Source: Bizionia paragorgiae (GTDB lineage: Bacteria; Bacteroidota; Bacteroidia; Flavobacteriales; Flavobacteriaceae). From it: a stretch of DNA of 64,000 nucleotides. The notes under the pieces are model-generated. The model saw only the letters and a list, made by a program, of their open reading frames with translations, searched no databases and was not told the origin of the DNA. Position numbers and translations under genes: made by a program. The stretch lies in contig NZ_FNQK01000003.1 in NCBI RefSeq assembly GCF_900107625.1, forward strand, positions 1 to 64,000. Direction: 5' to 3'. This document shows positions 1 through 64,000 of the stretch, piece by piece (position 1 is the first letter of the stretch; the number at the start of each line of letters is the position of its first letter).

Positions 1-258
1 TACTTCACACCAAACGATGATGGTTACCACGATACATGGAATATCTATGGCATCGAGAATCAGCCAGATGCTAAGATCTTTATCTTCGACCGTTTTGGAA
101 AACTGTTAAAACAATTAAGTCCAACAGGAGCAGGTTGGGATGGTACGTATAACGGAAACCCAATGCCAACAAGTGACTATTGGTTTACTGTAGACTACAG
201 AGAGCCAGGAACAGATAATAAGAAAAGCTTTAAAGCACACTTTACATTAAAACGCTAA
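1..258 (+). CDS. C-terminal end of a T9SS-secreted protein (type B sorting domain)
   Basis: Only the last 85 residues are in the window. They contain YFTPNDDGYHDTW, IFDRFGK, GWDGTYNG and a final FTLKR, the hallmark of the gliding-motility-associated C-terminal domain (CHU_C, type B T9SS signal). This domain directs export through the type IX secretion system encoded in part by gldKLMN at 29-33.6 kb. The role of the upstream part of the protein cannot be known. A strong hairpin terminator follows. Confidence 0.9.
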   Translation, partial: YFTPNDDGYHDTWNIYGIENQPDAKIFIFDRFGKLLKQLSPTGAGWDGTYNGNPMPTSDYWFTVDYREPGTDNKKSFKAHFTLKR

Positions 259-286
259 AAGCAAAACGAATATCTGATAGAATAAA

Positions 287-322
287 CAAAAAAACCTGAA
301 CAGTAATGTTCAGGTTTTTTTT
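287..322 (+). terminator. Rho-independent terminator after the T9SS-sorted protein
   Basis: The arms aaacctgaaca and tgttcaggttt enclose a GTAA loop and are followed by a run of T. The stem is perfect over at least 11 pairs. Confidence 0.9.
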
Positions 323-467
323 ATGGGGATAAGTTAATAGATGATAATTATGAGCAATTTATTATAGGTTGATTTAAACGGGATATATAAAAATAAATCT
401 ATAAAATAGAGGAAAGGGTTTCATGTAATGTAGCTTTATTAAGTATGATTTAACAAAAATAAATACT

Positions 468-475
468 TAAATTTG
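468..475 (+). promoter_or_regulatory. Bacteroidota -7 promoter box for dnaG
   Basis: TAAATTTG matches TAnnTTTG exactly and lies 22 nt upstream of the TTG start of dnaG. No clear -33 TTG is seen upstream, so this call rests on the -7 element and its position. Confidence 0.5.
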
Positions 476-497
476 CAGTTCTAAAACCTTATTTTTT

Positions 498-2456
498 TTG
501 ATTTCTAAAGCCTCCATAGATCAAGTTTACGAAACTGCCAGACTCGAAGAAGTTATTGGTGATTTTGTGCAGTTAAAAAAATCTGGTAGTAACTATAAAG
601 GTTTAAGCCCTTTTAGTGATGAACGCTCTCCTAGTTTTATGGTCTCTCCAGTAAAACAGATATGGAAAGATTTCTCTAGTGGAAAAGGTGGGAACGTGGT
701 TGCTTTTTTAATGGAGCATGAGCACTTTACCTACCCAGAGGCGATTAAATACTTAGCGAAGAAGTATAATATTGAAATTGAAGAAACCGAACAATCTAAT
801 GAGCAAAAAATAGCTCAAGATAATAGGGAAAGCTTGTATTTGGTTAGTGAGTATGCTAGTAAGTATTTTCAAAACACCTTGCATAAAACAGATCAGGGTA
901 AAGCGATAGGATTAAGCTATTTTAAGGAGCGTGGGTTTACCGACGAGACGATTAAGAAATTTGATCTGGGTTACTGCCTTGATGAGTGGCAGGGCTTTAC
1001 TGATGAAGCTTTAAAAAAAGGCTATCAACTTGAGTTTTTAGAGCAATCGGGCTTGACTATAGTAAAGGGAGAGAAACGATTCGACCGCTTTAAAGGCCGT
1101 GTGATGTTCCCTATACAAAGTATGAGTGGCCGTGTTTTGGGCTTTGGTGGACGTATTTTAACTAATGATAAAAAAGCAGCAAAATATTTAAACTCACCAG
1201 AAAGTATAATATACTATAAAAGCAAAGTACTTTATGGTATTTATCACGCTAAACAAAGCATTGCAAAAGAAGATAATTGTTATTTGGTAGAAGGCTATAC
1301 CGATGTGATCCAATTTCACCAAACGGGAATTCATAATGTCGTGTCCTCTTCCGGAACAGCATTAACGAGCGATCAAATTCGGTTAATAAATCGTTTAACC
1401 AAAAACATTACAGTTCTTTTTGATGGTGATGCAGCGGGAATGCGAGCATCGCTTCGTGGAATAGATTTAATTCTTGAACAAGGAATGAATGTTAGGGTGT
1501 GTACTTTTCCGGTAGGAGATGACCCCGATAGTTTTGCTAGACAGAATACCCTTAGTGAATTGAAAACGTATTTGGATGAAAATGCTAAAGACTTTATTCA
1601 ATTTAAAGCTTCTGTTTTATATGAAGAAGCAAAAAATGACCCTATAAAAAAGGCAGATACGATTAGAGATATTATGAATAGTATCTCCAAGATTCCAGAT
1701 CGTATAAAGAAAGAAATTTATATTCAAGAGTGCGCGCGAATTATGGATATTAGCGAGCAGGTGTTGTTTAGTTCTCTAGCGCAATTAAACAATAAAAACA
1801 CGAAAGAGGCAACGCCAGATTATAATAACGACCCGAGAGCTTTTGATGTAATTAAAAATGAAGAGCCGCCGCAAAAAGTAGATGTTCAGTACATATTAGA
1901 ACGAAAAATTATCGAATTACTATTACTGTACGGAAATAGAACAGAAGACTTTGAAGACCTTATTTTAAAAGAAAATGATAAAGGAGATTTAGAATTAGAA
2001 CCTGTTAAGCATCAAGTAAAAGTATTTGAAAAAATATTTTTAGACTTACAAGAAGATGAAATGGAGTTTTCTAATACTAAATTTAAAACCTTATATTTTA
2101 AAATTATAGATATCCTAAATCAAAACCCCGATTTTAAAGTCGACACGTTTATTAATGCTGTCGATCAGGATATGGCACAAGATGTGACTTCTATTTTAAT
2201 GGAAGACGAACGTCACTCCCTGTCCGATTGGGAACGTAAGGATATTTTTCCTAAAAGTAAAAGTGAAACCGTCGCTCAGTTGGTTAGCGAGACCATTCTA
2301 AGTTTACGATGCCATTTAATAGATCGCAAAGTAAAAGGTTTTCAAGCCGAAACATTTCAGAATAAAAATGAAGTGAATAGGAATATTCTTGAAGAAGTGA
2401 AAGATTATTACGGGTTAAAGATTTTATTGTCGCGCAAGCTGAATCGCGTGTTATAA
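498..2456 (+). CDS. dnaG: DNA primase DnaG
   Basis: This replicative primase makes RNA primers for DnaB-dependent replication. The order is an N-terminal CHC2-like domain (about residues 1-100), a TOPRIM core with LVEGYTDV and LFDGDAAGMRAS (about 255-330), and a C-terminal helicase-interacting region; 652 residues is a normal length. The start is TTG, because the family normally begins M-I-S-K right here and no ATG precedes the conserved block. The usual zinc ligands are gone: the first motif reads SPFS instead of CPFH and the second reads DFSSGKGG instead of CFGCG. The gene overlaps the convergent response regulator by a few bases. Confidence 0.96.
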   Translation: MISKASIDQVYETARLEEVIGDFVQLKKSGSNYKGLSPFSDERSPSFMVSPVKQIWKDFSSGKGGNVVAFLMEHEHFTYPEAIKYLAKKYNIEIEETEQSNEQKIAQDNRESLYLVSEYASKYFQNTLHKTDQGKAIGLSYFKERGFTDETIKKFDLGYCLDEWQGFTDEALKKGYQLEFLEQSGLTIVKGEKRFDRFKGRVMFPIQSMSGRVLGFGGRILTNDKKAAKYLNSPESIIYYKSKVLYGIYHAKQSIAKEDNCYLVEGYTDVIQFHQTGIHNVVSSSGTALTSDQIRLINRLTKNITVLFDGDAAGMRASLRGIDLILEQGMNVRVCTFPVGDDPDSFARQNTLSELKTYLDENAKDFIQFKASVLYEEAKNDPIKKADTIRDIMNSISKIPDRIKKEIYIQECARIMDISEQVLFSSLAQLNNKNTKEATPDYNNDPRAFDVIKNEEPPQKVDVQYILERKIIELLLLYGNRTEDFEDLILKENDKGDLELEPVKHQVKVFEKIFLDLQEDEMEFSNTKFKTLYFKIIDILNQNPDFKVDTFINAVDQDMAQDVTSILMEDERHSLSDWERKDIFPKSKSETVAQLVSETILSLRCHLIDRKVKGFQAETFQNKNEVNRNILEEVKDYYGLKILLSRKLNRVL

Positions 2457-3077
2457 TCCTATATTTTTAGCTTGGGTTATTAAGTCCACTAAATTAGTGA
2501 CGTTTAGTTTTTTCATTAATCGTGAACGGTAAGTGCTTACCGTTTTTTCATTAATAGAAAGTTCCTCGGCAACTTCTTTATTTCGCTTACCAATAGATAA
2601 TAGTTTTAAAACTTCAACCTCCCTAGTCGATAACTTCTTATAAAAGGCATCATTGTTTTTAGACTTAGAAGTTTGAGACAGGCGCTTGGCAATAGTATCA
2701 CTTAAAAACATACCGCCATTTTTAACTTTAATTATGGCATCGCTAAGCGATAAGACATCTATGGTTTTAGGTATAAAACCATAAGCTCCGGCCTTTATAG
2801 AACTTAAGGCGTAAACCCCTTCTGGTAACGCACTAAAAATAATAACTTTAATCTTTGGGAATTCTTTGTTTAATCGCCTTAATGCGGTGAGTGCGTTTAG
2901 TTTTGGTAGATCAATCTCGGTTAAAATAACATCTACACTAGTTTTTTTTATAAAATCGAATATAGCTTCTCCGTCTCCAACCGATCCCATAAGCTTAATC
3001 TCGCGGGATGGAGCGAATATCAATTCCAATCCTTTTCTAAGGACAGGATGTTGATCAACTACCAATAGTTTGACCAT
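2451..3077 (-). CDS. Orphan LuxR/NarL-type response regulator, phosphoacceptor Asp replaced by Glu
   Basis: The receiver domain spans residues 1-120 and the LuxR-type helix-turn-helix spans about 145-205 (LSTREVEVLKLLSIGK, NEKTVSTYRSRLMKKL). In the receiver, the phosphoacceptor position reads L-T-E-I-D-L-P, so Glu54 stands where Asp is expected, and the usual acidic pair is D8-Q9. Thr/Ser near 82 and Lys near 105 (PKT) are kept. No histidine kinase is adjacent. The protein may be locked in an active-like state or respond to something other than phosphorylation; that is inference. It lies tail to tail with dnaG and upstream of nadE on the opposite side. Confidence 0.88.
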   Translation of the reverse strand: MVKLLVVDQHPVLRKGLELIFAPSREIKLMGSVGDGEAIFDFIKKTSVDVILTEIDLPKLNALTALRRLNKEFPKIKVIIFSALPEGVYALSSIKAGAYGFIPKTIDVLSLSDAIIKVKNGGMFLSDTIAKRLSQTSKSKNNDAFYKKLSTREVEVLKLLSIGKRNKEVAEELSINEKTVSTYRSRLMKKLNVTNLVDLITQAKNIGL

Positions 3078-3174
3078 AATAATAAAGTTTTAGATATGAT
3101 TAATTAGAGGTAATCATATAAATATTTGAATAATAGCGTAGTAAAGATACCTTTTTTTTAGATATAACTTATTA

Positions 3175-3963
3175 TTACTTATAATTTTTTGGGATATCAC
3201 AAATTGGAATTGGCACCATTTTGTGTTGGTTGGCTGTGTTTAAACGTTTATATATAGAAAAGACTTCGCGTTGTCTACCAGAAAAATCGGATGCTGTTTT
3301 GCCATTCTCATCTTGAGTCATTGCCCATTCTAATTCTGGGTACGAAGCTCCTATTTGATCTTCATCACTTCGGGCATCACCAAACAAGCCATCACTAGGC
3401 GCTGCTTTTAAAATGGATGCAGGTACTTTTAAATAGGTTCCTATGGCATACACTTCGCTTTTCATTAAGTCGGCAATCGGACTTAAATCGACGCCGCCAT
3501 CACCATATTTTGTGTAAAATCCAACGCCAAAGTCTTCAATTTTATTACCGGTTCCCGCAACAAGTAAGCCCTTTAGTCCCGCATAGTAGTATAGCGTAGT
3601 CATGCGTAGTCGCGCTCGTGTATTTGCTAATGCCATATCTACCGTGGCCTGTTTGCCTTGAAGAGAGACTTCTGTTTTAAATTCTTCGAAAACCGGGGTT
3701 AAATCGGTTCGTATAGCGCTAACATTAGAATAGTTCTCCTTTAAAAAAGTAATGTGTTCTTGAGCGCGAGAGACGTGGCTTTCGGCTTGATGAATAGGCA
3801 TTTCAATGCACAGCACGTCTAGTCCTGTTTCTGCACAAAGTATTGAGGTTACGGCCGAGTCTACGCCGCCAGAAATTCCTATAACAAAACCATTTACATG
3901 GGCGTTGTTAGCATAATCTTTTAACCATTTTACGATATGTTTAACTACTTTTTCTGTTTGCAT
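3175..3963 (-). CDS. nadE: NAD+ synthetase (ammonia-dependent type)
   Basis: It converts deamido-NAD+ to NAD+ in the last step of NAD biosynthesis. The PP-loop ISGGVDSAV is near residues 29-37 and the later motifs GTGNKIEDFGVGF and GDGGVDLSPIADL are intact. At 262 residues it lacks the N-terminal glutaminase domain, so ammonia is the likely nitrogen donor. It is divergent from gldB with a 93-bp gap carrying the gldB promoter box. Confidence 0.95.
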   Translation of the reverse strand: MQTEKVVKHIVKWLKDYANNAHVNGFVIGISGGVDSAVTSILCAETGLDVLCIEMPIHQAESHVSRAQEHITFLKENYSNVSAIRTDLTPVFEEFKTEVSLQGKQATVDMALANTRARLRMTTLYYYAGLKGLLVAGTGNKIEDFGVGFYTKYGDGGVDLSPIADLMKSEVYAIGTYLKVPASILKAAPSDGLFGDARSDEDQIGASYPELEWAMTQDENGKTASDFSGRQREVFSIYKRLNTANQHKMVPIPICDIPKNYK

Positions 3964-3990
3964 TATTAGAGAATTTATAACAAAGAATAG

Positions 3991-3998
3991 TACCTTTG
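3991..3998 (+). promoter_or_regulatory. -7 promoter box for gldBC
   Basis: TACCTTTG matches TAnnTTTG exactly, 58 nt upstream of the gldB ATG. A clear -33 TTG is not visible. Confidence 0.5.
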
Positions 3999-4056
3999 CA
4001 ACACAAAAGTAAACGAAACACTTAATTAATAAAAATTAACAGCGTCTAAGTTTAAG

Positions 4057-5019
4057 ATGAAAGTATATCCGTACATCCTTTTTACTTTGCTCTTTGTTTT
4101 TTCTTGTAATAAAGAGGATAAGGAAGCGCAGGCAATAGATAAGATAGAAATAGATTTAAATATCGAACGCTTTGATGTGGCTTTTAGTGAAGCTTCTGAA
4201 GAGAATTTGCCTGAGTTAAAGGCAAAGTACCCTTTTATGTTTCCGGAAAAGTTTGATGACTCCTTTTGGTTAGAACAACTAAAAGATACTATTCAACAAG
4301 AATTAAGTAGAGAAACAGTAAAGGCTTTTCCGTCTATAGATTCAGAAGAAGACGAAATTAAACAGTTGTTTAAACACCTCAAATATTACTTTCCTCAATT
4401 TAAAACCCCTCGTGTTATTACAACTACATCAAGTGTAGATCATAGGAATAAAGTAATAGTAACCGATACCATTACTTTAATTTCATTGGATACTTATTTG
4501 GGGTCTGATCATTATTTTTATCAAGGCATTCAAGACTATTTAAGAGCCGATTTTAATCGCGACCTAATGGTGGTCGATATGGCCGAACAGTATGCCGAAA
4601 AATTTATTTTTCAAGGGTCTCGAAAACGCCTATTAGATGATATGATTTATTCTGGGAAAATACTGTATTTTAAAGATAAGGTTATTCCTTTTAAAACAGA
4701 CTCACAGAAAATTAGCTATACTCCAGAACAGCTGGAGTGGGCAAAAGTTAATGAATTATATATATGGAGTTATTTTGTAGATCGCGAACTGCTTTTTAGT
4801 ACCGATACAAAATTGGCTAATAGATTTATTAACTCAGCACCTTTTTCTAAGTTTTATTTGGAGGCGATAGATAACGAGTCACCTGATAAATTGGGGCAAT
4901 ATATAGGTTGGCAAATCGTAAAGTCTTATATGGATAATAATGAGGTTACTTTTAATCAACTCTTGAATAAAAGTAGCGATGAAATTTTTAATAACGCAAA
5001 ATTTAAACCAAGTAGATAA
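4057..5019 (+). CDS. gldB: Gliding motility lipoprotein GldB
   Basis: GldB is an essential gliding and T9SS-associated lipoprotein of Flavobacterium. The N-terminus is a lipoprotein signal with lipobox FVFSC and lipidated Cys17. The residues right after it, N-K-E-D-K, resemble the K-(D/E)2 lipoprotein export signal known from Capnocytophaga. The body matches the GldB family (RFDVAFSEAS, AKYPFMFPEKF, WSYFVDRELLFSTD). The stop codon and the gldC start share one base (TAATG), so the two are translationally coupled. Confidence 0.93.
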   Translation: MKVYPYILFTLLFVFSCNKEDKEAQAIDKIEIDLNIERFDVAFSEASEENLPELKAKYPFMFPEKFDDSFWLEQLKDTIQQELSRETVKAFPSIDSEEDEIKQLFKHLKYYFPQFKTPRVITTTSSVDHRNKVIVTDTITLISLDTYLGSDHYFYQGIQDYLRADFNRDLMVVDMAEQYAEKFIFQGSRKRLLDDMIYSGKILYFKDKVIPFKTDSQKISYTPEQLEWAKVNELYIWSYFVDRELLFSTDTKLANRFINSAPFSKFYLEAIDNESPDKLGQYIGWQIVKSYMDNNEVTFNQLLNKSSDEIFNNAKFKPSR

Positions 5020-5357
5020 TGGCAAATATAAAATCTGAAATCATTTTAAATGTTGAATTAGATGAGAATCGCGTTCCAGAAAAATTAAATTGGACAGCGA
5101 AAGATGGAGGAATTTCTAATGAAGAGGCAAAAGCATTAATGTTGTCTGTTTGGGACAGTAGTGCTCAGGAATCGTTACGTATCGATTTGTGGACTAAAGA
5201 CATGCCCGTAGATGAGATGAAAGTGTTTTTTCATCAAACTTTAGTGGCAATGAGTACAACTTTTCAACGTGCAACACAAGACGATAAGATGGCTGCAACA
5301 ATGAAAGACTTTTGTGACTACTTTGCAGAAAAATTAGAATTAAATAAAAAAGATTAA
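5019..5357 (+). CDS. gldC: Gliding motility protein GldC
   Basis: This 112-residue soluble protein always follows gldB in Flavobacteriia and supports gliding. It has no signal peptide and includes LNWTAKDGG and WDSSAQESLRIDLWTKDMP. Its start overlaps the gldB stop by one base, and a terminator follows 25 bp downstream. Its biochemical function is not known. Confidence 0.93.
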   Translation: MANIKSEIILNVELDENRVPEKLNWTAKDGGISNEEAKALMLSVWDSSAQESLRIDLWTKDMPVDEMKVFFHQTLVAMSTTFQRATQDDKMAATMKDFCDYFAEKLELNKKD

Positions 5358-5381
5358 ATAAGAGTCTGATTATAATTAAAC

Positions 5382-5414
5382 AAACCTTAAGCTTGAAACC
5401 TTAAGGTTTTTTTT
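5382..5414. terminator. Terminator between gldC and rodA
   Basis: The arms aaccttaag (5383-5391) and cttaaggtt (5400-5408) have an 8-nt loop and are followed by TTTTTT on the plus strand. It lies between two convergent genes; the T tract favours termination of gldC. Confidence 0.8.
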
Positions 5415-5425
5415 GTGCCTTTAGT

Positions 5426-6703
5426 TTACCACTCATTAATTTTATTCGAATCTAACTTTATAAAAATAAAGAGTAAAATGGTAAAGCCCCAAAGTCCAGA
5501 ACCTCCATAACTAAATAGGGGAAGGGGAATTCCGATAGTCGGTATTAAACCCATTACCATCCCTATATTAATCATAAAGTGAATAAAGAAGATAGAAGCC
5601 ACCGCATAGCCATAGGCACGACTAAATTGTGATTTCTGAAGTTCGGAAAGGTGTAAAATACGTATGATTAATAAGACAAAGATTAAAACCACTCCAAAGG
5701 TACCGATAAAGCCCCATTCTTCACCTACAGTAGTAAAAATGTAGTCGGTGTGTTGTTCTGGAACAAATTTACCGGTAGTTCGTGTACCTTCTAGAAACCC
5801 TTTTCCTGAGAATCCTCCAGAGCTAATCGCTTTTTCCGATTCGTTAAGGTTATAGGCTACCGTTTGTCTCATTTTTCTTAATTCTGAGGGGTCCTTTTCT
5901 AAGCGTAACCAAATACTAATTCTATCCTTTTGATGGGCAGGAATAATAGTATTGTAAGCATAACGTATTGCAAATGAAAATAAAATTGCCGCTAGAATAA
6001 TGAGTGTTGTTTGTATGATAGACGGTTTTTTACGTCGCGTAAAATGATAGGCTAAAACAGACACCACAGCAGTTATCGTCGTGATAATGATACCGAATTT
6101 TAAAGTCAGTATAGCAATGATTATAACAAGTAGGGCGCTAATTAAATATATTGTTGGTAGGCCTTCGCGATATAAAACAAAGAAAAAAGCAGCGTATACC
6201 AAGGTGCTTCCCGTATCATTTTGAAGTAAAATTAAAATGGCCGGAATAGCAATAATAATAAAGACCTTTAGTTGATCCTTGAAATATTTTAAATCGGTAT
6301 TTAAATCACTAATGTATTTTGCTACAGCTAGGGCGGTGGCGGCTTTTGCGAACTCACTAGGCTGAAAGGTCATCACGCCTAAATTATACCAAGAAGTCGC
6401 TCCGTTAATGGTTTTTCCGAAAATAAAAACCCCCACCAGGGAGAGTAAGGCGACCATATAAATGATACTCGAAAACCGTTCGTAAAATTTGGCGTCGATA
6501 GATAACGTTATAATTATTAAAACGACCGATAGCATTATAAAAATGAGTTGCTTGCTGTATGGGTCTTGAAAATTGAAATAGTCTAAAGTTTCACCGGTAT
6601 GTGACGCCGATAAAATATTTAGCCACCCAAAGCCAACCAACAAGAAAAACAAAATAATAGTAATCCAGTCAAATTTAAAATGTCTGTCGGTTTTTCTTAA
6701 CAT
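5426..6703 (-). CDS. rodA: Peptidoglycan glycosyltransferase RodA
   Basis: This SEDS-family polymerase makes glycan strands during elongation, paired with PBP2. It is 425 residues, mostly membrane-spanning, with the family motifs QPSEFAKAA, IGIPLPLFSYGGSG and an intervening LQNDTGSTLVY. It starts 3 bp after mrdA ends. RodA rather than FtsW is chosen from the adjacent mrdA and mreBCD. Confidence 0.94.
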   Translation of the reverse strand: MLRKTDRHFKFDWITIILFFLLVGFGWLNILSASHTGETLDYFNFQDPYSKQLIFIMLSVVLIIITLSIDAKFYERFSSIIYMVALLSLVGVFIFGKTINGATSWYNLGVMTFQPSEFAKAATALAVAKYISDLNTDLKYFKDQLKVFIIIAIPAILILLQNDTGSTLVYAAFFFVLYREGLPTIYLISALLVIIIAILTLKFGIIITTITAVVSVLAYHFTRRKKPSIIQTTLIILAAILFSFAIRYAYNTIIPAHQKDRISIWLRLEKDPSELRKMRQTVAYNLNESEKAISSGGFSGKGFLEGTRTTGKFVPEQHTDYIFTTVGEEWGFIGTFGVVLIFVLLIIRILHLSELQKSQFSRAYGYAVASIFFIHFMINIGMVMGLIPTIGIPLPLFSYGGSGLWGFTILLFIFIKLDSNKINEW

Positions 6704-6706
6704 GAA

Positions 6707-8635
6707 TTATAACTTCTTATTATTGTCTTCGTAAATTTTTAAGGCCTCTTTATCGACTGGTATAACTTGTAACTTTGCTTGCCTGTTTATTCCAAAAGGT
6801 TCTCCAGAGTAAGGTTTAGCGTACTCGTCTTCTAAACTATGGGTAAGTAGCCAATGTTCTAAATCGGTTCTTGAAATTGTGCCTTTAATATATTTTTCGA
6901 TCATTAAACTGGCAATTTTTCCAGCAAATCGACTTCCCCAATACCCGTTTTCCACAAAAACAGCGATCGCTATTTTCGGGTTGTCTTTTGGAGCAAAAGC
7001 CACAAATATAGAGTGGTCTGTAAGTTGGGTGTGCTTACCATCAATTTTTGTAAAATTCTCTACTGTACCAGTCTTTCCGCAAATGTCTATCCCTTCAACT
7101 TTTAAGGAACTCGCTGTACCTTTGTTATACACCTCAAACATGCCTTCCACTACGGGATCAAAATGTTTTTTATCAATAGTAGTATGTATTGGTGTTTTGT
7201 ATTTTGAAGGAATGGTATCTCCTGATATCGATTTAATAATATGAGGCGTAAAATAATGACCTCTATTGGCTATGGCAGCAACAACATTAGCGAGCTGTAT
7301 TGGCGTGGTTGCTACTTCCCCTTGGCCAATGGAGTTAGAAATGGTGTAGGTAGAGTAAAAGGTGTTAGGGTATATACGACGATAATACTCACGATCGGGA
7401 ACACGTCCAGGTTGCCCTACATTTAAATCATTATTTAAGAAATTACCTAAGCCAAAACTTTTAAGGTGGTCACTCCATCGATTGATACCTAAAGAAGCAT
7501 TTCCGTTCTTATCTAAAATACGTCGGTAAGTCGATGCAAAATAGGCATTACACGATTTTTCAATAGCACTTATAATATCATTTCTTGTTCCAGAAGCACA
7601 GTGGCACTTCATAAATCGGTTACCGTATTTGTAACCGGTATAACAGGTTATTTTTTCTGAAGTGTCTATAACATCTTCTTGCAAAGCAATCAGCCCTGTT
7701 AATAATTTAAAGGGAGAGCCAGGCTCGTATACCCCTTGTAAACTTCTATTAAATAGCGGTTTTGCAATGGTGTCATAGAATAATTTTGTAAAGTTTTTTG
7801 AACGCTTACGTCCCACCAAAGCATTGGGGTCGTAGGTAGGAGCAGAGATCATAGCTAATATCTCACCCGTCTGTGGCTCTATAGCTATAATACCACCGCG
7901 TTTATGTTGCATTAACAGTTCGCCATAAGCCTGTAGTTTGGCGTCAATAGTTATCGTTATGTCTTTTCCGGGTTCGGGTAAGGTATCGTAGGTTCCATTT
8001 TTATACGGCGCGATATTACGGTTAAACCGGTCCTTTTGGATAAATTGAATTCCTTTTTTTCCTCGTAATATATCCTCGTAAGAGGCTTCAACCCCCTGTT
8101 TTCCTATTAAATCCCCCATTTTATAGTAAGGGTCTTTGTTAATTATAGCATTGTTAACCTCTCCAATATCTCCTAAAACATTGGCGCCAATAGTCGTTTC
8201 GTATTGCCTTAACGATCGCTTTTGAATATAAAACCCTTCATATTTACGCATTTTCTCTTGTAAAATGGCGTAGTCCTCTTTAGAGAGCTGTGAAACAAAA
8301 ACATAAGGTAAGCGGTAGGAGTAGTTCTTAGCTTTTTCTAATTGTTTATTAAATTGCTCTTTATCTATTTTTAGTAATTGGCAAAACTCTAATGTGTCTA
8401 ATGGTTTGACTTCTCGCGGAATAACCATGACATCATAAGAGGGCTGATTAGCAACGAGGAGCTCCCCGTTTCTATCATAAACAAATCCGCGTTTAGGGTA
8501 TTTATAAACTTTTCGGATGGCATTATCTTCGTACAAACTGTAACTATCCGAAGCGTACACTTGAAGGTAAAACAATCTGGCAGTAAAAAGTAAACCAACA
8601 ATTACTACAGATATAAAAAGTAAAAATTGTCTCAT
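6707..8635 (-). CDS. mrdA: Penicillin-binding protein 2 (elongation transpeptidase)
   Basis: This monofunctional class B PBP cross-links peptidoglycan in the elongasome. An N-terminal membrane anchor (residues 2-24) is followed by the dimerisation domain and the transpeptidase domain. The catalytic triad is visible: SPFK in PGSPFKLLTG, SCN in EKSCNAY, and KTGT in CGKTGTVENF. It overlaps the end of mreD by 4 bases (ATGA) and precedes rodA. Confidence 0.95.
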   Translation of the reverse strand: MRQFLLFISVVIVGLLFTARLFYLQVYASDSYSLYEDNAIRKVYKYPKRGFVYDRNGELLVANQPSYDVMVIPREVKPLDTLEFCQLLKIDKEQFNKQLEKAKNYSYRLPYVFVSQLSKEDYAILQEKMRKYEGFYIQKRSLRQYETTIGANVLGDIGEVNNAIINKDPYYKMGDLIGKQGVEASYEDILRGKKGIQFIQKDRFNRNIAPYKNGTYDTLPEPGKDITITIDAKLQAYGELLMQHKRGGIIAIEPQTGEILAMISAPTYDPNALVGRKRSKNFTKLFYDTIAKPLFNRSLQGVYEPGSPFKLLTGLIALQEDVIDTSEKITCYTGYKYGNRFMKCHCASGTRNDIISAIEKSCNAYFASTYRRILDKNGNASLGINRWSDHLKSFGLGNFLNNDLNVGQPGRVPDREYYRRIYPNTFYSTYTISNSIGQGEVATTPIQLANVVAAIANRGHYFTPHIIKSISGDTIPSKYKTPIHTTIDKKHFDPVVEGMFEVYNKGTASSLKVEGIDICGKTGTVENFTKIDGKHTQLTDHSIFVAFAPKDNPKIAIAVFVENGYWGSRFAGKIASLMIEKYIKGTISRTDLEHWLLTHSLEDEYAKPYSGEPFGINRQAKLQVIPVDKEALKIYEDNNKKL

Positions 8636-9141
8636 TTCTTTTTCTTTCTACTAAAAATTATAGTTATTAAAACACAGAGTAGTATAGTGAATATACTCGA
8701 GTATAACGTGTTTTGAAGTATTAAAAGTATTTTAGAAAAGTTAAATGTTTCTAGGGTAAAATAAGTAAAATGATGGATGACAGTAAGTATAGAAATATAC
8801 GTGATATTTTGACCTAATTCTGTGGTGTTAAAGTTAATAGATTGATGGTCGTAAAGTGCGCCAAAACTAAACTTTAATGCCGCCGGCCTAATATAGGCTA
8901 TTAACACAGAAGCACCAGCGTTTATACCTCCTGTATCTAAAAACATATCGATGCTCAATCCTATGAGGAAACTTAAAAAAATAATGGTCATTCGGTTGTT
9001 TTTCACTGGGAATAACAGAATGAATAAAATATAAACATGAGGGTTAATATACCCCAAGAAGTTAATATTGCTAAATATTAAAACTTGTAATAGTAGTAAC
9101 ACAACAAAACGTACGGTATTTACAGATAAGATATTAGTCAT
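8632..9141 (-). CDS. mreD: Rod shape-determining protein MreD
   Basis: This 169-residue protein with about five membrane segments belongs to the elongasome and links MreC to the rest of the complex. The identification rests on hydrophobic pattern, size and its place between mreC and mrdA, with overlaps on both sides. The sequence itself is weakly conserved, as usual for MreD. Confidence 0.88.
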   Translation of the reverse strand: MTNILSVNTVRFVVLLLLQVLIFSNINFLGYINPHVYILFILLFPVKNNRMTIIFLSFLIGLSIDMFLDTGGINAGASVLIAYIRPAALKFSFGALYDHQSINFNTTELGQNITYISILTVIHHFTYFTLETFNFSKILLILQNTLYSSIFTILLCVLITIIFSRKKKK

Positions 9142-9952
9142 TTCTGTTAAGTAGGTTTTTAAGGATGTTTTTATTTGTGTTTTCTATAACGTAAACATGT
9201 TCTAAATTAGTCATGTCATTAAACAGCTTAACGGTTATTTCGTAATAGTTCTCTGCTGTATCGAGATTAAATTTAGCGACGGTGCCTACAGGTACACCTT
9301 TAGGAAAAATAGCCGAACGACCGGAGGTGATAATCGTGTCCCCGATAACTACAGGTGCAATTTGTGGTATCTCTGTTAGCTGGATGTATTTTGGTGATTT
9401 GGCATCCCAAGAAATGGTTCCAAAATGATTGGTTTTTTTTAACTGCGCACTAATTCGTGTGGTTGTATTTAACACCGATAGCACGGTTGCATTATCTGCA
9501 CTCGTTTTATCAACAATACCTAAAATACCTTTGGATGTAATCACTCCAAAATCTTGTTTTAAGCTGTCGTTTTTTCCTTTATTTATTAAAATAACATTAT
9601 TTGTTTTAGAATAACTGTTTCTAATTATTTGCCCAGGAATAAAACGATAGGGTTTGTTAAACCGCGTACTGTCTATAAAAGCCGTGTCATTTTCGGTTTT
9701 AACATTGTACAGCAAAGATTTTAAAGTGTTGTTTTCCTCTTGGAGTAGTTTATTTTGCTTTTTAAGTCCAAAATAATCACTAACAGTATTCGACATATTA
9801 AAAACGCCACCAGTTAAAAAGTTAGCGGAGTTAATAAACTTACTTTTATGAAACGAATGTGATTGAATAGTAAAACCCAAAGACACTAAAAAAAGCAATA
9901 GAAACAGTAGAAACGATTTGTTTCTAATTATAAAGTTTACTATTTGTTGCAT
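9134..9952 (-). CDS. mreC: Rod shape-determining protein MreC
   Basis: MreC is a periplasmic scaffold of the elongasome. It has one N-terminal membrane helix (about residues 10-28), a coiled coil (about 60-85) and beta domains with GILGIVDK, GDTIITSGRSAIFPKGVPVGTV. The 272-residue length fits. It follows mreB by 14 bp and overlaps mreD by 8 bp. Confidence 0.94.
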   Translation of the reverse strand: MQQIVNFIIRNKSFLLFLLLFLVSLGFTIQSHSFHKSKFINSANFLTGGVFNMSNTVSDYFGLKKQNKLLQEENNTLKSLLYNVKTENDTAFIDSTRFNKPYRFIPGQIIRNSYSKTNNVILINKGKNDSLKQDFGVITSKGILGIVDKTSADNATVLSVLNTTTRISAQLKKTNHFGTISWDAKSPKYIQLTEIPQIAPVVIGDTIITSGRSAIFPKGVPVGTVAKFNLDTAENYYEITVKLFNDMTNLEHVYVIENTNKNILKNLLNRND

Positions 9953-9966
9953 TTAATTGTGACGGT

Positions 9967-10995
9967 TTATTTTATCAGTATACTTTTGTATTTAGCGAGG
10001 TTTTTTAAGGTGATACCAGTACCACGAACAACAGCTCTTAAAGGATCTTCGGCGATATAAACAGGTAAGTCTGTTTTTTGTGACAAACGCTTATCTAAGC
10101 CGCGAAGCATACTACCTCCACCGGCTAAATAAATCCCTGTGTTATAAATATCGGCAGCTAATTCTGGAGGTGTTTGTGATAAGGTCTCCATAACAGCATC
10201 CTCTATTCTTAAAATAGACTTGTCTAAAGCCTTTGCAATTTCACGGTAAGAGATTTGTACTTGTTTAGGCTTTCCAGTTAATAAATCACGTCCTTGAACA
10301 CTCATATCTTCTGGTGGAAGATCTAAATCTTCTGTGGCAGCTCCTATTTGTATTTTAATTTTTTCAGCGGTGCGCTCCCCAACATAAAGGTTGTGTTGCG
10401 TTCGCATGTAATAGATTATATCGTTTGTAAATACATCACCTGCAATTTTTACAGATTTATCACAAACAATACCTCCTAAAGCAATCACAGCGATTTCGGT
10501 AGTACCACCACCTATATCGACAATCATATTTCCTTTAGGCTGCATAATATCAACGCCTATTCCGACAGCGGCTGCCATAGGCTCATGTATTAAATACACT
10601 TCTTTACCGTTAACACGTTCTGCACTTTCTTTTACCGCACGCATTTCTACTTCAGTAATTCCTGAAGGGATACAAATAACCATGCGTAAAGCAGGAGTGA
10701 ATAACTTCTTTTTAAGCGCAGGGATGTTTTTAATAAACATGCTAATCATCTGCTCTGAAGCATCAAAATCAGCAATAACACCATCTTTTAATGGTCTAAT
10801 TGTTTTTATGTTTTCGTGCGTTTTACCTTGCATCATATTAGCCTCTTGGCCAACAGCAATTATTTTTCCAGAAATGCGATCGCGAGCGACAATAGACGGT
10901 GCATCTACAACAACTTTATCGTTGTGTATAATTAACGTGTTTGCAGTTCCTAAATCTATAGCAATTTCTTCTGTCAGGAAATCAAAAAAACCCAT
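9967..10995 (-). CDS. mreB: Cell-shape actin homologue MreB
   Basis: This ATP-dependent filament protein guides lateral cell-wall synthesis. The actin-fold motifs are clear: IAIDLGTANTLI (phosphate 1), MIVDIGGGTTEIAVIALGG (phosphate 2) and YLAGGGSMLRGL. It leads the operon mreBCD-mrdA-rodA. On the minus strand a box TAACTTCG, one mismatch from TAnnTTTG, lies at 11031-11038 and is the best promoter candidate. Confidence 0.97.
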   Translation of the reverse strand: MGFFDFLTEEIAIDLGTANTLIIHNDKVVVDAPSIVARDRISGKIIAVGQEANMMQGKTHENIKTIRPLKDGVIADFDASEQMISMFIKNIPALKKKLFTPALRMVICIPSGITEVEMRAVKESAERVNGKEVYLIHEPMAAAVGIGVDIMQPKGNMIVDIGGGTTEIAVIALGGIVCDKSVKIAGDVFTNDIIYYMRTQHNLYVGERTAEKIKIQIGAATEDLDLPPEDMSVQGRDLLTGKPKQVQISYREIAKALDKSILRIEDAVMETLSQTPPELAADIYNTGIYLAGGGSMLRGLDKRLSQKTDLPVYIAEDPLRAVVRGTGITLKNLAKYKSILIK

Positions 10996-11169
10996 GCTTT
11001 ATTTGTAATTATTGAAGTTATTATCAGTCTCGAAGTTACGAGGTTGTAAAAGTACTAAAAGTAAAGAAAAAAAAGCGCTTAATTGCTTATACTTCTTTAT
11101 TAAATTTTGAATATTCAATTATTTCAGTAATAGAACTTATTTTTTAGGGTTTTATTTCATTTGTAGGCA

Positions 11170-11203
11170 TAAAAAAAGCTCCAGTTTTATACCGGAGCTT
11201 TTA
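11170..11203 (-). terminator. Terminator of purH
   Basis: The inverted repeat aaagctcc / ggagcttt encloses about 12 bases. Read on the minus strand it ends in a T run, so it terminates purH transcription ahead of the mreB promoter region. Confidence 0.85.
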
Positions 11204-11223
11204 AATTTATTTTAAGGGTCTTC

Positions 11224-12756
11224 TTAGTGTTTAAAATGACGTGTTCCGGTAAATACCATCGACACATTATTGTCATTACAATAATCGATACTTAATTGAT
11301 CTTTTATAGAACCTCCTGGTTGAATTACCGCAGTAACTCCGGCATGTTTAGCGATTTCCACACAATCAGGGAAAGGGAAAAATGCATCACTAGCCATCAC
11401 ACTACCTTGTAAATCAAATTTAAAAGATTGTGCTTTATGAATCGCTTGGTTTAAGGCATCTACACGGCTTGTTTGTCCGGTACCGCTAGCACACAATTGC
11501 TTATTTTTTACTAAAACAATGGTATTCGATTTGGTGTGCTTACAAATTTTAGAAGCAAAGATTAAATCGTCTAACTCAGCGTCTGTAGGCGCTTTTTCGG
11601 TTGCTTTAGTGGTGTTTTCTTTTTTGTCAGTAATTGTGTTTCTGTCTTGAACTAATACCCCGTTTAAACACGTTCTTACTGTGGTTTGAGCCAATTCAGC
11701 ATCTTTTAAAACCAATAAGATTCTGTTCTTTTTTCCTTTTAATAAGGCTTCTGCTTCAGTAGAAAATGCAGGTGCAATTACCACCTCACAAAATAATTTA
11801 TGAACTTCTTCGGCAGTAGCTAGGTCGATTTCAGAGTTTGAAATTAAAACGCCTCCAAAAGCAGAAACAGGATCGCCAGCAAGGGCATCATTATAGGCTT
11901 CTAAAAGTGTGTCACGTTGCGCTAATCCGCAAGCGTTGTTGTGTTTTAAAATAGCAAATGTTGGTGCATCGTTTTTAAACTCGTCCATTAAGTTTACAGC
12001 CGCATCAACATCTAATAAATTGTTGTAGCTTAATTCTTTTCCGTGAAGTTGAGTAAACATTTCGTTAAAATCTCCATAGAAAAAGCCACGTTGATGAGGG
12101 TTTTCTCCGTAGCGAAGTACTTTACCTTCTGTTTCCGATAATTTTAATGCAGGAATGTTTTCTGTCGTATTAAAATAATTAAAGATAGCAGAGTCGTAAT
12201 GAGACGATACGTTGAAAGCTTTGGCTGCAAAGCGTTTTCTGTCGGCTTCTGTCAAGTTACCTTTTTTATCGGTGATTAATTCTAAAAATTCGGCATAATC
12301 ATTAACCGAAGACACACAAATAACGTCAGCATAGTTTTTTGCCGCCGCACGAATTAATGAAATACCTCCAATATCAATCTTTTCGATAATATCTTGAGTT
12401 GGAGCTCCAGAAGCTACCGTTTTTTCAAACGGGTATAAATCTACAATTACAACATCTATTTGAGGGATGTCATAGTCCGTCATTTCTTTAACATCACCAT
12501 CGTGATTTTGACGGTTTAAAATACCTCCAAAAACTTTAGGGTGTAATGTTTTTACACGTCCGCCAAGTATAGAAGGGTATGAGGTTACGTCTTCTACAGG
12601 GATGACTTTAATTCCTAAATCAGTAATAAATTTTTCGGTTCCACCAGTAGAATATATAGTGACACCTTGTGCGTTTAATTCTCTAACAATCGGTTCTAAA
12701 CCGTCTTTGCTAAATACAGAAATTAATGCAGATTTAATTGTTTTGTTGTTGCTCAT
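11224..12756 (-). CDS. purH: Bifunctional AICAR formyltransferase / IMP cyclohydrolase
   Basis: It catalyses the last two steps of de novo IMP synthesis. The N-terminal MGS-like IMP cyclohydrolase domain contains LISVFSKDGLEP, YSTGGTEKFI and GGRVKTLHPKV. The C-terminal transformylase domain contains LKHNNACG, DPVSAFGGVLI and SDAFFPFPD. The length (510 residues) is normal. It is monocistronic, with its own promoter box and terminator. Confidence 0.97.
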   Translation of the reverse strand: MSNNKTIKSALISVFSKDGLEPIVRELNAQGVTIYSTGGTEKFITDLGIKVIPVEDVTSYPSILGGRVKTLHPKVFGGILNRQNHDGDVKEMTDYDIPQIDVVIVDLYPFEKTVASGAPTQDIIEKIDIGGISLIRAAAKNYADVICVSSVNDYAEFLELITDKKGNLTEADRKRFAAKAFNVSSHYDSAIFNYFNTTENIPALKLSETEGKVLRYGENPHQRGFFYGDFNEMFTQLHGKELSYNNLLDVDAAVNLMDEFKNDAPTFAILKHNNACGLAQRDTLLEAYNDALAGDPVSAFGGVLISNSEIDLATAEEVHKLFCEVVIAPAFSTEAEALLKGKKNRILLVLKDAELAQTTVRTCLNGVLVQDRNTITDKKENTTKATEKAPTDAELDDLIFASKICKHTKSNTIVLVKNKQLCASGTGQTSRVDALNQAIHKAQSFKFDLQGSVMASDAFFPFPDCVEIAKHAGVTAVIQPGGSIKDQLSIDYCNDNNVSMVFTGTRHFKH

Positions 12757-12778
12757 TGTAGTTGTGTTAATAAGCGGT

Positions 12779-12786
12779 CAAATATA
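12779..12786 (-). promoter_or_regulatory. -7 promoter box for purH
   Basis: On the minus strand this reads TATATTTG, an exact TAnnTTTG match, 22 nt upstream of the purH ATG. Confidence 0.5.
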
Positions 12787-12857
12787 CGGATTTAGCGCTT
12801 TAATTGAAATAAAAATTTAAAGTGTTTTTTAACTAAATAGTCTAGTTGTTAACAGTG

Positions 12858-13319
12858 TTATGAGGCTTGTAATAGTTCTGATACTTTAGAACATACAAAT
12901 TCTAAAAAGCGTTCATCAGCTTCTGTAAATGGATCTGCTGTACTAGAATCAATATCAATTTGCCCTATGTTTTCACCATTTACAAAAATAGGAATTACTA
13001 TTTCTGCCTTCACAGTAATACTGCAGGCAATATAATTGTCTTGCGCAGCGACATCGGGAACCACAAAGTTTTCGTTACTCACAGCAACTTGTCCGCAAAT
13101 ACCTTTTCCAAAAGGAATAATCTCATGATCGGTAGGCTCGCCAACATAAGGGCCGAGTTTTAATTCGTTTTTATCTCCATTTTTAAAATAAAAACCAACC
13201 CAATCATAATGTGATATGTTGGCTTCTAAGAGCGTACAGATCTCCAAGAGTTTGTCGTCTAATGTTGTGTTTTGTTGTAAAACAATAGTTTCTACTTTAG
13301 CTTTTAAGGTGTCGAACAT
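12858..13319 (-). CDS. GAF-domain protein, free methionine-(R)-sulfoxide reductase family
   Basis: This 153-residue single GAF domain resembles MsrC/fRMsr, which reduces free Met-R-sulfoxide. The motifs include DWVGFYF, PFGKGICGQVA, YIACS and GQIDIDSS. Relative to the E. coli enzyme, the catalytic Cys (YIAC) and one resolving Cys (GICG) are present. The first resolving Cys, ten residues before GICG, is His here. Activity is therefore likely but not assured. It stands alone between purH and a plus-strand metal module. Confidence 0.75.
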   Translation of the reverse strand: MFDTLKAKVETIVLQQNTTLDDKLLEICTLLEANISHYDWVGFYFKNGDKNELKLGPYVGEPTDHEIIPFGKGICGQVAVSNENFVVPDVAAQDNYIACSITVKAEIVIPIFVNGENIGQIDIDSSTADPFTEADERFLEFVCSKVSELLQAS

Positions 13320-13636
13320 GATAAGTATAAAAATTTTGGTAAAAGTATTTAAAAAGGCTTAATTTCAACCTTTCAAATCCTATAAATAATAATCTACTGT
13401 TAATAATTTAAGTGAAAGCACTTTTCGTAAAATATAAGTCTGTAATTCAATTTATCCTTACATTTTTTTTAATGCTAATTACAAATAATTTTAATCTTTA
13501 ATTTAGGTTGTTTCTAACAATGTTGATTTAAGTTCTTAATGCGGTAGCATTTTACAATTTTAATACTTAAAAAACTATTTTTTTTCAAGTCGGACTATAA
13601 ACTTATGAATTAGCCATTTTGTTTTTGTAGTTTTGT
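13320..13636. other. Intergenic region upstream of the Cys-rich membrane protein
   Basis: This is about 317 bp of AT-rich sequence with no convincing coding potential. The only signal seen is the -7-like box at its right edge (13628-13635). Confidence 0.5.
13628..13635 (+). promoter_or_regulatory. -7-like box TAGTTTTG
   Basis: It matches TAnnTTTG but ends next to the tandem GTG codons at 13637 and 13640. If used, transcription would begin near 13642 and translation would have to begin at the GTG at 13652. Confidence 0.4.
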
Positions 13637-14053
13637 GTGGTGATTAAGCAAGTGATACATAAGGGCTTTTCTATTCTCCTCGCTATTTTAGTGTTATTTT
13701 CTACGGTGTTTCTTACTATTGAAAAACAATTTTGTGGTGAGGTGTTAGTAGATGTCTCTATATTTTCTGATGCTAAACACTGTGCAGGCACTAGCCCTAA
13801 AAAGGATCCTGCTCTAGTTATAAAAATAGGTTGCTGTAAAAGTGATGTTGCTGTAGTTCAAGGGCAACATGTGCTTGCTTTAAATAATAGCGATACTATT
13901 AACCTGGAACAACCGGTTCTTTTTGCTCAGCTACCACGTCTTAGTGTTTTATATTCTGAAGAAAGGGTATTAGAACTTACTGCTTATTCTAATTATGTTC
14001 CGCCTACCATAATTGTAGACATACAATTACTCAACGATACATTCTTGATTTGA
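13637..14053 (+). CDS. Small Cys-rich membrane-anchored protein (HYC_CC_PP-like)
   Basis: The product is 138 residues with an N-terminal signal or anchor helix (about 10-28). Conserved landmarks in order are EKQFCGE, KHCAG, IGCCKSD and YVPPTII, the spacing seen in the HYC_CC_PP family of Bacteroidota. The function is unknown, but these genes sit next to TonB receptors and HMA proteins, which suggests periplasmic metal (perhaps copper) handling. The start is uncertain: GTG at 13637, 13640 or 13652 are all possible, and the last still leaves a full signal helix. Confidence 0.7.
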   Translation: MVIKQVIHKGFSILLAILVLFSTVFLTIEKQFCGEVLVDVSIFSDAKHCAGTSPKKDPALVIKIGCCKSDVAVVQGQHVLALNNSDTINLEQPVLFAQLPRLSVLYSEERVLELTAYSNYVPPTIIVDIQLLNDTFLI

Positions 14054-14069
14054 TTTCTTGCTATTAAAA

Positions 14070-14096
14070 CCATATCCTAAAGTACTTGAGATATGG
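14070..14096. repeat. Inverted repeat CCATATC / GATATGG
   Basis: Perfect 7-bp arms with a 13-nt spacer lie between the Cys-rich protein gene and the TonB receptor. There is no strong T run, so it may be a weak terminator or a regulatory hairpin. Confidence 0.4.
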
Positions 14097-14227
14097 CTTT
14101 ATCCGCTATAGATTTATACCAGATTAATACAGTTTATCAAGTCGCTTAATGACCTGTTTAAAAGGGCTGTCTGGGTATGGATTTATAATAAAACAGAACG
14201 TAAATTTAATGAAAAGTATCTATATCA

Positions 14228-16468
14228 ATGAAATACCTATTATATATTCTACTAATGTTTCCTGTTATTGCTTTAGCGCAAGATGAAATTAAAGGAACAA
14301 TTTTAGAAACCAATCAAAAAAATAAGTCAACACCGCTATTCGGTGCCAATGTGTATTGGTTGAATACCACTGTTGGTACAACAACCGACTTTGACGGGAA
14401 TTTTACAATTCCATATACTAAAGAGTATAAAAAATTAATTGTTAGTTATGTAGGGTTTAAAACCGATACGCTTACCATTTCTTCTTCTAAAAATGTAAGA
14501 CATGTTTTAGAGGCCACAAGAGATTTGGAAGAAGTAATGATAACGTCTAGAAAGCAAGCCACTTCAAAATCCTATTTAAAAGCGAGCAATACATTTACCG
14601 TAAGTAGTAAAGAGTTGCTAAAAGCGGCCTGCTGTAACCTCTCCGAAAGTTTTGAAACCAATCCGTCTATAGACGTAAACTTTGCCGATGCGGTAACTGG
14701 GACGCGACAGATAAAAATGTTGGGATTAACCAGTCCGTATTTATTAATAGCCACCGAGAATATTCCATCTATTCGTGGGGCATCTCAAGCTTTTGGTTTA
14801 AGTTTTATTCCAGGGACTTGGGTGGAAAGTATACAAATCACAAAAGGCGCAGGGACGGTAGTGACAGGTTTTGAAAGTATTGCAGGACAAATAAATGCAG
14901 AACTTGTAAAACCTTCTACCGATGATAGGTTGTTTGTAAATGTCTATGGAGCAAGTAACCAACGTTTGGAATTAAACACACATTTTAATACAAAATTGAG
15001 TGAGAAATGGGATACAGGTGTGTATTTACATGGGAATACCCACAATGAAAAGCACGATGTTAATGATGATGGGTTTTTAGATATGCCTATTTATAATCAA
15101 ATTAATGTTATGAACCGCTGGCAATATACCAATCCCGAAAAAGGCTTTGTAAGTTTTATAAATTTGAAGTATTTAAATGATGAAAAGCAAACCGGCCAAT
15201 TGGATTTTAACCCGGAAACCGATAAAGGGACAACGCGTTCTTGGGGGAGTGAAATAGATACGGAAAGGTATGAAGTGTCGGCAAAAATGGGCTATGTTAA
15301 CCCCGAAATACCGTGGCAGAGTATAGGCGTGCAAGCGGCATTTAGCAGCCATAATCAAGAATCTTATTTTGGATTGAATACTTACAATATAAAACAGAAT
15401 AGTCTGTATTCTAACGCGATGTATAACTCTATTATTGGAGATTCCCGAAGTAAATTTAAAACGGGATTAAGCTATACTTATGATCACTATAATGAAATGG
15501 TGAATGCTAGTGACTACGGACGAACAGAGACCTCGGTTGGAGCATTTTTTGAGTATGCGTTTGATAATTTGGACGATATTAATATTACCGCCGGACTGCG
15601 TGTAGATACGCATAATGTGTTGGGGACTTTTATTACACCAAGAGTACATGCACGCTATTCTCCTTGGGCGAAATCGGCACTAAGAGCCTCTTTTGGTCGA
15701 GGAAAACGAAGTGCTAGTATTTTTGCCGAAAATCAAAGTGTCTTTGCAACGTCAAGAGCGATTAATATCGTAAATGCAGGTGGTGAATTATATGGTTTAG
15801 ATCCTGAAATTGCATGGAATTATGGGATTTCGTTTTTACAAGGGTTTAATGTGTTTTCTAGAAAAGCAGATGTGACTATCGATTATTACAGAACAGATTT
15901 TCAAAATCAGGTGGTGGTCGATTTTGAAAACCCGCAAGTTGTTAGTTTTTATAATTTAGTAGGTGATAGCTATGCGAATAGTTTTCAAGTCGAATTTAAT
16001 TATAATATGTTCGAAGGCTTCGATACGCGATTAGCTTATAAGTACTATGACGTACAAACACAATATGGTTCGGGAAAATTAGAAAAACCATTGGTTCCTA
16101 AACATCGCTTTTTTGCTAATGCCTCCTATGAAACGCCTATTCAAGCGGGGAGTGGTGCACATTGGAAGTTTGATGCGACCTATAATTGGTTAGGAAAACA
16201 ACGTTTTTCTTCTACAGCTACCAACCCTTCATTATACCAACTTTCCGAATATTCACCATCGGTGGGGACTTTAAATGTGCAAGTGACTAAGGTTTTTTCT
16301 CCGAAATTTGAAGTATATTTAGGAGGTGAGAATGTTACGAATGTACAACAAGATAATCCTATCCTTGGTAGCGATGATCCTTTTGGACCGTATTTTGATA
16401 CCACTTTTGTATATGGTCCTATTTACGGATCTAATTATTATGCAGGATTACGATTTAAAATACAATAA
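14228..16468 (+). CDS. TonB-dependent receptor, probably for a metal chelate
   Basis: This 746-residue outer-membrane receptor has a signal peptide ending near residue 18. A carboxypeptidase-like regulatory domain (GTILETNQ, GANVYWLNTTVGTTTDFDGNF) spans about residues 20-105. The plug (EEVMITSRKQ ... ESIQITKGAGTVVTG, SIAGQINAEL) and the beta barrel ending in YYAGLRFKIQ follow. The plug carries an unusual Cys pair, LKAACCNLSESF. Between a Cys-rich protein and an HMA protein, copper or a related metal is the best guess; that is inference from context. Confidence 0.88.
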   Translation: MKYLLYILLMFPVIALAQDEIKGTILETNQKNKSTPLFGANVYWLNTTVGTTTDFDGNFTIPYTKEYKKLIVSYVGFKTDTLTISSSKNVRHVLEATRDLEEVMITSRKQATSKSYLKASNTFTVSSKELLKAACCNLSESFETNPSIDVNFADAVTGTRQIKMLGLTSPYLLIATENIPSIRGASQAFGLSFIPGTWVESIQITKGAGTVVTGFESIAGQINAELVKPSTDDRLFVNVYGASNQRLELNTHFNTKLSEKWDTGVYLHGNTHNEKHDVNDDGFLDMPIYNQINVMNRWQYTNPEKGFVSFINLKYLNDEKQTGQLDFNPETDKGTTRSWGSEIDTERYEVSAKMGYVNPEIPWQSIGVQAAFSSHNQESYFGLNTYNIKQNSLYSNAMYNSIIGDSRSKFKTGLSYTYDHYNEMVNASDYGRTETSVGAFFEYAFDNLDDINITAGLRVDTHNVLGTFITPRVHARYSPWAKSALRASFGRGKRSASIFAENQSVFATSRAINIVNAGGELYGLDPEIAWNYGISFLQGFNVFSRKADVTIDYYRTDFQNQVVVDFENPQVVSFYNLVGDSYANSFQVEFNYNMFEGFDTRLAYKYYDVQTQYGSGKLEKPLVPKHRFFANASYETPIQAGSGAHWKFDATYNWLGKQRFSSTATNPSLYQLSEYSPSVGTLNVQVTKVFSPKFEVYLGGENVTNVQQDNPILGSDDPFGPYFDTTFVYGPIYGSNYYAGLRFKIQ

Positions 16469-16518
16469 CAGATTAATTAATAAGTTTCATGATTTTGAAA
16501 CAATAAACATAATTTAAA

Positions 16519-16875
16519 ATGAAAAAAATAGTAGCATTAGCCCTCTTTTTATTTATGGGCTTAACAACAATGGCACAAAACAAAAATGCAAAAGCAACCA
16601 TAGAAGTTGATGGTGTTTGCGGTATGTGTAAAAACAGAATTGAAAAAGCGTGCTTTAAAACTAAAGGCGTAAAGTCGGCTATTTGGGATGTTAAAACCCA
16701 TGAATTACAGCTAATTTATAATGAAGAAAAAACGAACCTCAATGAGATTCATAAAAACATTGCGGCTGTTGGGCATGATACCGAACACCTAAAAGCTTCG
16801 GATGAAGCTTATGCGTCGATTCATGGTTGCTGTAAATACCGCGATGAGGAAGTGATCGATGATCATAAAGAATAA
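16519..16875 (+). CDS. Secreted heavy-metal-associated (HMA) domain protein
   Basis: A signal peptide (cleavage near TMAQ) is followed by one ferredoxin-like HMA domain of about 70 residues. Its metal loop is GVCGMCKNRIEKACF, with the CxxC pair of copper-type HMA domains. The C-terminus adds HGCCKYRDEE, which could give extra thiol and His ligands. It follows the TonB receptor by 50 bp and probably binds the metal in the periplasm. Confidence 0.85.
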   Translation: MKKIVALALFLFMGLTTMAQNKNAKATIEVDGVCGMCKNRIEKACFKTKGVKSAIWDVKTHELQLIYNEEKTNLNEIHKNIAAVGHDTEHLKASDEAYASIHGCCKYRDEEVIDDHKE

Positions 16876-17008
16876 CACAAATTCGTTTTGATATCTATAA
16901 ATTCCAAAGGGTTTGCACTCTATTATTTGTAGAAGCACTGCGTTTGACCGCGATAAATGGCTTGCACTAGCAGTGTAAATCTAGCTAGAATTAATTAGAT
17001 TAAAAGGT

Positions 17009-17044
17009 AAAAAAAACGCTTCTAGAGGTCTAGAAGCGTTTTTA
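17009..17044. terminator. Bidirectional terminator between the HMA gene and groL
   Basis: The arms aaaacgcttctaga / tctagaagcgtttt have a GG loop, with A and T tracts on the two sides. It can serve both convergent genes. Confidence 0.9.
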
Positions 17045-17063
17045 TATTTTATGTGATTTGGTA

Positions 17064-18710
<1,647 letters not shown>

Positions 18711-18802
18711 TTATACTGTTTATAGTCGCGCTGTGTTATTTGGTTTGCGCTTACTATAATTAAAATATTAATAAATTGTTTTTGTGTTTGGAATAATCAG
18801 GA

Positions 18803-19081
18803 TTAGATTATTGCCATAATATCCTCTTCTCTCATTATTAGATAGTCGTTACCTTCTAATTTAAGTTCTGAACCAGAATATTTTCCGTAGAGTACTGTGT
18901 CTCCAACTTTAACGGTTAAAGGCTCATCTTTTTTGCCATTTCCTACTGCTACAACTGTCCCTTTGTGTTGTTTTTCTTGGGCACTATCTGGAATAAATAA
19001 TCCAGAAGCTGTTTTAGTCTCTGCAGGTAATGGTTCTACTAAAACGCGATCTGCTAGCGGCTTGATGTTTACTTTACTCAT
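18803..19081 (-). CDS. groS: Co-chaperonin GroES
   Basis: This 92-residue lid of the GroEL chamber includes [14 protein letters not shown], the mobile loop [11 protein letters not shown] and [11 protein letters not shown]. It precedes groL. Confidence 0.97.
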
Positions 19082-19174
19082 TGTTTATATTTTTTATTAA
19101 TTAGGTTAAATTTGTATAGAACTAATTAAGCGAAAAATGTGCCAATAGATGGGAACTGACAAACTTTCAGAAAC

Positions 19175-19206
19175 AAAAAATGCCAACTTATAAAGTTGGC
19201 ATTTTG
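19175..19206 (-). terminator. Terminator of the miaB-secG operon
   Basis: The arms aaaatgccaactt / aagttggcattt are separated by a short loop. On the minus strand the T run follows the stem, so it ends transcription after secG and insulates groS. Confidence 0.85.
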
Positions 19207-19228
19207 TAATATATAAAAGAGTTTTTTT

Positions 19229-19579
19229 TTACTCTTCAGTCGTTGTAGATGTTTCTTCGGTTGCTGCTGGTGTAGCAGGTGTTGTTGGTAAAGTTTCGAT
19301 AACTTCAGAAGTATCTAAAGCTCTAGATTCTGTCGCTCCACCAGTACGGTTAATAGCTACGTTAGATAATAAAATTAACGCAATTAAAATAGTAGCAAGT
19401 GTCCATGTGCTTTTATCTAAGAAATCGGTTGTTTTTTTAACACCACCTAACTGTTGTGTTCCTCCACCTCCAAAAGAAGAAGATAAACCACCTCCTTTAG
19501 GGTTTTGTACCATTATTACTACGACTAGTAGAAAAGCTACTACGACTATAAGTATTAAAAAAATTGTAAATACTCCCAT
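19229..19579 (-). CDS. secG: Preprotein translocase subunit SecG
   Basis: SecG has two membrane helices (about residues 3-23 and 58-77) joined by a glycine-rich loop (NPKGGGLSSSFGGGG), as expected. The C-terminus is a Thr/Glu-rich tail, common in Bacteroidota. The ATG overlaps the stop of the upstream TPR gene. Confidence 0.93.
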   Translation of the reverse strand: MGVFTIFLILIVVVAFLLVVVIMVQNPKGGGLSSSFGGGGTQQLGGVKKTTDFLDKSTWTLATILIALILLSNVAINRTGGATESRALDTSEVIETLPTTPATPAATEETSTTTEE

Positions 19580-20571
19580 TATTGTTTGTTATTTTGTTCT
19601 TGTAATTGTTTTATTGCCTTAATTTGGTCTGCAAAGAAACCACTTTTTTCTGGATATTTCAAAATTAAAATTTTATAAGATTGAATTGCCTTTTTATAAT
19701 TGCCTTGTTCGACATAAATTCTAGCCAAAGTTTCAGTCATTAAGGCTTCTGGCTGAATCATTTGTGCTTGAGCAATATTATGATGGGAAGTGCCGGTAGC
19801 AGGAGCTTTTAGCTTTGGTTTCTTGGCGATAAATTGCTCGATTAACTCGAATTTTTTAGCTTTATCCAAAGATTCGGAATTTTCTTCTTTTTTCTCCGTT
19901 TCTATAGGGGCTTCTTCAACTTTATTGCTTGTTTTTTCTTGCGAAACAGCTTCGTTTTCCCTGTCGATAGGAGAGAATTTAGATAGGCTTAACCACTCAT
20001 TAAAAGAATGTGTTTCGTTTTTATTAAACTTAAGCGGTTCGCCAAGATTTAATATTTTTTCCGGACTATCAGTGTCTGCTGATTTTTTAGCTGTTACATT
20101 GTCCGTTGTCGCGGTTTCGTTGCCTTCTACTGCTGATGCCTCTTTTTCTGACTTGCTAACAGGTTGAAAAAAATCGGCATCTAAAACCTGTGTGGTATTT
20201 GATATTTCTTCTTGGAGTTCTTCGTCTGAAAACCCTTTGCTATCCGTCTTTTTAGTTGCAGTATTAGTGGCTACAAACACATCGCTAATATCTAGCTTAT
20301 GGTGTTTTATAAATTCTGATATCTTATTTTGCTCAAAGTCATCCGAGGTAATAAAATCAAAAAGAATACTACGGTCAGTAGTGTAGGCGGCAGTTGTTTT
20401 TAAAACCTGATTGTATTTAAAACTATCGGCATTTTTAAGACCCTTTAAATATAAGGCGCGAGCGGATTGGAAATACGGAAAGGTATTAATAATCCCTTTA
20501 AGCGCATCGGTTTGCGGGGCGTTAACCTTAGCGGGGTTTTGTAATAAATATGTAAACTCTGAAGTATTCAT
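19579..20571 (-). CDS. TPR-containing protein of the lptE-secG operon
   Basis: This 330-residue protein has no signal peptide. Its N-terminal helical region (MNTSEFTYLLQNPAKV ... FPYFQSARALYLKGLKN) leads into a long acidic, low-complexity linker. A C-terminal tetratricopeptide pair (ETLARIYVEQGNYKKAIQSYK, ILKYPEKSGFFADQI) ends it. It is conserved in this position in Flavobacteriia. Function is unknown; a scaffolding role with the Sec or Lpt machinery is a guess. Confidence 0.8.
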   Translation of the reverse strand: MNTSEFTYLLQNPAKVNAPQTDALKGIINTFPYFQSARALYLKGLKNADSFKYNQVLKTTAAYTTDRSILFDFITSDDFEQNKISEFIKHHKLDISDVFVATNTATKKTDSKGFSDEELQEEISNTTQVLDADFFQPVSKSEKEASAVEGNETATTDNVTAKKSADTDSPEKILNLGEPLKFNKNETHSFNEWLSLSKFSPIDRENEAVSQEKTSNKVEEAPIETEKKEENSESLDKAKKFELIEQFIAKKPKLKAPATGTSHHNIAQAQMIQPEALMTETLARIYVEQGNYKKAIQSYKILILKYPEKSGFFADQIKAIKQLQEQNNKQ

Positions 20572-20576
20572 TTTAT

Positions 20577-21080
20577 TTACCAGTTTGCTAACGAGGCATT
20601 AAAAACGTCTTGGGTAATACGTTCAAATATCTCTTCGAAAGCTGTTGTTTTAGTGCTGCCTACTAATTGCGCACTACCATTATAGTCATAGTAAAATGAG
20701 AACTTTCTTTCAAAATCCTCATCTTCTTTCTTTTTGTTGTAAAAGCGCACGTTAACACTTATAGTTAGTCGGTTTTGAGCGGCTGTGTTATTTGCGGTTG
20801 CTGTGGTTGGAGAAATACGGTATTCGGTAATCTCACCTTCGTAAACTAAATCACCATTAGAGCTTACTAAGCTTAGATTGGTTTGGTTTTGAATAAGATC
20901 GGCAAGGGCGTTTGTAAAATCACGCTCCAAACCGGGTTCTATTAAAACCGCATTATTTTGAAAATAATTTACCTGATACGTTTTAGCGTCACCGGTATCG
21001 GCACCAGTAAAAGAGTATGCACCACAACTTACTGTTGTTACTGTGACTACTAGTAATAATAAATAATTTACGTATTTCAT
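20577..21080 (-). CDS. lptE: LPS-assembly lipoprotein LptE
   Basis: This 167-residue outer-membrane lipoprotein has lipobox TVSC (Cys near 19), followed by GAYSFTGADTG and the LptE beta-alpha fold. It plugs LptD and helps place lipopolysaccharide in the outer membrane. It lies between a sigma-54 activator and the TPR gene, as in other Flavobacteriia. Confidence 0.87.
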   Translation of the reverse strand: MKYVNYLLLLVVTVTTVSCGAYSFTGADTGDAKTYQVNYFQNNAVLIEPGLERDFTNALADLIQNQTNLSLVSSNGDLVYEGEITEYRISPTTATANNTAAQNRLTISVNVRFYNKKKEDEDFERKFSFYYDYNGSAQLVGSTKTTAFEEIFERITQDVFNASLANW

Positions 21081-21134
21081 AGCGTTATAAAAACCTAATG
21101 TACAATTAGGAGTAGGTTAAAATAGTCTGACGAC

Positions 21135-22397
21135 TTATAAATCGAATTGTTTTATTTTACGGTATAATGTACGCTCACTAATACCTAATTCTTCGGCAGC
21201 AAGTTTACGTTTTCCGTTGTGACGCTCTAATGATTTTTTAATAAGTTCTAATTCTTTATCGTGTAAAGAAAGCGTTTCTTCCTCTTCTATTTCTTCAGCA
21301 AAATGATACTTATCGGTAGTAACAACGGTTTCCTCTTCTTTAGGTTTCTGCGGAATAGCTAGAATCTGAAGGTCTTCTAGAGCTTCTTCATAATCTTCTG
21401 TATCTTGAGTGTTACCGTAGATTTTATCTATAAGTCCTTCGTTGGATTTTTGAACATCCTTCGTATTACCCGCTTTCATCAATTCCATAGTCAGCTTTTT
21501 TAAATCGTTTAAATCAGCTTTCATATCAAATAATACCTTGTAGAGAATTTCGCGTTCACTACTAAAGTCACTTTCAGATTTCGTGTTTTTAACAACAGCT
21601 GGTAGACTAGGACTTCCACTTGGTAAATAGTGTCTTAAGGTATCGGCTGTGATTGTTCTGTTTTGTTCTAATACAGACACTTGTTCGGCAACATTTCGCA
21701 ATTGTCTAATATTACCACTCCATCTAAATTTAAGTAAAATATTAACAGCATCGTCTGTTAATTTTATGGTCGGCATTTTATATTTTAAAGCAAAATCGCT
21801 AGCGAATTTTCTAAATAACAAATGAATATCTTCTTGTCTGTCGCGAAGCGGAGGGAGATGAATATCGATAGTACTTAGTCTGTAATACAAATCTTCTCTA
21901 AACTTCTCGTTTTTTATAGCTTCAAACATTTGCACGTTTGTAGCAGCTACAATACGTACGTTTGTTTTTTGTACTTTACTAGATCCTACTTTTATAAACT
22001 CTCCATTTTCCAACACACGTAAAAGACGCACTTGAGTGGTTAGGGGAAGTTCTCCAACTTCATCTAAAAAGATGGTTCCTCCGTCGGCCACTTCAAAATA
22101 ACCAGAACGCGTTTGGGTAGCGCCAGTAAAAGCCCCTTTTTCATGGCCAAATAATTCACTGTCTATGGTTCCTTCTGGGATAGCCCCACAGTTAACGGCA
22201 ATATATTTTCCGTGTTTACGATGAGATAGGGAGTGAATAATTTTTGGGATGCTTTCTTTTCCAACACCACTTTCTCCGGTGACTAAAACAGAAATATCTG
22301 TAGGAGCCACTTGTATTGCTTTTTCTATAGCTCGGTTTAATGACGGACTATTTCCAATAATCCCAAAACGTTGCTTTGTTGCTTGTATAGATTCCAT
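21135..22397 (-). CDS. Sigma-54-dependent transcriptional activator without a receiver domain
   Basis: The AAA+ domain begins almost at the N-terminus: Walker A GESGVGKE near residue 40, the sigma-54 contact loop GAFTGA, Walker B GGTIFLDEVGEL and the arginine-finger region. A variable linker follows, then a Fis-type helix-turn-helix (AAEELGISERTLYRKIK) at the C-terminus. There is no N-terminal sensor or receiver domain, so control must come from elsewhere. Its place next to lptE suggests an envelope link; the targets are unknown. Confidence 0.92.
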   Translation of the reverse strand: MESIQATKQRFGIIGNSPSLNRAIEKAIQVAPTDISVLVTGESGVGKESIPKIIHSLSHRKHGKYIAVNCGAIPEGTIDSELFGHEKGAFTGATQTRSGYFEVADGGTIFLDEVGELPLTTQVRLLRVLENGEFIKVGSSKVQKTNVRIVAATNVQMFEAIKNEKFREDLYYRLSTIDIHLPPLRDRQEDIHLLFRKFASDFALKYKMPTIKLTDDAVNILLKFRWSGNIRQLRNVAEQVSVLEQNRTITADTLRHYLPSGSPSLPAVVKNTKSESDFSSEREILYKVLFDMKADLNDLKKLTMELMKAGNTKDVQKSNEGLIDKIYGNTQDTEDYEEALEDLQILAIPQKPKEEETVVTTDKYHFAEEIEEEETLSLHDKELELIKKSLERHNGKRKLAAEELGISERTLYRKIKQFDL

Positions 22398-22409
22398 AAC
22401 GAACTAAAA

Positions 22410-23333
22410 TTAATTCATATAATTAAAAACTTCAGACTGTGTTATTGTGGCTCCTTCGCCTAAATCTACAAAACTGTTTTTAGTTGATATTCTATTGGTA
22501 GCGATATAATTAACAGTAAATTCAAAAGTCCCTTCTGGAGTGGTGCTTGCTATCCAATTATTTACGCCGTGAAACTGAGCGATAATATTACCCGCTTGAG
22601 AATCGTAATCGTCGTTAAAAAGACTTAATAAATATTGATTGCTAAACCCTTGTTTTAAAGGGTTTGTAAAGGTGTCGTAAGCATAGGTTACTGTGGTTTC
22701 TGTTTCTCCTGTCATTGTAGAACTCGCACAATTACCATTAGGTAAATAACTAAGAGTCTCTTTTTGTAAGCTTACACCATTTTCAAAAGTTTCCTTTCTT
22801 ATAAGGTTGTTGTTGCCATCAAATTCAAATTCTGTGGTCTGACCATTATCTGCATCGGTTCGCGTTGCGATGTTAGCATTATATGTAAAGGTATACGTGT
22901 AATCTTCTGTATCATCCTCAATAAAATTATATACTATTTGAGAGATGTTTTGTCCGTCGTAAGCTATAAGCGTTTCATTTGTTAGGGTACTGCCTTCATA
23001 AGACAGCAAGTCGGTAACCTGATTAGAAGCATTGGTTACGATTTCTGTTTGTGTGGTAGATGTTGTACCTAGAAAAGAAGCTTCAGTGGTAATTGCTGAT
23101 GCTTTTCCGTTTGTAAATGTAAAATCAGAATCGGTAGTAATTGTTCCGAAAAAGGGCACTTGAGCATCTACATTATAAGAATAAGTTGCTAAAGTTAAGT
23201 CATCACTTGGTGTTCCAGGGTTTGTAGGCGTAAAAGGGTCTTCAGCGCCAATAATAATATCAGGATCTAGCGGTTCATTGTTACAGCTTGTAAAAGCTAT
23301 TGCTAAACTTAAAAGGAATACTATTTTTTTCAT
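22410..23333 (-). CDS. Putative lipoprotein of unknown function
   Basis: The lipobox AFTSC gives lipidated Cys near residue 17, followed by N-N-E-P. The rest is Thr/Asn-rich beta-strand sequence with degenerate repeats of the type YDGQNISQIVY and FDGNNNLIRKE, similar to RHS/YD-type beta repeats. It starts 6 bp after miaB and precedes the sigma-54 activator by 12 bp. I do not recognise a specific family. Confidence 0.75.
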   Translation of the reverse strand: MKKIVFLLSLAIAFTSCNNEPLDPDIIIGAEDPFTPTNPGTPSDDLTLATYSYNVDAQVPFFGTITTDSDFTFTNGKASAITTEASFLGTTSTTQTEIVTNASNQVTDLLSYEGSTLTNETLIAYDGQNISQIVYNFIEDDTEDYTYTFTYNANIATRTDADNGQTTEFEFDGNNNLIRKETFENGVSLQKETLSYLPNGNCASSTMTGETETTVTYAYDTFTNPLKQGFSNQYLLSLFNDDYDSQAGNIIAQFHGVNNWIASTTPEGTFEFTVNYIATNRISTKNSFVDLGEGATITQSEVFNYMN

Positions 23334-23339
23334 ATTTAA

Positions 23340-24782
23340 TTAGTTTGAAGAAAGCCCTATAGCTTCACCAATAAGGGTGGCTTTAGTGCAATCTGTAATA
23401 TTTACATTTACGAAATCACCAACGTTATAGTGTGCTTTTGGAAAAACAGCTACAATATTTTGTTCGGTGCGACCAGACCAATGGTCTTTAGATTTTTTAG
23501 ACTCACGTTCTACTAAAACCTTAACTGTTTTTCCAAGGTTTTGACGCGTTCTAAATTCACTATGCTTAAGTTGAAGGTCTATAATTTCACTCAAGCGTCT
23601 GCTTTTTACGTCTTCCGGCACGTCGTCTTCTAGTTTGCGCTCTGCTAAAGTTCCCGGTCGCTCAGAGTAGGTGTACATATAGCCAAAGTTGTATTTTACG
23701 TATTCTAGTAAGGATAGCGTGTCTTGGTGGTCTTCTTCAGTTTCTGTAGGAAAACCAGCAATCATATCTTGAGATATCGCACAGTCCGGAATAATAGATC
23801 TAATGTTATCGATTAAAGTGAAGTATTCTTCTCTTGTGTGTAAGCGATTCATTTCTTTTAAAATGCGGTTACTACCACTTTGTACCGGTAAATGAATATG
23901 GTTACAAATATTGTCGTACTTCGCCATGGTTTTAATCACGTCTAAGGACATGTCTTGCGGATTCGAAGTTGAAAATCGGATGCGCATTCCTGGTTGGGCT
24001 TCTGCACAGATAGAAAGTAGTTTGGAAAAGTCTACAGCGGTTGCTTTTTGCATGTCTGAAGCTTTAACAAAATCCTTTTTTAATCCGCCGCCATACCAAA
24101 GGTAGCTATCAACGTTTTGACCTAATAAGGTAATCTCCTTGTAGCCTTTAGTCCATAAATCGTTAATTTCTTCTATAATACTTTGTGGGTCTCTACTGCG
24201 TTCTCGACCGCGTGTAAAAGGCACGACACAAAAGGTACACATATTATCGCAACCTCGTGTAATTGATACTAAAGCACTAACCCCATTAGTGTTTAATCGC
24301 ACAGGCGAAATATCACCATAAGTTTCATCTTTAGAAAGTACCACGTTAATCGCATCACGACCATCTTCTACTTCTGCGAGTAAGTTTGGGAGGTCTTTAT
24401 AGGCATCGGGCCCAACAACAAGGTCTACAATTTTTTCCTCTTCTAAAAACTTGCTTTTTAAACGTTCTGCCATACAGCCTAAAACTCCAACCTTCATTTT
24501 CGGATTGGTTCGTTTAACAGCATTATATTTCTCTAAACGTTTTCTAACCGTTTGTTCGGCTTTATTTCTTATCGAGCAGGTATTGACTAATACAAGATCG
24601 GCGTCTTCAAGGTTTTGTGTTGTATTATAACCTTCGTTTGTAAGAATAGAAGCCACAATCTCACTATCACTAAAATTCATAGCACAGCCATAACTCTCAA
24701 TAAATAATTTTTTTGTGTTTTCTTCTTTATGTTTTAAAACAAGAGTCTCTCCTTGCTTTGTTTCGTCTATTGTTTTTTCCAT
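23340..24782 (-). CDS. miaB: tRNA-2-methylthio-N6-isopentenyladenosine synthase MiaB
   Basis: This radical SAM methylthiotransferase modifies A37 of tRNAs reading UNN codons. The N-terminal UPF0004 domain has the three cluster Cys (SYGCAMN, NTCSIR, LGCMAE). The radical SAM core has RGCDNMCTFC, and a TRAM domain closes the protein. It heads the minus-strand operon running to secG. Confidence 0.96.
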   Translation of the reverse strand: MEKTIDETKQGETLVLKHKEENTKKLFIESYGCAMNFSDSEIVASILTNEGYNTTQNLEDADLVLVNTCSIRNKAEQTVRKRLEKYNAVKRTNPKMKVGVLGCMAERLKSKFLEEEKIVDLVVGPDAYKDLPNLLAEVEDGRDAINVVLSKDETYGDISPVRLNTNGVSALVSITRGCDNMCTFCVVPFTRGRERSRDPQSIIEEINDLWTKGYKEITLLGQNVDSYLWYGGGLKKDFVKASDMQKATAVDFSKLLSICAEAQPGMRIRFSTSNPQDMSLDVIKTMAKYDNICNHIHLPVQSGSNRILKEMNRLHTREEYFTLIDNIRSIIPDCAISQDMIAGFPTETEEDHQDTLSLLEYVKYNFGYMYTYSERPGTLAERKLEDDVPEDVKSRRLSEIIDLQLKHSEFRTRQNLGKTVKVLVERESKKSKDHWSGRTEQNIVAVFPKAHYNVGDFVNVNITDCTKATLIGEAIGLSSN

Positions 24783-24818
24783 AAGTATGTATTCAAATAC
24801 TCAGATTTAATCCGTTTG

Positions 24819-24849
24819 CAAATATAGGGCTATTTAATGATGGTGACAA
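24819..24849 (-). promoter_or_regulatory. Promoter of the miaB-secG operon
   Basis: On the minus strand a -33 TTG (24847-24849) and a -7 TATATTTG (24819-24826) are spaced by 20 bp, the full Bacteroidota consensus. The box ends 36 nt before the miaB ATG. Confidence 0.7.
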
Positions 24850-25069
24850 AGTGACAGTGTTATTATTTTTCCCTCCTAAAAGTTAAATTTTAGGCTTTAT
24901 TAAAGTTTTAAAATAAAAAATGAGGAGTTGATTTTGAAAGTAATAAAGTTGAAATAGAACACGTAAATCGATAATTTTTATAAAATAAACACTTCATAAT
25001 TAATGTCTTTATTAAGGAGTTGGTCGTCTTAAAAAGGATAAAAATTAGGTTCATGAATAATTTTTGATA

Positions 25070-25077
25070 TACATTTG
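25070..25077 (+). promoter_or_regulatory. -7 promoter box for topA
   Basis: TACATTTG matches TAnnTTTG exactly. Transcription would start near 25084, which decides for the topA start at 25097. Confidence 0.6.
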
Positions 25078-25096
25078 TAGCCATAAAACACGAAGA

Positions 25097-27658
25097 ATGG
25101 CGAAGAATTTAGTTATAGTAGAGTCCCCTGCAAAGGCAAAAACAATTGAAAAATTTCTAGGAAAAGATTTTAAAGTTGAATCTAGTTACGGACATATTTC
25201 CGATTTACCTTCCAAGGAATTAGGAGTCGATGTAGAAGGCGATTTTGAACCAAGATACGAGGTGTCTACCGATAAGAAAGCGGTAGTTAAAAAATTAAAA
25301 GATTTAGCAAAGAAAGCAGATATGGTTTGGCTAGCAAGTGATGAGGATCGCGAGGGAGAAGCGATAGCATGGCACTTAGCAGAGTCCTTAAACCTTGATA
25401 AAGATAAAACGAAACGTATTGTATTTCATGAGATTACTAAATCGGCAATACAAAAAGCAGTAGAAAACCCGAGACAAATAGATTACGATTTAGTCGATGC
25501 ACAACAAGCACGTCGTGTATTAGATAGAATAGTAGGGTACGAATTGTCTCCTGTATTATGGAGAAAAGTAAAAGGAGGCTTGTCGGCTGGTCGTGTGCAA
25601 TCCGTTTCTGTACGTTTAATAGTAGAGCGTGAACGCGAAATTCAAGACTTTCAAGCGGAAGCGTCTTACCGTATCGATGCAGAATTCTCTAATGAAGAAG
25701 GGCAGTCGTTTAAAGCGAAATTGCCAAAATCAATTCAGACTAAAGAAGAAGCAGTAGCGTTTTTAGAAAAAAAGGCCAATACCACTTTTAAGGTTGCTAA
25801 CTTAGAGAAAAAGCCAGCGAAGAAATCGCCAGCAGCACCGTTTACCACATCAACATTACAACAGGAAGCTTCACGTAAACTATATTTCTCGGTAAGTAAA
25901 ACCATGAACATGGCACAACGTTTATACGAAGCCGGTCTAATTACTTATATGAGAACAGATAGTGTAAACTTGTCTGATGAAGCTCGAAAAGGCGCCGAAA
26001 AGGAAATTATTAAAGCCTACGGTAAAGAATACAGTAAAACACGAAATTATAAAGGGAAATCTAAAGGAGCTCAAGAAGCTCACGAAGCAATTCGACCAAC
26101 AAATTTTGAAACCCATACAGTAAATTTAGAACGCGATCAAGCGCGTTTATACGATTTAATTTGGAAACGTGCTATTGCATCGCAAATGAGTGAGGCTAAA
26201 CTAGAACGTACCCATGTTAAAATTGAAGCGGCATCGCACAATGAAACCTTTACAGCAAATGGAGAGGTTATTACCTTCGACGGGTTTTTAAAAGTGTACT
26301 TAGAAGGTACCGATGATGAAGATATCGAGCAAGAAGGTATGTTACCAGCAATGAAGGTTAACGAAACGTTATTGAATAATTATATTACAGCTACCGAACG
26401 CTATACTAGAGCGCCTTACCGTTATACCGAGGCTTCTTTAGTTAAAAAGTTAGAGGAGTTAGGAATTGGTCGTCCGTCTACTTATGCCCCAACGATTTCT
26501 ACAATTCAGAATAGAAACTATGTAGAAAAAGGAACTATAGAAGGAGTAGAACGTAATTATACGCAACTCGTTTTAAAAGATGATACTGTTAAAGATAACA
26601 CCTTAACAGAGAAAGTAGGATCGGATAAAGGAAAGTTGGTACCAACAGATATTGGTATGATTGTTACCGATTTCTTGGTAAATCATTTTGAAACTATTTT
26701 AGATTATAGTTTTACGGCTAATGTAGAAGATCAGTTTGATGATATTGCCGATGGTAAAGCCGACTGGAAAGTTGTTATGAAATCGTTTTATAAAGATTTC
26801 CATCCTAAAGTTATCGATGTTCAGGAGAATGCGGAACGCGAATCGGGAGAACGTATTTTAGGAGAAGACCCAAAAACAGGAAAACGCGTTAGTGTGCGTT
26901 TAGGTAAATTCGGACCTATGGTACAGATGGGGACAGTAGAGGATGAAGAAAAACCGACTTACGCAAGTTTAAGCCCAGATCAACAATTAAACACCATCAC
27001 CTTTGAGGAGGCTATGGATTTATTCCAGTTGCCAAAAACGCTGGGGGAATATAAAGGAGAGTCTGTAGAAGTTAATAATGGACGTTATGGTCCGTATGTT
27101 AAGTTTGGGGATGCTTTTGTCTCTTTACCTCGTGGTACCGATCCTTTAAGTGTAGAATTTGATGATGCTCTGGAGCTGATTAAAGAGAAAGAGAAAGCAG
27201 ATGCACCTATATATATGTATAAAGATTTACCGGTGCAAAAAGGAAAAGGGCGTTTCGGACCATTTATTAAATGGAATGATATGTTTATTAATGTGAATAA
27301 AAAATACGATTGGGATAATTTATCGGATGCTGATATTGTAGAATTGATAGAAACAAAAATCCAAAAGGAGATTGATAAAGTGATTCACAATTGGGAAGAT
27401 GAAGGTATTCGCGTAGAAAAAGCACGATGGGGCCGTTTTAATATTATTCAAGGTAAAACAAAAATAGAGTTGCCAAAAACAACAGATGCTGAAGCATTGA
27501 GTTTAGATGAAGTGAAGGCTTTAATAGAGCAACAGGCACCAAAGAAAAAAGCGACCAAGAAAAAAGCGGCAGCAAAAAAAGCACCGGCTAAGAAGGCAGC
27601 AACCAAGAAAACCACAGCTAAGAAAACAGCTGTAAAGAAAACCACTACAAAAAAGTAA
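25097..27658 (+). CDS. topA: DNA topoisomerase I
   Basis: This type IA topoisomerase relaxes negative supercoils. TOPRIM motifs are VIVESPAKAKTIEKFLG and ASDEDREGEAIAWHL, and the active-site Tyr lies in LITYMRTDSVNLS. The zinc fingers of the E. coli enzyme are absent; instead the C-terminal part has repeats of the type GRYGPYVKFGD and a Lys/Ala-rich, histone H1-like tail. The reading frame is open upstream to 25064, but the ATG at 25097 fits the family and follows the promoter. Length is 853 residues. Confidence 0.97.
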   Translation: MAKNLVIVESPAKAKTIEKFLGKDFKVESSYGHISDLPSKELGVDVEGDFEPRYEVSTDKKAVVKKLKDLAKKADMVWLASDEDREGEAIAWHLAESLNLDKDKTKRIVFHEITKSAIQKAVENPRQIDYDLVDAQQARRVLDRIVGYELSPVLWRKVKGGLSAGRVQSVSVRLIVEREREIQDFQAEASYRIDAEFSNEEGQSFKAKLPKSIQTKEEAVAFLEKKANTTFKVANLEKKPAKKSPAAPFTTSTLQQEASRKLYFSVSKTMNMAQRLYEAGLITYMRTDSVNLSDEARKGAEKEIIKAYGKEYSKTRNYKGKSKGAQEAHEAIRPTNFETHTVNLERDQARLYDLIWKRAIASQMSEAKLERTHVKIEAASHNETFTANGEVITFDGFLKVYLEGTDDEDIEQEGMLPAMKVNETLLNNYITATERYTRAPYRYTEASLVKKLEELGIGRPSTYAPTISTIQNRNYVEKGTIEGVERNYTQLVLKDDTVKDNTLTEKVGSDKGKLVPTDIGMIVTDFLVNHFETILDYSFTANVEDQFDDIADGKADWKVVMKSFYKDFHPKVIDVQENAERESGERILGEDPKTGKRVSVRLGKFGPMVQMGTVEDEEKPTYASLSPDQQLNTITFEEAMDLFQLPKTLGEYKGESVEVNNGRYGPYVKFGDAFVSLPRGTDPLSVEFDDALELIKEKEKADAPIYMYKDLPVQKGKGRFGPFIKWNDMFINVNKKYDWDNLSDADIVELIETKIQKEIDKVIHNWEDEGIRVEKARWGRFNIIQGKTKIELPKTTDAEALSLDEVKALIEQQAPKKKATKKKAAAKKAPAKKAATKKTTAKKTAVKKTTTKK

Positions 27659-27662
27659 ATTC

Positions 27663-28832
27663 ATGAATTTTAGTTTTCTTTCGCCCGTTGCCAATGCAGT
27701 ACTTTCTCATAATGAGTTGTTATCTATGCAAGCTCTAGGGCGGAAATTAAGAATACACAGTGTAGAAGAAGGAATTCCAGATTTAACAGGCGTTTCTGTA
27801 GCACTTATTGGTGTGTTAGAAAATCGTAATAGTGTCGATTATATTGGTGAGGAGTATGATTTGAATGAAGTCCGTAAAGCCTTCTATGCATTATACCCAG
27901 GAAGTTGGAATGTTACTATTGCCGATTTAGGAGATATAGAAAAAGGCGAAAGCGTAGAGGATACCTACTTTGCGTTAAAGACAACGGTGTCTATTTTAAT
28001 CGAAAAAAAGATTATACCTATTATTATAGGGGGAAGTCAAGATTTAACCTACCCTATATATCGCGCATACGACAATGTAATGCCTATGGTAAATATTGTC
28101 AATGTAGATGCAAAATTTGATTTAGGTGATTCGGCAAAACCAATTAAAAATAATAGTTTTATAGGTAAGATTATTTTAGACGAACCTTATAACCTATTCA
28201 ATTACGCGGCTATTGGGTATCAAACCTATTTTAATTCTCAAGAAGAGATCGATTTAATGGAGCGCTTGTATTTTGAGGCGTACCGATTAGGTGAGGTGTC
28301 TAACGATATTACTATTGTAGAACCTGTAATGCGAGATGCCAATATTGTAAGTGTCGACTTAGGTGTTTTAAAAGCATCGGAGGTAAGTTTAAAACAGCGG
28401 TTGTCTCCCAATGGACTCGATGGTAAAGAAATTTGTGCTGTATCGCGCTATGCTGGTATAAGTAATAAGGTGTCGGCATTTGGGATTTTCGACTACAAAC
28501 CGTCTTATGATGATGAAATGACCGAAATGTTACTTGCGCAAATGATTTGGTATTTTATTGAAGGATTCAACTATCGTGTTAAAGATGATGACTTTGTAAC
28601 CGGTAATAATCATCAAAAATACATTACTTTAGCAGAGAGTCATGAGCTGGTATTTTACAAGAGTATTAAAACAGGGCGTTGGTGGATTGAAATACCTTTT
28701 TTAGCAAATGTTAATAATAAATTAAAAAAGCACACGTTATTACCATGTACTCATAAAGACTATTTGGATGCGTGCAATAACCAAATACCTGATAGATGGT
28801 ATAAAGCGTTTCAGAAAAACAGCGTATATTAG
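27663..28832 (+). CDS. Arginase-fold (ureohydrolase-like) protein, probably catalytically dead
   Basis: The 389-residue protein has the arginase/formimidoylglutamase fold, with strands such as PIIIGGSQDLTYP and MVNIVNVDAKFDLGD. The Mn-binding residues of active enzymes are not kept: GGSHD is GGSQD, DAHFD is DAKFD, and SxDxDxxDP reads SVDLGVLKA. It starts 4 bp after topA and is followed by gldKLMN, a placement I recall as common in Flavobacteriia. A structural or binding role linked to the gliding/T9SS machinery is inference. Automatic names such as formimidoylglutamase are likely misleading. Confidence 0.75.
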   Translation: MNFSFLSPVANAVLSHNELLSMQALGRKLRIHSVEEGIPDLTGVSVALIGVLENRNSVDYIGEEYDLNEVRKAFYALYPGSWNVTIADLGDIEKGESVEDTYFALKTTVSILIEKKIIPIIIGGSQDLTYPIYRAYDNVMPMVNIVNVDAKFDLGDSAKPIKNNSFIGKIILDEPYNLFNYAAIGYQTYFNSQEEIDLMERLYFEAYRLGEVSNDITIVEPVMRDANIVSVDLGVLKASEVSLKQRLSPNGLDGKEICAVSRYAGISNKVSAFGIFDYKPSYDDEMTEMLLAQMIWYFIEGFNYRVKDDDFVTGNNHQKYITLAESHELVFYKSIKTGRWWIEIPFLANVNNKLKKHTLLPCTHKDYLDACNNQIPDRWYKAFQKNSVY

Positions 28833-28839
28833 GCAACCG

Positions 28840-28865
28840 AATGTTATTGTTTTTTAACATTTTAT
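28840..28865 (+). terminator. Weak terminator-like hairpin after the arginase-fold gene
   Basis: Arms AATGTTA (28840-28846) and TAACATT (28855-28861) enclose 8 bases and are followed by a short T-rich stretch. The stem is AT-rich, so strength is doubtful. Confidence 0.4.
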
Positions 28866-28920
28866 TAATCGATTAATGGTATTTTAACACGATTAAATGT
28901 TGTTTTTTTTAGTAAAAAAG

Positions 28921-28951
28921 TTGTTTTTTAAATATTATATAAATATGTTTA
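28921..28951 (+). promoter_or_regulatory. Candidate promoter of gldKLMN
   Basis: TTG at 28921-28923 and TATGTTTA at 28944-28951 (one mismatch from TAnnTTTG) are 20 bp apart. A 5' leader of about 45 nt follows and contains a hairpin. Confidence 0.5.
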
Positions 28952-28952
28952 C

Positions 28953-28973
28953 GCTCTTAAAAAAAATAAGAGC
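28953..28973 (+). repeat. 5' leader hairpin of the gldK transcript
   Basis: Arms GCTCTTA and TAAGAGC are perfect, with a loop of seven A. It would lie at or near the 5' end of the mRNA if the promoter at 28921-28951 is used. Confidence 0.55.
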
Positions 28974-29003
28974 AATTAATTAACCTTATAGGTATCAATA
29001 AAT

Positions 29004-30368
29004 ATGAAGAAATTTCTATTATTAACGGCAGTTTTGACACTTTTAGCAAGTTGTGGATCTAAAGACAAAGGTCAACTAGTTGGTGTGAAAGGAAAAAAAT
29101 GGCATCCAGAAAAACCTTATGGTATGACATTGGTGCCAGGTGGTGCATTTATTATGGGTAAAGCTGATGATGATTTAGCTGGTATTCAGGATGCTCCGGC
29201 AAAAACAGTTACGGTAAGAGCTTTTTACATGGACGAAACGGAAATTACTAATAGTGAGTACCGTCAGTTTGTAGAATGGGTTCGTGACTCTACAATTAGA
29301 ACAAAATTGGCAATTTTAGCTGATGAGGTTGGTGAAACGGATTCAGAAAACCCTGGAATTGGTCAGTTTGCTTTTAAAGGCGCTAACGAAGAGGAGATGA
29401 CAGTATATGAAAAGTATATGTTTGATAACTATAGTGGCTTAGGTGAAACAGGATATGAAGGAAGAAAATTAAACAAAGAAGTTGATTTGATTTTCGATAC
29501 TGCTGAATATCCAGACGAATACTATGCTGAGGTTATGGATACAATGTATCTTCCTATAGAAGAGTCTTATAACGGACAAAGAACTTGGGATGTCACTAAG
29601 TTTAAGTTTCAATATACTTACATGGATATTGAAAAAGCGGCAAAAAATAGAAACTTAAGACGTAAGGATGTTATTATGAAAGAAGAAGTAGCTATCTACC
29701 CAGATACTACGGCTTGGATTAGAGATTTCGCTTACTCTTATAACGAACCAATGCACAACGATTACTTCTGGCACGATGCGTATAGTAACTACCCAGTAGT
29801 TGGTGTTACTTGGAAACAAGCTAAAGCATTTTGTCAATGGAGAACTTTATTACACAATGAATATAGAAAAGAGAAAAAGAAAGCTTTTGTAAACTCTTAC
29901 CGTTTGCCATCTGAGGCAGAGTGGGAGTATGCAGCAAGAGGAGGATTGCAAGCAGCAACATTCCCTTGGGGTGGGCCATATGCTAAAAACGACAGAGGTT
30001 GTTTTATGGCTAACTTTAAACCATTACGTGGTGACTATGCAGCAGATGAAGCTTTATATACTGTAGAAGCTGATGCTTATGAGCCAAATGATTTCAACCT
30101 TTACAATATGGCTGGAAACGTTTCAGAATGGGTAAACGCATCATACGATCCAGGATCATATGAGTTTGCATCGACTATTAATCCAAGTGTAAACGATAAA
30201 AATAATCAACGTAAAGTGGTTAGAGGAGGATCTTGGAAAGATGTAGCTTACTTCCTACAAGTAAGTTCAAGAGATTACGAATATGCAGATTCTTCAAGAA
30301 GTTATATTGGTTTCAGAACTGTTCAAGATTATATGGGAACTGAAGTTACGGCTAACTCTAGAAGATAA
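29004..30368 (+). CDS. gldK: Gliding motility / T9SS lipoprotein GldK
   Basis: GldK (PorK) forms, with GldN, the outer-membrane-associated periplasmic ring of the type IX secretion system. The lipobox LLASC gives Cys17. The rest is a sulfatase-modifying-factor (FGE) fold: MTLVPGGAFIMGK, FYMDETEITNSEYRQF, YRLPSEAEWEYAARGG, NVSEWVNASYD and VVRGGSWKD. It is the first gene of gldKLMN. Confidence 0.97.
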   Translation: MKKFLLLTAVLTLLASCGSKDKGQLVGVKGKKWHPEKPYGMTLVPGGAFIMGKADDDLAGIQDAPAKTVTVRAFYMDETEITNSEYRQFVEWVRDSTIRTKLAILADEVGETDSENPGIGQFAFKGANEEEMTVYEKYMFDNYSGLGETGYEGRKLNKEVDLIFDTAEYPDEYYAEVMDTMYLPIEESYNGQRTWDVTKFKFQYTYMDIEKAAKNRNLRRKDVIMKEEVAIYPDTTAWIRDFAYSYNEPMHNDYFWHDAYSNYPVVGVTWKQAKAFCQWRTLLHNEYRKEKKKAFVNSYRLPSEAEWEYAARGGLQAATFPWGGPYAKNDRGCFMANFKPLRGDYAADEALYTVEADAYEPNDFNLYNMAGNVSEWVNASYDPGSYEFASTINPSVNDKNNQRKVVRGGSWKDVAYFLQVSSRDYEYADSSRSYIGFRTVQDYMGTEVTANSRR

Positions 30369-30437
30369 TACAAATACATACCTACTAAAATAAATAAATC
30401 AACTTAACAACTAAAAATTTTAAAAAACTTAGAAATT

Positions 30438-31079
30438 ATGGCACAAAAAGGAAAACTTTCAATGATGAATATGGTCTACGGACTTGGAGCTCCAATTGTA
30501 ATTCTTGGAGCATTATTCAAAATCCAACACTGGCCTTACGCATCACTTATTTTAACAATAGGTATGATTGTTGAAGCTTTAGTATTTACAATTTCAGCAT
30601 TCGAGAAACAAGCAGGAGATTTAGATTGGTCTAAAGTATACCCAGAATTAGCTGGAGGAGAGAGTACAGGAAGAAAAAATGCAGCTAAGGTAGAAGAACC
30701 AAAAGACGCAGATGGATTATTATCTAAAAAATTAGATAACTTATTAAAAGAAGCTAAAATTGATGGTGAATTAATGGCAAGTTTAGGTAACAGCATTAAA
30801 AACTTTGAAGGTGCAGCAAAAGGAATTTCTCCAACGGTAGACTCTATCGCATCGACTAAAAAATACGGAGAGCAAATGTCTTTAGCTGCTGCTCAATTAG
30901 AATCTTTAAACAGTCTTTATAAAGTACAAATGGATAGCGCTAGCCGTCAAGCTTCAATCAATGAAGAAACGGTTGAAAATGCTAACAAATTAAAAGAGCA
31001 AATGCAGTCATTAGCATCTAACTTATCATCTTTAAACGGTGTTTATGGAGGTATGTTATCTGCAATGAACAAAAACTAA
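30438..31079 (+). CDS. gldL: T9SS/gliding motor protein GldL
   Basis: GldL and GldM form the proton-driven inner-membrane motor. Two N-terminal helices (about residues 14-30 and 35-56) carry conserved Glu46 in GMIVEALVF and Glu56. Glu46 matches the functionally important membrane Glu described in Flavobacterium. A cytoplasmic, coiled-coil-rich domain follows. Length is 213 residues. Confidence 0.97.
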   Translation: MAQKGKLSMMNMVYGLGAPIVILGALFKIQHWPYASLILTIGMIVEALVFTISAFEKQAGDLDWSKVYPELAGGESTGRKNAAKVEEPKDADGLLSKKLDNLLKEAKIDGELMASLGNSIKNFEGAAKGISPTVDSIASTKKYGEQMSLAAAQLESLNSLYKVQMDSASRQASINEETVENANKLKEQMQSLASNLSSLNGVYGGMLSAMNKN

Positions 31080-31125
31080 TTAGTAATTAGTACACGTAAT
31101 TATTAACAAAACAAACTAATTAGAC

Positions 31126-32691
31126 ATGGCAGGAGGAAAATTATCCGCAAGGCAGAAAATGATTAACTTGATGTATTTGGTGTTTATCGCAATGATGGCA
31201 ATGAATATGTCGAAAGAAGTGCTATCGGCATTTGGATTAATGGAAGCGAAGTTTGTAGAGTCTAACATGGACACTACAGAAAAAAACAGCTTGTTATTAG
31301 CCGATTTAGAAAATAAAGCAGAAGAGAAACCAGAAGACTTCGCAGTACCTGCGACTAAAGCAAAACAAGTAAGTCTTGCTTCAGATAAGTTTTTTAGATA
31401 TATCGAAACTTTAAAAGTAGACTTATTAAAAAGTGGAGGTTACGAAGTAGATCCTGTAACAGGACAATTACCTTTTCAAGCAATGGATAAAACAGATATC
31501 CTTGACGAGAAATGGTTTACAGGAGATCGTTTAACTAAAGGTGGTGAAGAAGTTTTGGCTAAAATTGAAGAGTACAAAAAAGAAATTCATGCAATTTTAG
31601 GAACTGATGTAAAGTATAAAAAAGCAATTGAAAGTTTCAATAAGCGTTTTAATACTGACCCAATGAAAGATGCTGAAGGAAAAGAAATTCCTTGGTTAGA
31701 TTACCACTATAAAGGGTATCCAGCAATTGCATCTTACACGAAGTTAACAGCAATGCAAAACGATGTAAAAGTAACAGAAGCAAATATGTTTAACCTTTTC
31801 TTAGGTAATACTTTAGATGCTGCTGTATCACTTAATAACTATCAAGCTATTGTACTAGCAGATAAATCAGCGTTTTTTGCTGGTGAAAAATTCTCAGGTA
31901 GAGTAGTATTAGGTAAATATGCTAATGTAACGCCTACTAAATTAGAAGTTCAAGGAAATGAAATAGAGGTTGCAAATGCAATTGATTCTACTGGAGCTGC
32001 TAAATTAGACTTTAATGTAGGTAATGTAGGAGCACATGAAATTCAAGGAAAATTTACATTCTTAGAGGATGGTAAGCCTTTAGAAATTCCTATTAAAGGT
32101 AACTATGTGGTAGTGCCACGTCCTAACTCTGCTACAATATCTGCAGATAAGATGAACGTTGTATACCGTGGAGTATCTAACCCAATGACGATTTCTTTTG
32201 CTGGTGTTCCAGATAATAAAGTATCGGCTAGTGGATCAGGACTTAAAAAAGGATCTAAGCCAGGATCTTATACTATGGTTCCAACTTCAGGAAGAGAGGT
32301 TACTATCAATGTAAGCGCTACTCTTGATGATGGTTCTAAAGCTTCAGATAAGAAAACATTTAGAATTAAAGATATCCCAACACCTTCTGGTCAATTAGCT
32401 GGAAAAACTGGATCTTTCAAATTACCTAGAAACAACGTGGAGATTGGTAAAATTGGTGCGGTCTTAGAAGACTTCGATTTCGATTTACCTTTAACAGTTA
32501 CTGGATTTAAAATGAAAGTTCCTGGTCAACCAAGTGTAACGGTATCAGGAAACAGACTTAACGGTCAAGCTAAAGCAGCTTTAAGAAAAGCTAAAAGAGG
32601 TGCCGATGTTCAGATATTTGATATTAAATCAAGATCTAACGGTCCTAAAATTAAGCCAGCTGCTCCAATTATTATAGAGTTATCTAACTAA
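31126..32691 (+). CDS. gldM: T9SS/gliding motor protein GldM
   Basis: One N-terminal membrane helix (about residues 15-35) has conserved Arg9 just before it. The long periplasmic part is made of the four known beta domains that reach toward the GldK/GldN ring. The family start MAGGKLSARQKMINLMYL is intact. Length (521 residues) is normal. Confidence 0.97.
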   Translation: MAGGKLSARQKMINLMYLVFIAMMAMNMSKEVLSAFGLMEAKFVESNMDTTEKNSLLLADLENKAEEKPEDFAVPATKAKQVSLASDKFFRYIETLKVDLLKSGGYEVDPVTGQLPFQAMDKTDILDEKWFTGDRLTKGGEEVLAKIEEYKKEIHAILGTDVKYKKAIESFNKRFNTDPMKDAEGKEIPWLDYHYKGYPAIASYTKLTAMQNDVKVTEANMFNLFLGNTLDAAVSLNNYQAIVLADKSAFFAGEKFSGRVVLGKYANVTPTKLEVQGNEIEVANAIDSTGAAKLDFNVGNVGAHEIQGKFTFLEDGKPLEIPIKGNYVVVPRPNSATISADKMNVVYRGVSNPMTISFAGVPDNKVSASGSGLKKGSKPGSYTMVPTSGREVTINVSATLDDGSKASDKKTFRIKDIPTPSGQLAGKTGSFKLPRNNVEIGKIGAVLEDFDFDLPLTVTGFKMKVPGQPSVTVSGNRLNGQAKAALRKAKRGADVQIFDIKSRSNGPKIKPAAPIIIELSN

Positions 32692-32733
32692 TCATCCAAC
32701 TTTGTAATTAATAACAATTAAATTATTTTTAGA

Positions 32734-33633
32734 ATGAATTATAAATCTTTATTAACAGTTATTTTAGGAGTGTGTTTGTCTTCAGGAGCGTTTGCTCAGG
32801 CTAACATATTAAATGCTAAAGCTCCAGAAGAAATCGGAGTAAGAACTGAAGAACAGAAAGCGCTAGATAACGACAAACCGTTAAATTACGGGTACGTTGA
32901 CGATAGAGATATTATGTTCGCTAAAATGACTTGGGAAAAAGTAGTACTAGATGAGCGTGTTAACTTCCCGTTATATTACCCTGTAGATACCAACAACATT
33001 GGTAGCGACAGAAGATCACTTTACGATGTTTTAACCAAGGCAATAGCCACTGGTAAAATTGATAAAGTATATAACGATTCGTATTTCACTGGTTTACGTA
33101 CTCAAAAAGAACTTAGAGACATTACAACAAAGGTGGATACTTTAGAAATAGGGTACGACCAGTTTAATGCCGATGGTTTTGTAGATCCTGAGTATATTAC
33201 AACTCGAAAAATTTCATCTTTTGATGTAAGCGCTTATTTAATTAAAGGACTTTGGTATTTCGACAAGCGTCAAGGAGAATTAAAGTATAGACTATTAGGT
33301 ATTGCTCCTGCAGCACCGGATGTTAACTTTATCGATTCTAACGACGAAGCGAATAAATTACCAAACCCATTATTTTGGATTTTCTATCCGGATGCTAGAA
33401 ACGTATTACACGATGCTAAATCGTTTAACACTAAAAATAGTGCCGTTCCATTTAGCTTCGATCACATTTTAAACTCAAGACGATTTAACGGTGTGATTTA
33501 TAAAGAAGAAAATGTTTACGGAGATAGAACAATCGACGAGTATGTTGCAGAAAATGCTTTAATGCAATTGTTAGAGTCTGAAAGAATCAAAGAGAAAATT
33601 AGAAATTTTGAATTAGATATGTGGTCATACTAA
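32734..33633 (+). CDS. gldN: Gliding motility / T9SS periplasmic protein GldN
   Basis: A signal peptide (cleavage near AFAQ, residue 22) precedes the GldN domain with YVDDRDIMFAKMTWE, DVSAYLIKGLWYFDK and FRxN-like elements. It binds GldK in the periplasmic ring. It is last in the operon and is followed by a strong terminator. Confidence 0.96.
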   Translation: MNYKSLLTVILGVCLSSGAFAQANILNAKAPEEIGVRTEEQKALDNDKPLNYGYVDDRDIMFAKMTWEKVVLDERVNFPLYYPVDTNNIGSDRRSLYDVLTKAIATGKIDKVYNDSYFTGLRTQKELRDITTKVDTLEIGYDQFNADGFVDPEYITTRKISSFDVSAYLIKGLWYFDKRQGELKYRLLGIAPAAPDVNFIDSNDEANKLPNPLFWIFYPDARNVLHDAKSFNTKNSAVPFSFDHILNSRRFNGVIYKEENVYGDRTIDEYVAENALMQLLESERIKEKIRNFELDMWSY

Positions 33634-33652
33634 TTTGATTACTATAGTTTAT

Positions 33653-33690
33653 AAAAGCGCCCACTTGTTAAGTGGGCGCTTTTTGTTTTT
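33653..33690 (+). terminator. Terminator of gldKLMN
   Basis: Arms aaaagcgcccact and agtgggcgctttt have a short loop (TGTTA) and a T tract. It is a strong intrinsic terminator. Confidence 0.92.
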
Positions 33691-33716
33691 ACCGCTTTCA
33701 GAATCGTTTAAATTGA

Positions 33717-33724
33717 TATCTTCG
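33717..33724 (+). promoter_or_regulatory. -7-like box of the FAD oxidoreductase gene
   Basis: TATCTTCG is one mismatch from TAnnTTTG. It ends only 5 nt before the ATG at 33730, so the mRNA would be leaderless or nearly so. Confidence 0.4.
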
Positions 33725-33729
33725 CAGTT

Positions 33730-34773
33730 ATGAATGTAGATTATATTATAGTAGGTTGCGGACTTGCAGGGGTCTCTTTTTGTGAGCAATTAATAGCGAA
33801 TGATAAAACGTTTGTTGTAATTAATAATCACTCACAACAAGCATCCTTAGTTGCTGGTGGGGTGTATAACCCTGTTGTTCTAAAACGTTTTAGCGTCGTT
33901 TGGAAATCTGTAGAACAGCTGGCGGTTGCTCTACCCATGTACAAAAGAATTGAAGAACGCTTGAATGTCCAATTAGATTATAAAATACCCGTTTATAGGC
34001 GTTTTACCTCCTTAGAGGAGCAAAATGATTGGTATACGGCTTCAGAGCAATCTGAGCTCTCTAAATTCATGTCCGACTCCCTTATTAAGAATTTAAATCC
34101 GTCGGTGAATGCGGACTTTGGTTTTGGTGAAGTTTTAGATACGGGTAAAATTGATACCCAGTGTTTAATTGATCACTATACGTCCTATTTAAAAGAAAAC
34201 AATCAGCTAGTACAGGAAACTTTCGATTTTGAAGCGATTACCTTTGGGGATACTGAAATCAACTACAAAACGATTAAAGCCAAACATATTGTATTTGCTG
34301 AAGGCTACGGTGTAGTAAACAACTATTTCTTTCCTGATATAAAATTAAAAGAAGCTAAGGGAGAGTTATTGACCATACATGCACCTGAACTTAAGATCGA
34401 TTATATTTTAAAGGCGAATGTTTTTATTATACCTATGGGTAATGATCTGTATACTGTGGGTTCAACTTATAATTGGACAGATAAATCTAATACAGTTACA
34501 GAAGCGGCTAAAGTTGAGTTGTTAGCCAAACTAAAGCCGCTTATAAACTGTGATTTTAAAGTTGTTGGACAATCGGCTGGTATCCGTCCTACAGTGAGTA
34601 ATAGGCGTCCAGTTATTGGTACCCACCCAGAACACCATAACGTACATATTATTAATGGTCTAGGAACCCGGGGCGTGATGATAGGGCCCTATATAGCTAA
34701 AATTCTTTATAATGCTATAGAAAATAAAGGTGCTATAGATAGTGAAATCGATTATAAACGCTTTATTTCTTAG
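33730..34773 (+). CDS. FAD-dependent oxidoreductase (DAO family)
   Basis: An N-terminal Rossmann motif (IIVGCGLAGVSFCEQL, residues 6-21) binds FAD, and the C-terminal part (GTRPTV-like GIRPTVSNRRPVIGTH, NGLGTRGVMIGPY) matches the D-amino-acid oxidase/GlyOx fold. The substrate is not evident. It overlaps the convergent DUF983 gene by 11 bp. Confidence 0.85.
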   Translation: MNVDYIIVGCGLAGVSFCEQLIANDKTFVVINNHSQQASLVAGGVYNPVVLKRFSVVWKSVEQLAVALPMYKRIEERLNVQLDYKIPVYRRFTSLEEQNDWYTASEQSELSKFMSDSLIKNLNPSVNADFGFGEVLDTGKIDTQCLIDHYTSYLKENNQLVQETFDFEAITFGDTEINYKTIKAKHIVFAEGYGVVNNYFFPDIKLKEAKGELLTIHAPELKIDYILKANVFIIPMGNDLYTVGSTYNWTDKSNTVTEAAKVELLAKLKPLINCDFKVVGQSAGIRPTVSNRRPVIGTHPEHHNVHIINGLGTRGVMIGPYIAKILYNAIENKGAIDSEIDYKRFIS

Positions 34774-35176
34774 CTTTTTTATCTAGTTTTTTATCGTAGC
34801 TTAAGAAGATGTTAATCCATATATTTCGCGACAAACGCATAATGTATGGCATGAACACTATTAAGGTTCCTACTATAGCCCAAAAGCCTATTTCCTTCGA
34901 ACTGCCAAGAAATACATAACTAATTATCCAAGCGGCAGTGGCAAAAGCAATACCTACCCCATAACTCACATACATAGAACCGTAAAAGAAAGACGGTTCA
35001 ATTTGGTATTTTGTATGACAATGACCGCACCTTTCATGCATTTGGAATACTTCGGTTAACACATAAGGGTTCTTGTTTTTATACATAGACTCGTTATGGC
35101 ACTTCGGACAAACACCTGTGAAAATTCCGTATAATTTAGATCCTTTTTTAAACATATTATTTACGTACTTTTGCAT
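34763..35176 (-). CDS. DUF983 membrane protein with zinc-ribbon motifs
   Basis: The family features are CPKCHNESMYK and CGHCHTKYQIEPSFFYGSMYVSYG, followed by two membrane helices. Two Cys pairs could bind zinc. The true start may be Met8 (MFKKGSKLYG) rather than Met1. Function is unknown. Confidence 0.8.
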   Translation of the reverse strand: MQKYVNNMFKKGSKLYGIFTGVCPKCHNESMYKNKNPYVLTEVFQMHERCGHCHTKYQIEPSFFYGSMYVSYGVGIAFATAAWIISYVFLGSSKEIGFWAIVGTLIVFMPYIMRLSRNIWINIFLSYDKKLDKKAKK

Positions 35177-35364
35177 TTTTATAATCTAAACGCGTAGTTA
35201 ACTAAAAAGTTAAAGAGAACGGTGTTCTAGACTTGATTTTTTTCTTTCTCAGAAGAAAAGTTTCTCCTAACACTGGTGCTTTATAACCGCTTTTATTAAG
35301 ATAGCGTTCTAAACACAAAATTAAGTTTTATAAACTGAAACTTGGTAACAATAGTTGCAAATTT

Positions 35365-37272
35365 ATGCTAAACATACATAATTTATCCATATCATTTCAA
35401 GGCGTTTATTTATTTGAAGACATCACGTTTAAACTCGGTAACGGGGATAGAGTCGGGCTTATTGGTAAAAATGGAGCCGGAAAATCTACGATGCTTAAAA
35501 TTCTATCTAAAGAGATGGAACCCGATACAGGACAAATCGCTTCTGATAAGGAACTTAAAATAGGATTCTTAAAACAAGATATCGATTTTGTACTAGGGCG
35601 TACAGTTTTAGAGGAATCTTACCAAGCCTTTACAGAAATTAAGGAGTTGGAAGCTAAAATGGAATATATAAATACGCAATTGGCAGAGCGTACGGATTAT
35701 GAAAGTGAGGGATATCATGATTTGATGGTTGAGCTTAACGAGGTGCAACATCAGTATGAAATTGTAGGCGGGTATAATTACCAAGGGGAAACAGAGAAAA
35801 TTCTTCAAGGTTTAGGATTTAAACGTGAGGATTTTAATAAACTTACCGATACCTTTTCAGGAGGATGGCGTATGCGTATTGAATTAGCAAAGTTGTTGCT
35901 TCAAAATAACGATGTACTTCTTTTAGATGAGCCTACCAACCACTTGGATATCGAATCTATTATATGGTTAGAAGGCTTTCTTAAAAATTATTTTGGTGCA
36001 GTGGCTATCGTATCTCACGATAAGATGTTCTTAGATAATGTAACCAATCGTACTATCGAAATTTCTTTAGGTCGTATTTACGATTATCCAAAACCGTATA
36101 GTCAATACCTAGTATTGCGCGAAGAATTACGTTCTCAACAATTGGCATCGCAAAAGAATCAGCAAAAACAAATTGAGCAAACCGAGAAATTGATCGAAAA
36201 ATTTAGAGCTAAGGCAAGTAAGGCTACAATGGCTCAATCTTTAATAAAAAAACTTGATAAGATTGATAGAATAGAGGTCGATGAAGATGATAATAGCGTC
36301 ATGACCTTAAACTTTCCAGTGTCTATCACACCAGGTAAAGTTGTTATTGAAGCCGAAAACCTATCTAAAAGCTACGGTAATAAACAGGTGCTTTCTGGTG
36401 TTAATTTACTTATAGAACGCGATGCTAAAACAGCTTTTGTAGGGCAAAACGGACAAGGTAAATCAACCTTGGCAAAAATATTAGTCGGCGATATCGAGCA
36501 TGGCGGTCATTTAAAGTTGGGGCATAATGTGCAAATCGGATACTTTGCACAAAATCAAGCGGAATATTTAGACGGGAGTAAAACCGTTTTAGATACCATG
36601 ATTGATGCCGCTAATGAAACCAATAGAAGTAAAGTACGAGATATCTTAGGATCCTTTTTATTCCGTGGTGATGAAGCAGAGAAATATGTAAGGGTACTTT
36701 CGGGAGGAGAAAGAAATCGTTTGGCTTTAGCGAAACTAATGCTTCAACCGTTTAACGTCCTGATTATGGATGAGCCTACCAACCACTTAGATATTAAATC
36801 TAAGAACGTCTTAAAAGAGGCCCTGATTAAATTTGAAGGTACTTTGATTTTAGTATCTCACGATAGGGACTTTTTACAAGGGCTAACCTCTACACTATAC
36901 GAGTTTAAAGATCAAAATATTAAAAAGTATTTAGGAGATATCGACTACTACCTAGAGCAACGTAAAGTTGAAAACCTTAGGGAAGTAGAAAAACGTACGG
37001 TGGTAAAAGAAACCCCTAAAGAAACTAAGAAACAAAGTTACGACGATCAAAAACGCCTTAAATCACTTAATAATAAATTAAGTAATATAGAATCTAAAAT
37101 CAGCCAATTAGAGAAAGAAATCAAAGCTATCGATGTAGAATTAGCCACTAACTATGATCAAGTCGTTTCCGATCCTAAGTTTTTTGGTGCTTATGAAGCT
37201 AAAAAGGAGAAGTTGAAGACGCTAATGGAAGATTGGGAAACGGTGCAAGAAGAACTCGACGAAATGGCCTAA
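35365..37272 (+). CDS. ABC-F family ATPase (Uup/YheS-like)
   Basis: Two ABC domains lie in one chain with no membrane part. Walker A motifs are GKNGAGKST and GQNGQGKST, and signature motifs are FSGGWRMRIELA and LSGGERNRLALA. Between them is the P-site-tRNA interaction linker. A C-terminal coiled coil (about residues 560-630) is typical of Uup-like members. ABC-F proteins act on ribosomes; which subgroup this belongs to is not certain. Confidence 0.92.
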   Translation: MLNIHNLSISFQGVYLFEDITFKLGNGDRVGLIGKNGAGKSTMLKILSKEMEPDTGQIASDKELKIGFLKQDIDFVLGRTVLEESYQAFTEIKELEAKMEYINTQLAERTDYESEGYHDLMVELNEVQHQYEIVGGYNYQGETEKILQGLGFKREDFNKLTDTFSGGWRMRIELAKLLLQNNDVLLLDEPTNHLDIESIIWLEGFLKNYFGAVAIVSHDKMFLDNVTNRTIEISLGRIYDYPKPYSQYLVLREELRSQQLASQKNQQKQIEQTEKLIEKFRAKASKATMAQSLIKKLDKIDRIEVDEDDNSVMTLNFPVSITPGKVVIEAENLSKSYGNKQVLSGVNLLIERDAKTAFVGQNGQGKSTLAKILVGDIEHGGHLKLGHNVQIGYFAQNQAEYLDGSKTVLDTMIDAANETNRSKVRDILGSFLFRGDEAEKYVRVLSGGERNRLALAKLMLQPFNVLIMDEPTNHLDIKSKNVLKEALIKFEGTLILVSHDRDFLQGLTSTLYEFKDQNIKKYLGDIDYYLEQRKVENLREVEKRTVVKETPKETKKQSYDDQKRLKSLNNKLSNIESKISQLEKEIKAIDVELATNYDQVVSDPKFFGAYEAKKEKLKTLMEDWETVQEELDEMA

Positions 37273-37372
37273 AAACAGGGTGTTTTACAGGCTTTAACCG
37301 CTAATTCTCACAGGGATAATGATTTAGGGTAGTTCTGAATTGAATTTTTATTGTGCAGTTCATCGAAAAAAG

Positions 37373-37403
37373 TTGCAGTTTGTCTTCGTTCGCGTTATAT
37401 TTG
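37373..37403 (+). promoter_or_regulatory. Promoter of the LRR protein gene
   Basis: TTG (37373-37375) and TATATTTG (37396-37403) are spaced by 20 bp, an exact Bacteroidota consensus. The start codon is 28 nt downstream. Confidence 0.7.
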
Positions 37404-37431
37404 GACTCTAATAGTCTCAAATCTATAGCTT

Positions 37432-38250
37432 ATGAAAACGATTACACTAACATTATTTTGCTTATTTGTATCTGTAATATCGATTGCTAATGTGTCTACA
37501 CAAGAAAAGGAGGCTTTAGTATCTTTATACCATGCCACCCAAGGAGAGCAATGGAAAAATACTTGGAATCTTTCAGAACCTGTACATACATGGTATGGAG
37601 TTACTGTAGAAGATAACAAAGTGGTGGGCTTAGATTTACAGTATAACAATTTAGTGGGGACCTTGCCTCAGTCTATTGGTGAATTACACTATTTACAGAC
37701 TTTAAATTTAGGATTTAATACGATCTCAGGAACAATACCAGCAGCAATAGCAGAGTTAACTCAATTAACCTCTTTAGAGCTATTTTTAAATAAACTACAT
37801 GGTTCTATCCCTTCGGAAATAGGGAATTTAAAACAATTAAAAAAATTGTCTTTATTTAGTAATGCCCTTTCTGGAACTATTCCAACACGTTTAGGTGAAT
37901 TAAGTGCACTTGAAGAATTAGAATTAGGAAGTAATTTATTAACAGGTTCTATTCCTTTTGAATTAGGAGCACTATCTAATCTGAAAATGTTAAGTTTAAT
38001 CGATAATCAACTTACTGGGCATATTCCGGCGGAGTTAGGAGATTTAGTACATTTAGAAGTACTTGTATTATCTGATAATAAATTAGTTGGTCATTTACCG
38101 CTTGCCTTTAACAGCTTAACTAATCTTCATACTATGATGGTTAGCGATAACAATATGAATCGTGAATACATCACCGTGGTAGGAAACCCTACAGACGTAA
38201 GTAAATCTATTTTAAATATAGAGGATACTTATGTTGTAGAACGCGATTAG
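37432..38250 (+). CDS. Secreted plant-type leucine-rich-repeat protein
   Basis: A signal peptide (about residues 1-20) is followed by an N-terminal cap like that of plant LRR proteins (EKEALVSLYHATQGEQWKN, TWYGVTVEDNKVVGLDL). About seven repeats of roughly 24 residues follow, with the plant-specific N-x-L-x-G-x-I-P pattern. No T9SS C-terminal domain is visible, so it may remain periplasmic. A binding role is likely; the ligand is unknown. It has its own promoter and terminator. Confidence 0.85.
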   Translation: MKTITLTLFCLFVSVISIANVSTQEKEALVSLYHATQGEQWKNTWNLSEPVHTWYGVTVEDNKVVGLDLQYNNLVGTLPQSIGELHYLQTLNLGFNTISGTIPAAIAELTQLTSLELFLNKLHGSIPSEIGNLKQLKKLSLFSNALSGTIPTRLGELSALEELELGSNLLTGSIPFELGALSNLKMLSLIDNQLTGHIPAELGDLVHLEVLVLSDNKLVGHLPLAFNSLTNLHTMMVSDNNMNREYITVVGNPTDVSKSILNIEDTYVVERD

Positions 38251-38278
38251 TTTGTAACAATACATTATATCTTATTTT

Positions 38279-38308
38279 AAAAGCCAGCTATTTAGTTGGC
38301 TTTTTTTA
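38279..38308 (+). terminator. Terminator of the LRR gene
   Basis: Arms aaaagccagc and gttggctttt pair with one G-T wobble and are followed by a T run. Confidence 0.85.
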
Positions 38309-38330
38309 TATTTATAAATAAACAAAGACA

Positions 38331-38510
38331 ATGCACGAACACTTTTTTGAGTGTCCCTACTGCTGGGAGACTATCTCCATGTTACTTGATCCTAGTGTGA
38401 TTAAGCAGGCCTATGTTGAGGATTGTGAAGTGTGTTGCAATCCTATTCAGATTTCTGTAAATTATTTTAACGGAGAACTTGTTGGTTTTGAAGCGATTAA
38501 TATAGGGTAG
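38331..38510 (+). CDS. CPXCG-motif small cysteine-rich protein
   Basis: This 59-residue protein begins MHEHFFECPYCWETISML and later has CEVCCNPIQIS. The two Cys pairs form a predicted zinc ribbon and the pattern matches the Cys_rich_CPXG family. The function of this family is unknown. The frame is closed by TAG at 38508, and the tRNA promoter follows directly. Confidence 0.8.
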   Translation: MHEHFFECPYCWETISMLLDPSVIKQAYVEDCEVCCNPIQISVNYFNGELVGFEAINIG

Positions 38511-38532
38511 TAATTTTTTACTAAAATAATGC

Positions 38533-38562
38533 TTGTTATATCTAAAAAGGTTTGTATATTTG
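38533..38562 (+). promoter_or_regulatory. Promoter of the initiator tRNA
   Basis: TTG (38533-38535) and TATATTTG (38555-38562) are 19 bp apart, and the tRNA begins 11 nt after the box. Confidence 0.75.
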
Positions 38563-38573
38563 CAGTCGAATAG

Positions 38574-38646
<73 letters not shown>

Positions 38647-38655
38647 CTAGTAAAG

Positions 38656-38689
38656 AAAAGGCTTTGCAGAAATGTGAGGCCTTTTTTTA
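38656..38689 (+). terminator. Terminator after tRNA-fMet
   Basis: Arms AAAAGGC and GCCTTTT enclose 16 bases and are followed by T residues. Confidence 0.75.
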
Positions 38690-38697
38690 TTTCCAAT

Positions 38698-38719
38698 AGT
38701 ACAGAATAAGTACAGAATA
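38698..38719 (+). repeat. Tandem 11-bp repeat AGTACAGAATA
   Basis: Two perfect head-to-tail copies (38698-38708 and 38709-38719) lie 51 nt past the tRNA end. Such repeats next to a tRNA integration site can be integrase arm-binding sites; that is inference. Confidence 0.7.
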
Positions 38720-38855
38720 TTCCTATTTTCAAAATTCAATTCTATTTATGCTCATTTGCCTTCTATTGATAATAAGTAGTATCAAATATCTAAATAGTGT
38801 TTGGATATAAAGGTGAACATTCTTTCTTTGCACAACCTGTGCATCCATTATTTTG

Positions 38856-38863
38856 TATCTTTG
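38856..38863 (+). promoter_or_regulatory. -7 promoter box for the metal island's first gene
   Basis: TATCTTTG is an exact TAnnTTTG match. It ends 9 nt before the ATG at 38873. The nearest upstream TTG (38828-38830) is 25 bp away, a little long. Confidence 0.55.
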
Positions 38864-38872
38864 TCAAACTTT

Positions 38873-39268
38873 ATGAAAATATTCGTTTCCATATCAATGT
38901 CAATTTTATTCTTTTTTCAGGGAATTAGCATTGATATGGACTTTTGTGGACCAATTAAAGAAATTTCAAGCATTATTACCCATTATCAAGACCATAAAGT
39001 TTATGGAGACTCTTTCCTTGAATATGTAGTTGAAGATTACATTGACAATGATGCAAAAAATGAAGGGCATCATAATAACCCAGATAAGGAGAATACACCA
39101 GTCCATTCCCATCATCAATGTTGTCACCCTTTAGTATTAATTATTGCGAACAACAATTCGGTTTTAACCAATCGACTAAAGTTTGAAGAGAAAAAACAGT
39201 TTAACTTACATAAAGTAAACTTCACTTCCAGATATCTGGAATCGCTTTTCCAACCCCCTAAAGTATAA
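38873..39268 (+). CDS. Small His/Cys-rich secreted protein at the head of the metal island
   Basis: The 131-residue product has an N-terminal hydrophobic signal, then DMDFCGPIKE, an acidic middle and the metal-ligand-like cluster VHSHHQCCHP. It ends FQPPKV. The reading frame is open further upstream, but the promoter box at 38856 decides for the ATG at 38873. I recall similar proteins ahead of CusA-type pumps in Flavobacteriia. A periplasmic metal-binding role is inferred. Confidence 0.7.
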   Translation: MKIFVSISMSILFFFQGISIDMDFCGPIKEISSIITHYQDHKVYGDSFLEYVVEDYIDNDAKNEGHHNNPDKENTPVHSHHQCCHPLVLIIANNNSVLTNRLKFEEKKQFNLHKVNFTSRYLESLFQPPKV

Positions 39269-39280
39269 TTCAGTTTTTTT

Positions 39281-39298
39281 TAGGATAGCTATATCCTA
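39281..39298. repeat. Inverted repeat TAGGATA-GCTA-TATCCTA
   Basis: Perfect 7-bp arms lie between the His/Cys protein gene and the pump gene. A T tract precedes it on the plus strand, so it is no plus-strand terminator; an operator or a minus-strand terminator is possible. Confidence 0.4.
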
Positions 39299-39386
39299 CC
39301 GTGATGCTTTTCAAAGTAAGTATCGCATCATAAACGCATTGCATTTCTTTGCATTGCGATGTTTAAACTGAATTAATACTTTTTCT

Positions 39387-42300
39387 ATGATTAACAAAAT
39401 CATTTCATTTTCCATTAATAACAAGTTTATTATTGGGCTCTTTATAGTGGCACTTGTAGGTACGGGCATTTGGTCTATGGCCACTATAAATCTGGGTTCT
39501 GTACCCGATATTACCAACAACCAAGTACAGGTTATTACAGTTGCCCCAAATTTAGGTACTGAAGACATTGAACAATTTGTTACTTATCCGGTAGAATTGG
39601 CAATGGCAAATCTACCAGACGTTATCGAGCTGCGTTCGGTGTCTCGTTTTGGATTGTCAGTTGTTACTATCGTATTTGAGGACGAGGCAGGCACATATCT
39701 TCCCCGGCAATTAGTGCAAGAGAAATTAACCGAAGTTGCCGGAGAAATCCCCGAAGGCTTCGGCACGCCATTTATGGCCCCAATTACCACAGGTTTGGGC
39801 GAAATCTACCAATACAGCCTAAAAGTAAAGGAAGGCTACGAAGATAAATACGATGCAATGGAGCTTCGTACCATCCAAGATTGGATTGTAAAACGCCAAA
39901 TGGCATTAGTTCCAGGAGTCGTCGAGGTAAATGCTTTTGGAGGATTTGTGAAGCAATATGAAGTAGCCATAAACCCCAATAAGCTAAAAAGTTTCGGTAT
40001 TACAATGAACCAGGTCTTTGAAGCCCTTAAAGTGAACAATGCCAATACTGGAGGTGCCTATATAGAAAAAAATAACCAAGCCAATTTTATCCGTGGCGAA
40101 GGCTTGGCCCGAAGTATCGCCGATTTGGAAAACACAGTTGTAACTACTCAAAACGGTAGTCCCGTTTTAATACGGGATGTCGCTGAAAAGGTTGGATATG
40201 GCAGCCAAGTACGCTATGGCGCTTTTACCCAAGATGGACACGAATCTGTGGGCGGACAAATTTTAATGCTGAAAGGCGAAAGCCCAGGCGACGTGATCGA
40301 AAATGTGGAAAAGCGTATTGTAGAAATTCAAAAATCCCTGCCGGAAGGCGTTTATATTGATGCTTTTTTAAGTCGAAGTGAACTTATTGAGGCAACCACA
40401 AGTACCGTTAAAACAAATCTAATAGAAGGTGCCCTTATTGTCATATTTGTTTTGGTCTTGCTTTTAGGAAGCTTCCGTGGTGGCTTGATAGCAGCGTCGA
40501 TAATCCCTTTATGCCTATTATTTGCATTTATTTTGATGAAACAATTTGGCATTTGGGCAAATTTAATGTCCTTGGGTGCGATCGATTTTGGGATTATTGT
40601 AGATGGTGCGGTGATTATCGTGGAAGGAGCGGTTTTCCACATTCATCAACGGATGAAAAAATCCACAACCGCCATTAACCAAGCTGAAATGGATGAAATC
40701 GCCTATGACTCTTCAAGTAAAATGATGAATTCTGCCTTCTTCGGTCAACTAATTGTTCTTATAGTTTTTACACCTATTCTGTTTTTGACCGGTGTGGAAG
40801 GGAAAATGTTTCGACCAATGGCATTTACATTTGGTTTTGCCGTTTTAGGGGCAATTATTCTTTGCCTTACCTACGTACCAATGATGTCATCATTATTTTT
40901 AAAACCTGCTAAAAATCAAAATAGTTGGTTTGCCAAATTTGAAAACAAGATTGATAGGTTCAGTGATAAAATTATGGGGGTTCTGAATCGTATCTATCTG
41001 CCTATATTAAATTTTGCACTTCGCTTTCGGGCAGGTGTGGTTATAGGCGCGGTTGCCTTGCTTTTGATTGCAGGATTTATTTTTAGCAATATGGGAGCAG
41101 AATTTGTCCCTAAATTTGATGAAGGCGATATTGCATTTCAAGCATTGATAAAACCAGGGAGCAGTCTTTCAGAATCTATTGAGGCCTCAGAGAAACTTCA
41201 GAATTTAATCAATGAGTTTCCGGAAGTAAAAACAGTAGTTTCAAGGATTGGTGTGGCTGAAATACCAACAGACCCAATGCCTATGGATATTGCCGATAGT
41301 TATATTATTCTTGAAAAGGACAAGAGTAAATGGACATCCGCAGATAGTAAAGAAGAACTCATAGAAAAGATTCAAGAAAAAATTTCAGTAGTTCCCGGCG
41401 TAAATTTTGTGTTTACACAACCTGTAGAACTTCGTTTTAATGAATTGCTGACTGGTGTCCGTGAAGACGTGGCCATCAAATTGTACGGAGAAGATTTGGA
41501 CGTTTTGGCAGACAAGATACAGGAAATCGCGGCAGTAATTAGGACCGTTCCCGGAGCGGCTGACATTAATGTGGAGGCTACAAGTGGTTTGCCACAAATG
41601 ACGGTGGTATATAACCGTGCGAAAATGGCACAATACGGTGTAACCGTTGATAAGCTGAATGATTATGTAAGTGCTTCATTTTCAGGAGAACAGGCAGGAG
41701 TCATTTTTGAAGGGGAAAAACGGTTCGATGTGGTCATTCGTTTGGCAGAGGAATATCGACAAGACATCAATAGCTTAAAAAACCTTTATATAGACCTGCC
41801 AAACGGTGCACAAGTACCATTAAAGGAGGTGGCAGATATCAGCTATAAACCCGGACCAATGCAGATTTCAAGAGACAATACCTCTCGTCGTACTTCCGTG
41901 GGCGTGAATGTTCGTGGGCGCGATGTAAAATCGATGGTCGAGGAAATTCAACAAAAATTGGAAACGGATGTTAAACTGCCACCAGGTTATTTTGTAACCT
42001 ACGGCGGATCATTTGAAAACCTACAACGAGCATCAGACCGATTGATGATTGTAGTCCCAATCGTTCTATTAACAATATTTGTTCTGCTTTACTTTGCTTT
42101 GAATTCAGTTACACAAGCCTTGATGATCTATATGGCAGTGCCTTTGGCGGCCATTGGTGGCGTTTTCGTTTTGTTGATTCGTGGAATGCCTTTCAGTATT
42201 TCCGCGGGAGTCGGATTTATCGTGCTCTTCGGAGTTGCCGTATTAAACGGACTCATACTCATAAATAAGTTCAATGAATTAAAAGACAGTGGAATGACAG

Positions 42301-43802
42301 ATTTAAAAAAACGTATATATGAAGCTACGCACGAACGTTTACGTCCAATTTTATTAACAGCCATTACAACAATTATGGGCTTTATCCCAATGGCGATTTC
42401 TACCTCTGGTGGTGCCGAAGTACAGCGGCCCTTGGCGACAGTAGTCATTGGAGGAATGCTTACGGCAACATTTCTGACCTTGGTGGTTATTCCTATTCTT
42501 TATTATTGGCTTGAATCGAGAAAGGAACGAAACAATAACGATGGAGGTGTAAGCTATGTCAACAAATCAACGAACATTGTAACCGTATTATTGATGGTTG
42601 GCGGTTTGATGGCTTCTGGAACTGCTTTTGCCCAAGACACCAATCAAAATGGAACAATGCCAAAAACCTTGACTGTAGATGAGGCCATTGCTATGGCAAA
42701 ACAGAATTATCCATCGCTTAAGGAAAGTCAGGCATTTATTGAACGGGAAAAGGCACTGAAGGGAACGAGTTTTGACCTTGGTAGCACACAAGTTTTCACG
42801 GGCAAAGAAGAATATGGCAATAATCTTCCTGGAGTGCAAACAACCGTTGGCGTGCAACAGGGCAATATCGATTTGCTTTCAGGATTTTCAAAATCGAAGT
42901 TTTATAAAGAGCGCATTGCCTTGGGAGAAAAGTTTTATGTGGCCAGTGAACAACAGTTGGTGCGCAATGTGATGCAAGCCTATGACCAAATTAATTATTA
43001 CAAGGCACAGTTGCGTTTTGCAGACCAATTGGACAGTATTTATGCCAATTTTAAGTCCGCTGCCCAACTTCGGTATGACACTGGAGAAACAGGCAAGTTG
43101 GAATTTATTTCAGCCTCTTCCGAATTTCAACAGATTCAAGTGTTGAGGCAACAAGCTTTTGATGATATTGAAATTGCCAAACGTGCCTTAAAACAATATT
43201 TGGGAACGGATGAAACCATCGAGACGGTAGATGGTTTTTACGAGCCATTGGATTTTATGGCGACATTGGATTCAACTTCGGTTGCCAATAACCCAATGTT
43301 GCAATATGCCTTGCAAAATGCCGAAGTAAGTAAAGCAAATGTGGGCGTTGAAAAATCGCAATTCCTACCGAAATTCAGTTTATCATATGGCAGGCAGGTT
43401 GTGGATGATGTTTCAGGGTTTAATACCTATCAGGCAGGTATTAGTATTCCGTTATGGTTTTTTCCGCAGAAGTCAAGGGTTAAGGCAGCCAAGGCAGACG
43501 CAATGGTAGCAGAGAATCAATATTTGGAGCAAAAAGCGGTTACAGAAAGTCGTGTTTCACAATTGACCAAATCACTCGAAAAAACAAAGAAGATTTTGCA
43601 ATATTACGAAGAAGGCGCACTATTGTTGGCAGAAGAACAAATTACCACAGCGCAGTTGGCTTCTAAAGAAGGCGAAATAGATTACGTCAATTATATCACC
43701 ATTCTTAATAGTGCCATCCGTATTAAACAAAACCATTTACAATACATCAATCAGTATAACCAGCAGACCATTGATATGCAATATCAATTGGGCAATTTAT
43801 AA
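39387..43802 (+). CDS. CzcA/CusA-type heavy-metal RND pump fused to a TolC-like outer-membrane factor
   Basis: Residues 1 to about 1045 form a full heavy-metal RND transporter with twelve membrane helices and two periplasmic loops. The fourth-helix motif D400-F-G-I-I-V-D406-G-A fits the divalent-cation (Zn/Co/Ni/Cd) pumps better than CusA. Residues from about 1090 to 1471 form an outer-membrane-factor domain (PKTLTVDEAIAMAKQNYP, coiled-coil hairpins). The joint at about 1065-1082 reads like a Sec signal peptide ending AFA-Q. Fused forms of this size are common in Bacteroidota. The adaptor gene follows. Confidence 0.92.
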   Translation: MINKIISFSINNKFIIGLFIVALVGTGIWSMATINLGSVPDITNNQVQVITVAPNLGTEDIEQFVTYPVELAMANLPDVIELRSVSRFGLSVVTIVFEDEAGTYLPRQLVQEKLTEVAGEIPEGFGTPFMAPITTGLGEIYQYSLKVKEGYEDKYDAMELRTIQDWIVKRQMALVPGVVEVNAFGGFVKQYEVAINPNKLKSFGITMNQVFEALKVNNANTGGAYIEKNNQANFIRGEGLARSIADLENTVVTTQNGSPVLIRDVAEKVGYGSQVRYGAFTQDGHESVGGQILMLKGESPGDVIENVEKRIVEIQKSLPEGVYIDAFLSRSELIEATTSTVKTNLIEGALIVIFVLVLLLGSFRGGLIAASIIPLCLLFAFILMKQFGIWANLMSLGAIDFGIIVDGAVIIVEGAVFHIHQRMKKSTTAINQAEMDEIAYDSSSKMMNSAFFGQLIVLIVFTPILFLTGVEGKMFRPMAFTFGFAVLGAIILCLTYVPMMSSLFLKPAKNQNSWFAKFENKIDRFSDKIMGVLNRIYLPILNFALRFRAGVVIGAVALLLIAGFIFSNMGAEFVPKFDEGDIAFQALIKPGSSLSESIEASEKLQNLINEFPEVKTVVSRIGVAEIPTDPMPMDIADSYIILEKDKSKWTSADSKEELIEKIQEKISVVPGVNFVFTQPVELRFNELLTGVREDVAIKLYGEDLDVLADKIQEIAAVIRTVPGAADINVEATSGLPQMTVVYNRAKMAQYGVTVDKLNDYVSASFSGEQAGVIFEGEKRFDVVIRLAEEYRQDINSLKNLYIDLPNGAQVPLKEVADISYKPGPMQISRDNTSRRTSVGVNVRGRDVKSMVEEIQQKLETDVKLPPGYFVTYGGSFENLQRASDRLMIVVPIVLLTIFVLLYFALNSVTQALMIYMAVPLAAIGGVFVLLIRGMPFSISAGVGFIVLFGVAVLNGLILINKFNELKDSGMTDLKKRIYEATHERLRPILLTAITTIMGFIPMAISTSGGAEVQRPLATVVIGGMLTATFLTLVVIPILYYWLESRKERNNNDGGVSYVNKSTNIVTVLLMVGGLMASGTAFAQDTNQNGTMPKTLTVDEAIAMAKQNYPSLKESQAFIEREKALKGTSFDLGSTQVFTGKEEYGNNLPGVQTTVGVQQGNIDLLSGFSKSKFYKERIALGEKFYVASEQQLVRNVMQAYDQINYYKAQLRFADQLDSIYANFKSAAQLRYDTGETGKLEFISASSEFQQIQVLRQQAFDDIEIAKRALKQYLGTDETIETVDGFYEPLDFMATLDSTSVANNPMLQYALQNAEVSKANVGVEKSQFLPKFSLSYGRQVVDDVSGFNTYQAGISIPLWFFPQKSRVKAAKADAMVAENQYLEQKAVTESRVSQLTKSLEKTKKILQYYEEGALLLAEEQITTAQLASKEGEIDYVNYITILNSAIRIKQNHLQYINQYNQQTIDMQYQLGNL

Positions 43803-43818
43803 CCTTAAAAAAAGAGAA

Positions 43819-45078
43819 ATGAAGAATATACTATTAGTTAGTACCGTATTATTTACACTTATGTTTATGAGTTGTAATGATGCCCAAAAATCTGAACTTG
43901 GACATAATGAAGCCGAAGGTGTATCAAAGACCAATGAAGTTGGAGAAGATGCACACGGCGAAGAAGGCCACGTTGAAGGAGAGGAAGAAGGTGGTCACAG
44001 CGAGGAAGAAGGCGTTGTAGAACTTACAAAGCAACAAGCTGAAACCATCGGTTTGGAAATGAAATCTTTGGAGGAACGGAATTTAGGGAACAACATTAAG
44101 GTAACAGGTACGCTGGAACTTTTCCCACAGGATAAGGCGAATATCAGTCCGTTTGTTGGTGGAAATGTGAGTTCCATAAAAGTAATACCTGGAGATAATG
44201 TAAGTAAAGGACAGGTATTGGCATATATAGAACACCCAGATATCATTGCAATGCAACAGGAATATCAGGAAAAAAATGACGAACTGGTCTTTTTGAAACA
44301 GGATTTTGAGCGCAAGCAGACTCTTTATGACAAAGGTGTTTCTTCTGGAAAGGAATTTCAGATGGCGCAGTCAAAATTTCGTTCCACAACATCCAGCGTC
44401 AATGGTTTGCGGTCCCAATTGAGACTGTTGGGCATTAATCCGGACAAAGTGGCTGAAGGCCAAATATATTCCGCTGTTCCCATTACCACACCCATAAGTG
44501 GCTATGTGGATGAAGTAATGATTAGCCTTGGCGATTACGTGGCGCAACAATCCAAAATGTTCTCAATAAGCGATAATTCAAAGATTTATGTCAACTTCAA
44601 AATATATGAGAAGGACATAAAGCAAATCAAGAAAGGACAACAGATATATTTTTCTACGGCCTCTCGTCCAGATGAACTGCTTAAAGCAACCGTTCGGTCT
44701 GTGGGTAAAACATTTAACACCGACCCAAAAGCTTTGGAAGTTCTGGCAGATATTGAAAACGAGGATAAAAACCTATTGCCGGGTATGTACGTGGAAGGGC
44801 GAATAGTGCAAGGTGAGAAAAAAGGTTTCGCCGTACCGGAAGCCGCCGTTATAAAAGAAGGCGAGCAATCCTTTATTTTTATTCTGGATGAAGATGGAGA
44901 AATGGAAGCGAACAAAATGAAATTTAAAATGATACCCGTAACGGTTGGTATTACTGATTTAGGCTTTGTTGAAGTCAATCTGCCTGCCGAAGTTTCAAAG
45001 GACGCCAAAGTTGTCATAAACGGAGCTTATAATCTCTCTTCGGAAATGGTTAAAGGCGAACTGGAACACGGACATTAA
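43819..45078 (+). CDS. RND periplasmic adaptor lipoprotein (CzcB/CusB type)
   Basis: This membrane-fusion protein joins the pump and outer-membrane domains. The lipobox FMSC is followed by a His/Glu/Gly-rich stretch (about residues 30-70) that could bind metal. A barrel-sandwich/lipoyl part (ISPFVGGNVSSIKVIPGDNVSKGQVLAYIEHP), a coiled-coil hairpin and beta domains follow. The frame is open back into the pump gene, but the ATG at 43819 gives the signal peptide. Length is 419 residues. Confidence 0.93.
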   Translation: MKNILLVSTVLFTLMFMSCNDAQKSELGHNEAEGVSKTNEVGEDAHGEEGHVEGEEEGGHSEEEGVVELTKQQAETIGLEMKSLEERNLGNNIKVTGTLELFPQDKANISPFVGGNVSSIKVIPGDNVSKGQVLAYIEHPDIIAMQQEYQEKNDELVFLKQDFERKQTLYDKGVSSGKEFQMAQSKFRSTTSSVNGLRSQLRLLGINPDKVAEGQIYSAVPITTPISGYVDEVMISLGDYVAQQSKMFSISDNSKIYVNFKIYEKDIKQIKKGQQIYFSTASRPDELLKATVRSVGKTFNTDPKALEVLADIENEDKNLLPGMYVEGRIVQGEKKGFAVPEAAVIKEGEQSFIFILDEDGEMEANKMKFKMIPVTVGITDLGFVEVNLPAEVSKDAKVVINGAYNLSSEMVKGELEHGH

Positions 45079-45087
45079 TTCAATAAT

Positions 45088-45104
45088 AATCAAAGATTTT
45101 GATT
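45088..45104. repeat. Dyad AATCAAA-GAT-TTTGATT
   Basis: Perfect 7-bp arms lie in the 108-bp gap between the adaptor and the PII-like gene. It lacks a T tract, so it may be an operator, possibly for one of the two Fur-family regulators; no second copy was found. Confidence 0.4.
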
Positions 45105-45186
45105 CCGGGTTTGTTTATCGTCTTAATTAGTTAGTTAAAAATTAGAAAACAGGCTCGGTTCAAAATTGATTTAAAATATTCATAAT

Positions 45187-45525
45187 ATGAAGGAAATAAA
45201 AGCATTTATAAAACCGAACCGAATCCAAAGAGTCATTGAAGCACTATCAGATAATGGATTTAAAAGTATGACCCTTTCACAAGCAGAAGGAACTGGCGCC
45301 TTTAAGTCAAAAGGTGCAAGACCGTCGTTGGATTTTCACGTGACAGATAGTCCAGTGGTTAAGTTGGAACTGGTCTGCCAAAATGAGGAAGCCCAAGTGG
45401 CCATTGAAACAATTATAGCCAACGCCAAAACCGACGGACCTGGAGATGGTATTATTTATATAGCAAATATTGAAGATGCCTTTCAGATTAAATCTGGAGA
45501 TTCCTTAAAACGGTACGACCTATAA
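45187..45525 (+). CDS. PII-like signalling protein of the metal island
   Basis: This 112-residue protein has the PII fold: MKEIKAFIKPNRI at the start, GPGDGIIYIANIEDAFQIKSGD at the end. The T-loop (TGAFKSKGARPSLDF) lacks the uridylylated Tyr of GlnB. It sits between the RND efflux genes and a Fur regulator, the context I recall for the PII-NG group found beside heavy-metal RND pumps. It probably senses a nucleotide or metal and tunes efflux; partners are unknown. Confidence 0.85.
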   Translation: MKEIKAFIKPNRIQRVIEALSDNGFKSMTLSQAEGTGAFKSKGARPSLDFHVTDSPVVKLELVCQNEEAQVAIETIIANAKTDGPGDGIIYIANIEDAFQIKSGDSLKRYDL

Positions 45526-45540
45526 AACACTTTGTTGCAA

Positions 45541-45963
45541 ATGGAAAAAATAGTCCAACTACTTGAAAGCAAAGGGATACGACCTACGGCTATGCGCCTA
45601 ATGACTTATAAACGTTTGGTGGAATTAAAGGTAGCCATCAGTCTTGGCGATTTGGAAAAGGATTTTAAGGTCAGTGAAAGAAGCACCCTATTTAGGACTA
45701 TGAAAGCGTTTGAAGAAAAAGGTATTGTGCATCAAATTGAGGATGGGACAGGTGTTATAAAATACGCCCTTTGCGAAGAAAATTGTGAGTGCGAGGTCGG
45801 CAACGACCTTCATTTACACTTTCATTGCAACAATTGTAATGAAACTGTCTGTTTAACAGAGCATAAAATCCCTCATATCAACTTACCTGATGGCTATATT
45901 ACCGAGGATATCAACTTGGTGGTAAAGGGCATTTGCGAAAAATGCAGCGACAATCTGGATTAA
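45541..45963 (+). CDS. Fur-family metalloregulator 1
   Basis: The N-terminal winged helix has GIRPTAMRL and SERSTLFRTMKAFEEKGIVHQI. The C-terminal dimerisation/metal domain has LHLHFHCNNC and ICEKC, giving the HxH motif and a Cys4 zinc site. The upstream TTG at 45532 is in frame, but the ATG at 45541 is preferred. The domain order matches Fur/Zur regulators; the metal cannot be told from sequence. The gene follows the PII-like gene by 15 bp. Confidence 0.88.
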   Translation: MEKIVQLLESKGIRPTAMRLMTYKRLVELKVAISLGDLEKDFKVSERSTLFRTMKAFEEKGIVHQIEDGTGVIKYALCEENCECEVGNDLHLHFHCNNCNETVCLTEHKIPHINLPDGYITEDINLVVKGICEKCSDNLD

Positions 45964-46007
45964 ACGTTTGGTTTTTAAATTCAATTATCATTTATAAATA
46001 GTGAGCA

Positions 46008-46370
46008 ATGATAACAATCTATAAAAAAGAGGCTACTGTATATATGGTGGCAGAGAATAAGCTGGATGCCAAGGATTATGAAAACTTGATACCGGTCTTA
46101 ACAGAACATATAACTGCATATCAGGAAGTTTCCTGGTACATTGAAATGCAAAATTTTGAAGGCTGGACGGTAAGTGCCTATTGGAAGGGCATTGAATTAA
46201 ATCTTCCGAATGAAACGCATTTAAAGCGTGTTGCTTTAGTGGGTAGCGTTAAATGGCAGGAGCAATTTACCGAGGCATTGCTTCCTTTTTCAGAAGCTCA
46301 TATAAAATTTTATAAGCCAGAAGAAAAAGACGATGCCAAAGAATGGATAAAAAAAAATAGTAAAAAATGA
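46008..46370 (+). CDS. SpoIIAA-like (STAS-type) protein upstream of the P1B-4 ATPase
   Basis: This 120-residue soluble protein resembles the SpoIIAA-like / STAS-SEC14 family. Visible features are YIEMQNFEGWTVSAYWKGIE and LVGSVKWQEQF. The last bases overlap the ATPase start by 4 bp (ATGA), so the two proteins are translationally coupled. A similar protein precedes the second ATPase at 51363. The function is unknown; an accessory or regulator of the transporter is inferred. Confidence 0.78.
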   Translation: MITIYKKEATVYMVAENKLDAKDYENLIPVLTEHITAYQEVSWYIEMQNFEGWTVSAYWKGIELNLPNETHLKRVALVGSVKWQEQFTEALLPFSEAHIKFYKPEEKDDAKEWIKKNSKK

Positions 46371-48895
46371 AAAAAATACAACTAAAAATTCCAGTTATCC
46401 TTCCGCAAGTTCCAAACGAAAAAGATACTTGTGTTGAGCGGCTTATAAAAGAATTACAGGCTAAAGAGGGCATCGAAAAAGTACACGTTGCCGATACAAA
46501 GGAAGATGACACACCACAGCTCTGTTTTCATTATGACCCCGATATCATTTCTATAGACCGCATTCAATCCCTCGCCGAACGGACTGGTGCTGAAATTACC
46601 GAAAAATACGGGCATTTGCTCATTGAGGTTAAAGGAATCAGACATACAAGACAGGCACGTTCCATAGAGAAAAGTCTTTTGGCAATCAATGGGGTTTTGG
46701 AGGCTTCCGTTTCGGCCTCTGGAATGGTGCGCCTTGAGTTTGATAAAAAGCAAACAAATTTTGATGAAATAAGTAAACAGATTGAAAAGGAAGACCTTCA
46801 GGTTAAGCGGAGTTCTTCAAACGAAAATAATTACACCGAAGCATCCAAAAAAAAACAGGAACGTTCAAAGAAGGAAGATACTAAAGAGCAAACTTCCACA
46901 GAGGGCCACGAGCACAAGGAGGGCGAGACCCACGAGGAAGGAGAAGAGCACGCCCACGGTGGGGTTTTCGGTAAAAATACGGAGCTTATTTTTTCCATTA
47001 TCTGTGGGGCACTTCTCGGGATAGGTTTCGGGCTTTCTTATGTGGAATCCATCCCGGATTGGGTCAGTCTTACTTTGTACATTGGCGCGTACTTTTTCGG
47101 TGGTTTCTTTACGGCCAAGGAAGCGGTTCAAACTGTGGCCAAGGGTGGTTTTGAAATTGATTTTTTAATGCTGGTCGCTGCCATTGGTGCCGCCATTCTG
47201 GGAGAATGGGCAGAAGGTGCACTGTTGTTGTTTTTATTTAGCCTTGGGCACGCCTTGGAACATTACGCAATGAACAAAGCAAGAAAAAGCATTGCCGCGC
47301 TTGCAGACCTTGCACCAAAAACAGCCTTGCTTAAAAAAGATGGTAAGACTGTAGAAGTTGGGATTGAGAAATTGAGTATTGGCGATATTATAGTGGTCAA
47401 GCCCAATAGTAAAATATCCGCAGATGGCGTCGTGGTCAACGGAAAAAGTAGTGTAAACCAAGCACCAATTACTGGGGAAAGTGTACCTGTGGACAAAATC
47501 CCTGTGGAAGATAAGGACAGAAACTATTCGGCAGACGATGATATCAAGGATGAAAACCGTGTGTTTGCTGGAACTATCAACGGTAATAGTATGTTGGAAA
47601 TTAAGGTAATCAAAGAAGCCAAAGACTCTACCCTGTCCCGATTGGTTAAACTGGTCAACGAGGCGCAGACCCAAAAGTCCCCCACACAGCTGTTGACCGA
47701 TAAGTTTGAAAAATACTTTGTGCCATCCGTACTGATATTGGTTGGTGTCTTGCTCTTTGCCTTTCTGGTCATTGATGAACCGTTTAGTGCCAGCTTTTAC
47801 CGTGCAATGGCGGTATTGGTAGCTGCAAGTCCCTGTGCTCTGGCCATTTCAACACCAAGTGCCGTATTGAGCGGTGTGGCGCGAGCAGCGCGTGGTGGTG
47901 TACTCATTAAAGGTGGGAGACCGCTGGAAGATTTGGGCGAATTGACCGCTTTGGCTTTTGATAAAACAGGCACGCTTACCGAAGGCAAGCCCAAACTTAC
48001 CGAAGTAGTACCATTGGGGGATATTGAAGAAAATGAACTGTTAAAGATAGCCGTTGCCGTTGAAAACTTGAGCGACCACCCTTTGGCCAAAGCCGTCGTA
48101 AGGGATGGGAAAGAGCGTCTGAAAGGTACTGATATTATCGATGCGTCAGATTTGGAAGCAGTTCTCGGAAAAGGTATCAAAGCTTCTTTGGGCAAGGATA
48201 AAATCTATATTGGAAACCTTGACTTGTACGAAGACCTCGATGAAGCAAAACCATCCGAAGATATATCGAATAAAGTAAAAGAACTTGAAGGTGGTGGAAA
48301 TACTACGATGCTCATAAGAAGGAACAAAGAATATATAGGTATCATCGCCCTGATGGACACCCCACGGGAAGCGGCCAAGGAAACACTGAAAAAATTAAAG
48401 GAAATCGGTATCAAGCGGATGATAATGCTAACCGGGGATAATCAAAAGGTTGCCGATGCCGTTGCTAAAGAAATTGGGTTGACCGATGCCTGGGGAAGCC
48501 TGTTGCCAGAGGAAAAAGTAAATGCCATTAAAAAATTAAAAGAACAGGAATCCAAAGTCGCAATGGTAGGCGACGGTGTGAACGATGCCCCTGCAATGGC
48601 AAACAGCACCGTAGGTATCGCAATGGGTGCAGCGGGCAGTGATGTGGCCTTGGAAACTGCGGACATTGCCCTAATGGCTGATAAACTGGAAACACTGCCC
48701 TTTGCCATAGGTTTGAGCAGGAAGGCAAAGGCCATTATCAAGCAAAACCTTTGGGTCAGCCTCGGTATTGTGGCATTGCTTATCCCATCGACCATTATGG
48801 GTTGGGCCAATATCGGTATTGCAGTGGTCATCCACGAAGGCTCAACATTACTTGTGGTTTTTAATGCGTTAAGGCTTTTGGCTTATAAGAAATAA
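46367..48895 (+). CDS. P1B-4-type heavy-metal-transporting ATPase
   Basis: Two degenerate HMA-like domains (about residues 1-145, no CxxC) lead into a charged His-rich linker (GHEHKEGETHEEGEEHAHGG) and the transporter core. TM4 has S488-P-C, the phosphorylated Asp is D532 in DKTGT, and the last helices carry HEGST at 823-827. SPC plus HEGST is the P1B-4 signature (Co/Zn/Fe-type export). Length is 842 residues. The gene overlaps the SpoIIAA-like gene and precedes a second Fur gene. Confidence 0.93.
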   Translation: MKKIQLKIPVILPQVPNEKDTCVERLIKELQAKEGIEKVHVADTKEDDTPQLCFHYDPDIISIDRIQSLAERTGAEITEKYGHLLIEVKGIRHTRQARSIEKSLLAINGVLEASVSASGMVRLEFDKKQTNFDEISKQIEKEDLQVKRSSSNENNYTEASKKKQERSKKEDTKEQTSTEGHEHKEGETHEEGEEHAHGGVFGKNTELIFSIICGALLGIGFGLSYVESIPDWVSLTLYIGAYFFGGFFTAKEAVQTVAKGGFEIDFLMLVAAIGAAILGEWAEGALLLFLFSLGHALEHYAMNKARKSIAALADLAPKTALLKKDGKTVEVGIEKLSIGDIIVVKPNSKISADGVVVNGKSSVNQAPITGESVPVDKIPVEDKDRNYSADDDIKDENRVFAGTINGNSMLEIKVIKEAKDSTLSRLVKLVNEAQTQKSPTQLLTDKFEKYFVPSVLILVGVLLFAFLVIDEPFSASFYRAMAVLVAASPCALAISTPSAVLSGVARAARGGVLIKGGRPLEDLGELTALAFDKTGTLTEGKPKLTEVVPLGDIEENELLKIAVAVENLSDHPLAKAVVRDGKERLKGTDIIDASDLEAVLGKGIKASLGKDKIYIGNLDLYEDLDEAKPSEDISNKVKELEGGGNTTMLIRRNKEYIGIIALMDTPREAAKETLKKLKEIGIKRMIMLTGDNQKVADAVAKEIGLTDAWGSLLPEEKVNAIKKLKEQESKVAMVGDGVNDAPAMANSTVGIAMGAAGSDVALETADIALMADKLETLPFAIGLSRKAKAIIKQNLWVSLGIVALLIPSTIMGWANIGIAVVIHEGSTLLVVFNALRLLAYKK

Positions 48896-48932
48896 ATTTA
48901 ATAAAAAGGGTTGCTTTTGAATCAAGGTTAAA

Positions 48933-49367
48933 ATGACCAAAACGGAAAAAATATTATCATATCACGGTATTCGCCCTACTAAAATGAGGTCGAAGATATA
49001 CAAGTTCCTGAAAAGGAAACAAAGTGCCGTGTCCTTTTCCGATTTGAAAAAGGCTTTTGTTCAAAAGAGCGAAACCAATAAAACAGCAAACAGAACTACC
49101 TTTTATCGCAACCTCAAAATTTTTGAGGATAAAAGGCTAATTCATCAGATTAATGATGGGGTCGGAGTGGCAAAATATGCGATTTCTGATGAAAACGCCA
49201 AAGTTAAATATGGTATAGATTTACATATGCACTTTCATTGCACCGATTGTAGGAGAACAATCTGTTTACCGAATAAGATATCGGAAGAAAGCTTGCCAGA
49301 CGATTATGAAGTGAGCGATGTGAATCTGGTATTAAAGGGAATATGTGAAAAATGCAGGCAAAAATAA
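48933..49367 (+). CDS. Fur-family metalloregulator 2
   Basis: This 144-residue paralogue of the regulator at 45541 has GIRPTKMRSKIYKFL, NRTTFYRNLKIFEDKRLIHQI, LHMHFHCTDC and ICEKC. It follows the P1B-4 ATPase by 37 bp. The recognition helix differs from that of paralogue 1, so the two may bind different sites. Confidence 0.87.
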   Translation: MTKTEKILSYHGIRPTKMRSKIYKFLKRKQSAVSFSDLKKAFVQKSETNKTANRTTFYRNLKIFEDKRLIHQINDGVGVAKYAISDENAKVKYGIDLHMHFHCTDCRRTICLPNKISEESLPDDYEVSDVNLVLKGICEKCRQK

Positions 49368-49368
49368 C

Positions 49369-49431
49369 AGGTGGGAGTTCCAGAACTCTGAACCCTTGCG
49401 CCCAATGGTCAGGTTCAGGTTTCTTCCACCT
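49369..49431 (+). ncRNA. Candidate three-helix structured RNA upstream of the permease
   Basis: Three nested helices can form: P1 AGGTGG (49369-49374) with CCACCT (49426-49431), P2 GAGTT with AACTC (49375-49388), and P3 TGAACC (389-394 of 49 kb) with GGTTCA (49412-49417). The loop of P3 and the joining strand are unpaired and comparatively GC-rich. The shape is that of a small riboswitch or leader. I could not match it to a known class. It begins 2 nt after the fur stop and ends 21 nt before the permease ATG. Confidence 0.5.
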
Positions 49432-49451
49432 TCTCTAACTTAAAAAATATT

Positions 49452-50768
49452 ATGGTAGAACTAAAAAAATCCTTGGGTACGCTTCGACTTACGTTTTATG
49501 GTGTTGGCACAATTGTGGGCGCAGGAATCTATACCGTGATTGGCGCGGCAGCTGGACAGGCAGGAACCGATATTTGGTTGAGCTTTATTTTTGCGGCAGT
49601 TGCAGCCAGTATTTCTGCAATGTCTTATGCAGAATTATCATCTACCTACCCCAATGCAGGCGCAGAATTTATATTTGTAAGGAAAGCATTTCCAAAAATC
49701 GACATTCCTTCCTTTCTTACGGGTTGGACCGTTGCCTTCCATAGTTCGGCAACAATTGCAGCCGTACTATTGGCATTTTCGGGATATTTCAATACCTTTT
49801 TTGAAGTACCGGGATTATTGATAAGCTATGGTGTACTGCTGCTGCTTGCCCTGATAAGTGTTACAGGAATCAAGAAATCATCTACTGCTAATATTATAAT
49901 GGTCAGTATTCAATTGTTAGGTTTGCTCATTCTTATCTTTATAGGCCTTAAAGAAACAGGCCTGCCAAAAGCTGAAATTTTTCAAATCAACTCATTCTCT
50001 GGAACACTTGCGGCTACGGCAACTTTGTTTTTTGTCTATACTGGCTTTGAACATATGGCATCTTTGGGTTCAGAAGTTAAAAATCCAGGAAAAACAATTC
50101 CTCGTGCCTTTTTGCTGACAATGGTAATTACCACTATCTTTTATTTACTCATTTCTTTTACGGTACTTAACATAGCTGACCCTTTAGCTATTTCAAAGGT
50201 AGATTCGCCATTGTCCTTGGCAGCATCCAACCTTAATGCTTGGTTGCCTGTTGTCTTGGCTGTTGCTGCTCTCTTTGCCACGGCCAATGCAGCGTTTAGC
50301 GGTATTATTTCCATAAGCAGGTTGTTGTTCGGAATGGCAATCGTGGGCGAGCTTCCAAAATTTATGACCAAAGTAAATGCACAAAAAGTACCTTGGGTAA
50401 CCACATTTGTGGTTATGGCTGCGGTGGGTTGTTTTTTGCTATTGGGCGATATTAAAATTGTAGCTGGGATGTCTTCTTTGGGTGCGCTACTTGTATATGT
50501 TGCCGTAAATATTGCACTTATAATTTTGCGTTTTAAAGAACCAAAACAGAACAGACCTTTTAGAGTGCCATTGTCCATCGGTAAAGTTCCAGTACTGCCC
50601 ATTTTGGCCATATTGGTTAGCCTTACTCTAATTATTCAATATGATGGATTGGTTTACGCTGCCTTTGTAGGTGCGATAATAGTGGGAATAATACTCGATT
50701 ATTTTTTGGATAAAAGACCGAAAAAAGACGTAGATGCTGAAAAAGAAAATGAATTGTTTAAACACTAA
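49452..50768 (+). CDS. APC-family amino acid permease
   Basis: This 438-residue membrane protein has about twelve helices. TM1 has the substrate-binding GVGTIVGAGIYTVIG of the amino acid-polyamine-organocation family; TM6 has FFVYTGFEHMAS. The substrate is not evident. Its presence inside a metal island is unusual and may reflect export or uptake of a chelating amino acid; that is speculation. Confidence 0.85.
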   Translation: MVELKKSLGTLRLTFYGVGTIVGAGIYTVIGAAAGQAGTDIWLSFIFAAVAASISAMSYAELSSTYPNAGAEFIFVRKAFPKIDIPSFLTGWTVAFHSSATIAAVLLAFSGYFNTFFEVPGLLISYGVLLLLALISVTGIKKSSTANIIMVSIQLLGLLILIFIGLKETGLPKAEIFQINSFSGTLAATATLFFVYTGFEHMASLGSEVKNPGKTIPRAFLLTMVITTIFYLLISFTVLNIADPLAISKVDSPLSLAASNLNAWLPVVLAVAALFATANAAFSGIISISRLLFGMAIVGELPKFMTKVNAQKVPWVTTFVVMAAVGCFLLLGDIKIVAGMSSLGALLVYVAVNIALIILRFKEPKQNRPFRVPLSIGKVPVLPILAILVSLTLIIQYDGLVYAAFVGAIIVGIILDYFLDKRPKKDVDAEKENELFKH

Positions 50769-50777
50769 TACATTTTT

Positions 50778-50954
50778 ATGGACTGGACATTTGAAGAATT
50801 TAGAACAGAGCTTGACACCCTTAATCCAGCGGTACGAAAAAAGGCAATCGAAATTGCGAATGACTTAATAGAAAAGGAAGGTCTTTCACAAGATTTAGCC
50901 ATCAAAAAAGCAATTGTTATGGCTGAAGAATGGTTTTATGATTTGGAAGGTTAA
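50778..50954 (+). CDS. Small acidic helical protein
   Basis: This 58-residue open frame begins MDWTFEEFRTEL and ends EEWFYDLEG. It starts 9 bp after the permease stop, so it is likely co-transcribed. The composition and predicted helices look like a real small protein; the function is unknown. Confidence 0.6.
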   Translation: MDWTFEEFRTELDTLNPAVRKKAIEIANDLIEKEGLSQDLAIKKAIVMAEEWFYDLEG

Positions 50955-50990
50955 TCTTTAAAATTTTGGACTCCTTTAATTTTAAAATAG

Positions 50991-51260
50991 ATGATAAAAA
51001 TTAAGAAATTATCAATTCCCATACTAGTAGGGTTCGCCATAGGTGTATTTATTATTCAACCCTTGGGAATCACTATTTTTAACTATGGAAATCAAGCTAA
51101 TGAAATTAATTGGCTGCAATATTTGAAAAGTAATTTAGTCGAAATTTTGAATATAAACGGGAATCAAATTGTCGAGAATATTCTGTTTGGACTGTTAGGT
51201 GCAAGTGTTGCATTGATTTTTTATTTAGGTAAAATGGAAAAGAATATCGATAATAAGTGA
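50991..51260 (+). CDS. Small protein with two membrane helices
   Basis: The 89-residue protein has hydrophobic segments at about residues 8-28 and 62-80 and a Lys-rich end. It is in the same orientation as its neighbours. No family is recognised. Confidence 0.6.
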   Translation: MIKIKKLSIPILVGFAIGVFIIQPLGITIFNYGNQANEINWLQYLKSNLVEILNINGNQIVENILFGLLGASVALIFYLGKMEKNIDNK

Positions 51261-51296
51261 CAATTATATTTTAAAATTAAATAATCTGCGATATAT

Positions 51297-51319
51297 GAAG
51301 TGGCCAATAAATGCACTTC
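51297..51319. repeat. Inverted repeat GAAGTG / CACTTC
   Basis: Perfect 6-bp arms with an 11-nt spacer lie upstream of the second SpoIIAA-like gene. A -7-like TATATTTC (51330-51337) follows. Possible operator/promoter region. Confidence 0.35.
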
Positions 51320-51362
51320 CATAGCACTATATATTTCATTAAATTGATAAAAAAATAAAATT

Positions 51363-51719
51363 ATGATACAGTTTGTAAATTCTAAAAACGAAAATTTAAT
51401 TGCCGCAAAATTGGAAGGCAAAATATCTACAAGCGATGTAGAACTGATACATTCCCGAATTGATGAAATCCTGAACAGCAACCAGAAGGTTGATTTCTAT
51501 TTTGAAATGCACGATTTCCACGGTTACGACCTGCAAGGTCTTTGGGCAGATATTAAAGTAGACAACTCCCATCTTTCCGATTATGGCAAAATGGCATTTG
51601 TGGGCGAAAGGAAATGGCAAGAATGGGCTGCCAAGGCAACCGATTTCTTTACCGGTTCAGAGGTAAGATATTTTGATTTAAAAGATAAGGAACAAGCCAA
51701 GCAATGGATAAATTTATAA
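51363..51719 (+). CDS. SpoIIAA-like (STAS-type) protein upstream of the P1B-2 ATPase
   Basis: This 118-residue paralogue of the protein at 46008 shows FYFEMHDFHGYDLQGLWADI and FVGERKWQEWA, with the same order of motifs. It ends 9 bp before the second ATPase. Two independent pairings with P1B ATPases in one island argue for a functional link. Confidence 0.78.
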   Translation: MIQFVNSKNENLIAAKLEGKISTSDVELIHSRIDEILNSNQKVDFYFEMHDFHGYDLQGLWADIKVDNSHLSDYGKMAFVGERKWQEWAAKATDFFTGSEVRYFDLKDKEQAKQWINL

Positions 51720-51728
51720 TAAAATAAA

Positions 51729-53693
51729 ATGAGCAAGAAAAAACAAAATCTTCGTGATATCAATACCGAAGAACATAAAGGAGAACACGCACACGACGAT
51801 GGCCACAACCATAGCGACCCGGAAAGTGTAGGAAAATTTAAAACCTATCTACCAGCAATTTTCAGTTTTGTGATGCTGATTATCGGTATCGCTATGGACT
51901 ATTTTGATGTTGCATTTTTTAAGGATTGGGTACGTATCGTTTGGTATGTAATAGCATACCTTCCAGTAGGTTTTCCCGTGATAAAAGAAGGCTGGAACAG
52001 CATCATAAAAGGCGATTTCTTTACGGAATTTCTTTTGATGTCCATTGCTACCATTGGAGCATTCGCCATTGGCGAATATCCCGAAGGTGTGGCAGTAATG
52101 CTTTTTTACGCAGTGGGCGAATTGTTCCAAAACGCAGCGGTCAATCGAGCCAAAAGCAATATTAAAGCCTTGCTCGATGTAAGACCTAATGAAGCTTTGG
52201 TTTATCGAAACAACGATTACATTTCTGTAAATCCTGAAACCGTTGAAATTGGCGAAAAAGTACAGGTTCGTGTGGGCGAAAAAATTCCTTTGGATGGGGT
52301 GTTGCTATCAAAAAAAGGCTCGTTCAATACAGCAGCCTTGACAGGGGAAAGTAAACCTGATACTATTGCAAAAGGCGAAAAGGTGTTTGCCGGAAGTATC
52401 AATCTGGATGGTGTGATTGAAATTGAGACCACCAAAGAATTTAAGGACAGTTCCATTGCCCGAATTCTCGATATGGTGCAGAATGCAACAGCTCGTAAAT
52501 CGAAAACCGAATTGTTCATTAGAAAGTTCGCAAGAATCTATACACCTATTGTTGTCTTTCTTGCGATTGGATTGACGTTTATACCCTACTTTTTTGTGGA
52601 CGATTATATCTTTAGCGATTGGTTATACAGAGCCTTAATTTTTCTTGTGATTTCTTGTCCTTGTGCTTTGGTTATTTCTATTCCTTTAGGTTATTTCGGA
52701 GGATTGGGAGCAGCTTCAAAAAATGGCATTCTGTTTAAAGGAGCATCGTATTTGGATGAAATGACAAAGGTTAATACCGTTGTTATGGACAAAACCGGAA
52801 CCGTGACCAAAGGTGTGTTCAAAATCAAGGAAATAAAAGCCATTGATTGGAATGAGCCTGAATTTATGAAATACCTAATGGCGATGGAAGAACAATCTAC
52901 CCATCCCATTGCCAAGGCAATTATGGAATATAAAGCCGATGGCGAAGATTTTCAAGCTTCCGAAGTAACTGAAATAGCAGGAAAAGGTCTAAAGGGAACA
53001 GTAAACGGTAAAACCGTATTGGTAGGTAACAAACCATTGATGACGTCAAACAACATCGAAGTTCCATCTGAAACCGACAACATAGTAGAATCTATCGTGA
53101 TGGTTTCCATTGAGGGCAAATTTGCTGGTTATGTAATTATTGCAGACGAGTTGAAGGATGATGCTCACGAAGCCATCAAACAAATCCGTGAATCAGGAAT
53201 TACCAAAATAATAATGCTTTCGGGCGATAAGGATTCTATTACGCAACAAGTCGCAAAAGAAATGGGTGTAGATTGGGCAAAAGGGGGTTTGCTTCCAGAA
53301 GATAAATTGAAAGAAGTCGAAAAGCTGATGTCCGAAAACAACAACAAAGTAGCTTTTATTGGAGATGGCATCAATGATGCACCCGTATTGGCGGTTAGCG
53401 ATGTAGGTATTGCAATGGGTGGATTGGGTAGTGATGTGGCAATAGAAACTGCAGACGTTATCATCCAAACAGACCAACCGAGCAAAATTGCAAAGGCTAT
53501 AAAAATTGGTAAATCCACACGTCGCATCGTTTGGCAGAACATTATTTTAGCATTCGGAGTAAAAGCAGTTGTTTTAGTATTGGGTGCAGGAGGTCTGGCA
53601 ACGATGTGGGAGGCGGTTTTCGCAGATGTGGGCGTGGCTTTATTGGCAATATTGAATGCCGTAAGGTTACAGAAGATGGAATGGAAGAAATAG
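51729..53693 (+). CDS. P1B-2-type (ZntA-like) Zn/Cd/Pb-exporting ATPase
   Basis: The N-terminus is a short His-rich tail (EEHKGEHAHDDGHNHSDP) in place of an HMA domain. TM4 has C310-P-C312, the phosphorylated Asp is D354 in DKTGT, and the last helices carry the Lys (GVKAVVLVLG) and Asp (ADVGVALLA) that ZntA uses to bind Zn. Length is 654 residues. It probably detoxifies Zn2+, Cd2+ or Pb2+ by export to the periplasm, from where the RND system could pass the ion outward. Confidence 0.94.
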   Translation: MSKKKQNLRDINTEEHKGEHAHDDGHNHSDPESVGKFKTYLPAIFSFVMLIIGIAMDYFDVAFFKDWVRIVWYVIAYLPVGFPVIKEGWNSIIKGDFFTEFLLMSIATIGAFAIGEYPEGVAVMLFYAVGELFQNAAVNRAKSNIKALLDVRPNEALVYRNNDYISVNPETVEIGEKVQVRVGEKIPLDGVLLSKKGSFNTAALTGESKPDTIAKGEKVFAGSINLDGVIEIETTKEFKDSSIARILDMVQNATARKSKTELFIRKFARIYTPIVVFLAIGLTFIPYFFVDDYIFSDWLYRALIFLVISCPCALVISIPLGYFGGLGAASKNGILFKGASYLDEMTKVNTVVMDKTGTVTKGVFKIKEIKAIDWNEPEFMKYLMAMEEQSTHPIAKAIMEYKADGEDFQASEVTEIAGKGLKGTVNGKTVLVGNKPLMTSNNIEVPSETDNIVESIVMVSIEGKFAGYVIIADELKDDAHEAIKQIRESGITKIIMLSGDKDSITQQVAKEMGVDWAKGGLLPEDKLKEVEKLMSENNNKVAFIGDGINDAPVLAVSDVGIAMGGLGSDVAIETADVIIQTDQPSKIAKAIKIGKSTRRIVWQNIILAFGVKAVVLVLGAGGLATMWEAVFADVGVALLAILNAVRLQKMEWKK

Positions 53694-53716
53694 ATATATA
53701 AATAAAACAATAGTAT

Positions 53717-53890
53717 ATGTCAGAAAATCGAAGGAAAAGACGTCTGAAAGAGAAAAGTAAAGTACAAACTGAAAAAACTGTCATTTCTAAAAGGGATAAA
53801 ATAATATGGATTGGTGTTATAATCATATTTGTATTGTTTGTTTTGTTTATTCTATTCCTGCTTTTCTTGAAATACTTTATAACTATTTAG
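53717..53890 (+). CDS. Small single-pass membrane protein 1
   Basis: The 57-residue frame starts MSENRRKRRLKEK, very basic, and ends with one membrane helix (IIWIG ... FLKYF). It follows zntA by 23 bp. The basic N-terminus with C-terminal helix resembles the next small gene. Function is unknown. Confidence 0.6.
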   Translation: MSENRRKRRLKEKSKVQTEKTVISKRDKIIWIGVIIIFVLFVLFILFLLFLKYFITI

Positions 53891-53934
53891 ATACAAAGCT
53901 ATTATAGAGGGTTATTTAGAAATAACTAAAAAGG

Positions 53935-54099
53935 ATGTATCAAAAACAAAGAAAAAAAAGAAATAAGAAAGTTGGTAAATCCAATAATCAAATCACAAGG
54001 AAAGATAAGTTCAATGGTATTCTTGCAATATTATTTGTGATAATATCCGCGTTGTTATTGTACTATTTTGTGGTAAAAGGGAATATTCATAAACATTAA
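53935..54099 (+). CDS. Small single-pass membrane protein 2
   Basis: The 54-residue frame starts MYQKQRKKRNKK and has one helix (ILAILFVIISALLLYYFVV). Its architecture matches the preceding gene. Both could interact with the adjacent ATPase, like other small membrane regulators; that is inference. Confidence 0.55.
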   Translation: MYQKQRKKRNKKVGKSNNQITRKDKFNGILAILFVIISALLLYYFVVKGNIHKH

Positions 54100-54153
54100 C
54101 TGTTGTATAGACTATAATGTTCATAATGTTCGTTCGTAATGAAACAAGATAAT

Positions 54154-55206
54154 CTATTGCTCTCTATTTCGAATACGCTCATCCCTAAATTCAGCATAAT
54201 AGCCCGACATTTTATACGATTTGGCGTGCTGTGTTTGCTTAACAAAGGATAGGGTCAGTTTAATCATATAAGGCGTTTGATGATGTTGTACAATCACCGA
54301 TTCAGCATCATCCTCACTTTGTATGGGGTCAAAATGTTTTACTTCCAGTTTCTTTTGTTCTTTATAAATATTCGATTCTTTGACCCATTGTTCAAGCTGA
54401 AAATCAGTTACATTATCCGTAGAATAAATAGATTTATTAGCATACAAACAAGTTAAAATATTTAAATACTCAATATCTTTTTCATTCATAGGAATGTTAC
54501 TGAATTGTTTTTTATTTCCAATTTTATAGACTTTTGGGTCATACATTATAAGTAGCAAATCTGGTGCTAATGGGTAAAAAATCTGTAATCCCTTACTTGC
54601 CATTCCATTGTGTCCGAAGGGAAATTTTCTTGATTCCAAAAACTGATTATATTTCGAAATAGGATTGTCGCTTGTTATCAATTCATTTGAAGTAGTATTT
54701 CGAATCAGCTTGATTTGCATATCCATCATCATAGGTAGACTATTAAGAAGTAAGTCAAGTTTTTTTTCTATTGCATCTTCGTATGCAAAAAAATGAGTAT
54801 CATAATCAAAATTTTTAAATTGAGGTTCGAGCTTCATTGCCGTTTTCATAATTGTATCTATCATATGATTAAAATCTTCAACATTCGACTTGGTGCGATA
54901 CGCTTGAAGAAGGATAAATAGCCAAATAAGATAATAATTATCAGATTTATCCTTTGGCAACTCTTTTGTTTGAACCACCCTATTTAGAATTAATGAGCTC
55001 TGATTTTCAATAGTCCCAAACCATTCTTCCCTTTCCAAATCCTTGCCATAGAAATAATCTTCTTGGGCTTGTCCTTCCAAATTTGCTTTATGGATGATTC
55101 TACCTGTATCCTTTAGACAGAGCTTAATTATTTTCGTGGAATCATTTAAACTAAAGTATCGTAAATAAAATTTCGGGACATAGTGTTGTTTTTTCTTATT
55201 GGCCAT
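54154..55206 (-). CDS. DUF4238 domain protein
   Basis: The start KKKQHYVPKFYLRYFS is the family hallmark. Later features are LIWLFILLQAYRTKSN and ITSDNPISKYN. It is 350 residues, soluble, and alone on the minus strand between the metal island and the degraded zone. Its biochemical role is unknown; I recall such proteins in mobile and defense islands. Confidence 0.8.
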   Translation of the reverse strand: MANKKKQHYVPKFYLRYFSLNDSTKIIKLCLKDTGRIIHKANLEGQAQEDYFYGKDLEREEWFGTIENQSSLILNRVVQTKELPKDKSDNYYLIWLFILLQAYRTKSNVEDFNHMIDTIMKTAMKLEPQFKNFDYDTHFFAYEDAIEKKLDLLLNSLPMMMDMQIKLIRNTTSNELITSDNPISKYNQFLESRKFPFGHNGMASKGLQIFYPLAPDLLLIMYDPKVYKIGNKKQFSNIPMNEKDIEYLNILTCLYANKSIYSTDNVTDFQLEQWVKESNIYKEQKKLEVKHFDPIQSEDDAESVIVQHHQTPYMIKLTLSFVKQTQHAKSYKMSGYYAEFRDERIRNREQ

Positions 55207-55618
55207 TATGAAAAAATTATTTAGATTGTAAAAATAAGAATGACAAATTTTAAGAAAGACAAAAAGCTAATTCATTTTATAGATTTTGTTTACATAAGCC
55301 ATTGCAACCCATTCCCCTGCATTCCGTAAAAAACTCCATTACGGTAAATGCGCTTCATTAAAAAAAATCTTGGACACAACTCCAAAGCTTCCGATTTCCA
55401 TTCCACTTGCCCGCCTATTCCGGAAAAAAAAGGGAAGCGGTCAAACTCCATTCCCAATCTCCGACTTTGAAGTTAAGTCCGCTTTACATCCTACACAATA
55501 TGTATAATCCGATTTGAAAAATATTTGCACATTAGCGTTCATAGCACAAACACCATTTTATCATTTAAATAAAAATAAATACTGTTCTTGGAACGCCTGG
55601 GTAATTATTCACCATTTT
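55207..55618. other. Non-coding stretch with repeat unit A
   Basis: No gene is seen. The central part is the first copy of a diverged repeat of about 200 bp; the flanks are AT-rich. Confidence 0.6.
55308..55495 (+). repeat. Diverged long repeat, unit A
   Basis: This unit shares ATTCCCCTGCATTCCG, TCTTGGACA, CTCCAAAG, TTCCATTCCACTTG, AAAAAAAAGGGAAGCGG and AAGTTAAGTCCGCTTTA with unit B (56454-56660), and its first half with unit C (56690-56870). All are in the same orientation. Units A and B flank the broken transporter gene. Confidence 0.75.
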
Positions 55619-56337
55619 TTACGATGTCCAAATCATTTGTATTCCTGTAATAATCAATAGTATTTCAACGAGGAATATAAATTTATCCCTACTTATCTTT
55701 TCGATGATTTTTCTTCCCGACCAACTTCCCAAAATCATTGCTGCGCCAATAAATAATCCATAATAAAGTTCTTCTTTTCCGATTAGTGCATATTTGCTGT
55801 AAACGACTGTTTTGGTCAAGTGCATTGTTAACGCTGTAAATGCTTCACTTGCAACATAGGCAGTCGCTGTCAGGTCAAGACCAAGGAAAAATGCTGCTCC
55901 AATCGGTCCGGCACTCCCAATTAGTCCAGACAAAAATCCTGTCAGCCCTCCACCTATTAACATTCCTTTTTCGCCCAGAACTATTTTTTTAATTTTAAGC
56001 CTTCGATACCCCACTAATAAAATCAAAACAACGCCGATGCCAATTTTTATGATTTTACTGTTGATGTCCGTAAATAAATAACTTCCAAGAATGGTCAAAG
56101 GAAGAGCGGCTAAAAGAAAGTATATAATCGGTCTCCATTTTAATTCATATCTGCCAAACCAAACTCGGGAAGCATTACCAAAAATTGAAGCTATTGTCAA
56201 AATTGGACTGCTGTTTGCAGTCCAACAATATTTATAACAAAAGGCAATATAATTAATGCTCCACCAAAACCCGCAGCTCCTGATACAGTTGCAGCAATAT
56301 AACTGATGACGAATAATATTATAAGTTCTGTTATCAC
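55619..56337 (-). pseudogene. TSUP (TauE/SafE) family transporter, frameshifted
   Basis: The intact part (55619-56200) encodes 193 residues with about six helices: GLTGFLSGLIGSAGPIGAAFFLGL is typical of TSUP exporters. The missing N-terminal helix is present upstream in another frame, from a GTG at 56337 (LIILFVISYIAATVSGAAGFGGALIILP shortened here: VSGAAGFGGALIILP). The frames break at about 56203-56207, consistent with loss of one C from a CCC on the minus strand. A sequencing error would look the same. Confidence 0.75.
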
Positions 56338-56453
56338 TAATTTTATTTATAGACCTGATTTTTCAGAGTTTAACACATTAATTTTATCAACTCAAAAATA
56401 CATTTTTAACTGCAAGCATCTAATAAACAGGTGTCTATTTCAAGTACAATCCC

Positions 56454-56660
56454 ACTCAGCCGATTCCCTTGCTTACGATAGCTATCGGAACCGCTGAAAA
56501 AGCTTCATTTCGGGAAAAGAGCTTCCCTATAAAGGTCTTGGACAAAACTCCAAAGATTCCAATTCCATTCCACTTGACCACTTCCTGAAAAAAAAGGGAA
56601 GCGGACAAACTCTATTCCATCTCCATTTTCGAAGTTAAGTCCGCTTTAAATCCTGCAAAG
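56454..56660 (+). repeat. Diverged long repeat, unit B
   Basis: It matches unit A over most of its length, with GAAAAAAAAGGGAAGCGG and GAAGTTAAGTCCGCTTTA nearly identical. Near its left end a palindrome (CGATAGCTATCG, 56476-56487) replaces part of the sequence seen in units A and C. Confidence 0.75.
56476..56487. repeat. Palindrome CGATAGCTATCG in unit B
   Basis: This perfect 12-bp palindrome is the core of the longer one in unit C. Confidence 0.6.
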
Positions 56661-56689
56661 AATCATATACAGCTTTTAAATCCCGTTCA

Positions 56690-56870
56690 GCACATTCCCC
56701 TGCATTCCGCGAAAAGCTACATTGCGGGAAAAGAGCTTCACTGCAAATATCTTGGACACAATACCCAATTTCTACTTTCCATTCCGCTAACCCGGTCCGT
56801 CCCGATAGCTATCGGGACTGGAACGGGACACTTCATTCCCAATCCGAAATTGTGAACGGAGTCCGCCAAA
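56690..56870 (+). repeat. Diverged long repeat, unit C
   Basis: It shares the first half with units A and B (ATTCCCCTGCATTCCGC, CGGGAAAAGAGCTTC, TCTTGGACAC) and CATTCCCAATC later. Its middle is occupied by a palindrome (56800-56817) where A and B have the A-rich block. Confidence 0.65.
56800..56817. repeat. Palindrome TCCCGATAGCTATCGGGA in unit C
   Basis: A perfect 18-bp palindrome, extended on both sides by imperfect pairing (GGTCCG ... CTGGAAC). A variant is at 58524-58541. Confidence 0.75.
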
Positions 56871-57107
56871 TCGGAATTCCATTTAATCATTTGGTGCCAC
56901 TTCCTATGTTTTCGTACTTCACAAAAGTCTTTAAACCTCCATCCGCACCCTCGCCGTTATACCCTTTTATTGCCAGCAAAATACCAACATTTGGAAGTTG
57001 AACGGACTGCATAAACCGCTACGCTGCGCTTCACTTTTTATAAGTCCTTATCAATTCCAAATATTGAAAATGTATCAGCAACAAAAAAAGGTAACAGCGA
57101 GGGCGCT

Positions 57108-57275
57108 ATGGGAAGTAAATCTAAAATGAATCTTATGAAATCTTACAAAAACATCAAAAAGGAAGCGGCACCGAAAAAAACAAAAAAGGAAAACGCTCAA
57201 GATATAATAAGTAAATCACTTCAAAAAAATATAACAATAAACTGTCTGAATAGTTCAGATAGCAATTTTAATTAA
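57108..57275 (+). CDS. Possible small Lys-rich protein upstream of ssb
   Basis: A 55-codon frame starts MGSKSKMNLMKSYKNIKK and ends SSDSNFN. Composition is very Lys/Asn-rich, which AT-rich non-coding DNA can also give, and its end overlaps a dyad that looks regulatory. It may be spurious. Confidence 0.3.
   Translation: MGSKSKMNLMKSYKNIKKEAAPKKTKKENAQDIISKSLQKNITINCLNSSDSNFN
57242..57262. promoter_or_regulatory. Dyad TCTGAA-TAG-TTCAGA upstream of ssb
   Basis: Perfect 6-bp arms (57245-57250, 57254-57259), extendable to 57242-57262 with one wobble. It lies 30 nt before the ssb ATG and may be an operator or a leader hairpin. Confidence 0.4.
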
Positions 57276-57292
57276 TTCTTAAATATTTTATT

Positions 57293-57637
57293 ATGAGCAC
57301 TTTAAAAAATCACGTACAGTTAATCGGAAACGTTGGACAAGAGCCAACCATTACAAACCTTGAAAGCGGTAAAAAAGTAGCCCGTTTTTCACTCGCAACA
57401 AACGAATATTACAAGGATGCCAAAGGCAAAAAGCAAACAGAAACCAATTGGCATACGGTTGTAGCTTGGGGCAAGACTGCAGAAATCGTTGAGAAATTTG
57501 TCGAAAAAGGCAAAGAAGTTGGAATATCGGGAAAACTAAAAACTCGAAGCTATACAACTGATGATAACGAACAACGCTATGTAACGGAAGTTGTAGCCGA
57601 TGAAATCCTATTACTCGGAAGCAAAAACGACAAGTAA
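57293..57637 (+). CDS. ssb: Single-stranded DNA-binding protein of a mobile element
   Basis: The OB-fold of SSB is clear: MSTLKNHVQLIGNVGQEP, ARFSLATNEYY, TNWHTVVAWGKTAEIVEKFVEKG. At 114 residues it lacks the flexible linker and the acidic C-terminal tip; it ends GSKNDK. This short form is typical for conjugative and mobilizable elements of Bacteroidota. A terminator follows. Confidence 0.92.
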   Translation: MSTLKNHVQLIGNVGQEPTITNLESGKKVARFSLATNEYYKDAKGKKQTETNWHTVVAWGKTAEIVEKFVEKGKEVGISGKLKTRSYTTDDNEQRYVTEVVADEILLLGSKNDK

Positions 57638-57648
57638 TCATAAAAATC

Positions 57649-57694
57649 CAAGAGGGCACAGATACCAGTTTTCAATTAGTTCGTGCCCTCTTTT
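57649..57694 (+). terminator. Terminator of ssb
   Basis: Arms AGAGGGCAC (57651-57659) and GTGCCCTCT (57683-57691) enclose 23 nt and are followed by TTT. Confidence 0.8.
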
Positions 57695-57722
57695 AATTAT
57701 TCACTTATAAAATAAATGAACA

Positions 57723-58103
57723 ATGAAAGCACAAGTTAACGAAATCAAAGAAGGATTGCAACATTTTCACGGAACGGAAATGTTTTATCAAATCCCATTA
57801 TTAAGAACACGTTTTACGGACGGACTAAAATATCTTGCTAATGTGGCAGATTGTTTTTGGCTCATTACGGACACTTCTGTAATTGCAAAAAGTCTAATGA
57901 ACCGAAGTGAGTTTATCACAATAGACTTTAAAAGATTATCCGAAGATGAACAGGATTATACAGGATACGAAGCTGAAATTATATACACCGATGGCAATGA
58001 TATTGTTTTAGAAAAGCACGGGTATAGAGTGACTGATTTTCCACTCGATGAATTGCGGTTATTTTTTGTAAATAATACGCTGATGTTGCCAAGTGAATAT
58101 TAA
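57723..58103 (+). CDS. DUF6876-like mobile-element protein
   Basis: The 126-residue protein has QHFHGTEMFYQIPL, FTDGLKYLANVADCFWLI, YRVTDFPLDELRLFFVNNTLMLPSEY. I recall this pattern as DUF6876, a family common beside ssb and mobilization genes of Bacteroidota. The function is unknown. Confidence 0.72.
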   Translation: MKAQVNEIKEGLQHFHGTEMFYQIPLLRTRFTDGLKYLANVADCFWLITDTSVIAKSLMNRSEFITIDFKRLSEDEQDYTGYEAEIIYTDGNDIVLEKHGYRVTDFPLDELRLFFVNNTLMLPSEY

Positions 58104-58114
58104 TATCTAAAGCT

Positions 58115-58312
58115 ATGGTATATCTCAATTTTACGGATCTGAGCGAAGAAGCTCAAAACCGGCTTTTAGAAGATTCTAAAAAGGATGTGAAACGAAAATT
58201 TGGCGATAGTATTCGGCAATACGTAAGAGAAAATTATACCTGTTTTGAAACGATGGTAGAGGAGGAAGCATTACGAAATTTATATTCCTATACTTTCATA
58301 TTCAACATCTAA
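58115..58312 (+). CDS. Small hypothetical protein of the mobilization module
   Basis: The 65-residue product starts MVYLNFTDLSEEAQNRLLED. It begins 11 bp after the DUF6876 gene and is followed by a terminator, so the two form an operon. No function is recognised. Confidence 0.65.
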   Translation: MVYLNFTDLSEEAQNRLLEDSKKDVKRKFGDSIRQYVRENYTCFETMVEEEALRNLYSYTFIFNI

Positions 58313-58331
58313 TTTTCTAAACTTAATAATT

Positions 58332-58362
58332 AAAGCACCTCTAAATCTTGGAGGTGTTTTTC
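58332..58362 (+). terminator. Terminator after the DUF6876 operon
   Basis: Arms AAGCACCTC and GAGGTGTTT enclose about 9 nt and are followed by T residues. Confidence 0.8.
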
Positions 58363-58523
58363 TGTTAGATTAATTCCAATTCAAATAAAAAATCGTATCT
58401 TTAGTTCGCTGAAATTCAGCATTCAATTTTACGTAGGGTTATCCATTTTTCGACTTTCGCCGATAACCGTACCCATCGAAAAATAACATATCGGAAATTT
58501 ATTTTCCTAAAATGGCAATTGGC

Positions 58524-58541
58524 TCCCGATAGTTATCGGGA
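58524..58541. repeat. Palindrome TCCCGATAGTTATCGGGA
   Basis: Arms TCCCGATA and TATCGGGA with a GT centre; outer bases GGC...GCC extend the hairpin. It is a variant of the palindrome in unit C. Confidence 0.7.
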
Positions 58542-58654
58542 TAGCCAGATTGTACGAAATTTTTGTTCGCCTGTGGCGAACGAAAAGGAGTAGCAAGAGG
58601 GTAACACGCTGCGCGATGTTTCGGATTCCTTTTCGTTTTCAAATAGCTGATTAC

Positions 58655-58747
58655 CAGCGATTTGAATATACTTTAATTTCCTGACAATCAGCGATTTGCG
58701 ACAAACGGGCTGTAAACGCCCAATTTTAGGGAAGATTTTGCGACAAA
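58655..58747 (+). repeat. Direct repeats in the candidate oriT
   Basis: CAGCGATTTG occurs at 58655 and 58689 (34 bp apart) and TTTGCGACAAA at 58695 and 58737 (42 bp apart), with a hairpin between. They may be binding sites for the accessory protein or the relaxase. Confidence 0.6.
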
Positions 58748-58757
58748 TCGGCGAAAT

Positions 58758-59138
58758 ATGGACTCATTTATTGGAATTAGATTTAAAAAGGAAACTGCGA
58801 AGCGTTTCCAAACTTTTTCACGCACTTACTTTAAATCGCACACCGAGGCGATGGCTACGATGCTCGATTTTTTCTTCTACAACGAAATATCGCCAAAGGA
58901 AAAATTAGGACCAACAGGGCGAACCATCGAAGCAAAACTTCTCAAAAGAATAAATGCCGTTATCGCCATAATGCGAGATGTAGAAAAGACACAAACCAAA
59001 CCCACGGTGGCGATGATTCAATCCCTTTTTGAAATGGAAGAACCTGCAAAAAAACCTTTGATTGTTGAAAAGAAATATGCCGAAGAAAAGAAGGAAGTCC
59101 GCTTTCGCGAAAAGCAGAATCCGAATAATCAGCTATAA
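58758..59138 (+). CDS. BfmA/BtgA-type mobilization accessory protein
   Basis: This 126-residue protein has a ribbon-helix-helix-like start (MDSFIGIRFKKETAKRFQTF, HTEAMATMLDFF) and a helical, charged C-terminus. Such proteins bind oriT and help the relaxase. It starts 11 nt after the second TTTGCGACAAA repeat and precedes the relaxase by 11 bp. Confidence 0.82.
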   Translation: MDSFIGIRFKKETAKRFQTFSRTYFKSHTEAMATMLDFFFYNEISPKEKLGPTGRTIEAKLLKRINAVIAIMRDVEKTQTKPTVAMIQSLFEMEEPAKKPLIVEKKYAEEKKEVRFREKQNPNNQL

Positions 59139-59149
59139 ATATTTGAACT

Positions 59150-60181
59150 ATGTATATCACAATCACAGCTCAAAAAATGGGCGGTAATTATAGCCAAAGT
59201 TCAGCGGATTTTGTAGGCTATTTAGAGAAAGAAAATGAAGGTTTAGAACAACCAGATATAGAACACTTTTTCAACCAATATGGCGACGAGATTTCAGCTG
59301 AAGAAGTGGTCAAAGAAATTGATGGAAACACGGCAAAATTGAAAAAGAAAGAGCCCAAGTTTTATTCGATTACAGTCAGCCCATCAAAGTATGAATTACG
59401 AAAACTTCAGAACAATAGTCAAGATTTAAAAACTTACACTCGTGAGCTGATGAAAGATTATGTTGCCAGTTTCAATCGTGAAATCAATGGACGACCTATA
59501 TCAATAGACGACATAAAATACTACGCCAAAATTGAGCATCAAAGAACTTTCAAGGGGACGGACTTTCAGATAAAAGAGAACCAACCTTTCGCCACAAAAA
59601 TACTTCAGCTCAAAACGGATATCCGAAATGTTCAAGAAGGACGAGCTGAAGGGAATATCAAGAAAATGGAAAAGGAAATTGCCAAATTAGAACGACAAGC
59701 ACCACATCAACAAAACGGAAAACGAATTGTCCAGGGAATGGCGAAAGATGGAAACCAAAGTCATATCCATATTATCGTGAGCAGAAAGGATGCCTCAAAT
59801 TCTGTAAGTCTTTCGCCAGGAAGTAAACACAAAGCTTCTGAAGTTGAAATGCACGGAAAAAAAGTAAAACGAGGTTTTGATAGAGATGCATTTTTCGCGA
59901 AAGCGGAAAAAACTTTTGATAAGACGTTTGGATATAAGCGCAATTACGCAGAGACCTACAAAGCTAAAAAGACCTTTGTAAAGAATCCAAACCTATATTT
60001 TTCCGCTTTGATGAAATTACCTGCCAATGAAAAAGCATTGGCTTTTAAAATTATAAGCAAATCAGGATTGCCCATAGTGCCGAGTATTCCAGTAAGTCAG
60101 GCACAAATAGCACTTCGGGTCTTTAAGCGATTGAGACGTGGCGCAGAAGTGGCCATAAAATCAAGTTCAATAGGAATCTAA
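59150..60181 (+). CDS. Relaxase of the DUF5712/MobB type
   Basis: The 343-residue protein begins MYITITAQKMGGNYSQSS and has FVGYLEKENEGL, KKKEPKFYSITVSPSKYEL and the histidine motif SHIHIIVSRKD (His205, His207), the likely metal site of the nickase. The C-terminus is basic. It would nick oriT and pilot the strand for transfer by a helper conjugation system, since no type IV secretion channel genes are in the window. The catalytic Tyr was not assigned. Confidence 0.82.
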   Translation: MYITITAQKMGGNYSQSSADFVGYLEKENEGLEQPDIEHFFNQYGDEISAEEVVKEIDGNTAKLKKKEPKFYSITVSPSKYELRKLQNNSQDLKTYTRELMKDYVASFNREINGRPISIDDIKYYAKIEHQRTFKGTDFQIKENQPFATKILQLKTDIRNVQEGRAEGNIKKMEKEIAKLERQAPHQQNGKRIVQGMAKDGNQSHIHIIVSRKDASNSVSLSPGSKHKASEVEMHGKKVKRGFDRDAFFAKAEKTFDKTFGYKRNYAETYKAKKTFVKNPNLYFSALMKLPANEKALAFKIISKSGLPIVPSIPVSQAQIALRVFKRLRRGAEVAIKSSSIGI

Positions 60182-60186
60182 CGAGT

Positions 60187-61767
60187 ATGCAGATAGACAA
60201 TCTCATAATGACACTTTCAATTATTGGTTTGGCCAGTACCGTTTTCTATGGAATGTTTCGAGTATCAAAATATGCGTTTGTATTGAATAGCATATTGCTT
60301 TCAGTCCTCGTGCTCTATTTGTCCGAAGGAAATGAATTGATATTTATATTACTTTATTTGGTTTGTCCGCTAATGCTAATTAATACAGGACTGTATGTTT
60401 TTCTTCATAAAACCGAAAGCCCGAAAAATGGCGATAGCAAATACCAAGTAAACTTTGCGACCACCAAAGGAAATTTCAAATTAGATAATATTAAACGTGG
60501 TGCATCCATCATCGGTTCTGCAGGAAGTGGTAAGACCGAAAGCGTTGTCTATGGATTTCTAAAGCATTTTGAAAAAGAAGGTTTCTGCGGAATTATTCAC
60601 GACTATAAAGATTTTGAACTGACAGAAATGGCATATCCGCTTTACAAGGATAGTGATATCCTATTTAAGGTCATTTCCTTTGATAAAATCATCCATAGGG
60701 TAAATCCTATTGCGCCACGTTATTTAGAGAACGAGGAAAGCGTAAACGAGGTTTCGAGGGTGTTAATTGAAAACCTATTAGAGCAAAGAGAAAGTGGAAC
60801 AACTGGCACGACAAAATTCTTTAATGATGCTGCGGAAGGGTTGATTGGTGGTTTGATTTGGAAACTGAAAACGGATTATCCCAAATTTTGCACGTTGCCA
60901 CATTTAATTGCGGTTTATCAATTTCTTGATACGAATAGCCTAATCCAATTTCTGGAAACCAATACGACATCAAGGGCAATGGCAGATGCCTTTATAAGTG
61001 GCAAAGATTCTGAAAGACAGACCGCAGGTGTTAAAAGTACATTGGCAAATGCGTTGAAAAGAATTAGTACACAACGTATTTTTATGACACTATCCGCAGA
61101 TGAAGTGCCACTCAATATAAATGATTCTAAAAATCCTTGTGTTATTTCGATTGTTAATAATCCAAAATTTGAGACTTCGTATTCGCCTGTAATCGCAACA
61201 ATTATTCATACAATTACAAAACAAATGAGTGTTCGGAATAGTGAGCCTTCGTTTTTATTAATGGAAGAAGCGCCAACCATTAGGTTATTGAATATGCATC
61301 GTATTCCGGCAACTTTACGGAGTTATAATATCTCTACTATTTATGTTATGCAGGATAAAATTCAGAATGATATGATGTATGGAGATAAGGCAAGCAAAGC
61401 GATATTGAGTAATCTATCTTATCAATTCTTTGGAAAGGTCAACGATCCTGATACTGCAAAATATTACGAACGTTTTTTTGAAATTATTAAAGATCCAACC
61501 AAAAGTATTAGTCGTGGACATAATTTAGATTTTGATACACGAATTACAACTGGAGAAAAGGAAATTCCTAAAATTAGGGCAGATGTGTTTTTTAGATTAA
61601 AACAAGGAGAGTTTATCGCGTATGCTGATGGGAAGGATAAGAAAGTTCAATTTAAATTGGCAGATATTCAAAGAGCGTTACCAAAGGAATCAAAGCAGTT
61701 TTCTCAGGCTGATTTAGCGGCTAATTTTGAACGGGTTTATGAGGAGGCAAAGTCCTTATTTAGTTAA
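60187..61767 (+). CDS. VirD4/TraG-like type IV coupling protein
   Basis: Two N-terminal membrane helices (about residues 5-60) are followed by an ATPase domain. Walker A is GSAGSGKTESVV (Lys116) and Walker B is SFLLMEEAP. It carries the relaxase-DNA complex to the transfer channel. It starts 5 bp after the relaxase. At 526 residues it is shorter than many TraG proteins but complete. Confidence 0.88.
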   Translation: MQIDNLIMTLSIIGLASTVFYGMFRVSKYAFVLNSILLSVLVLYLSEGNELIFILLYLVCPLMLINTGLYVFLHKTESPKNGDSKYQVNFATTKGNFKLDNIKRGASIIGSAGSGKTESVVYGFLKHFEKEGFCGIIHDYKDFELTEMAYPLYKDSDILFKVISFDKIIHRVNPIAPRYLENEESVNEVSRVLIENLLEQRESGTTGTTKFFNDAAEGLIGGLIWKLKTDYPKFCTLPHLIAVYQFLDTNSLIQFLETNTTSRAMADAFISGKDSERQTAGVKSTLANALKRISTQRIFMTLSADEVPLNINDSKNPCVISIVNNPKFETSYSPVIATIIHTITKQMSVRNSEPSFLLMEEAPTIRLLNMHRIPATLRSYNISTIYVMQDKIQNDMMYGDKASKAILSNLSYQFFGKVNDPDTAKYYERFFEIIKDPTKSISRGHNLDFDTRITTGEKEIPKIRADVFFRLKQGEFIAYADGKDKKVQFKLADIQRALPKESKQFSQADLAANFERVYEEAKSLFS

Positions 61768-61883
61768 GAAGTCTAGTTAAATCCCTAGCGATAAAATTTA
61801 TTGACCAAAACAAAAACTATTCCCAAATATATTCCTTAAATTGTCCAAAATTTGTCAAGTCTTTTAATGAAAACTACCTGATT

Positions 61884-62156
61884 ATGATAGGCGAACACAT
61901 ACGAGCACTTAGAGAGTCTAACGATGTTTTGTTGCGGCAATTAGCAGCTCAATTGGAAATAGACCAAGCAATGTTAAGTAAAATGGAACGCAGTGAGCGT
62001 TCATTTAAAAGAGAACATATAGATGTTTTAGCAAAAATTTTTAAGCAACCAAAAAAAGATTTACTTACGATGTGGTTAGCAGATAAAATTTTGAAAACAG
62101 CTAAAAGTGAGAAGTTTACAAAAGAAGCTTTAAGGCTTGCAATCGATAATGTATAA
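61884..62156 (+). CDS. XRE-family transcriptional regulator
   Basis: The 90-residue protein has a helix-turn-helix: MIGEHIRALRESNDVLLRQLAAQLEIDQAMLSKMER shortened here to LLRQLAAQLEIDQAMLSK, followed by a helical tail (LTMWLADKILKTAK). This type commonly controls restriction or other defense genes in Bacteroidota. It ends 17 bp before the helicase start, so an operon is likely. Confidence 0.85.
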   Translation: MIGEHIRALRESNDVLLRQLAAQLEIDQAMLSKMERSERSFKREHIDVLAKIFKQPKKDLLTMWLADKILKTAKSEKFTKEALRLAIDNV

Positions 62157-62173
62157 AGATTAGATATAATAAT

Positions 62174-64000
62174 TTGAGCAACGATACTTTAACCAACCAA
62201 AGCCTTAATGTTACACCTGGAATAAGGATTAACTTAAGAGGAGAAGATTTTATAGTTACCAACAGAGAACGCGATATTATTGATGTCGAAGGTATTTCTG
62301 AATTGGTGTATGGTCAAAGTTTTCAATTTGATTTACGATTAGAAAACTACCGAGTAATACAACCAGAAGAAACCGAGCTTCAAGCAGACAATTCTACTCA
62401 TTATAGACAAACCAAGCTATTTCTTGAAACAATATTCAGAAACTCTTCGCATTATTCTGAACATATTGAGATAGCACATAAAGCGGCAATAAGAGGTGCT
62501 AATTATCAATTCGAATCTACTATAAAGGCACTTTCATTGCCACAACCAAAAATCCTCATTGCAGATGCTGTTGGGCTTGGTAAAACTGTTCAAGTTGGCA
62601 TTTTTTTAGCCGAATTAATCAGACGTGGAAAAGGAAAGAAAGTTCTAGTAGTAACACCAAAATCTATCCTTGCTCAATTTCAGCAGGAGATATGGGCTCG
62701 TTTCGCAATTCCATTAGTAAGATTAGATAGTCAGGGAATAGCAAGAATTAAAACAGAAATACCATCAAATAAAAATCCATTCGATTACTATGATAAGGTT
62801 ATCGTATCTATCGATACGTTGAAAAATAATGCAAAATTTAGACACTATTTAGAAAAAGTAAAATGGGATATTGTAGCAATAGATGAATGCCATACAGTTG
62901 CCAATGTTGCATCTCAGAGAGGTGGATTAGCAAAATTTTTATCAGAGAGGACGCAAGCAATGGTTTTGACATCTGCGACACCTCACAACGGTAAACGCGA
63001 GAATTTTGCCAATTTAATAAGTATGTTAGACCCTACGGCAATACCTTATGATGGTGAGTTTACAAAAGAAGATATTCAGCCCTTATATGTTCGTAGGTTT
63101 AAAAAAGATATTGAAGATGAAGTTGGTGATGCTTTTAGAGATAGGATAACAAGTAAAATAGATTGTCCTTTAAATCCTGATGAAGAAGAAGCTTTACGAA
63201 TTATACAAGAATTTAAAGCTGTCGCACAGGAAGAAAGTGCTGGGAATTCTACATTCGGAGCATTACTTTTTTCCATTGGTTTATTCAAGGCATATATGTC
63301 TTCGCCGAAAGCGTGTTTGGAAACAGTAATTAAAAGAATAGATAAAGCGATTGATGAAGATGGTGTAATTGAACATCTTGAAGAGCTGAAAAGCGTTCTC
63401 GAAAAAATTGTGGCTCAAAAAAGTGATTCTAAATATAACCAGTTGCTCTTTAAACTTGACCAAATGGGTTGGAAAGGGAAAAAGAATGATGAGCGTATAA
63501 TCATTTTTGCAGAGCGTAGAGCTACATTAAATGAATTGGAAAAGAATCTGAAAGAAGATTTCAAGCTAAACGATAACGCAGTAGTTCAATTTAACGGAAG
63601 TCTCACAGATACGCAACAGCAAGATATCCTAGAAGATTTCTCTAAAGAAGATAGTACCATTAGGCTTTTTCTTGCTTCTGATGCTGGAAGTCAAGGCGTA
63701 AATCTTCATTACTTCTGTAATCAAATGTTTAATTACGATATTCCTTGGTCAATTATAACTTTAGATCAAAGGAATGGTCGGATAGATCGTTTTGGTCAAA
63801 CCAAAACACCATTCATCTATTACCTTATTGCTGAATCTCAAAGTGAAGATGTTCAAGGAGATATTAGAATTGTAGAGCGTTTAAAAGAAAAGGAAGAAGA
63901 AGTACATAAAAGTTTAGGAGATGCTGGGAGTGTTATGGGCTTTTATGACCAACAGCAAGAATCTAAATTAGTAGAAAAAGCTATTGCCAATAATGACCCG
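62174..64000 (+). CDS. SNF2-type helicase, N-terminal 609 residues (runs off the window)
   Basis: The open frame has no internal stop from 62150 to the end. Superfamily 2 motifs are Walker A ADAVGLGKT (Lys137), motif II DECH in VAIDECHTVAN, motif III TSATPH, and motif VI QRNGRIDRFGQ; the second RecA domain has FAERRATLNELEK and ASDAGSQGVNLHYF. The N-terminus (GIRINLRGEDFIVTNRERD) resembles large SNF2 helicases of defense loci such as DrmD of DISARM, but other RapA-like helicases share it. The start is TTG at 62174, as no ATG is available. Partner genes would be beyond the window. Confidence 0.85.
   Translation, partial: MSNDTLTNQSLNVTPGIRINLRGEDFIVTNRERDIIDVEGISELVYGQSFQFDLRLENYRVIQPEETELQADNSTHYRQTKLFLETIFRNSSHYSEHIEIAHKAAIRGANYQFESTIKALSLPQPKILIADAVGLGKTVQVGIFLAELIRRGKGKKVLVVTPKSILAQFQQEIWARFAIPLVRLDSQGIARIKTEIPSNKNPFDYYDKVIVSIDTLKNNAKFRHYLEKVKWDIVAIDECHTVANVASQRGGLAKFLSERTQAMVLTSATPHNGKRENFANLISMLDPTAIPYDGEFTKEDIQPLYVRRFKKDIEDEVGDAFRDRITSKIDCPLNPDEEEALRIIQEFKAVAQEESAGNSTFGALLFSIGLFKAYMSSPKACLETVIKRIDKAIDEDGVIEHLEELKSVLEKIVAQKSDSKYNQLLFKLDQMGWKGKKNDERIIIFAERRATLNELEKNLKEDFKLNDNAVVQFNGSLTDTQQQDILEDFSKEDSTIRLFLASDAGSQGVNLHYFCNQMFNYDIPWSIITLDQRNGRIDRFGQTKTPFIYYLIAESQSEDVQGDIRIVERLKEKEEEVHKSLGDAGSVMGFYDQQQESKLVEKAIANNDP

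What the first reader, a model, noticed from the sequence alone, without database searches (positions are those of the whole stretch)
27663..28832. Arginase-fold pseudoenzyme between topA and the T9SS operon gldKLMN
All three metal-binding motifs of ureohydrolases are changed (GGSQD, DAKFD, SVDLGVLKA), while the fold and length are kept. A dead enzyme held next to the gliding/secretion motor suggests a repurposed scaffold or ligand sensor.
Basis: partly seen in the sequence, partly recalled or inferred. Interest (0 to 1): 0.6.

Follow-up and report, generated by a model that had tools for sequence, protein, structure and literature searches.

The report
Dead arginase relative beside secretion genes
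A protein built like the enzyme arginase, but with half of its metal-gripping residues gone and a new tail added, has been kept across a whole class of bacteria, often next to the genes of their secretion and gliding motor, yet it also survives where that motor has been lost, so it is probably a binding protein with a job of its own.

Summary
ORF 27663-28832 (+, 389 aa) is a ureohydrolase-fold protein (Pfam Arginase 2.4e-17; AlphaFold pLDDT 89.3; best solved match formiminoglutamase, Z 34.4) between topA and gldKLMN. Three of six metal ligands are replaced (Q126, K151, G234); three Asp remain. In 165 relatives the His126 ligand is lost in 165 and Asp234 in 164. The family separates from 22 ureohydrolases on one supported branch and carries an extra C-terminal domain. 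It lies just upstream of gldL in 73 of 109 class genomes examined, 22 families: ancient placement, not random. But presence does not depend on the motor: in one genus 60 of 60 genomes keep the gene, including 7 without GldL and 10 tested without SprA, while 10 SprA-bearing genomes lack it. The most degenerate members keep the C-terminal half, not the metal pocket. Best reading: a class-wide pseudoenzyme acting as a cytoplasmic binding/adaptor protein, probably co-transcribed with topA; partner unknown. Our paper searches found no account of it.

The parts
27663..28832 (+). Pseudo-ureohydrolase ('ARG'), 389 aa, no signal peptide seen in the N-terminus (read by eye)
27720..28580 (+). Ureohydrolase (arginase-fold) core, residues 20-306
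   Evidence: VIA-align Z 34.4, rmsd 2.2 over 278 residues to formiminoglutamase 4myn; Foldseek
28029..28043 (+). GGSQD, residues 123-127; Q126 replaces ligand His101 (Q in 146, H in 17 of 165 rows)
28107..28121 (+). DAKFD, residues 149-153; K151 replaces ligand His126 (lost in 165 of 165 rows); D149 and D153 kept
28350..28364 (+). SVDLG, residues 230-234; D232 kept, G234 replaces ligand Asp234 (lost in 164 of 165 rows)
28581..28829 (+). Family-specific C-terminal domain, residues 307-389 (four strands, two helices; RWW and PCxxxDY motifs)
   Evidence: no Foldseek match at E<=0.001
25097..27658 (+). topA, DNA topoisomerase I (start taken at the ATG inside the listed frame); ends 4 bp before the ARG start codon
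   Evidence: gap median 6 bp in 78 named loci
28833..29003 (+). ARG-gldK gap, 171 bp; no + strand terminator-like site
29004..30368 (+). gldK (T9SS ring lipoprotein)
   Evidence: TIGR03525, 595.6 bits
30438..31079 (+). gldL (T9SS motor)
   Evidence: TIGR03513, 233.9 bits
31126..32691 (+). gldM (T9SS motor)
   Evidence: TIGR03517, 467.4 bits
32734..33633 (+). gldN (T9SS ring)
   Evidence: TIGR03523, 271.7 bits
33653..33683 (+). Terminator-like hairpin after gldN, 14 pairs

Best explanation
A class-wide pseudoenzyme. An ureohydrolase of the formimidoylglutamase/agmatinase type lost its second metal site once, near the base of the class, gained an ~83-residue C-terminal domain, and has since been kept under strong purifying selection as a non-catalytic cytoplasmic binding protein (adaptor or regulator). 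The old pocket is filled by a polar network of three Asp with Q126 and, often, a Lys/Arg where a metal-ligand His was; the working surface is most likely the C-terminal half plus the new domain. The gene is probably read with topA and, by position, has been an ancestral neighbour of the T9SS porP-gldKLMN block, but the protein is not a dedicated T9SS part. Shown: fold (by prediction), ligand loss, added domain, conservation, gene order, persistence without GldL and SprA. Inferred: absence of catalysis, single origin, cytoplasmic location, protein binding as the mode of action. Unknown: the partner.
For: Fold: (pLDDT 89.3). Ligand loss: H126 position 165/165, D234 164/165 rows; further loss in f2 (3 rows) and f5 (2 rows). 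One branch against 22 ureohydrolases, SH-aLRT 100, quick tree. Selection: dN/dS 0.036. Conservation: 12 of 17 columns invariant over 26 diverse members lie in residues 187-362, none is a metal ligand. L053 (f5) and L216, L217 (f99) match the family profile over the C-terminal half only. Retained in 60 of 60 sampled genomes of genus g19 though GldL is missing in 7 and SprA in 10 of 13 chosen ones. Gap to topA median 6 bp, n=78.
Against: The first metal site (Q/H plus three Asp) is kept whole in 152 of 165 rows, more than a plainly dead pocket needs, so a single-metal or ligand function is possible. No interaction was tested. Breakpoints favour topA only weakly: among 20 loci not called linked, 6 keep topA-ARG alone and 2 keep ARG-porP-gld alone. 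The class-wide link to gldKLMN is unexplained if the function is unrelated, and four genomes without SprA also lack the gene (G230, G238, G351, G416).
Confidence: 0.55

Rival explanations
1. Dedicated accessory or regulator of the T9SS/gliding motor (for example binding the cytoplasmic part of GldL).
For: Same-strand position 2.1-5.4 kb upstream of gldL in 73 of 109 class genomes examined, 22 families; order topA-ARG-porP-gldKLMN in distant families; the only + strand terminator-like site between topA and the end of gldN is a 5-pair one inside gldK; four genomes without SprA also lack the gene (G230, G238, G351 of f11 and the 0.5-Mb G416).
Against: In genus g19 it is kept in the 7 genomes without GldL and in the 10 tested ones without SprA; two single-contig assemblies, G647 and G656, lack both proteins and keep it. 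It was not found in 10 SprA-bearing genomes of f10, f11, f12, f71, f99, f111 (in f99 the gene is so divergent that a miss is possible).
Confidence: 0.2
2. Still a catalyst or single-metal protein: the first metal site (three Asp plus Gln/His) binds one divalent ion and supports a changed reaction or a structural role.
For: D124 164/165, D128 155 D plus 10 N, D232 164/165, Q or H at H101 163/165; all four together (D at 128) in 152 of 165.
Against: Lys or Arg at the H126 position in 97 of 165 rows would compete with a metal; the 3 f2 rows lost D124, D128 and D232 as well, and L053, L216 and L217 have no recognisable N-terminal half, with the gene still kept.
Confidence: 0.15
3. Ligand sensor: the pocket binds a guanidino or amino-acid signal without cleaving it and passes the state to a partner through the C-terminal domain.
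For: Conserved polar pocket residues together with a conserved appended domain.
Against: No ligand evidence; pocket residues are the part that the most degenerate members lose.
Confidence: 0.08
4. A decaying relic carried along in a slowly rearranging gene block.
For: Metal ligands lost; lower identity than topA and gldK in the same loci.
Against: dN/dS 0.036; open full-length frames in 60 of 60 sampled genomes of g19; kept away from topA and gld in fetched loci of f3, f4, f8, f9.
Confidence: 0.02

Closest known systems
Formimidoylglutamase (HutG) and agmatinase, ureohydrolase superfamily
   Same: Fold over residues 20-306; best sequence family hits.
   Different: Half of the six metal ligands replaced; scores 67.9 of 229.15 bits for hutG; extra C-terminal domain.
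MetCb/MfmB, metal-free subunit of metformin hydrolase (PMC11271267; passages seen)
   Same: Arginase-family pseudoenzyme acting as a protein binder; metformin hydrolase chains are among the structural matches.
   Different: MetCb pairs with an active ureohydrolase from the same gene cluster; in the window the neighbours are topA and gldK.
Trypanosoma brucei arginase-like protein (PDB 4rhi/4rhm/4rhq; titles seen)
   Same: Arginase-fold protein known for a lost metal centre (recalled; one search holds a passage that such metal-free arginase relatives exist in eukaryotes and prokaryotes).
   Different: A eukaryotic protein; its ligand changes, as named in the PDB titles, are others.

Membership tests
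Ureohydrolase (arginase) superfamily | Arginase fold and profile match | tested here: met
   Pfam PF00491 63.8 bits, cut-off 22; Z 34.4 to 4myn
Catalytic ureohydrolase | Six ligands of the binuclear metal centre (H, D, H, D, D, D) | tested here: not met
   Q126, K151 and G234 in the window; no row of 165 has the full set
Catalytic ureohydrolase | Hydrolase activity | not testable with these tools
   needs purified protein
Formimidoylglutamase HutG (TIGR01227) | Score over the curated cut-off | tested here: not met
   67.9 bits against 229.15
T9SS/gliding component | Encoded beside core T9SS genes | tested here: met
   in the window and in 73 of 109 class genomes examined; loci
T9SS/gliding component | Present and absent together with the T9SS | tested here: not met
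   kept without GldL and SprA; missing with SprA present in 10 genomes; four genomes lack both
T9SS/gliding component | Needed for export or gliding | not testable with these tools
   needs a deletion mutant
Pseudoenzyme subunit of a ureohydrolase pair (MetCb type) | Active ureohydrolase partner encoded beside it | tested here: not met
   window neighbours are topA and gldK; the two ureohydrolase genes of this genome with intact ligands lie on other contigs, C32 and C17
Known fold for the C-terminal domain | Match to a solved structure | tested here: inconclusive
   separate model pLDDT 76.7; no Foldseek match at E<=0.001; best VIA Z 3.5

The most novel reading that the evidence does not exclude
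An unnamed, class-wide protein family of Bacteroidia-type bacteria: a ureohydrolase emptied of catalysis once, fitted with a new C-terminal domain, placed ancestrally between topoisomerase I and the T9SS motor genes, and kept even after T9SS loss, so that it is a core adaptor of these cells and hides in databases under enzyme names.
Probability: 0.5. Interest if true: 0.65.

Novelty: new variant of a known kind. Interest (0 to 1): 0.5.

Why it matters
Genes of this family match formimidoylglutamase models and can be given an enzyme name although they lack residues of the reaction centre; metabolic models that use such names would be wrong across a class. A deeply conserved pseudoenzyme with a clear enzyme ancestry is worth having, and its T9SS neighbourhood makes the question of a shared function directly testable by one gene deletion in a laboratory flavobacterium.

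Tried and rejected
Viral contigs: no relative by a single-sequence search. Papers: gldK with arginase (1 paper, on a duck disease by its listing), gldK with formimidoylglutamase (none), type IX secretion with formiminoglutamase (1 genome description), Fjoh_1852 (none; the tag is recalled), arginase/pseudoenzyme/metal-binding (none), metformin hydrolase (2), arginase-like protein of T. brucei (4), gldK/topA/Flavobacterium (1 paper), formimidoylglutamase/Flavobacterium/gliding/transposon (118 papers with at least three terms; the 10 listed hold formimidoylglutamase 0 times), ureohydrolase/Bacteroidetes/pseudoenzyme (13 with at least two terms, 10 listed). Only PMC11271267 was opened (passages); the rest were seen as listings. 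Most subscription papers are not in the library, so earlier mention cannot be excluded.

A flavobacterial promoter pattern (TTG-N17-23-TAnnTTTG, recalled) in the ARG-gldK gap: 3 of 81 gaps against a shuffle mean of 1.2 and maximum of 5, no support; in ARG-porP gaps 4 of 30 against a mean of 0.5 and maximum of 3, too few to use. Neighbours in families without the link: one protein each was named by Pfam (thioredoxin-like in L037 of f3, peptidase S13 in L045 of f4, glycosyltransferase in L049 of f2); no constant partner was found, but not all neighbours were named. A candidate T9SS-less genome, G446, was rejected: it lacks GldL, GldN and SprA matches but has at least 150 sorting-tail matches, so an assembly gap is likelier. 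G359, kept as T9SS-less, has one sorting-tail match, as has G002. The C-terminal domain gave no convincing solved match; a known fold is not excluded. The structure tool gave no coordinates, so conserved residues could not be placed on a surface.

Limits of the counts: one search used the 109 of 247 genomes whose ARG and GldL rows were both among the printed 150 of each search; the 20 loci were chosen because linked there and the 20 because not called linked. The 13 genomes were chosen (7 without GldL, 6 with). The 23 genomes were chosen because ARG or GldL was missing or weak. The 165 rows hold 162 distinct C-terminal sequences (L008/L034 and L009/L035 are the same genes, and L127 has the contig length of L035); f2 and f5 rows (5) were counted apart. 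The tree is a quick one with long branches L001, L002, L052.

Full report
What is there. The ORF at 27663-28832 (+) encodes 389 residues and starts 4 bp after topA. The flanking genes pass curated models: TopA, GldK, GldL, GldM, GldN. The nearest named relative found is 91% identical, in Bizionia saleffrena (L054), so the window is from a Bizionia-like flavobacterium.

Fold and motifs. Pfam Arginase matches residues 82-298. The AlphaFold model from 26 family members has mean pLDDT 89.3 and pTM 0.91. VIA-align gives Z 34.4, rmsd 2.2 over 278 residues, to Trypanosoma cruzi formiminoglutamase, spanning model residues 20-306. Residues 307-389 are a family-specific domain of four strands and two helices. 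Modelled alone (pLDDT 76.7) it finds no solved structure at E<=0.001 and at best Z 3.5; this leaves its fold open.

Ligands. Over 165 rows (80 named, 85 unnamed; 162 distinct C-terminal sequences), the position of His126 is never His, Asp234 is replaced in 164 (L121 has Asp), His101 is Gln in 146 and His in 17, Asp124 is kept in 164, Asp128 is Asp in 155 and Asn in 10, Asp232 is kept in 164; no row has all six, and 152 keep the whole first site with Gln or His. So the second metal site is gone throughout, while the first mostly keeps its three Asp. Where His126 was, 97 rows have Lys or Arg; a positive side chain in place of a metal ion is an inference. In three f2 rows (27-28% identical) Asp124, Asp128 and Asp232 are lost as well, and two f5 rows are degenerate too. 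In contrast 22 of 22 ureohydrolases used as outgroup keep His126 and Asp234; 4 of them have Asn at His101 and one has Asn at Asp128. The own genome holds two of these, on other contigs, with all six ligands; one lies in what looks like a polyamine gene set (neighbours read by eye).

Origin. A quick tree puts the 38 family rows on one side of a branch (SH-aLRT 100) against the 22 ureohydrolases. Eight outgroup loci outside the class, 11-16.5 kb each, show no topA or gld match. One loss of catalysis and one gain of the domain is the simplest reading; it is inferred, not shown.

Distribution and order. In 247 genomes of the class the family profile matches 232, some of them weakly or in part (such as G448, G477, G479, G548), and GldL reaches its cut-off in 233. 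In the 109 genomes with both rows printed, 73 have the gene 2.1-5.4 kb upstream of gldL on the same strand, in 22 families. Of 20 such loci fetched, 19 show the order topA, ARG, porP, gldK, gldL, gldM, gldN, several with miaB on the opposite strand before it; one lacks topA. The neighbour called porP was named by Pfam in L038. In the window's family no porP lies there (none in the 80 named loci). Of those 80, 77 have topA and gldK in reach and the 3 others are cut by contig ends. Of 20 loci not called linked, 6 prove linked to topA and porP/gldK, 2 keep only porP-gld, 6 keep only topA, and 6 keep neither in the usual arrangement (in L160 porP-gldK lies 4 kb off in the other orientation). In 78 named loci the gap to topA has median 6 bp and to gldK 159 bp. 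The only + strand terminator-like site between topA and the end of gldN is a 5-pair one inside gldK; a 14-pair one follows gldN. Reading: ARG is probably transcribed with topA; read-through into gldK is possible.

Test of the T9SS role. I looked for genomes that lost the system. In 60 sampled genomes of genus g19 (family f3), GldL reaches cut-off in 53, and the gene is present over its full length in 60. SprA is absent in 10 of 13 chosen genomes: the 7 without GldL plus G002, G606 and G632. G647 and G656, single contigs, lack both proteins and keep the gene. In G359 GldN is absent too. Conversely, 10 of the 23 genomes chosen for searches have SprA and no match to the family at E<=1 (G410, G347, G394, G565, G588, G190, G249, G371, G532, G506; some are incomplete, and in f99, the family of G532 and G506, the gene is very divergent where seen). 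On the other side, three f11 genomes (G230, G238, G351) and one 0.5-Mb genome (G416) lack both SprA and the gene, as a shared role would predict. On balance position is linked to T9SS, presence is not tied to it.

What is conserved. Of 17 columns invariant in 26 diverse members, 12 lie in residues 187-362 and none is a metal ligand. One f5 member (L053) and two f99 members (L216, L217) keep recognisable sequence only from about profile position 182 or 205 onward, with the RWW and DY motifs; another f5 member, L052, matches from position 62. Between window and Bizionia saleffrena dN/dS is 0.036. The part that selection holds most widely is therefore the C-terminal half and new domain, not the pocket.

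Mechanism. Most likely a cytoplasmic binding protein: enzyme core as a rigid platform, C-terminal half as the contact surface. Predicted fold, ligand loss, added domain, distribution and gene order are shown; lack of catalysis, location and binding are inferred; the partner is unknown. The nearest worked example is MetCb, the metal-free partner in metformin hydrolase (PMC11271267, passages), but that one pairs with an active ureohydrolase of the same gene cluster, which is not the case here.

Verdict. New variant of a known kind (ureohydrolase pseudoenzyme). No account of it was found in the paper searches, in a library without most subscription journals.

Noticed in passing
L212 (G002) and L213 (G632), genus g19: gldK, gldL, gldM and gldN relatives are present but rearranged, and SprA is not found in these genomes, whereas SprA-bearing G658 has the usual gldKLMN order (L214). 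This looks like a GldLM-type motor without the T9SS translocon.
   Followed up: partly
window 39387-43802 (+): One 1471-aa frame fuses a CusA/CzcA-type RND pump (residues 1-1051) to a TolC-like outer-membrane factor (from about 1184).
   Followed up: no
L216, L217 (family f99) and L053 (f5): Family members of about 280-315 aa in which only the C-terminal half is recognisable; what the N-terminal part has become was not examined.
   Followed up: partly
window 28833-29003 and the same gap in 78 named loci: The ARG-gldK gap clusters at about 110 and 160 bp, which suggests a kept regulatory stretch, but the promoter pattern tried was not enriched.
   Followed up: partly
L002:1357-2400 (own genome, contig C17): A third arginase-family protein (347 aa) with all six ligands, divergent from both the agmatinase-like gene on C32 and the window protein.
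   Followed up: no
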